Shown: positions 1 to 25,280 of the stretch, piece after piece | Position numbering within the stretch: position 1 is the first letter of the stretch | Layout: each line of letters begins with the position of its first letter | Source: a virus | Strand: one strand, 5' to 3' | IMG/VR virus record: IMGVR_UViG_3300026094_000035 | Span: 1-25,280 of that record | Length of the DNA: 25,280 bases | The notes under the pieces: generated by a model | What the model saw: the letters and a program-made list of their open reading frames with translations, nothing else | Told to the model about the DNA's origin: nothing | Databases searched by the model: none | Made by a program: the position numbers and the translations under genes

Positions 1-261
1 ATCATCAGAGGCTTTAATTCTATCTGTTTTAGTTCTTACTGCGTCTTGAAGAGCCCACTTTCTCCACCAACGAAGCCACCACGTAATTCTATCCGCTCTC
101 TTTAAATCTTTTCTAACACCATCAGGTACATAATCTGATTTAGAAATAATTCCTTTTGCTATATTAGAATTTAATACCGAATCTACAATCTGCTTATATT
201 GCTGCTTGTTTTCAAACAGATGTGGTCTTATGGTAAATTTGGAAAATTCACTAAATCTCAT
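1..261 (-). CDS. PcfJ-like protein, second tandem copy (partial, runs off left edge)
   Basis: The minus strand is open from the ATG at 261 to the window edge and gives 87 residues. The start overlaps the stop of the upstream copy as TAATG, which suggests translational coupling. Residues 1-25 match the neighbouring 572-aa protein perfectly, and a second shared block, LKRADRI-WWLRWWR, lies at residues 53-67. Between these blocks the sequences diverge and this copy is slightly longer. The Trp/Arg-rich segment looks amphipathic. The cysteine/histidine core that identifies the family in the neighbour lies beyond the window, so the PcfJ-like call here rests on paralogy. What the protein does in the phage is unknown to me. 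Confidence 0.8.
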   Translation of the reverse strand, partial: MRFSEFSKFTIRPHLFENKQQYKQIVDSVLNSNIAKGIISKSDYVPDGVRKDLKRADRITWWLRWWRKWALQDAVRTKTDRIKASDD

Positions 262-1979
262 TATATTTCCACAATGCCTTCGTCGGCTAATTCGTCACGA
301 AGCCGCTCTTTTGCTGCATCGGTATCAAAGCCATCCCATCCGCCATATGGTTCATCAAAACTATCTATGTCAAGTTGTTCAACGATATAATCAGCCATTT
401 CGTCTTCGGCTCCCGCTCTAATTGCGTCGTGAATAAATTCAGAAATTTCAGAAGATGGTAAAGCAAAAGAAAATTCTGTTTCATCTGGGGTATATTGCAC
501 ATTATTCCTGTCCATCCACCTTTCAAAATCAGATATAATTTCTGTCTCATCGCCCAACTCTTTCCCAGTAACTGTGGCACTCATAAATGCAGATTCTAAT
601 TCATCAACATTTGAAATTATTTCTTCTAAACTATCCTCATCCCAATCTACATCATCACTATAATTTTCTTTGACAAATTTTTCTATTTGAGATTTGTAGT
701 CTGAATCCAGTGATTGAAATAAATCATCAGCAACATTATCCATAATCATTTTTATATAATCACGGGGATAATCATATACTTCTGCGAGACTCGCATCCCC
801 TGTCATTAATCTGGATGCTACATCTATAGCATTGGTTTCAACATTTTTATTAATAATATCTAAATCAGCAGCAGAACCTTCAGGTGCATCTAACATTACT
901 AAATGATTTTTTTTATCAATTTTTTTAGCAGAAAGAGGCATATCATATGCGTCTAACTCAGCCTCCAATTTTTCATAAAACCTTTCTGATGGGCTTCCAT
1001 CTGCTTGTAAAATATCATATGATGTGCCTAACTGTGGTTTTTGTTCTATTAATGCTTTTCGTTGTTCTTCATCTAAATCAGATAAACTAAAATTGTTTTC
1101 GGGTAGATACCCACCACCCTTGATGCCTTTTACAAAATCTTTTTGTAACAAGTCAATGATATAAGGATGATATTTTTCACTGGGTTTGTCATTACCACGT
1201 CCTTTCATCTCTCCTAGGTAACCATCTTTATCAAGTATGAATGTCAAATGTGGCTTTTGTCTTGTATCGCTGACTTTTGTGCGGAAACTTAGAATCCTGT
1301 CGCCTTCCTGCGGTGTTCCGGTATTTCCACAATGGCCCATTGCCTTGCCCTCGGCATCACAGTATTCCCTGTCTAATTTGACCCAAGCGTATTTGCCGTA
1401 ATCAATAATGATTTGGTCGTCGGGTTCTGGCTCAAGTTCTTGTTCTTGTTTTTGTTCCCACTCTTCTTCTGCTTCTTGTAATTTTTCGTGCAGAACAATT
1501 GGTTCAAGATTTGCTTCCCACTCAACCTGATTGACTTGTGGTGATTGTTCAAACATAGTAGACCAGTGAGTCAATAAAATCTGAAGATTAAATAGTCTTT
1601 CAAAACTAATAATTAACCTTGTCTCTATAGTATCGTAGTCTCGTTTAGTTATTTTTTTAAAGAGTCTTTTGAGTTCTTGAATTTTTTCTTCGCTTTCGCG
1701 TTTTTCTGCATCTGAAACAGGTCCAACGGCAGTTTTTTCTTCTTGCTCAATTTTAAGTGCAATAACTTGATGTGCTGTGGTAATTCTCCACCAGCGAAGC
1801 CACCAGATGATACGATCTGCTCGTTTTAGTGATTGTTTTACTTGGCCAAGAACACTATTAGCAGCACCTTGGTCAATAATACCTGCATTAACCATAGTAT
1901 CCATAATTTGCTTATACTGCTGCTTGTTTTCAAACAAGTGTGGTCTTATGGTAAATTTGGAAAACTCACTAAATCTCAT
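187..1979. repeat. Direct repeat of a 75-bp gene-start segment (187-261 and 1905-1979)
   Basis: The first 25 codons of the two tandem paralogues are nearly identical at DNA level: 187-261 and 1905-1979 differ at 5 of 75 positions by eye, while the sequence just downstream in each gene diverges strongly. This looks like either a recent partial duplication or gene conversion, or selection on the 5' coding segment. The entry spans both copies; only the two 75-bp units are repeated. Confidence 0.85.
261..1979 (-). CDS. PcfJ-like phage protein, first tandem copy
   Basis: A 572-aa acidic protein. The N-terminal half is helical, with the amphipathic segment WWLRWWR at residues 59-65 and a Glu-rich coiled region around 165-186. 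A conserved core follows: Cys207, then MGHCGN at 214-219, then HLTFILDKDGYLGEMKGRGN at 244-263 and an HPYIIDLL stretch near 271. I recognise this core from phage proteins annotated as PcfJ-like; the family has no firmly known activity. The C-terminal 290 residues are strongly acidic and without recognisable motifs. The ATG overlaps the stop of the 76-aa gene (ATGA), and the stop overlaps the next paralogue's start (TAATG), so the three are probably co-translated. The PcfJ-like assignment is from memory of the motif and is moderate. Confidence 0.6.
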   Translation of the reverse strand: MRFSEFSKFTIRPHLFENKQQYKQIMDTMVNAGIIDQGAANSVLGQVKQSLKRADRIIWWLRWWRITTAHQVIALKIEQEEKTAVGPVSDAEKRESEEKIQELKRLFKKITKRDYDTIETRLIISFERLFNLQILLTHWSTMFEQSPQVNQVEWEANLEPIVLHEKLQEAEEEWEQKQEQELEPEPDDQIIIDYGKYAWVKLDREYCDAEGKAMGHCGNTGTPQEGDRILSFRTKVSDTRQKPHLTFILDKDGYLGEMKGRGNDKPSEKYHPYIIDLLQKDFVKGIKGGGYLPENNFSLSDLDEEQRKALIEQKPQLGTSYDILQADGSPSERFYEKLEAELDAYDMPLSAKKIDKKNHLVMLDAPEGSAADLDIINKNVETNAIDVASRLMTGDASLAEVYDYPRDYIKMIMDNVADDLFQSLDSDYKSQIEKFVKENYSDDVDWDEDSLEEIISNVDELESAFMSATVTGKELGDETEIISDFERWMDRNNVQYTPDETEFSFALPSSEISEFIHDAIRAGAEDEMADYIVEQLDIDSFDEPYGGWDGFDTDAAKERLRDELADEGIVEI

Positions 1980-2206
1980 TTTCTACCCCTAAATTTTGGA
2001 GGAAGTGCGTCAGTTAGGTAGGGTCGGGTGAACCACAGTTCAAACCACTCTGGATCACCGGGGCGGAGGCCCATTTCACGTTCTATTTCACGCTTTTCTG
2101 TGCCTGTTTTGCTAATGTTAGAACCCTCAGGGGCAGCACCAGCAGGAGTATTTGCATATACTCCACTATTAACACCGGCTAACCGTTTTAATTCTTCTAA
2201 GTCCAT
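1976..2206 (-). CDS. Small conserved marine-phage protein with ELKRLAG motif
   Basis: A 76-aa protein with two recognisable parts. The N terminus, MDLEELKRLAGV, carries a short (E/D)(L/V)KRLAG motif that also ends the 958-aa protein encoded at 5534. The C-terminal half, from MGLRPGDPEWFELWF to FRGR, resembles a small family common in marine T4-like phages. The middle is Gly/Ala/Ser-rich and probably flexible. There is no Shine-Dalgarno; TTAAATA sits 7 nt before the ATG. The stop overlaps the PcfJ-like gene by ATGA, which suggests coupled translation. Function is unknown; a virion-associated or morphogenesis role is inferred only from position. Confidence 0.7.
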   Translation of the reverse strand: MDLEELKRLAGVNSGVYANTPAGAAPEGSNISKTGTEKREIEREMGLRPGDPEWFELWFTRPYLTDALPPKFRGRK

Positions 2207-2212
2207 AATACA

Positions 2213-2854
2213 TTATTTAACATCAACAGGAAAACGACGCTCACATACATATATGAGGCTTTTCTCAATCCACTTTTCTTCTTTTTCGTTTTCTACTTCA
2301 CAAGAGTAAGTGAATTTACTAACATCAAATCCACTTCTTACCAATAGGCTGGCCCACATAGCATCACCAAGAATGCTATAATGATTTTTATTTTGTTCAT
2401 GTTGGCGGTCTGAATCTGGTGCTGGAACCTCAATATACATTTTTGCATTGGGTTTTAGAACACGATTATATTCTAACAGCGTGATATAGGGGAACGGACT
2501 ATGTTCTATGGCGTGACGGCAAAATATAAAATCAACACTTTCATCTAAATCATCTAAAAAACTGATATCAGATTTCTTGACACTGTGTCCTTTTTGTTCG
2601 CATAACTTAATATCTTCGGTGCTTAAAGTTACACCTACTGTGTTGATATATCCTCTGGATTTGGTTTCATCTAAAAAGAAACCCGGGCCACATCCTAAGT
2701 CTAAAATATAAGAATCAAGTGACAATTCAAGTGGATCAAAGAATTGTTTTACAACATCTTCTGTTATTTGCTTGTGAAAGGGACTTTCACCTTCGTCATA
2801 AACTTGGCTAAGAATGTGTTCGTAATAGAACCGTAATTTTACTAAATCTTTCAT
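2213..2854 (-). CDS. Class I SAM-dependent methyltransferase
   Basis: 213 aa, with the Rossmann-type methyltransferase signature. Motif I, ILDLGCGPGFF, is at residues 50-60. An acidic region at about 96-105 precedes DFIFCRHAIEHSPF (108-121), and NRVLKPNAKMYIEVP follows at 130-144. This layout is that of the methyltransf_11/23-type small-molecule or sugar methyltransferases. The substrate cannot be read from sequence. It sits between a 446-aa structural protein and the 76-aa protein, within the virion-gene run, and starts 3 nt after the upstream stop with only a weak GAG-type ribosome site. Candidate roles are modification of a glycan or a virion component; neither is shown. DNA methylation is less likely because no target-recognition region or DPPY/NPPY motif is present. 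Confidence 0.85.
   Translation of the reverse strand: MKDLVKLRFYYEHILSQVYDEGESPFHKQITEDVVKQFFDPLELSLDSYILDLGCGPGFFLDETKSRGYINTVGVTLSTEDIKLCEQKGHSVKKSDISFLDDLDESVDFIFCRHAIEHSPFPYITLLEYNRVLKPNAKMYIEVPAPDSDRQHEQNKNHYSILGDAMWASLLVRSGFDVSKFTYSCEVENEKEEKWIEKSLIYVCERRFPVDVK
2214..2220 (-). promoter_or_regulatory. Possible late -10 element adjacent to start codon
   Basis: TTAAATA on the minus strand, 7 nt before the ATG at 2206. It overlaps the methyltransferase stop codon (GTT AAA TAA), so it may be coincidental. It resembles the other TAAATA elements placed right beside SD-less start codons in this window. Confidence 0.25.
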
Positions 2855-2857
2855 ACT

Positions 2858-4198
2858 CTATCTTATTTCAACCCAAGACAGAGAAGCAAAAACATCTTTG
2901 TTTGATGACACTGTAGCAGCAAGGATCGTGAATGTCTGCGGTGTCGTTCCCATGTTGTTACGCCCAAGCTGAAGGATAGTTTCTTTGAGGAATTTTTGAA
3001 TTTCTCCCTGAGTATTTGGCGATATGTATCCGGTCTGAAGTATATCTCCTCCAGTAAAATCCGTGGCCGAGTAGTCAAACTCTGCAAAACTTGCCGGGGA
3101 AGAGTTCTGCCAACTTGCTCCAGTCAGAGTAGTGTCTCGGATTACTCGGTAGAACAGACCAGTATTATCCAGAGTCGCGGCCTGAAACTCCAAGGGTATA
3201 ACGACACCATTTAGTCTATCGGACCTAAGGCGAATTGATAGTACCGGCCTCAACTCATCAGCACTACCGGTTGTAATTCCGTCAAACGGAGTTGCCACGT
3301 TCTGCTCACGACCAAGCGGCCCAACCTCGCCTTCTGATGATACCGAACTTGATCCCTGTAGGATCTGGTGGGTTCCCGCAACGCCTTCCACATTTGTCAA
3401 TTCAAACCTCAAAGGTCTATAGGGCGAATTAGCCCAAGGTATCTCGTCGTTATTACCAGCCACGAATCTATGAAGCGGAAGTGCATTGTTGTCCAGTATG
3501 ATTTTGAATTCAACTACGCCAGCACCAAACCATTCATACTCAATGGTAAACATTTGAATCTTGTCTTCTTGGAATGATTCCAGAGATGGCCCAGTTCCGT
3601 CTAACCGATCCACATTCCACTCTGCTCTAGGAACACGCTGTTCTTCAATTCCTGTAGGAGTATCTTTGCGAAGCACGACATAATAGTCATCCACGCCTTT
3701 CTCAAAATACACACCGTTTGTTTCATCAAAGATGCCAAAGCGTTTTCTTACGCCAGTCTCAAAAGGATCCAACCGTAATGCAAAAATCGCTTCGTTGGCC
3801 CTGCCCGGCACATACTGAATCACATTTCTAGTCTGGCGTATAATTTCATCCCCTGCATCACCACCCACTTCCAGTACCACACCACCTTCATATTCGTTAA
3901 AAGTTGATGATGCTGTGCCTGTGACTGCTTCGTCCCAAATCTGTTCATCTTTGGTGTATTGAAAAGCGTTGAAAAAAATTTGCTCGTTTGTGGAAACTTT
4001 GCGACGATTGCGTGAAGTATGCTGAACCGTGTCATCATCTACTCTTACCGCAACATTGCCTTTATAGTTTGTAAAAACACTTTCATCTCTTAGACTGCGA
4101 ACATATACATTTCCCGTGTCACTATTAAGTGCAAGTGCTTGTGTAAGATTACGAAGATACCATGGTTTTACATCTTCTGGAGGCGGCACTGATGTCAT
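2858..4198 (-). CDS. Virion structural protein (marine T4-like family)
   Basis: A 446-aa, beta-rich, mildly acidic protein. It resembles large structural proteins repeatedly annotated in cyanophages. The recognisable blocks are RFGIFDETNGVYFE (153-166), WNVDRLDGTGPS (194-205) and EYEWFGAGVVEFKI (220-233), followed by a region around 240-275 ending in PLRFELTN. The core looks like a jelly-roll or lectin-like sandwich, as in capsid decoration or fibre-associated proteins, but that is inference from composition. The ATG at 4198 overlaps the upstream gene by ATGA, and an AAAGGA ribosome site lies about 9 nt before it. It is the largest clear structural gene in the left part of the window and is followed directly by the methyltransferase. 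Confidence 0.65.
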   Translation of the reverse strand: MTSVPPPEDVKPWYLRNLTQALALNSDTGNVYVRSLRDESVFTNYKGNVAVRVDDDTVQHTSRNRRKVSTNEQIFFNAFQYTKDEQIWDEAVTGTASSTFNEYEGGVVLEVGGDAGDEIIRQTRNVIQYVPGRANEAIFALRLDPFETGVRKRFGIFDETNGVYFEKGVDDYYVVLRKDTPTGIEEQRVPRAEWNVDRLDGTGPSLESFQEDKIQMFTIEYEWFGAGVVEFKIILDNNALPLHRFVAGNNDEIPWANSPYRPLRFELTNVEGVAGTHQILQGSSSVSSEGEVGPLGREQNVATPFDGITTGSADELRPVLSIRLRSDRLNGVVIPLEFQAATLDNTGLFYRVIRDTTLTGASWQNSSPASFAEFDYSATDFTGGDILQTGYISPNTQGEIQKFLKETILQLGRNNMGTTPQTFTILAATVSSNKDVFASLSWVEIR

Positions 4199-4566
4199 CG
4201 TTTATATCCTTTAAACGGTTTTACAGGACTTTCGCTGTTTATTGCATCGGATTCATGGCTGGGACCGGGTGCATCATCTTCGTATTCTAATCCAATCTTT
4301 TTAAACGCGGCTTTTGCCATTTCGTGTTCTTCGGGAGTGTATGTAAGAACAAACCCATCAGCACCAGTCCAACTGGCTGGATCAACATCATGCTCATTGT
4401 CAGGATGACCAGCCATTGCTAATGTCGCACGGTAAAGGTCATAGTAACCATTATTACGGATGGTTCCTACAGTAGAATCTTTAAAATTACGTGGGGCTTC
4501 GCCACGCTTTAGAGTAGCACGGCCATAGTTAAACCCACTTTCTTTTAAAAAATCACGGGCTCTCAA
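4195..4566 (-). CDS. Small phage protein with capsid-targeting-like N terminus (TTG start)
   Basis: 123 aa, function unknown. The start is a TTG directly abutting the upstream stop (TAA then TTG). The next in-frame ATG would remove about 50 residues, including the N-terminal MRARDFLKES. That segment resembles the short start-plus-(hydrophobic)-x-Glu/Ser peptides of T4 internal head proteins, a reason to keep the TTG. The rest contains GTIRNNGYYDLYRATLAMAG near the middle and a PEEHEMAKAAFKKIGLEYED helix, then a Ser/Pro-rich tail. The gene overlaps the 446-aa gene by ATGA. If the N terminus is a targeting peptide, this would be a small packaged protein; that is inference. Confidence 0.65.
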   Translation of the reverse strand: MRARDFLKESGFNYGRATLKRGEAPRNFKDSTVGTIRNNGYYDLYRATLAMAGHPDNEHDVDPASWTGADGFVLTYTPEEHEMAKAAFKKIGLEYEDDAPGPSHESDAINSESPVKPFKGYKR

Positions 4567-4815
4567 TTATGCTCTCCCGCTGGAGCCACTTTCTGTTGCA
4601 GTGAAATCACTTCCGGTAACTGTCAATTCATTACCAATACCTACAAAAACATGTGTAATGGTGTGTGGGGGGATTTGATTAGCCTGAGAATAGATGTTTT
4701 CGTCTGTTGTTGTGTTGAGAACATTATAAGTTATGGCTGAATTACCAGTAGCAAGTCGGCATTTTTCTGTGTTCCATGTAACACTTGACACTGTTGTATA
4801 TACATTAGCAGTCAT
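4567..4815 (-). CDS. Small beta-rich phage protein, probable virion component
   Basis: 82 aa, predicted all-beta, neutral, with no signal peptide. The sequence (VYTTVSSVTWNTEKCRLATG near the start, and a VFVGIGNELTVTGSDF stretch) resembles small conserved marine T4-like phage proteins of unknown role. It starts at ATG 4815 with a good GAGGA ribosome site 9-10 nt upstream and ends exactly where the TTG-started 123-aa gene begins. A minor capsid or decoration protein would fit its size and neighbours, but nothing in the sequence proves it. Confidence 0.6.
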   Translation of the reverse strand: MTANVYTTVSSVTWNTEKCRLATGNSAITYNVLNTTTDENIYSQANQIPPHTITHVFVGIGNELTVTGSDFTATESGSSGRA

Positions 4816-4830
4816 CGTTTATTTTCCTCG

Positions 4831-5532
4831 TTATTTCAGTAATTCACTGACCGGAGTGCTGGACCAAAATTTACAACTCCAATACCCAGCGGTATCTCTA
4901 TCATTTTTAGAACTTTTTTGGTCGCACTTATGTCGTGCTCTGAAACTTCTTCTTGCATCTGGGTCATCTCTTTTGATTTCCATTTCTTTGGAACCAAAAT
5001 TAACTTTTTTAACATTGCCAGTATCTGGGTCAGTGACATATACTTTATATTTTTTAACATCGCCACGCATTGGCTGATTTAATTCAACCTCTTTTCCTTG
5101 ATACTCTGCTTCGTCAAGTTGGCAGCCACAGGCAGAAAAGAAATTTTCAGCAACGCTGTCTGTGCCAAGTGTATAACTTGATTCATCGTGTCCTACAACT
5201 GGCATCTCTATAACAATTTCTTCATTGACAATCATTTCAAGAACATCACCTGTTACTGGTGCTGATTGTTGTCTTTCACTTTCACCCAAGTAATCTGTAA
5301 AACTTTTTGATTCTTTTTGAATCTTGCTTTTGGATTTAGGTGTGGTGTTCTCTGTTAATACTGATTTGTCAGCCGAATCAAGTTTAGATAGCATATCTCT
5401 GATATCATCATTGGTGTTACTTTCTGAAACATTTTCTTTAGATGCAAATGTGGTTGATTCCTTTAGAGTAGGTTTCTCTTTAGAATCAAACTTAGATAGT
5501 AGGTTTCTGATATCATCATTTATATTATTCAT
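4831..5532 (-). CDS. Phage protein with N-terminal repeats and C-terminal RSFRARH/YWSC domain
   Basis: A 233-aa protein with the start placed at ATG 5532. A TTG three codons upstream at 5541 is less likely because the AGGA site is too close to it. Residues 5-28 and 41-64 are an imperfect tandem repeat (NDDIRNLLSKFDS versus NDDIRDMLSKLDS, each followed by Lys/Ser linkers ending in LKES or LTEN). SFTDYLGES at 77-85 resembles a T4 internal-protein targeting or cleavage peptide. The C-terminal domain, about 175-223, carries KKVNFG, RRSFRARHKC and GYWSCKFW; Cys135, Cys137, Cys203 and Cys220 could bind metal. I recognise this last domain from many marine myoviruses but know no function. It follows the 958-aa gene by one base. 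Confidence 0.7.
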   Translation of the reverse strand: MNNINDDIRNLLSKFDSKEKPTLKESTTFASKENVSESNTNDDIRDMLSKLDSADKSVLTENTTPKSKSKIQKESKSFTDYLGESERQQSAPVTGDVLEMIVNEEIVIEMPVVGHDESSYTLGTDSVAENFFSACGCQLDEAEYQGKEVELNQPMRGDVKKYKVYVTDPDTGNVKKVNFGSKEMEIKRDDPDARRSFRARHKCDQKSSKNDRDTAGYWSCKFWSSTPVSELLK

Positions 5533-5533
5533 T

Positions 5534-8410
5534 TTAAACAAGTCCTGCTAATCGCTTAACTTCGTCTGTTTCATTAAAATTACGCATTCTGTCCATATCA
5601 TCAACATCACCACGTGTTTGAATTGGATCAGGAACATCAGACATCATGTCATTAATCTTGTCATAATCAACTTCTTCACTTGATCTAAATGCCTTCTCGG
5701 CTTCTTCTCTTTCTTCTTCGCTTCTCATTTGGTCAAGAATGACATCACGAACTTTTTCTCTATCAACAGAATCTCCCTCAAAATCATCTCCAACTTCGTT
5801 TTTAACAAGTTCAGTTGCTTTTTTGACTTCTTCTTCTGTTGCACCAATGTCATAGATGCCATTAGGGCCATAGAAATCTAAGACATAAGAATAAAATTCA
5901 TCCATAGTGCCTACAGCAGTATCTTCTTCTTCCTTCATAGAACGGAATGCTTTGTCACTGGCTTTTTTGATGGACGCCAGATCTTTTTTGTCTACAGACC
6001 CACCAAAAGAGTGCCCCATGACAAAATCGGACAACTGCTTTGCCTTGATGGTCTTTCTACCTTTTAACGCAGTAACCACTGCAACAGGGTCAAGACCCCC
6101 ATCTTTTAAGGCTGCTTTGACAACTGAGGGCTTCATCGAAATAGATTTAGATATAATTTCGACGGCTTCCTCTTTATCGGCGTTTGCTTTCTCGTCCAGA
6201 AGCTTGGAGAACTCTTCCTTAACCACATCCATTGGATTGTCGCCATCTTCAGCCTTGTCATAAGAATTTTTCTCACGGTTAAGACCGCCAGAAACAACAT
6301 CAAGCATATATTCCATATCCTGATATTTTTCTTCTGGGCTATTGCTGTAATCACTATCTTCTTCCATTGGCATATCATGTGCTTGAGTATGCATAAGATC
6401 TGGGTTATCTGTTGGTTCTTGGAACTGTACCTCACCATAACCGGGACTTGAGAAAAGTCCTGCATTGGATAGCAATCCAGCCAACTCGTCTGCCTCTTGT
6501 TCTGATGCGGTTACTGAAATGCTTCTGCTTTCTGGTTGTGTTGGATCAACGCTTACATTAATATCCATTGCTTCATTGAGTTCTTCATTTTGTGTAAGAA
6601 GAGAATCCTGCAGATCAGCAAACACAGAATCAACTTCGTCTCTTATAATTGTGTCTTTACCGCGTTTGTCTTTTTCAATGCTGGGTATTGCGTTGTAACC
6701 ATCCTTTTTCAACATATCTGCATATTTTTTAAGGGCCCTTTTATCTGAACCACCAAAGTTTTTACTCGCTCTTTCGAGTTTTTTAGCCGCATCTACTGGA
6801 GTTTTTACTTTGGCTTCATTGAGTTGTGAGCGGAATTTCTTTTCAAGTTCGCTTACTGTCTTGGATTCCGCCACCGAGGACTTCATTAAGAATGCACGTT
6901 TTGCTAAACGACGGTCGCCTTCCTCAAGTTCGCTGCCTTGCTTAACCCAATCAGCGTAGTTGTTTGCAGCATCTGTTGCTTCTTTTTCTGACTTGTATGG
7001 TCCTTCTACCTCGCCATCCACACTCTTATAAAACCAAGCAGAATCAAATTCTGAATCTTTGCTGTCTGCTTCTTCTTCTCCAAATATACTTCTCTTTTTA
7101 GTATCGCCAACTGGGGCAGACACTGCAGCAACACTGCCAGCAGAAGTGGTTTCATCAAGTTGTGCCCGGGCAATAGCAAGATCATCATAGCCATAAGTGT
7201 TCCGTAAAGCATTTCTTGCTTCTTCTGGTGTCATACCTGCACTCTCTGCAACTGTACTATCTTTCATAGCAGCCAAAAGGGTTTCTTCTTCTGTAAGACT
7301 GCCCTCGTTGACTGGCACACAATTTGGAACTTCTTCGCCGTCTTGCATTTTTGTGCCATATTGCTCATAGCCATCCCAGCAAGGATCGTCTTCGTCTTTT
7401 TCTGTTATCTCGTCTTCATTCGTGTTATTGTTAGATTGCTGGAAAGCAAAATCAGCAAACTTTTGAAACATTTCTTTTTTACCAATATTATCTTCTATCT
7501 TGGCTTTGTTTTTGTCGTTTACTGCGTTGTAAAGACTTACTATCGCATTTGCAGTTTGCATATCAACTTCTAGAGTCTCGCCATTATCAAATGTAATACG
7601 AGACATTTGTCTGTCATCTACGATATTACGAAGACGGTCAATAATGCCTTCTGTTAATTTGGTTTCATTCATTGTTCTATCCTTGTGTTTGGCTTCTGCA
7701 ACAGAATCCTCGTTTTCAATTTGTTTGATTTCAACATCACCTTCGTTGTCATCCATCCACTTTTCAGCAGACTTCATATTACGGAATGTTTTGGTAAATG
7801 ATTTACTATTCATTCCTTTGACGCCCTTGACAACAACTTTCTTTTCTGGATCAAGGTCTGACTGACGACTGGTTGCTTCATTCATTGTTCTATCTTCTAC
7901 TGGTCCCAAATACTTATTTGATAACTTTCTTATCATTCTTGTGTCACCAGCATCTATATATAGATCAAGTTTGTCTAACTCTCGCTCGGCATACTCGTCA
8001 CCTTGCTGAGCAGCATCTTGCATGGCCTGTCCCAGTGGTGTGTTATCCATACTAGTTGCTTCTAAACCAGCATAAGTTCCCAAGCCCAGCATAGTAGCCA
8101 ATGCTGCTTTCTTAAGCATATTTTCATTTAGTTCATCGTCTTCTAATAGACGCTGTTCAATATCACCAATAATAGTATTAAGAGAACTTTCTTCCATGAA
8201 ATCATCATCATCTGGAATTACTTCAATATCATCTTCACTAGCAAGTTCCATACCGCTTGGTGTTTTAACTTTGATTTTGCCATTTTCTTCACCATAGTAC
8301 ATACCAGTTTTATTCTGTGACTTGATATGAACGGCATCTCCTAACCCCAACTCATCAGATGACATAGTGTTTTCTTTAATTGTTTTAGAATTCTTAGATG
8401 TCTTTCTCAT
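5534..8410 (-). CDS. 958-aa modular acidic protein, candidate prohead polyprotein
   Basis: A mosaic of small modules joined by acidic linkers. In order: a KOW/SH3-like strand patch at about 20-66; a block shared with the 837-aa protein at 255-325; a PCWDGYEQYGTKM...PNCVPVNEG Cys module at 343-370; an EEARNALRNTYGYDD block at 397-410 (also paralogous to the 837-aa protein); an AWFYKSVDGEVEGPY block at 458-472; a helical block at 530-605; an ISVTASEQEADELAGLLSNAG block at 631-651; VVSGGLNREKNSYDKAEDGD at 705-724; a YSYVLDFYGPNGIYDIGATE domain at 840-859; and a C-terminal DEVKRLAGLV. Motifs of the type hydrophobic-x-Glu/(Ala, Ser, Gly, Thr) lie between modules, at 176, 237, 247, 252, 367, 387, 418, 513, 530 and 611. 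T4 prohead protease cleaves after such glutamates, so in vivo processing is plausible. No enzyme domain is recognised. Confidence 0.75.
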   Translation of the reverse strand: MRKTSKNSKTIKENTMSSDELGLGDAVHIKSQNKTGMYYGEENGKIKVKTPSGMELASEDDIEVIPDDDDFMEESSLNTIIGDIEQRLLEDDELNENMLKKAALATMLGLGTYAGLEATSMDNTPLGQAMQDAAQQGDEYAERELDKLDLYIDAGDTRMIRKLSNKYLGPVEDRTMNEATSRQSDLDPEKKVVVKGVKGMNSKSFTKTFRNMKSAEKWMDDNEGDVEIKQIENEDSVAEAKHKDRTMNETKLTEGIIDRLRNIVDDRQMSRITFDNGETLEVDMQTANAIVSLYNAVNDKNKAKIEDNIGKKEMFQKFADFAFQQSNNNTNEDEITEKDEDDPCWDGYEQYGTKMQDGEEVPNCVPVNEGSLTEEETLLAAMKDSTVAESAGMTPEEARNALRNTYGYDDLAIARAQLDETTSAGSVAAVSAPVGDTKKRSIFGEEEADSKDSEFDSAWFYKSVDGEVEGPYKSEKEATDAANNYADWVKQGSELEEGDRRLAKRAFLMKSSVAESKTVSELEKKFRSQLNEAKVKTPVDAAKKLERASKNFGGSDKRALKKYADMLKKDGYNAIPSIEKDKRGKDTIIRDEVDSVFADLQDSLLTQNEELNEAMDINVSVDPTQPESRSISVTASEQEADELAGLLSNAGLFSSPGYGEVQFQEPTDNPDLMHTQAHDMPMEEDSDYSNSPEEKYQDMEYMLDVVSGGLNREKNSYDKAEDGDNPMDVVKEEFSKLLDEKANADKEEAVEIISKSISMKPSVVKAALKDGGLDPVAVVTALKGRKTIKAKQLSDFVMGHSFGGSVDKKDLASIKKASDKAFRSMKEEEDTAVGTMDEFYSYVLDFYGPNGIYDIGATEEEVKKATELVKNEVGDDFEGDSVDREKVRDVILDQMRSEEEREEAEKAFRSSEEVDYDKINDMMSDVPDPIQTRGDVDDMDRMRNFNETDEVKRLAGLV
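7301..7399 (-). other. PNCVP-type Cys module inside the 958-aa protein
   Basis: Residues 338-370 contain PCWDGYEQYGTKM followed by VPNCVPVNEG. This short two-cysteine signature recurs in many marine phage proteins; its role is unknown. It ends in VNE/G, a potential prohead-protease site. Confidence 0.6.
7436..7648 (-). repeat. Shared module, copy in the 958-aa protein
   Basis: Residues 255-325 align with residues 15-90 of the neighbouring 837-aa protein. Shared elements are IDRLR-IVD, FDNGE, VDM-TA-AIV-L-NAVND, NKAKIED-IGK and ADFAF. A preceding LTE/G marks its left border. Confidence 0.9.
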
Positions 8411-8422
8411 AATATTTGCTCT

Positions 8423-10936
8423 TTATAGATAATCCGAAGATATTATGCTTGATTCTTCAAACTTATCATGTAATTTTTTTAATTCTCTATGAAATTCTTT
8501 AAGAAATTTTTTCTCATTATCACTTAAGTATGCAGCTATAGTTCCAGACGAATCCCGGAACAGATCCTGTAATGCCACAACTGAATCATTTACTGGCAAG
8601 AAAATAGCATCACTGAGTTTTTTCTCAAACTTTTCTCTATCTTGAAGAAGATCTTGCTTGATCTCTTCAGGATCTTTGTCGCCCTCTGTTGCTTTAAAAA
8701 GTGGTGAGGCTTGTGTTCTTTTGACTTGCTTGTCAACATCCCAATCACTTTTCTTGTTTTCATTTAGTTTGGGTGGATATTTTTTTGATTTTTTTCTATT
8801 TTCAGCCATATAATCCTCTTCACCACCAGCAAACATAGTACCTGTGCTCATTGGTGGTTGGCTTGCAGGGGTGCTCATCTCGGTGTTTGTTGTCATATCA
8901 GGAACGTCATCTTCTTCGGCACGACGGGTCCCTTCTATGTAAGCATAAATGGTTTCTATTGCACGATGTACTTTTGCTATTTTATTCTGATACCACTCAG
9001 GAATTGGTGTTCCGGCTGAAATACACTTAAGAACATCTTCTGCTGCGTATTTCATAAAGGAAAGTTGTGTTCTTGCCATACCACTTGCAGCTTCAGGTCC
9101 ATAATCAGAACCAACATAGCCCTCTGAGATTGGACCGCACATTTGACGCTTGAGACGGCTTCCTTCCATATAACTATGAATGCCTTGCATATCTTGGTGA
9201 GCAGAACTTATTTTATTCTGCAACCAGTCTGGCATATGGTACCCCGCTCTCATGGCTTCTTTGATTTCACTAATAGCATATACCAAATAGTGAATTTGTG
9301 TCTCTGCCATCTCTGATCCAGCCTGTGGTCCATAATCATCAGGATCTTGCATTGCCTTGTCCATCATTGGGGGCTGGTTCATCATGTCCATATCCATATC
9401 TTGCTCATCCAATGGCGATGCTATGTCAGTTTGAATAGCATTTCTACGAGCATGAAGATACTCATCTGTAGAATCTACTTCTCCATCATTATTAATATCT
9501 TTGTCTTTACGGCGTTTAAATGGCATACGAGCTTGCTTTGCATCTACTGGATCTAAATCATCATCAAGTTTTTCAGCAGTACTCTTATCCATTTTTACAG
9601 GATAGGTTTTTCCATCAAATTCAAATTCTTTTTTACCTGCTTTAGCAGCTTCAGCAGCGGCTTGATTGAATGCATTTTCATCAAGACTATCTTCATCTAT
9701 TAGACCCAAATCCTTTGAATATAATTTGTCAATCATTTTTTTGGCTTGGGCTTTTGTCAAACCATCTTTAACCATATCTTGACGACTTCCTGTTTCACCA
9801 ACAGTCCATATTGTATATCTGCCCTCGCTATTTTTTTCTGCTTTATAATCTTTAGCTTCATCAACTTTTTCAGGTAATCCTGCGTGCTTGGTGCCAGCAA
9901 AATCTTCTAATTCTTTCTTTGTCATAGAATCATACATTTCTTTTGAAGCACCTTGTAATTCAGAAACCGGTGTTTCACCTCTTTTGGCTGCTAATGCAGC
10001 ACCAGCAGCTTGCTGTTGGTCTTTAGAAACAGATTTTTCATTGATTGACTCTTTCTTTTCTTTCTTTGAGATTGCGATGGCTGCTTGTTGTGCTTGACTT
10101 TTACTGTGTTTGCCTTCATTGGCTGTCTTTTTTAATTTCGTTATTTGAGCATCGGTGTAACCAAATTTATTTTTTAACATTTTTTCGGCTTCTTCCTCTG
10201 ATGGCCCACCTAAAAGTGCTTTATCTGGATTTTTGACCGTATCTTTGGCAATTTTTTCTTGGTGCTTGCTGGGAACATCTTTGCCTTCATTGAATTTAAT
10301 ATCAGAAACAGGCATTACTTTTGCTTTTGGTGCTTTGTAGTTTTTGCCCTCGTCACTTTTAAAGAAAACATATCCGTTCTCTTCTTTCATAACAACACCA
10401 GAAATACCAGCACCACCTTTCTTTCCAACACCAGCGTGTACACGAGTTCCCGCTTCAAATTCTTTTTGTTCTAAGATAGGATTATTCTTGGTAAATTTAA
10501 CACTATATGCAGTTTCGCCAATGCCCGGCTTGTTGATAAGGATATATGGCTGGTCTTTGATTGTTATTCTGCTTGATTTTGGCTTAGCACCATATGCACT
10601 TTCTGTCATCTTGACAGTTTCGGTGTCATCATTTATTAACACATCACCACGACCACTTTGTGCATTTTCTTTTAGATTAGAAAAAGCAAAGTCAGCAATT
10701 TTGTAAAACATTTCTTTACTTTTGCCAATAGTATCTTCTATTTTGGCTTTATTTTGGTCATTAACTGCATTATGAAGATTCACAATTGCACTGGCAGTAA
10801 ACATATCCACTGTCATTGATTCGCCATTGTCAAATTGCACACGTCTTGCATCGTTGTTATCAACAATGTAGCGAAGTCTGTCAATAGTATCTTCTTTTAG
10901 TGTTGGCTTTTTTGTTATGAAATCCTGTTTATTCAT
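8423..10936 (-). CDS. 837-aa modular acidic protein, candidate prohead polyprotein
   Basis: A mosaic protein paralogous in parts to its 958-aa neighbour. In order: the shared block at 15-90; a KOW-like patch at 160-208; an EEAEKMLKNKFGYTDAQI block at 248-265; an SKSQAQQAAIAISKKEK block at 278-294; a DUF3008-like block at 303-360 (QQQAAGAALAAKRG, then LQGASKEMYDSM, then HAGLPEKV); AAEAAKAGKKEFEFDGKTYP at 427-446; a dockerin-like calcium loop at 480-491; two tandem helical repeats at 534-594 and 611-671; and a coiled C terminus at 755-830. Candidate gp21-type cleavage motifs include MTE/S 110, FNE/G 215, VDE/A 358 and ISE/G 603. The ATG has a strong AAGGA ribosome site 7 nt upstream. The stop lies 12 nt before the next gene. 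No catalytic motif is seen. Confidence 0.75.
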   Translation of the reverse strand: MNKQDFITKKPTLKEDTIDRLRYIVDNNDARRVQFDNGESMTVDMFTASAIVNLHNAVNDQNKAKIEDTIGKSKEMFYKIADFAFSNLKENAQSGRGDVLINDDTETVKMTESAYGAKPKSSRITIKDQPYILINKPGIGETAYSVKFTKNNPILEQKEFEAGTRVHAGVGKKGGAGISGVVMKEENGYVFFKSDEGKNYKAPKAKVMPVSDIKFNEGKDVPSKHQEKIAKDTVKNPDKALLGGPSEEEAEKMLKNKFGYTDAQITKLKKTANEGKHSKSQAQQAAIAISKKEKKESINEKSVSKDQQQAAGAALAAKRGETPVSELQGASKEMYDSMTKKELEDFAGTKHAGLPEKVDEAKDYKAEKNSEGRYTIWTVGETGSRQDMVKDGLTKAQAKKMIDKLYSKDLGLIDEDSLDENAFNQAAAEAAKAGKKEFEFDGKTYPVKMDKSTAEKLDDDLDPVDAKQARMPFKRRKDKDINNDGEVDSTDEYLHARRNAIQTDIASPLDEQDMDMDMMNQPPMMDKAMQDPDDYGPQAGSEMAETQIHYLVYAISEIKEAMRAGYHMPDWLQNKISSAHQDMQGIHSYMEGSRLKRQMCGPISEGYVGSDYGPEAASGMARTQLSFMKYAAEDVLKCISAGTPIPEWYQNKIAKVHRAIETIYAYIEGTRRAEEDDVPDMTTNTEMSTPASQPPMSTGTMFAGGEEDYMAENRKKSKKYPPKLNENKKSDWDVDKQVKRTQASPLFKATEGDKDPEEIKQDLLQDREKFEKKLSDAIFLPVNDSVVALQDLFRDSSGTIAAYLSDNEKKFLKEFHRELKKLHDKFEESSIISSDYL
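8924..9337 (-). repeat. Two tandem helical repeats in the 837-aa protein
   Basis: Residues 534-594 (9155-9337) and 611-671 (8924-9106) align along their length: DYGP-A-S-MA-TQ, then A-Y or AAE helices, then P-W-QNKI, H--I--I and Y-EG-R. The link between them is GPISEGYVGS, which carries an ISE/G candidate cleavage site. The family resembles helical modules common in marine myovirus proteins. Confidence 0.85.
9857..10030 (-). other. DUF3008-like block inside the 837-aa protein
   Basis: Residues 303-360 resemble a small bacterial family that I recall as DUF3008, normally a free-standing protein of about 60-70 residues. Shared features are a QQ-AAGAALAAKRG start, a GASK-MY-SM centre and an ELE-FA-TKH-GLPEK end. 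The family name is from memory; the block boundary ends at VDE/A. Confidence 0.55.
10667..10894 (-). repeat. Shared module, copy in the 837-aa protein
   Basis: Residues 15-90 are the counterpart of residues 255-325 of the 958-aa protein. Here the module stands almost at the N terminus, right after the peptide PTLKEDT. Confidence 0.9.
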
Positions 10937-10945
10937 TCTTTGTCC

Positions 10946-11512
10946 TTATCGTGCAAAGCTCTTTGGTTCCGGTCTCTTATTAGTTCCGGGTATAGCACTA
11001 TCGGTGCCTTGCTCAAGATCGTTAGTAGTTTGTGCTGGGTCAGTTTTACCACCTGCAATTTCAAATTTGGCATCACTTGCTGAGTTTTTTATAACTTCGT
11101 CTGTGGTATCATATTCTGCATCTGGTGGCGTTGGATAATCCTTTTCTAAAACTGGACTTTCTTCACGCTTTTCAAATTCATCAGATACAGTATCGTCATA
11201 ATCAGGGGTCATCATACGGAAATGATTCGGATTGCCGCCCATTTCACGCCACATTTCAGTAACCTCCTGTGAAGAAGCAGGGTAAGAAAATTCAACATCA
11301 ATGATATGAACTTCTTCATTATTCAGTTCAGGAAACCCTGCTGGTGATTTCATAACAGGAGTTTTCTTGGGTTCGGACATTTTAACTAAGTCATAGCGTT
11401 CAAGACGCTTTTCTAACTCATCGACTTTGTCCTTGTCTAACTCACCCGCAATCTTAATGCGATACTGAAAAGTTTGTTTGCTTTCAGCAAGATAATCTAC
11501 AAATGTTTTCAT
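10946..11512 (-). CDS. Probable capsid-targeted internal protein
   Basis: 188 aa. The first eleven residues, MKTFVDYLAES, closely match the T4 internal-protein capsid-targeting sequence that I recall as MKTYQEFIAE followed by cleavage after Glu. Behind it is a compact alpha/beta domain at about 15-100 (FQYRIKIAGEL, a DELEKRLERYD helix, VHIIDVEFSYP, then EVTEMWREMGGNPNHFR), recognisable in many marine T4-like phages but of unknown function. The last 80 residues are acidic and low-complexity, with VLE/K near 129 as a possible second cleavage site. The gene has its own late-type promoter (AATAAATA, 11531-11538) and an AGGA ribosome site, and begins the run into the two large modular proteins. 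Packaging in the head is inferred from the N terminus. Confidence 0.75.
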   Translation of the reverse strand: MKTFVDYLAESKQTFQYRIKIAGELDKDKVDELEKRLERYDLVKMSEPKKTPVMKSPAGFPELNNEEVHIIDVEFSYPASSQEVTEMWREMGGNPNHFRMMTPDYDDTVSDEFEKREESPVLEKDYPTPPDAEYDTTDEVIKNSASDAKFEIAGGKTDPAQTTNDLEQGTDSAIPGTNKRPEPKSFAR

Positions 11513-11530
11513 AATTCTGATCCTATAAGG

Positions 11531-11538
11531 TATTTATT
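11531..11538 (-). promoter_or_regulatory. T4-type late promoter for the 188-aa gene
   Basis: AATAAATA on the minus strand matches the T4 late -10 TATAAATA at 7 of 8 positions. The predicted start near 11525 leaves a short leader holding AGGA 8 nt before the ATG. It lies in the 34-nt gap after gp16. Confidence 0.6.
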
Positions 11539-11546
11539 ATGAACAG

Positions 11547-12080
11547 CTAATCTTTGGTATTGCTGTCATCACCATCTTTGTTTAATAATTTTTCTAATAA
11601 TTGGTTACGATCAAGAACAACGCCAGTGCCACGCTCTGTTTCTTCATCTTCATTTTTTTGAGCCTGTTGATCCAATCGCATTTTCTTCAATTGTAAATCA
11701 ATAGTCTTTAACTTCTTGTTTATCTTAGCATTTTTTGCTGTAACCGCATGGCCCAGCATAGTGCTTGCTACTGAGAATATGTCTGCCGCATAGCGACTAT
11801 CAACATTCATACCCAAGTCCATAAGGTCATCAAAGCTGGAGGTTGCTTTATCGCTTAACTCGTCCATTTCCTTGTCGCTGGCCTCAAGACCACGCACTGC
11901 TGGTAATGCTTCTTCAATCTTGTCTAATTCACCCAAAGAGGTTGATATAGTTAATTGAGAATCATCTGAAGCGTTTGTATCTTCAGACTCATCAGTTCTG
12001 TCTTCAGACACCTCAGACTTTTTTTGATCTTTACTATCGTCTTGAGGCAAATTTAGTAATTGTTCTAATTTTTTAGTCAT
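11547..12080 (-). CDS. 16: Terminase small subunit, gp16-like
   Basis: 177 aa, acidic N-terminal third, then helices. The layout matches T4-type gp16: a start with KLEQLLNLP, an LPAVRGLE patch, a helix pair at about 80-115 (SFDDLMDLGMNVDSRYAADIF, then VASTMLGHAVTAKNAK), a long basic coiled segment KKLKTIDLQLKKMRLD near 120-136, and a short VVLDRNQLLEKLL motif at the end. T4 gp16 assembles with the large terminase gp17 and starts headful packaging. gp17 is not in this window. The gene follows gp4 by 18 nt. It has no Shine-Dalgarno, but CTAAATA lies 6 nt before its ATG. The assignment rests on layout and remembered marine homologues, not on an alignment. Confidence 0.6.
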   Translation of the reverse strand: MTKKLEQLLNLPQDDSKDQKKSEVSEDRTDESEDTNASDDSQLTISTSLGELDKIEEALPAVRGLEASDKEMDELSDKATSSFDDLMDLGMNVDSRYAADIFSVASTMLGHAVTAKNAKINKKLKTIDLQLKKMRLDQQAQKNEDEETERGTGVVLDRNQLLEKLLNKDGDDSNTKD

Positions 12081-12086
12081 TACAAC

Positions 12087-12093
12087 TATTTAG
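12087..12093 (-). promoter_or_regulatory. Possible late -10 element adjacent to gp16 start
   Basis: CTAAATA on the minus strand, 6 nt before ATG 12080, in the gap after the gp4 stop. By T4 spacing, transcription would begin at or next to the start codon, giving a leaderless mRNA. The gene has no Shine-Dalgarno. Confidence 0.4.
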
Positions 12094-12098
12094 GCGAA

Positions 12099-12533
12099 CT
12101 ACCTTTTACCTTGGTGGAAAATTTGGTCTTCATTTACTACGCGGAAGGTCATACCATTTTTTCTACACCATCGAGTGGCCTGATCCCACTTTGCCATGTT
12201 AACCGCAACAGCAGCACGATCTCTTGTACTCATTCTTTCTGTCATCATACTTTGTTTTTTGGGTTTGATTTCTATTATCTCGGCTTTTATGTTGCCGTTT
12301 TTATCTTGGTATGAAACAAAAAAATCTGGAACATATCGCGACATTTTACCAGTCAGCGGATTTCTATATGGTATTGCTATCGCTTCACTTGCCCATTGTA
12401 GAATATTGTCATTAGTATCGCAGAAACGCATAAATGCGTGTTCCCACGATGAACGATACTGTGGAGTATGATTACCAACATATTTGTCAGGGTTAATAAT
12501 TTGATATTTTCCCTGTGCAAACTTCTTAGTCAT
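12099..12533 (-). CDS. 4: Head completion nuclease-fold protein, gp4-like
   Basis: 144 aa, close to the 150 of T4 gp4. The order of motifs fits the family: NPDKYVGN near 14-21, YRSSWEHAFMRFCDTN (26-41), ILQWASEAIAIPYRNP (44-59), YVPDFFV (67-73), EIIEIKP (85-91) and MAKWDQATRWC near 113-123. Glu31, Asp70, Glu88 and Lys90 make a PD-(D/E)xK-type nuclease site, as in TnsA-like N-terminal domains. In T4, gp4 acts with gp50 and gp65 to finish filled heads before tail joining. Its ATG overlaps the 119-aa gene by ATGA, and gp16 follows. Confidence 0.85.
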   Translation of the reverse strand: MTKKFAQGKYQIINPDKYVGNHTPQYRSSWEHAFMRFCDTNDNILQWASEAIAIPYRNPLTGKMSRYVPDFFVSYQDKNGNIKAEIIEIKPKKQSMMTERMSTRDRAAVAVNMAKWDQATRWCRKNGMTFRVVNEDQIFHQGKR

Positions 12534-12889
12534 GCCCGGATGTTACGTGCTACTCCAACTGGCGGCACCAATTGTGCGGACACGCCCAAATATGTTGATT
12601 TATTTCTGATAGTGTTTAAATAAAAAGCCAAAAGAACTGGTATTTGTTCATCAGAACTCTTTTCAAATTCTTCTAATAATGAATCAATAGAACGTTGATT
12701 GGTGTCTGCTACTCTGAACAATTCTGCTGTAAAAGATGCTGCCGGTTTTTCTGCTTGAAATCTTTTCTTAAAGAAACTAAAGACTCTGTCATATTGATTA
12801 GCATCTACATTAACAGAGTATTCCCGAAACGCATCTTGTACTCTTGCAGCGTTATCAATTCGTGGATTACGGTCATTTACTGAATTCAT
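12530..12889 (-). CDS. Conserved marine-phage protein next to gp4
   Basis: 119 aa, mostly helical. Visible blocks are ANQYDRVFSFFKKRF near 35-49, a central helix with RVADTNQRSIDSLLEEF at about 64-80, and a C-terminal LLAFYLNTIRNKSTYLGVS stretch near 90-108. I recognise the pattern (YD-VFSFFKK, then AYY-N--R---T-LGV) from marine T4-like phages, where it sits in the late tail/head region; no function is known to me. It lies 9 nt after the tube-domain protein and overlaps gp4 by ATGA, so it is probably made together with them. Confidence 0.65.
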   Translation of the reverse strand: MNSVNDRNPRIDNAARVQDAFREYSVNVDANQYDRVFSFFKKRFQAEKPAASFTAELFRVADTNQRSIDSLLEEFEKSSDEQIPVLLAFYLNTIRNKSTYLGVSAQLVPPVGVARNIRA

Positions 12890-12898
12890 TGTACCAAT

Positions 12899-14218
12899 TT
12901 ACTCATTTTCACCATTGGCATTATTTAATGGCGTTAAGGGCTCACCTTCTGGTATATCTTCTGGTGGCTCAGCCGGAAAAGCGATTGGAAGAGTTGTTGT
13001 GGTTCCAGACGTATTTTGGGCAGGAGAGGTTGTCGCAGTTGGTTCAGGTCTTGCCCCCAACGATTCTGTTCTCCCCCCACCAGACTCTTTTCTAACAAAA
13101 GTGCCGTCTGATTGTTGTATTATCGTATCAGAATTGGGGGTGGGGACATTAAAACTTTCAGAACTGTTTTGGCTTGTTCTTTGTGCAACTGAGCCAACAA
13201 CACCAGCGGCCACGCCGGTTGCAGTGGAAATTGCTGCTGCGGTTGCTTCTTCTTTTGCAATGTCTCCAATGTCGGAATCGCTGAATGTTTCCCTTGCTCG
13301 CCCAGCGGTTTGGATTGCTCCTAATATATCGCCATTAGCAAGGTCATCTACAACACTTAAACCAGAATCTACTAATCCACCCTGACCAAACACAGTTTGA
13401 TTTCCGCCGGGTCTGGAGTTGGGACTCGTAACTTTGTCGTAATGTGTTGGGTTGCCAAATCCAGGAACCGTTGTAGAGTTGCCGTCTACACCAATCAAAC
13501 CAGAATAATATTTTACAGATTCATACGAAACACGCAGACGATTTTCCATAATGCCTTCACCTGCACTATAATCATACCGATCATGATTCCATTCAGTAAT
13601 AAGAGGGTTTATCAAAACATAACTTGCCCAGCGATGTTGGTTAAACCCATAGATTGTTATATCACGAAAAAATGCAGGTTTTGGAATTAACTCACCACCA
13701 GAACCAAACCCTTCGCCATAAAAACCCCAATCATTTGCTTTTCTTTCTGGAGAATATATGTCTCTTTCTGAGTATGTAAATCCGGGGTCTTCTGAAATTG
13801 CACCAGCACTACCATAACCTTGGCTCGGGTCACGATAGTAATAACTGAAATAGTTGTACCATAACCGTCTTGTTAAGTCTGACGCATCATCATGAAACGT
13901 CATTTCAATAGGATTATACTCTATTTTCTTTTGAACAATACGCTTACGATTGTATTGGTTGTATGTGTCACTGTCTATTGCGTAACTTGGCAGATCAGTT
14001 GTTTTAACTAATAGCCCAATTGTAGATTGTTCATCCTGCCCAAAGACAGAACGAAGCCCGGGAATCTCCGTATTAAGAGTAAAATAAACATGAAATAGAA
14101 ATTTATTACGCGGAGCAAGCTCATAATTGTTTGAGGTAAACGTCTTATGAGCATGCTGTGCGTCTCTTAGGTTATCCCGAGCGACAAACCCACTAAAAAA
14201 GTCACGAAAAAATGACAC
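12899..14218 (-). CDS. Tail-tube-domain protein (gp19/gp54-like paralogue)
   Basis: 439 aa with a GTG start 2 nt after the tube gene's stop; no strong ribosome site, so translation is likely coupled. The N-terminal 230 residues look like an expanded tube fold: NKFLFHVYFTLN near 38-49, LLVKTTDLPSYAIDSDTYNQ (68-87), IEYNPIEMTFHDDASD near 98-113, and RDITIYGFNQHRWASY around 187-202. Two loops are enlarged by aromatic, Gly-rich sequence. The C-terminal 150 residues are Ser/Thr/Pro/Ala-rich and probably disordered, with an Ala-rich stretch near 310-330. Paralogues of gp19 in T4 include gp48 and gp54, which start or cap the tube at the baseplate; this is the closest analogy. Which of these it corresponds to cannot be settled by eye. 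Confidence 0.65.
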   Translation of the reverse strand: MSFFRDFFSGFVARDNLRDAQHAHKTFTSNNYELAPRNKFLFHVYFTLNTEIPGLRSVFGQDEQSTIGLLVKTTDLPSYAIDSDTYNQYNRKRIVQKKIEYNPIEMTFHDDASDLTRRLWYNYFSYYYRDPSQGYGSAGAISEDPGFTYSERDIYSPERKANDWGFYGEGFGSGGELIPKPAFFRDITIYGFNQHRWASYVLINPLITEWNHDRYDYSAGEGIMENRLRVSYESVKYYSGLIGVDGNSTTVPGFGNPTHYDKVTSPNSRPGGNQTVFGQGGLVDSGLSVVDDLANGDILGAIQTAGRARETFSDSDIGDIAKEEATAAAISTATGVAAGVVGSVAQRTSQNSSESFNVPTPNSDTIIQQSDGTFVRKESGGGRTESLGARPEPTATTSPAQNTSGTTTTLPIAFPAEPPEDIPEGEPLTPLNNANGENE

Positions 14219-14220
14219 GA

Positions 14221-14838
14221 TTAGCCAGTTACAACTTCGCCCAATGTTCTACCAACACTTGAACCAACGCCATCACCAAGTGGTGTCTGTAGTGCGTTGT
14301 CAAAACGAAGTGTCATTGAAACTGTTTGTACATCACTTGTAGCATAGTCAAGTTGGTTATAGTTGGCACTGGTTATATAGCAACCATAAAGTTCCCATGT
14401 CTCAAGAACCTGTGGTTCATTGGCACCGTTGCCGCCATCAAGCATTTCACAACGAGTAAGGAACTTATAATCAATACCTGATGATGCTGATGCCTGTTCC
14501 ATGAAATCCATTTGTCGCTGCAGTTGCTCACCAACAAGTCTGGCAATAGTACCAGAAGCGTCGTCACGCATCTCAACTGTAACGTCCTGCCACGTATGCT
14601 TACCGGCTAAACGCATTTTAGAGTTATATAGATCAATTGTAATATCGTCAAACTCTACGTTTGGGCGGTCAAATGTCATAACCTGTTTGGTTAGTTCTGT
14701 TTTTGGCGTTGAAATACCAAAGTTTTCAAATAACACTCTAAAGCGATACTTGAGTTTTGGCATCAAGAGTCCTTGGTTATTAGCACTCTGATCACTTGCC
14801 AAAGGCACTGTCATTCTTGATAATGATGAAACGGCCAT
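14221..14838 (-). CDS. 19: Tail tube protein gp19
   Basis: 205 aa, near the usual length (T4 gp19 is 163, marine homologues about 200). The diagnostic run is KYRFRVLFENFG (30-41), LTKQVMTFDRPNVEFDDITI (49-68), YNSKMRLAGKHTWQDVTVEM (71-90), RDDASGTIARLVGEQLQRQ (91-109) and WELYGCYITSANYNQLDYAT (148-167), ending with VSMTLRFDNA. It builds the inner tube through which DNA passes. It follows the sheath gene, as in T4, but is separated from it by a terminator and has its own late promoter at 14863-14870, with an AAGGGAG ribosome site. Independent expression suits the need for many copies. Confidence 0.93.
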   Translation of the reverse strand: MAVSSLSRMTVPLASDQSANNQGLLMPKLKYRFRVLFENFGISTPKTELTKQVMTFDRPNVEFDDITIDLYNSKMRLAGKHTWQDVTVEMRDDASGTIARLVGEQLQRQMDFMEQASASSGIDYKFLTRCEMLDGGNGANEPQVLETWELYGCYITSANYNQLDYATSDVQTVSMTLRFDNALQTPLGDGVGSSVGRTLGEVVTG

Positions 14839-14862
14839 ATATTTTGTCTCCCTTGTCTCAAT

Positions 14863-14870
14863 TATTTATC
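14863..14870 (-). promoter_or_regulatory. T4-type late promoter for gp19
   Basis: GATAAATA on the minus strand, in the gap between the sheath terminator and gp19. The expected start near 14857 gives a short leader with AAGGGAG before the ATG at 14838. Confidence 0.65.
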
Positions 14871-14886
14871 AAAAACTAAAGACAAA

Positions 14887-14912
14887 AAAACAGGGCCTTT
14901 TGGCCCTGTTTT
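14887..14912. terminator. Bidirectional intrinsic terminator after gp18
   Basis: The 11-bp stem AAAACAGGGCC pairs with GGCCCTGTTTT around a TTTT loop. T-runs follow on both strands, so it can work in either direction. It lies 19 nt after the sheath stop and upstream of the gp19 promoter, so it should insulate gp18 from gp19. Confidence 0.9.
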
Positions 14913-14930
14913 ACATTTATAAACAACAAC

Positions 14931-17900
14931 TTATGTGTCTTGAATTGTTCTGGATGATGCAATATTCCCTGAGGAAATTTCGCCTGTATTTTTAATCCGA
15001 ACCGGAATAAAAATAAATTCCACTGCTTTTACTGGCTCTATTGCAATATCAACATACAACTCATTACGATCAATACGCTCTGGTGTGTTGTTGCTATTAT
15101 CACAAACAACAAGGTAATCGTATATTCCTCGCTTGGCTAACAAATCATTCATCAAAGATTCTACAGAACCTTTAATTTCATTTCTTGTGATTGTGTCATT
15201 TGGCTCAAACAAGAATTGGTTACCAATTTCACCCAATCTGTCACGAATGAACGCGACAAGTCGAGCAACATTGATACGGTCAAGAGCACTTGGTGTGCCT
15301 TGTGTAGTTTTGTTACCAAAGTTTGTGATACCAGAAGCAGGAATCAAGGTAATTGGGTTAACGTTATTTTCGTATAACGTATCCTTAAGACCACCGGTTA
15401 ACCCTGATTGTACAAATTCTCCAGTATCAACATCAACATATCCTAATCTTGCAGCATTATCTACTGTACCACGACGTGGACCTGCTGGTGCAAGCCATGG
15501 ATAAGCAACATTATCATTTCTAACAATAGTACGAAGCATCATATGACTTGCTGGCTGAACTACAGTTGCACCTGACAAATCATTTGTTTGACATGCTGGG
15601 TAGAATACACCAAGATATGGATCATTTGACGTCAATGCTTCATCAATTCCATATCCATCTGCATCTTCACCATTAGCCCATGACTGAACAGTGTTGCTAT
15701 CTGGTGACAAACGAAGTGGTGTGTCACCAATAACAAAAGCGGTATTATCACGCTCGTTGTTGAGTGCAACCATGTTTGGAATTAACTCAGGATATCCGGG
15801 TGAGGCAATAAGATTAAATTGACGCTGATCCTCTCGGATTTCTGTGTTGCTATCAATTGCAGATTTCATAGCGTCTGTAACTATTTTTCTTACTGCATAA
15901 CGACCCATATAAGGTGATCCGTCACTTCTATTTCCAGAAACTGTTACCCATGCATCTGGGTTTTCATCAGTGTATGCGGGGAAATCACTGGAATTGAAGT
16001 AATCAACCCGATATTCCTTAATATTAAAACCAGAACGGCGAGTATTAAATAATAATGTACCAGATGGGTAAAGATCTGGATCTGGTGCATCAAGATCAAG
16101 ATTATCACTCTCTAATAAATCAATAATTGAAGCAATATCATCATCTATTGGATCATCTGAGCTATCTGTACTCCAACGGGCATCTGCAAAAACGATACCA
16201 TCTTGCGTTGTTTGATCAGTGTTGTCAATTGGTACCCACTGGTCTGTTCCTAATACGGAAGTCCAACGATAAAGATCTGGATAATTTTCTAAATCAGAAC
16301 TGTTTAGCCATATGTCACCATACTCAAGGTCACTGCCGTCACTTTGCTGAGTTGGTGCATTTGTTGACACTATAGGACCGGCTGTATCTGTTAAACTCAG
16401 GTCAACGCCCCGTATATCTTCAACGACATTACGGTATCCACGCCATGTTGTGCCATCATGAACCATAATATCAATATCGCCGATGTCAGAATAATACCAC
16501 TTACGACCGTCATTTGGTGCTTGGTCAGGTTCATTAGAACTTGCTGTGTATTCTAGTGCATCCCAAGAAGAGAGGTACCATTCTATATCACCATTCATTA
16601 GCATCTCGGCTTCTACACCGGCTGTTGCAGGTGTTATACCAAGGTCATTTAATGCTGTGCCGACAGTTTCAACAATCTTTATAACTCCACCTTGCGTGTG
16701 TGAAATTCTAACTGTTCCTGCTGATGTCACCTCTGCCCGGGTGTTTTCTACACCAGCCGAAGTAAATGCGGCAACAAAATCACTTGGGGTATCACCACTT
16801 ACTGTAACAGAAACAGGAGAAGTTAGTGTTTGTGAGCCAGCCTGACTAGCACTAATAGTAAACTGAGCATTGGTAACACCTAATGTAGCGTTAGCGGCTG
16901 TGCCAGTTATTACCGTTTCACCCACTTGGAAATTGCGATACAATTTATTCGTAAATGTATTATTTTCATTGATATCGTAAAATGTGAATAAAGTATTGAT
17001 AGGCAAATTACGACCGCCACCTGCAGGATCTAACTTAAAGTAAGATTCTACAAAACTATCGTACAGCGGAGCATTTACTAGATTCCAAACGGCAGAAGAC
17101 GCATCATATTGTTTGACTGATAAATTTGTACCCTCATTCACAGGAGTAATTTTATGCCAAACTGAACCAGTCGGTTTACTATTTGCTCTCCAAGTTGGTA
17201 CCTTTGTGTGCTGTGATTGTTGTAATTCTGGAGAAACATATCTTCCTGCTTCAATGCCAAGATCGGCCAAAACACTACCGGAAATATCTATAGCACCGTC
17301 CTCTGTGCTGCCATCTGAACTTGCAGTGGAATCAACATAAATTTCTATGCGTCCATTTATTGCAACAGCAAAGACACCTGTAATGCTTGCTGAAGTTATA
17401 GCTTCTGATAAACCATCAATCGTATCATCAGGTGATGATGGAACTTGGACTGTTATTCCATTTATTTCAATTGTGTCACCTACGGTAAGGTCAGGGTTTG
17501 TTTCGCTACCTTGAACAGTAGGCCAAGATATTTTCCAAGCATCAGAGCCAACTAATACCCATGCATTATTAGCATTTTTAAAATAAACAGGATTATTAGC
17601 ATTTATTGCTACAACAGCATAGTCACCACGACTACCAACACTGCTTACAGGAATACCAAAAGACAAGTTTGAATCATCTGTGATGTAAAGAGCATCTTTA
17701 GAAGTAAACTCGTTTGTTGATGCATTCCACTCAAAAATACCTACAGTTGTTTCTGCTGTATCAAACCACCAACTATTATCGGGTGCATCGCCTGTTGGGC
17801 GTGTTAGTGTAGCAGTTAATTCATCGAGGTCAACATCAACTCTTTGTACATAAGCACGGTTGCTGATTCCCAATACTGAATGGGCGGCGAGAAGACCATA

Positions 17901-18173
17901 CTCATTTAATTCAAAACCATTTACTGGACTACCAGAAGCGGTCTGAAAGAAATTTGGATTGCCAAATGTGTTAATTAACTCTCTTTGGCTGCTAATAAGA
18001 TATACGTTGTTTGCGTTTGATGCGAGTGTGCCAGCCGCTATAGCCGTACCACTCGGATCGAGTTTATTCTCTGCTGTTGCAATCAAAATATACGGTACAG
18101 AAGCAGTTGCGGCTGGAAGATAGTTTGATTCATCAATAATCGAAACTTCTACTCCGGGACTGATTAATGCCAT
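14931..18173 (-). CDS. 18: Tail sheath protein gp18, enlarged
   Basis: A 1080-aa contractile sheath subunit; T4 gp18 is 659. The N terminus, MALISPGVEVSIIDES, and the C-terminal domain from about 750 are typical: YAVRKIVTDAMKSAI (759-773), NLIASPGYPELIPNM (787-801), YPWLAPAGPRRG (891-902), LYENNVNPI (933-941), GNKTTQG (953-959), RINVARLVAFI (966-976), FLFEPNDTITRNEIKGSVES (987-1006) and ELYVDIAIEPVKAVEFIFIP (1038-1057). The extra mass is in the middle. Residues 226-310 and 424-515 look like two flagellin/hook IN-type beta units, and 540-670 holds WYYSDIGD, YGDIWLNSSDLENYPDLYRW and related display-like loops. It starts at ATG 18173 with GAGGAA 9 nt upstream and a late promoter at 18202-18209. 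Confidence 0.93.
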   Translation of the reverse strand: MALISPGVEVSIIDESNYLPAATASVPYILIATAENKLDPSGTAIAAGTLASNANNVYLISSQRELINTFGNPNFFQTASGSPVNGFELNEYGLLAAHSVLGISNRAYVQRVDVDLDELTATLTRPTGDAPDNSWWFDTAETTVGIFEWNASTNEFTSKDALYITDDSNLSFGIPVSSVGSRGDYAVVAINANNPVYFKNANNAWVLVGSDAWKISWPTVQGSETNPDLTVGDTIEINGITVQVPSSPDDTIDGLSEAITSASITGVFAVAINGRIEIYVDSTASSDGSTEDGAIDISGSVLADLGIEAGRYVSPELQQSQHTKVPTWRANSKPTGSVWHKITPVNEGTNLSVKQYDASSAVWNLVNAPLYDSFVESYFKLDPAGGGRNLPINTLFTFYDINENNTFTNKLYRNFQVGETVITGTAANATLGVTNAQFTISASQAGSQTLTSPVSVTVSGDTPSDFVAAFTSAGVENTRAEVTSAGTVRISHTQGGVIKIVETVGTALNDLGITPATAGVEAEMLMNGDIEWYLSSWDALEYTASSNEPDQAPNDGRKWYYSDIGDIDIMVHDGTTWRGYRNVVEDIRGVDLSLTDTAGPIVSTNAPTQQSDGSDLEYGDIWLNSSDLENYPDLYRWTSVLGTDQWVPIDNTDQTTQDGIVFADARWSTDSSDDPIDDDIASIIDLLESDNLDLDAPDPDLYPSGTLLFNTRRSGFNIKEYRVDYFNSSDFPAYTDENPDAWVTVSGNRSDGSPYMGRYAVRKIVTDAMKSAIDSNTEIREDQRQFNLIASPGYPELIPNMVALNNERDNTAFVIGDTPLRLSPDSNTVQSWANGEDADGYGIDEALTSNDPYLGVFYPACQTNDLSGATVVQPASHMMLRTIVRNDNVAYPWLAPAGPRRGTVDNAARLGYVDVDTGEFVQSGLTGGLKDTLYENNVNPITLIPASGITNFGNKTTQGTPSALDRINVARLVAFIRDRLGEIGNQFLFEPNDTITRNEIKGSVESLMNDLLAKRGIYDYLVVCDNSNNTPERIDRNELYVDIAIEPVKAVEFIFIPVRIKNTGEISSGNIASSRTIQDT

Positions 18174-18201
18174 GTTTTTGTTCCTCTGTTTGGGTTAATA
18201 T

Positions 18202-18209
18202 TATTTATT
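18202..18209 (-). promoter_or_regulatory. T4-type late promoter for gp18
   Basis: AATAAATA on the minus strand. The predicted start near 18196 yields a 22-nt leader with GAGGAA before ATG 18173. Confidence 0.65.
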
Positions 18210-18225
18210 AAAAATGCGAAAATAC

Positions 18226-18253
18226 AAGGTGTTTGGGACACCTTTGCAAAGGT
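18226..18253. promoter_or_regulatory. Overlapping inverted repeats in the divergent gap
   Basis: AAGGTGT and ACACCTT form a 7-bp stem with a TTGGG loop (18226-18244). It overlaps a perfect 14-bp palindrome, ACCTTTGCAAAGGT (18240-18253). Both lie between the diverging gp18 and HNH-like promoters. Read leftward, the first stem is followed by GTATTTT, so it could be a weak terminator for leftward transcripts; the palindrome could be an operator. Confidence 0.45.
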
Positions 18254-18259
18254 TTGATT

Positions 18260-18267
18260 AATAAATA
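18260..18267 (+). promoter_or_regulatory. Late promoter adjacent to HNH-like gene start
   Basis: AATAAATA on the plus strand, only 5 nt before ATG 18273 and with no Shine-Dalgarno close by. Standard T4 spacing puts transcription start at the ATG itself. Confidence 0.55.
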
Positions 18268-18272
18268 TTATT

Positions 18273-18620
18273 ATGAATCGCCCTTTATGTCAGGCATGCA
18301 AATCAAAATTAGCTGCTGTTAACTATATTAAAAACGATGTTGTTCATTATCGTTCTAAATGTTATGCGTGTATTCGCAAAAAGCGTGGTATAAAACCAGC
18401 ACAGCCAAAATGGCAAAAGGCAGGATATAAAAAGAAAACAAAATGTGATGTTTGTGGATTCAGAGCAAAATACTCTGCACAAACACTTGTGTATCACATA
18501 GATGGAAATTTAGAGAATGTATCAGTAAGTAATTTACGGACAGTATGTCTGAATTGCACGATTACAATTCAGAAAGGCGATTCGGTGTGGAAATCTGGTG
18601 ATCTTCAAGCAGATCATTAA
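18273..18620 (+). CDS. HNH-like zinc-binding phage protein
   Basis: 115 aa with four Cys pairs: C6/C9, C30/C33, C58/C61 and C92/C95. The second half has an HNH-type core: LVYHIDGN (72-79), Asn87 in SNLRTVCLNC (86-95), after the zinc pair CDVCGF (58-63). The first half is a basic zinc ribbon, with CIRKKRGIKPAQPKWQ at 33-48. I recall this protein as very common in marine T4-like phages. The fold suggests nucleic-acid binding or nicking, but the classic second catalytic His is not obvious, so activity is uncertain. It is the only plus-strand gene inside the leftward late run. Its last 59 nt overlap the 3' end of the convergent kinase gene. Start chosen at the only ATG before the first Cys pair. 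Confidence 0.75.
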   Translation: MNRPLCQACKSKLAAVNYIKNDVVHYRSKCYACIRKKRGIKPAQPKWQKAGYKKKTKCDVCGFRAKYSAQTLVYHIDGNLENVSVSNLRTVCLNCTITIQKGDSVWKSGDLQADH

Positions 18621-19242
18621 CCTGATCATATAATTCTGTCAGTGTAAAGTTGTTATATAAAATGTAATCAAACTTGCAACCTGCCCAACCGGATTCACTT
18701 TGATGAACATTATTTTCATCAAGATATTGTTTGGCTTTTTCTTGTTGTTCTGCAGAATTTGTCGTATTGTATGTTTTTGCTACCGATAACCACTCTGGAT
18801 CTTTTCCGCGTTGAACTCGTACAACGATACCACCTTGATTTTGAACAGCAAAAATCTCATTCAAAAATCTACAATCAGTAATAACAACATTGTCTTTGTT
18901 GGATCTGAGTTTGTTTTCTAAACTGGCAACCCATATATCATTATGAAAATGTTTTCTTAATACATCAGTGCCCCAATGCTGAAGAACCCAGCGTGGAGTT
19001 AGATTGGGAATCTCAAGGCGAGTTGCCCACCACTCATCTATTTCTTCTCTCCACTCTCTACTATGCTGAGTCCGCCCTTCTAACATTTCTCTATCCCATC
19101 CAAAAATAGACGAGACAGCATCCTTTAATGTTCTGGCAAAACTTTCTCTACGAAAATGATGAATGTTTTGCAGATAATCTGCAACTGTGTCTTTACCTGA
19201 TCCAATCAATCCAACCAGTGCAATTACTTTCTTTTCGTTCAT
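18562..19242 (-). CDS. 1: Deoxynucleoside monophosphate kinase, gp1-like
   Basis: 226 aa, near the 241 of T4 gp1. The P-loop GLIGSGKDT is at residues 11-19, followed by FARTLKDAVSSIFGWDREML near 36-55, the RWVLQHWGTDVLRKHFHNDIW stretch around 83-104, and VVITDCRFLNE near 118-128. This is the order expected of the dNMP kinase family, which phosphorylates dTMP, dGMP and hydroxymethyl-dCMP with ATP to feed phage DNA synthesis. The ATG overlaps the membrane-protein stop by ATGA. The 3' end overlaps the convergent HNH-like gene, so the last 20 codons are constrained on both strands. The C-terminal 15 residues may be dispensable. Confidence 0.88.
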   Translation of the reverse strand: MNEKKVIALVGLIGSGKDTVADYLQNIHHFRRESFARTLKDAVSSIFGWDREMLEGRTQHSREWREEIDEWWATRLEIPNLTPRWVLQHWGTDVLRKHFHNDIWVASLENKLRSNKDNVVITDCRFLNEIFAVQNQGGIVVRVQRGKDPEWLSVAKTYNTTNSAEQQEKAKQYLDENNVHQSESGWAGCKFDYILYNNFTLTELYDQVNDLLEDHQISTPNRLSEL

Positions 19243-19670
19243 TTAATCAACACTTCCACAATATTCATCATTACTGCAGTAGAAGTAATAGCAGAGCCTA
19301 TCATAATTGCTCTATCACTCCACTGCATACCGACATAGATCCATCCAATGCCTGATACAACATATGCTACCTGTCCCGGCATAGGCAATCCCGCAGAAAT
19401 CAAAAATACACCAACCACTGCAAAAATCATTGCTCCCCACTTGACATACCAGTCAGGGGTTCCGGTTGGTGTGGTTGGTTTTACACCATCATACTCGGTC
19501 TGTAGTTCTTCTAACTCTTGCTTGAGTCGCCGCTTTTCTTCGGCCAGTTCCATGGCAAGTTTGCCAGCCTTGCTCATAGTGCTTTTTTCGTATTTGTCTT
19601 TTGTTTCTTTTTTAACATCAGACTCCAACTTTTGTGCTTCCGGCGATTCTGATATATCTTCGGGTTTCAT
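19239..19670 (-). CDS. Small membrane protein with coiled coil
   Basis: 143 aa. The N-terminal half is charged and contains a Lys/Glu-rich coiled coil at about 33-62, ending in a Pro/Thr linker (64-72). The C-terminal half has three hydrophobic segments, roughly 77-96, 98-115 and 120-141, introduced by DWYVKWGAMIF and with GWIYVGMQWSDRAIM in the middle. There is no signal peptide. I recognise the type from marine myoviruses, where it is unnamed. Three membrane segments would allow a holin-like role, but no lysin lies next to it and holin is only one possibility. It overlaps the exonuclease gene upstream and gp1 downstream by ATGA, so all three are probably one transcript. Confidence 0.7.
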   Translation of the reverse strand: MKPEDISESPEAQKLESDVKKETKDKYEKSTMSKAGKLAMELAEEKRRLKQELEELQTEYDGVKPTTPTGTPDWYVKWGAMIFAVVGVFLISAGLPMPGQVAYVVSGIGWIYVGMQWSDRAIMIGSAITSTAVMMNIVEVLIK

Positions 19671-20194
19671 ATTATTTTTTCAATACCTAAATCAGTAAAA
19701 GTTTGTTGTAGCATCTCAATTTGTCGGCGACAATCTTCCAATGCGTGATGAGTTGTCTGTGGTCGTTTTAATTCTGGATACAAACTATATACCGTTCTTG
19801 CATCACGAACCAAATAAAACTTCCATGGAATTGGCATATCATAACTTTGGTATGCATTTTCTAAAATATTAACTTCAAATGTTGGATCATTGATCCACAT
19901 AAAGTCACTTTGCCATATTAATGGAGACAATTCGGATAGTGCTTCGGGGAGTGATATACGATCATTGTCTGAAAATGCTTCTTCTTTTGCTATTTCAGAC
20001 TGATTTGCCCACCACTCAACTGTATGCTCTTCTACATTCCTGTCTTTCTGGCTTTCAATACTGACCCGTGCATAAAAGTGTCGCAACTCGCTATAGCTCC
20101 GCTTTTCAAACGGGCTAAATTGCTGTGCTGCAATTGTAAGAATGCATGCATCAGGAGTGATTGCCAAGGTTTCTATATCTACCATTATATGCAT
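19667..20194 (-). CDS. DEDDh 3'-5' exonuclease (DexA / Rv2179c-like)
   Basis: 175 aa. Exo I motif MVDIETL gives Asp6 and Glu8; Exo III motif HHALEDCRRQ gives His149 and Asp153 with the usual H-x4-D spacing. A typical WWANQS segment sits at 60-65. The central motif reads WINDPTFEVNIL (99-110), where related proteins have FD: Glu106 replaces the expected Asp. Its class acts on single-stranded DNA or RNA, and T4 DexA is the phage counterpart. Two starts are possible, ATG 20194 and ATG 20185. Both lie in a hairpin (20180-20201), and neither has a clear Shine-Dalgarno. It overlaps the membrane protein by ATGA and shares its run with gp1. Confidence 0.8.
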   Translation of the reverse strand: MHIMVDIETLAITPDACILTIAAQQFSPFEKRSYSELRHFYARVSIESQKDRNVEEHTVEWWANQSEIAKEEAFSDNDRISLPEALSELSPLIWQSDFMWINDPTFEVNILENAYQSYDMPIPWKFYLVRDARTVYSLYPELKRPQTTHHALEDCRRQIEMLQQTFTDLGIEKII

Positions 20195-20201
20195 AATGGT
20201 A
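20180..20201 (-). promoter_or_regulatory. Hairpin over the exonuclease start codons
   Basis: TACCATTAT and ATAATGGTA form a 9-bp perfect stem with a 4-nt ATGC loop. It encloses both candidate start codons of the exonuclease (20194 and 20185), so it could limit translation initiation. The stem is all A/T except four G-C pairs, so stability is modest. Confidence 0.5.
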
Positions 20202-20228
20202 TTAATTTACTACAAGATTAAAGGTTTG

Positions 20229-20516
20229 TCAACGCTTACGCATTCTTTTGTTAAGATTACGAGCAATACGACTGGCTGGATTTACGCGTTTTGTTTTTTT
20301 AGACTTTCTGGCTTGCTGAGGCTTTGTTCTGGCACGGGTTAACTTAGTCCGCTGTGCCTGAGCGATATTCAGTGGCTTAGAGCAGTCCCGAACATCAGGA
20401 ACTGTTTTGTTTTTTCTCGGTCCAGCCTCGCACCGCCAAGCCATTTTGACTTGCCCTGTTCGTGGGTTTCTTTTCCAAACCATTCGATGTTCAGTGATTA
20501 TCTCGTCAATTCGCAT
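20229..20516 (-). CDS. Small basic marine-phage protein
   Basis: 95 aa, strongly basic. The blocks VKMAWRCEAGPRKNKTVPD (23-41, Cys29), DCSKPLN with Cys45, RTKLTRARTKPQQARKSKKT near 57-76 and RVNPASRIARNLNKRMR close to the end match a family that I recall across marine T4-like phages. It probably binds nucleic acid; function is unknown. The N terminus, MRIDEIITEH, has the start-peptide look (short, acidic, then hydrophobic-x-Glu) seen in T4 capsid-targeted proteins. The ATG immediately follows the gp13 stop codon (TAA then ATG), so expression is likely coupled to the neck gene. The next gene is 34 nt downstream. Confidence 0.75.
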   Translation of the reverse strand: MRIDEIITEHRMVWKRNPRTGQVKMAWRCEAGPRKNKTVPDVRDCSKPLNIAQAQRTKLTRARTKPQQARKSKKTKRVNPASRIARNLNKRMRKR

Positions 20517-21287
20517 TTAACCAATTACCCAAGTTAATGGAGCACTACCATCAACAAACAACTTCAAATTATCAATGGCTTTATCAACTTCCTGCTGACC
20601 TTCGGCTTTCATAGATGCACCGTTTAGTGCCGTACCACCCTGTGGACCAGCAATTGAGGCAAATTTTTCTCGTGCTTCACCAATAATCATTTTGGCAACT
20701 GCAGTCACACAATCTCTGAACCACTGAGAAATTTGAAAATCACTCAATAATACAAATTCTGGTTTTAAGTTATAAGTCCATAGAAGAACTTGTTCGCCAT
20801 TACCACGAGGTGACCGAACCATAGTCAATTTTTTAGTGACACGGTTAAAAGTATAGTTGATAAAACCACCAAACATTCTGGCAGCTAATTCTACATATTG
20901 AGTGTAATAATCATATGTTGCCAACCCACCGGAGGCGTTGAATGTAAGAAGGTAAGTGTTCAGCGTGGCAGAACTAAACGGGTCAAAGCTTGTACTAAAA
21001 GGACCGGTTGCATTACCAATAGTTCGGCGAAATATTTGTCTAACGGTTTGGACTTCTTGTGGAAGTTCATATGTACTTTGATACTCCTTGAGTTCCAAAA
21101 ACATATAACTTTCTTCAAACGCGTTTTCTGCACGTTGGCGATAAATGCCTAATGCTCTTTGATATGCTGCCTCTAAATGTTGTGGATCTAACTCAACATC
21201 AACAATCTCATCGCCAAGCATTAGACGAACATAGTCAAATAAATCTTTTTTTAATATATCAAGTGTGGTTGGATCTTGATCAGCCAT
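20517..21287 (-). CDS. 13: Neck protein gp13-like
   Basis: 256 aa (T4 gp13 is 309; marine homologues are about this size). The N-terminal helices, with DYVRLMLGDEIVDVELDPQH (18-37), an AYQRALGIYRQRAENAF helix (46-62), YMFLELKEYQSTYELPQEVQ (66-85) and a VRQIFRR strand-helix, match the connector-like layout of cyanophage proteins named gp13. The C-terminal half holds an ISQWFRDCVTAVAKMIIGEA helix (186-205) and ends with LTWVIG. gp13 forms a ring below the portal, with gp14, to which the tail attaches. It has its own late promoter and AAGGA ribosome site. The call is by layout and remembered homologues; a general connector/adaptor is the alternative. Confidence 0.6.
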   Translation of the reverse strand: MADQDPTTLDILKKDLFDYVRLMLGDEIVDVELDPQHLEAAYQRALGIYRQRAENAFEESYMFLELKEYQSTYELPQEVQTVRQIFRRTIGNATGPFSTSFDPFSSATLNTYLLTFNASGGLATYDYYTQYVELAARMFGGFINYTFNRVTKKLTMVRSPRGNGEQVLLWTYNLKPEFVLLSDFQISQWFRDCVTAVAKMIIGEAREKFASIAGPQGGTALNGASMKAEGQQEVDKAIDNLKLFVDGSAPLTWVIG

Positions 21288-21289
21288 AA

Positions 21290-21311
21290 TACTGGAATTC
21301 CTTGTCCAGTA
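21290..21311 (-). promoter_or_regulatory. Hairpin with the gp13 ribosome site in its loop
   Basis: TACTGGA and TCCAGTA form a 7-bp stem. On the minus strand, the 8-nt loop CAAGGAAT carries the AAGGA ribosome site of gp13. The upstream arm lies before the predicted late transcription start, so only read-through transcripts would fold it. Confidence 0.5.
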
Positions 21312-21317
21312 TTTATC
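21310..21317 (-). promoter_or_regulatory. T4-type late promoter for gp13
   Basis: GATAAATA on the minus strand overlaps the stop codon of the 378-aa gene. The predicted start near 21304 leaves a 17-nt leader beginning CAAGGAATT, then ATG 21287. Confidence 0.6.
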
Positions 21318-22449
21318 GGACCGACAATAATATTAAGTTATCATTTCCACGACCGTTGAACTTAATCTCTGTGGCTTTGATATCCTTAAACCACTTTCTT
21401 GCTTTCGGAACACTGCATTTTTTAAACTCTGCCAACTGATCTTTTGGTTTTCTCAATGTTTTTTGACAAGATGCTTTTGGATCAAAGCCAACAATAGTGG
21501 TGCCTTTTACCGTAAATGTTTTTATCATTGGATCCGGAACAACATGAATTAGCTTACGCTTTTTAGTATCATACAACCAAGCTTCTGTAGCATCCACTAA
21601 TTTTGTAGGCGAAACACTCTTGAGTTTAAATTCTTCAAATTCTTTAAGATATTTGAACTTCGCTACACGCTTTTCAGGGCTGATTGGTTTCTTCTTTCGT
21701 GGAGCACGGCTATTTTTCTTAAGTTGAACGTAACTATTACAATCCGCAATAACTTGTTCAGCAAATTTAATCATATTTCGGATGTCAATCTTTCCGAAAT
21801 TGCTGTATCCTTCAGTAAGATCACTATCACTGCCAGACTGAACTGTATGTAATTCAGTCAAAAAGTTGTTCCAATGATCAGTAATTACTCCCATCTGTTG
21901 AGGGACTACATTGTATGACTGTAAGATTTCAATGGGTTTGTACTTTTTATCCATACGAGTACCATTGACAATCATATCGTCAAACATGCCTTCTATTTCA
22001 CCACCTGCTTCTAAAGCAATTTCTTTAAGGCGATCTTGAATATTAGGCTTTTTAGTGTTTTCATCAGATTTTTCTGTTTCTTTTTGCTTTTCTGCACGGG
22101 CTGAAGATACTACATCTTCAATAACACCAGACTCAGATTCATTCAGTACAAAACCGCGTGTTGCCATTCTGGCTAACCACCCGGCTGACAAAATAAAAAC
22201 ACTACTTGAACTGTTTCGAATTGCTCGGGCATCTTGTTTGCGATCATTGCCCTCAAGCCACTCAATAAGACATTGACGTGCTTCTTTTGCATCATGGTTG
22301 TAGTTGTACCAATTCAATGATGCAATCAACGCCAAACGCCGTTCGCTATCTGATTCAAATTCAGTTTCCCATACAGGCTCAACACCAACATACTTGGTTT
22401 CGCCCGATCTTGGTTTTAATACTCGCTTTTTTTGCTGAGTTGGAGCCAT
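21313..22449 (-). CDS. Conserved marine T4-like phage protein of unknown function
   Basis: 378 aa. The N terminus is basic (QQKKRVLKPRSG); a helical region follows, with LALIASLNWYNYNHDAKEA around 39-57 and WLEGND near 64-69. A charged linker at about 120-140 precedes a central helical domain. The second half has a basic hinge, RAPRKKKPISPEKRVAKFKY, near 249-268, then EFKLKSVSPTKLVDATEAWL and YDTKKRKLIHVV. I recall similarly built proteins in many cyanophages, where they are unnamed. No catalytic motif is seen. The ATG has an AAGGA site 9 nt upstream. It runs directly into the gp13 promoter. DNA binding is possible from the basic hinge, but that is weak inference. Confidence 0.65.
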   Translation of the reverse strand: MAPTQQKKRVLKPRSGETKYVGVEPVWETEFESDSERRLALIASLNWYNYNHDAKEARQCLIEWLEGNDRKQDARAIRNSSSSVFILSAGWLARMATRGFVLNESESGVIEDVVSSARAEKQKETEKSDENTKKPNIQDRLKEIALEAGGEIEGMFDDMIVNGTRMDKKYKPIEILQSYNVVPQQMGVITDHWNNFLTELHTVQSGSDSDLTEGYSNFGKIDIRNMIKFAEQVIADCNSYVQLKKNSRAPRKKKPISPEKRVAKFKYLKEFEEFKLKSVSPTKLVDATEAWLYDTKKRKLIHVVPDPMIKTFTVKGTTIVGFDPKASCQKTLRKPKDQLAEFKKCSVPKARKWFKDIKATEIKFNGRGNDNLILLSVR

Positions 22450-22630
22450 TTTAATATTCCTTTTGAATCAAGATATATATATACACTTATATGTTGTATT
22501 AGAATTTATTTTTTATTTAATCTGCTTTGCAGACAATATCATCCTCGATATTCTGTGTCAACTTGGCAATATTTACATTTACAAATACGCATATTAATAT
22601 GAAAAATAATCAAAGATTGGAGAATGATCA
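22450..22630. other. Divergent intergenic region
   Basis: 181 nt, very AT-rich, between the 378-aa gene and the phosphoribosyltransferase. It contains an alternating AT tract near 22473-22482, a perfect 12-bp palindrome CATATTAATATG (22590-22601) and a sigma70-like pair for the rightward gene. No RNA gene or ORF is seen. Confidence 0.6.
22572..22600 (+). promoter_or_regulatory. Candidate host-type promoter for the phosphoribosyltransferase
   Basis: TTTACA (5 of 6 to the -35 consensus) and TAATAT (4 of 6 to the -10) are separated by exactly 17 nt and end 30 nt before the GTG start. The -10 lies inside the palindrome CATATTAATATG. No T4-type late element is seen here, which fits early expression by host polymerase. 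Confidence 0.4.
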
Positions 22631-23185
22631 GTGAAAAAAGTGTACTACTCTTGGCAAGACGTTGAAAGACAGTGTCAAAGTATTGTAAATCAAATTGCAA
22701 AAGATTCGTGGTTACCAGACTATGTTGTAGGCATTACAAGAGGCGGCAATGTTCCCGCTACTGTTATTTCTCATATGCTGGGTCTTCGTTGTGAAGCATT
22801 GAAAGTTGCATTGCGAGACGGCGGTGAACGTGAGTCTAACCTTTGGATGGCAGAAGATGCATTTGGTGTTGTTTATGATGAAAAATACCAAAGCCGCTGG
22901 GATGTAGATCTAAGAAAAAACATTCTTATTATTGATGATATCAACGACACAGGAGATACACTTAACTGGATTCAGCAAGATTGGCAAAACTCATGTTTTC
23001 CACATGAAGAATATGCATGGAGCAGCGTATGGGAGCGAAATGTTCGTTTTGCCACGCTTGTGCATAACATCCCAAGCGAGTTTGATTCTCTTTCCTATTA
23101 CGCTGCAGAGATCAATAAATCAGAAAATCCTGAGTGGATATGTTTTCCTTGGGAATATGCGGGAAAGTATGAGTACCATGGTTGA
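22631..23185 (+). CDS. Phosphoribosyltransferase, purine-salvage type
   Basis: 184 aa. The PRPP-binding loop is ILIIDDINDTGDTL at residues 98-111, with the expected paired acids and TGDT. An N-terminal GITRGGNVPATVI (34-46) forms the first PRPP-contact loop. Both are as in type I purine phosphoribosyltransferases such as xanthine-guanine PRT. The reaction joins a purine base to PRPP to give the nucleotide. Base specificity (guanine, xanthine, hypoxanthine) cannot be read. The middle, with GERESNLWMAEDAFGVVYDE, is a hood-type insertion. The start is GTG, fixed by a GGAG site 8 nt upstream; the nearer ATG at 22624 is out of frame. It converges on GMP reductase with a 5-nt gap, so the two probably act in one salvage pathway, expressed from opposite strands. 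Confidence 0.85.
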   Translation: MKKVYYSWQDVERQCQSIVNQIAKDSWLPDYVVGITRGGNVPATVISHMLGLRCEALKVALRDGGERESNLWMAEDAFGVVYDEKYQSRWDVDLRKNILIIDDINDTGDTLNWIQQDWQNSCFPHEEYAWSSVWERNVRFATLVHNIPSEFDSLSYYAAEINKSENPEWICFPWEYAGKYEYHG

Positions 23186-23190
23186 GCATC

Positions 23191-24363
23191 TTACTTGCCA
23201 ATAGTCTTTGACTCAAACACTCGGGTATGAGTATCTGAACACCGAACAAACGTAGCACACTTTGGTAGATTTTTTAACTTTTCTGCACCTGCATAGGTAC
23301 AAGCCGATCTTACGCCGCCAAGAATTTCCTGTACCACAGGCTGCAGGTCGCCTTTATAATCTACAAGAACTGTTCTACCCTCAGAAGAACGGTAATCTTT
23401 TAATCCACCAAAATGTTTATCATTGGCAGTTTTTGAACTCATACCATAAAACTCAACAAACTTTCGTTCTTCAACCTTATGTCCAGTCCATGTCCATTCA
23501 GTTTGCCCATCTGCTAGAGTTCGCCGTTTTGCATCTAGTTCGCCAGTTTCAAAGAGACGAGTAATGACTTCGCCGCCGCCTTGATCCGTACCTGCAAGCA
23601 TCCCACCCAGCATTACAAAATCAGCACCAGCAGCGAAGGCTTTGGCAACATCGCCTGACGAAGTACAACCCCCGTCAGCGATAATATGTCCACCTAAGCC
23701 GTGTGCAGCGTCGGCACACTCAATCACAGCAGATAATTGTGGATAACCTACGCCTGTGGCAAGTCTCGTCGTGCATGCGGATCCCTGACCAATCCCGATC
23801 TTGACTATATCAACACCATTAAGAATAAGTTCTTCGGTCATTTCACCAGTGACTACATTACCCGCAATAATGACAACGTGTGGGAATTGATTTCTAAAGT
23901 CTTTGACAAAATCAACAAAACGTTCGGAATATCCGTTTGCCACGTCAATGCACACATACTTAATATCTGTCTGCAGTCTGTCATACACTGCTTCAAAATG
24001 TATAAGGTCTTGTTCAGAAATGCCAATAGATACTGCTACATAATCAGTGAGGTAGTCTGGACCGTCATCAAAAAAATCAATCAATGCTTCTTCTGAATAC
24101 GTTTTAACAAGACACGTAAACAATCCCAGACTGGCTAATTTTTCAGCAACAGCCATTGTTCCAACCCCGTCCATATTAGATGCCATAACAGGAATGCCAT
24201 GGTAATGATGGTCTTCCCAACTATGATGATCAAATGCTGGCTCATAATTTATAAATGCAAACCTGCGTTCAAGATCAACTTCTTTACGCGAACTCAGGGT
24301 AGACCGCTTGGGTCGGATCAAAACATCTGAATAATCTAATTTAAGATCATTTTCTAATCGCAT
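23191..24363 (-). CDS. guaC: GMP reductase
   Basis: 390 aa, longer than the approximately 347 of E. coli GuaC. Key blocks: LDYSDVLIRPKRSTL (9-23), PVMASNMDGVGT (58-69), the catalytic loop KIGIGQGSACTTR (188-200) with Cys197, TGVGYPQLSAV (203-213), ADGGCTSSGDVAKAFAAGAD (229-248), FVMLGGMLAG (249-258), FYGMSS near 304 and YRSSEGRTV after it. There is no CBS pair, and the FYGMSS and SAVIECADAAHGL pattern is that of GMP reductase rather than IMP dehydrogenase. The enzyme makes IMP from GMP with NADPH. An insertion at about 268-297 explains the extra length. The ATG has AAGGA 8 nt upstream. It is an unusual auxiliary gene beside neck genes. Confidence 0.9.
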   Translation of the reverse strand: MRLENDLKLDYSDVLIRPKRSTLSSRKEVDLERRFAFINYEPAFDHHSWEDHHYHGIPVMASNMDGVGTMAVAEKLASLGLFTCLVKTYSEEALIDFFDDGPDYLTDYVAVSIGISEQDLIHFEAVYDRLQTDIKYVCIDVANGYSERFVDFVKDFRNQFPHVVIIAGNVVTGEMTEELILNGVDIVKIGIGQGSACTTRLATGVGYPQLSAVIECADAAHGLGGHIIADGGCTSSGDVAKAFAAGADFVMLGGMLAGTDQGGGEVITRLFETGELDAKRRTLADGQTEWTWTGHKVEERKFVEFYGMSSKTANDKHFGGLKDYRSSEGRTVLVDYKGDLQPVVQEILGGVRSACTYAGAEKLKNLPKCATFVRCSDTHTRVFESKTIGK

Positions 24364-24489
24364 TGCGTATTTCCTTTTGTTTTACAGACCAGAATATATA
24401 GCCGTTTATTCTGAATATGCAGATTTATTCCTATATTAAAAATATATCAGTCCTAATATGAGTTGTCAACTTGACGCTAAATACATTTA
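24364..24489. other. Divergent intergenic region between GMP reductase and gp14
   Basis: 126 nt, AT-rich. It holds a perfect inverted repeat GTCAA-C-TTGAC (24465-24475) just before the rightward late -10 at 24477. On the leftward side are the GMP reductase ribosome site and TATATATT, which could be a -10; no clear -35 was found. No ORF or RNA gene is seen. Confidence 0.55.
24477..24483 (+). promoter_or_regulatory. Late -10 element adjacent to gp14 start
   Basis: CTAAATA on the plus strand, 6 nt before ATG 24490; no Shine-Dalgarno lies between. The predicted start of transcription falls at the base before the ATG or on it. Confidence 0.55.
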
Positions 24490-25280
24490 ATGCCTAGATT
24501 ATCATTATATCGCCCAAATCGTACAAACGATTACAAGTTCATTGACCGCCGTGCATCAGAAATGTACACAATCGGTGGTGCTGATTTATATTTGCACAAA
24601 TATTTGGGCCCGGGCTCAAAAGAAGAATCAAATGATGCAACACAACCGGCATATAATGAAACTGATCCCAGTTTTATTGAAGATGTTTTACTATTAGAAA
24701 ACCGTGATAGGGAATATGATCCAGATGTATATGTCATGAGAGGTATATATAATATACAGGACATAGACTTTGATTTGAGTCAGTTTGGTTTATTCTTAAA
24801 TAATGATACTCTTTTTATAACTTTTCATTATAATAATATGATTGACACACTTGGTCGGAAAATAATGGCGGGTGATGTTTTAGAAGCACCAAATCTAAAA
24901 GACTATCACCCACTTGATCCAGACAATACTAAAGCGTTGCCAAGATATTACGTGGTGCAAGATGCTGCATTTGCTGCTGAAGGTTTCTCGCCCACATGGC
25001 AACCGCACTTGTGGCGTGTCAAGGCTGTTCCGATGACAGGAAGCCAAGAATACAATGATATATTAAAAGACCCCTTTGAGCAAGAAAATCAATGGGATTC
25101 ACAAAACTTTTATCCAGAGGGAACTGTCGTGGTTGATGGAGATACCTATTATGAGGCTACACAAAATGTCCCATCTGGTACTGATATAGAAGATACCGAT
25201 TATTGGCAGGAATACACCCCAGATAGTTTGGGTGATAATATTACCACACTTTCTAAAGATCTGCAGTTTAACCAACAAAT
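24490..25280 (+). CDS. 14: Neck protein gp14-like (partial, runs off right edge)
   Basis: 263 residues are readable and the frame is open to the edge. The start MPRLSLYRPNRTNDYKF, then EMYTIGGADLYLHKYLG (24-40), DATQP (47-51), IEDVLLLENRDREYDPDVY (62-80), MRGIYNIQDIDFDLSQFGLF (82-101) and RYYVVQDAAFAAEGFSPTW (150-168), followed by PHLWRVKAVPMTGSQEYNDIL, match marine T4-like proteins that I recall annotated as gp14. In T4, gp14 completes the neck with gp13. The later part, from about 215, has a FYPEGTVVVDGDTYYEATQN block like carbohydrate-binding 5/12-type repeats. It is transcribed rightward, opposite to gp13, and has a late element immediately before the ATG. Confidence 0.65.
   Translation, partial: MPRLSLYRPNRTNDYKFIDRRASEMYTIGGADLYLHKYLGPGSKEESNDATQPAYNETDPSFIEDVLLLENRDREYDPDVYVMRGIYNIQDIDFDLSQFGLFLNNDTLFITFHYNNMIDTLGRKIMAGDVLEAPNLKDYHPLDPDNTKALPRYYVVQDAAFAAEGFSPTWQPHLWRVKAVPMTGSQEYNDILKDPFEQENQWDSQNFYPEGTVVVDGDTYYEATQNVPSGTDIEDTDYWQEYTPDSLGDNITTLSKDLQFNQQ

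Follow-up and report, generated by a model that had tools for sequence, protein, structure and literature searches.

In phage T4, the prohead protease gp21 cleaves after L/I-x-E, and the internal proteins of the head carry leaders of 10-19 residues that target them to the core before being removed; for one T4 leader, Asp at the cut position was inhibitory to processing (available sections of PMC9026906). In phiKZ, 201phi2-1, and SPN3US, a distant relative of gp21 cleaves inner-body and ejection proteins of the head behind x-x-Glu (excerpts of PMC9026906 and PMC10052503). A further class of phage and plasmid proteins, termed polyvalent by Iyer and colleagues in 2017, joins 2-15 domains per chain, many of them unrelated; these proteins are presumed to be injected, and processing by built-in metallopeptidase domains was suggested (available sections of PMC5512222).

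This study analysed a 25,280-nucleotide stretch of a contig from a T4-like phage, referred to as the window (IMG/VR record IMGVR_UViG_3300026094_000035), in which adjacent genes encode two giant modular proteins of 958 and 837 aa. The giants are likely a variant of the T4 internal-protein/gp21 system: the T4 proteins IPI-III and Alt likewise have a short leader ending in hydrophobic-x-Glu and are, as is proposed for the units of the giants, small and head-bound, and they too vary among relatives (PMC9026906, in part), but T4 has one protein per leader, whereas the giants have many units per chain, with sites between the units and a shuffled unit order. Cutting into several fragments by gp21, as proposed here for the giants, is described for T4 gp22, gp67, and gp68 (PMC9026906, in part), while processing in SPN3US differs in being mainly the removal of an N-terminal propeptide, with 13 of 14 sites reported (PMC10052503, in part).

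Both giants are proposed to be precursors that would be taken up into the prohead and cut after hydrophobic-x-Glu by a gp21-type (peptidase S77) prohead protease, yielding about a dozen small proteins from one chain. Every unit would be a module that occurs elsewhere as well, either by itself or in a different order; in a module built into the chain, the hydrophobic-x-Glu site would replace the start methionine, so that cutting would yield a nearly native N terminus. The short N-terminal leader, and perhaps also a C-terminal KRLAGL tail, would target the chain to the core of the prohead, and the freed units would stay with the DNA in the head and enter the host at infection, like the T4 internal proteins. 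From comparative sequence evidence, cutting by an S77 protease is considered highly probable. Cutting and packaging together are fairly probable, retention of most units in the mature head is somewhat favoured, and ejection of the units into the host is suggested tentatively. Polyproteins are better known from RNA viruses, and the giants, if this proposal is true, would be an unusual instance of a tailed phage with such a strategy.

Organization of the giant proteins and their gene block

Both open reading frames lie exactly where the first-pass annotation had placed them (Table 1). In the 837-aa protein, the leader is followed by the IDRLR module, an SH3-like stretch, an AIAISKKE motif, DUF3008, AFNQAA, an EF-hand-like motif, two MATQ modules, and C-terminal helices. 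The 958-aa protein, which is acidic, runs through a beta stretch, a helical stretch, the IDRLR module, the CW module, more small units, the NVSV module, and the tail. Its IDRLR module is homologous to the one at the N terminus of the 837-aa protein, which there follows L-K-E and follows L-T-E in two relatives; similarly, a relative of the NVSV module in another contig (L006) is preceded by L-T-E. A Pfam scan of both giants returned no metallopeptidase, ART, methylase, or other recognisable enzymatic effector domain, in contrast to the metallopeptidase domains suggested for polyvalent proteins.

Table 1. Features of the giant proteins and their neighbours; positions refer to the window.
Feature	Position	Strand	Remarks
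123-aa protein, putative TTG start	4195..4566	-	short leader MRARDFLKE, ending L-K-E
236-aa modular protein adjoining the giants	4831..5541	-	phrog_7595, E 1.1e-13
phrog_7595 module of the 236-aa protein	4834..5109		preceded by site L-D-E, followed by AEYQGK
958-aa modular protein	5534..8410	-	13-residue leader ending I-K-E; C-terminal tail EVKRLAGLV
C-terminal tail TDEVKRLAGLV of the 958-aa protein	5537..5569	-	after F-N-E
NVSV module of the 958-aa protein, residues 614-740	6191..6571	-	after L-N-E
CW module of the 958-aa protein, residues 338-369	7304..7399	-	between I-T-E and V-N-E
IDRLR module of the 958-aa protein, residues 255-337	7400..7648	-	after L-T-E
837-aa modular protein	8423..10936	-	15-aa leader ending L-K-E, then modules in series
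DUF3008 unit of the 837-aa protein, residues 301-360 (60 aa)	9857..10036	-	Pfam PF11450, E 8.1e-26; bounded by I-N-E and V-D-E
188-aa protein	10946..11512	-	phrog_14802 virion structural protein, E 4.8e-6; 10-residue leader MKTFVDYLAE

The surrounding gene block includes a tail sheath gene, whose product resembles sheaths of T4-like and large phages, tube genes, and, for head closure, a gp4-like gene (phrog_218, E 6e-44); by its position and look, a 177-aa protein was taken for a small terminase. Residues 1-39 of the 188-aa neighbour show a weak match to an internal head protein family (phrog_2667, E 0.0088), and its leader resembles the T4 capsid-targeting leaders. A 65,824-base twin contig (IMGVR_UViG_3300008963_000002) encodes both giants at 100% identity and runs on to a putative large terminase gene. 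In a relative, L002, the homologue of the 837-aa protein has 863 aa, and its EF-hand-like middle unit is swapped for unrelated sequence.

Module vocabulary and virion proteins of a relative

Nine module profiles were built (DUF3008, CW, EF-hand-like, NVSV, IDRLR, MATQ, AIAISKKE, AFNQAA, and phrog_7595). The 837-aa protein matched IDRLR, AIAISKKE, DUF3008, AFNQAA, EF-hand-like, and, twice, MATQ; the 958-aa protein matched IDRLR, CW, and NVSV, and the phrog_7595 profile matched the 236-aa neighbour. Across phages, the modules are combined in differing orders, with at least two kinds occurring together in 31 ORFs (many of which are the same contig fetched repeatedly). Examples are AFNQAA-MATQ-DUF3008-NVSV (L006), EF-hand-CW-MATQ (L010), AIAISKKE-CW-phrog_7595 behind a cytidylyltransferase-like domain (L017), DUF3008-phrog_7595 (L055), and both DUF3008-CW (L034) and CW-DUF3008 (L136). 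DUF3008, phrog_7595, and DUF6321 are each found in unrelated contexts, DUF6321 in relatives only. No match to solved structures was obtained for the phrog_7595 and DUF3008 modules, and the literature searched held no paper on DUF3008, a widespread bacterial protein.

The virion proteome of the T4-like Synechococcus phage S-CREM2 lists gp160 with 7 unique peptides (Table 3 of PMC10665884, in part), a protein with a CW module that has hydrophobic-x-Glu on its flanks. It also lists gp137, with 4 unique peptides and 4.1% coverage, as well as gp136 and gp154 (PMC10665884, in part). The gp137 protein, whose gene lies between the terminase genes, carries DUF6321 after M-N-E, and the N termini of gp136 and gp154 are leader-like. 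These entries place proteins of the modular kind, uncut or cut alike, in virions of a T4-like phage, and through them the packaging half of the proposal is indirectly supported. The literature searched gave virion protein lists for relatives, and no semi-tryptic data on cuts were found in it.

The strongest alternative is that the giants belong to the prohead core (scaffold), as T4 gp22, gp67, and gp68 do, and that they would be cut by the same protease into pieces that are then discarded to free space for DNA, as most fragments of the T4 core proteins are discarded (PMC9026906, in part). The acidic character of the 958-aa protein agrees with such a role, as does its KRLAGL tail, which is similar to the end of a putative scaffold protein (gp22) encoded just after the protease in the contig L021; with an E cutoff of 0.1, neither giant matches a core or scaffold family in Pfam or PHROG. 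However, the units of the giants are conserved, folded modules known elsewhere as stand-alone proteins, both in bacteria and in S77-negative phages, which would be unexpected for a throw-away scaffold, and two modules of the vocabulary sit in proteins of mature S-CREM2 virions. A discarded core is considered unlikely, and precursors with packaged units are the preferred reading.

Candidate cleavage sites within the giants and at module edges

The first-pass annotation had based its polyprotein reading on a recurring tetrapeptide, [LIVMF]xE[AGST], placed at module borders. Every tetrapeptide that it named was found in the two proteins, and the motif was enriched in both together (22 vs. 10.8 in composition shuffles, p 0.001) and in each separately (13 vs. 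6.8, p 0.017, in the 958-aa protein; 9 vs. 4.1, p 0.020, in the 837-aa protein). The strict T4 form [LI]xE was weakly enriched in both giants (26 vs. 18.4, p 0.035), any [LIVMF]xE reached 51 vs. 40.4 (p 0.029), and a narrower form picked post hoc, hydrophobic-[NASTDG]-E-[AGST], reached 18 vs. 4.5 (p 0.00005). Changing Glu to Asp or Lys in the four-residue motif removed the enrichment in the giants, but of the three-residue forms hydrophobic-small-Lys was over-represented in the 837-aa protein (17 vs. 8.9, p 0.0075), a control result that speaks against specificity. Among 14 other window proteins tested, the 236-aa neighbour was also enriched for the tetrapeptide (4 vs. 1.3, p 0.023); the remaining 13 all stayed short of p 0.05 for it, although several reached that level for looser forms. 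Because the enrichment inside the two giants, taken alone, is modest and the Lys control was enriched as well, evidence was sought outside the window.

The expected placement at borders did not hold for every site. In AlphaFold2 models, 17 of the 22 tetrapeptide sites fall in stretches with pLDDT <50, compared to about 69 of 165 hydrophobic-x-[DKQNR] controls (a count reconstructed from rounded fractions; Fisher p 0.0025), whereas two sites, MAET 543 and IKEA 558, are part of a helix in a repeated module, and two more (VGET 379 and FEES 826) also look internal. Both models are poor (mean pLDDT 48.6 for the 958-aa and 53.9 for the 837-aa protein, from alignments of 4 and 10 rows), so the domain borders drawn from them give rough support only. 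As a definition of the site, hydrophobic-x-Glu at module edges stood, while [AGST] after Glu proved too narrow because the module sets that residue: Ala or Ser in phrog_7595, Lys in DUF3008, and Asp in DUF6321. Comparison of the 837-aa protein with its L002 relative shows 13 of 15 hydrophobic-small-Glu sites conserved, some despite a changed middle residue.

The edges of three module families were examined with profiles that did not include the site. In bacteria, DUF3008 is a complete protein of 59-63 aa that starts with Met-Pro or Met-Lys (80 sequences kept out of 127 relatives). In phages, 44 distinct copies were collected, 29 of which have at least four upstream residues and reduce to 22 non-redundant contexts; [LIVMF]xE ends precisely at the position of the start Met in 21 of these, mostly followed by Lys, compared to a mean of 0.95 and a maximum of 6 in 20,000 shuffles, a null that ignores the common descent of fused copies. 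The count at four neighbouring positions is 0, and the single exception has Met-Pro at that place, where the start is probably mis-called. None of the 42 bacterial copies with enough upstream sequence has the site. The predicted cuts in the 837-aa protein would free a DUF3008 unit of 60 aa, which matches the bacterial length. On the C-terminal side, the site is present in 29 of 39 phage copies vs. 2 of 80 bacterial copies, a contrast that carries little weight, since the bacterial proteins stop at this point.

For phrog_7595, the strict site was found in 64 of 94 copies with upstream sequence and in 47 of 70 non-redundant contexts (shuffle mean 3.4, maximum 12), with counts of 0-6 at 14 upstream offsets. 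Several stand-alone proteins of this family begin M-A-x-Y-x-G, and the fused ones there read Glu followed by A-E-Y-x-G. The strict site is missing in 23 of the 70 contexts; Asp occupies P1 in 9 of the 94 copies, and a further set shows other residues. These exceptions weigh against the proposal, the Asp copies in view of the inhibition by Asp noted for T4. DUF6321, tested after the rule was set and with a profile that leaves out the module edge, has the strict site before D-W-Q in 29 of 37 non-redundant contexts (shuffle mean 1.0, maximum 6; 0-1 at neighbouring positions within four residues). About seven to nine residues precede the aligned part in stand-alone DUF6321 proteins, and the match to the start Met is therefore less exact than for DUF3008 and phrog_7595. 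Because fused copies share ancestry, the shuffle statistics of these edge tests are weakened. Borders of the CW module were dropped as a test, as the site position is variable there and portal-like proteins of other phages, in which this module is also common, carry chance hydrophobic-x-Glu nearby.

These edges bear on a second alternative, in which hydrophobic-x-Glu reflects module fold or linker composition and the proteins are uncut, being structural or ejected in the manner of polyvalent proteins, whose many-domain chains offer a precedent. Glu-rich modules, the sites within helices, and the enrichment of hydrophobic-small-Lys in the 837-aa protein are in line with this possibility. It is nevertheless considered quite improbable, as stand-alone copies without the site start at that exact position, the two flanking residues of the site are kept while the middle one is free, and a sharp single-position peak recurs across three unrelated families. 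Cutting of the giants thus remains preferred: the free middle residue, the agreement of three families with differing next residues, and the split by protease presence detailed below would together be hard to explain without it.

Distribution of the S77 protease, leaders, and gp23

An S77 protease is present in all eight complete T4-like records examined (Melnitz, C48C1, BUCT-ZZ01, HTVC008M, immuto, S-CREM2, S-8S56, and P-HM2) and in none of twelve smaller complete phages with stand-alone module copies. The phrog_7595 site occurs in 15 of 16 records with detected S77 and in 0 of 9 complete phages without it (Aegir, CRP-901, CRP-2, CRP-3, CRP-6, HTVC106P, HTVC111P, HTVC026P, and MedDCM-OCT-S30-C28); 13 of the 26 named records of this family, near-duplicates included, were examined. 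Of the eight DUF6321 contexts without the strict site, two belong to podoviruses without S77 (P-SCSP1m and Skadi-5). The DUF6321 of S77-negative HTVC010P, unscored by the script, lacks the site by eye, giving 0 of 3 S77-negative phages, and in S77-positive P-HM2 the edge is off the strict site by one residue; six of the 496 matching named records were examined.

The gp23 protein of seven sources has hydrophobic-x-Glu directly before the conserved shell domain (FLGE, FLSE, FLTE, IVSE, MLME, LFE, and YLQE), and S-CREM2 gp23 has LLTE there. We take these to be the gp23 cut sites, by their position and by homology to T4, and as such they fit the specificity expected of the protease. A third alternative, that the sites are real but cut by a different protease, either the host's or one encoded elsewhere in the phage, is very improbable given the distribution of S77 and the matching type of the gp23 sites, even though S77 had no match in the window, the 65.8-kb twin, or L002 (all three fragments) nor in 25 of 50, 39 of 50, and 5 of 17 searched records, most of them fragments. 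Of the original polyprotein reading, the cutting part is thus well supported by position-exact edge sites in three module families, the absence of the site from stand-alone copies and from S77-negative phages, and gp23 sites of the same type, while the packaging part has the indirect support from S-CREM2 described above.

Short leaders ending in the site also precede single modules, as in MKTYREFVTE before AEYQGR (L338), MFTFKQYILE before AEHQGK (L346), and MKNINE before KSV (L062). Leader sites are found on both giants and the 188-aa neighbour, but counted across all 72 ORFs of the twin they are only mildly enriched (22 vs. 14.6, sd 3.4). Two further leaders, HYNE (L350) and MYNE (L275), would fit the strict motif were P3 not Tyr or too near the start.

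It is possible, though put forward with reserve, that aquatic T4-like phages run a general modular cargo line in which any small protein could be loaded into the head by swapping its start Met for a hydrophobic-x-Glu site within a capsid-targeted polyprotein, units would be traded like cassettes, and each virion would bring a full set of small proteins into the host together. No description of such cargo polyproteins was found in the literature searched, which included few subscription papers. If the proposed processing is true, the sequence rule would read cargo units from large proteins that many marine T4-like phages encode in unannotated form and explain the mosaic make-up of those proteins. 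Additionally, a set of small candidate host-takeover proteins would become directly testable, and DUF3008, a family of unknown function, would become a candidate packaged phage protein. The KRLAGL motif, which among 2,868 ORFs is C-terminal in 4 matches, N-terminal in 1, and internal in 17, is suggestive of a targeting tag when it forms the tail.

Candidate cut sites, intact and altered, in small modules

Within the DUF6321 module, the sequence AVTEKNPKG is present in phages that carry the gp21-type prohead protease (S77), whereas S77-negative podoviruses have other residues there, e.g., AVTGK or AVTKK. From this comparison (L442, L443 and L444 vs. L079 and L361), AVTEKNPKG is perhaps a further cut site. 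In one group of phrog_7595 fusions (L299, L306, L308, L311, L312, L315, L317, L321 and L340), Asp replaces Glu at the module edge, mostly as ELFD/AEYRGR (slash, proposed cut position); these fusions may have lost the proposed cutting or may rely on a different protease. The CW module follows the pattern DPCWxGYxxxGxKxxxGxxVPNCVP, and 80 of the 543 relatives found were kept. It is commonly carried, outside any polyprotein, by portal-like proteins of many other phages (L079-L158).

A KRLAGL-like protein end

A KRLAGL-like tail ends several proteins and could be a core-binding tag; MDLEELKRLAGV, the start of a small window ORF, was grouped with these cases.

Locations of the features discussed
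Feature	Record	Coordinates	Place in protein
KRLAGL-like tail, 958-aa protein	window	5537-5569	C-terminal end
Putative gp22 (core protein) encoded after protease, with KRLAGL-like tail	L021	2080-3174	protein end
341-aa acidic ORF with KRLAGL-like tail	L050	7278	protein end
634-aa ORF with KRLAGL-like tail	L307	ORF from 3	protein end
ORF beginning MDLEELKRLAGV	window	1976-2206	start
Adjoining paralogous genes, 572 and 515 aa	window; L001	261-1979; 20643-22190	
Apparent IMP dehydrogenase or GMP reductase relative	window	23191-24363	
530-aa ORF, opposite strand	L002	4333-5925	

Neighboring genes

The two adjoining paralogues have the N terminus MRFSEFSKFTIRPHLFE in common, along with a GHCGN-type domain, and the second contains repeats of ~25 aa with RWPEAE. 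Another phage gene in the window reads by eye as a relative of IMP dehydrogenase or GMP reductase. The 530-aa ORF, which in the related phage L002 sits between the sheath gene and the tube genes, looks like a homing-type endonuclease, and the window has no counterpart of it.
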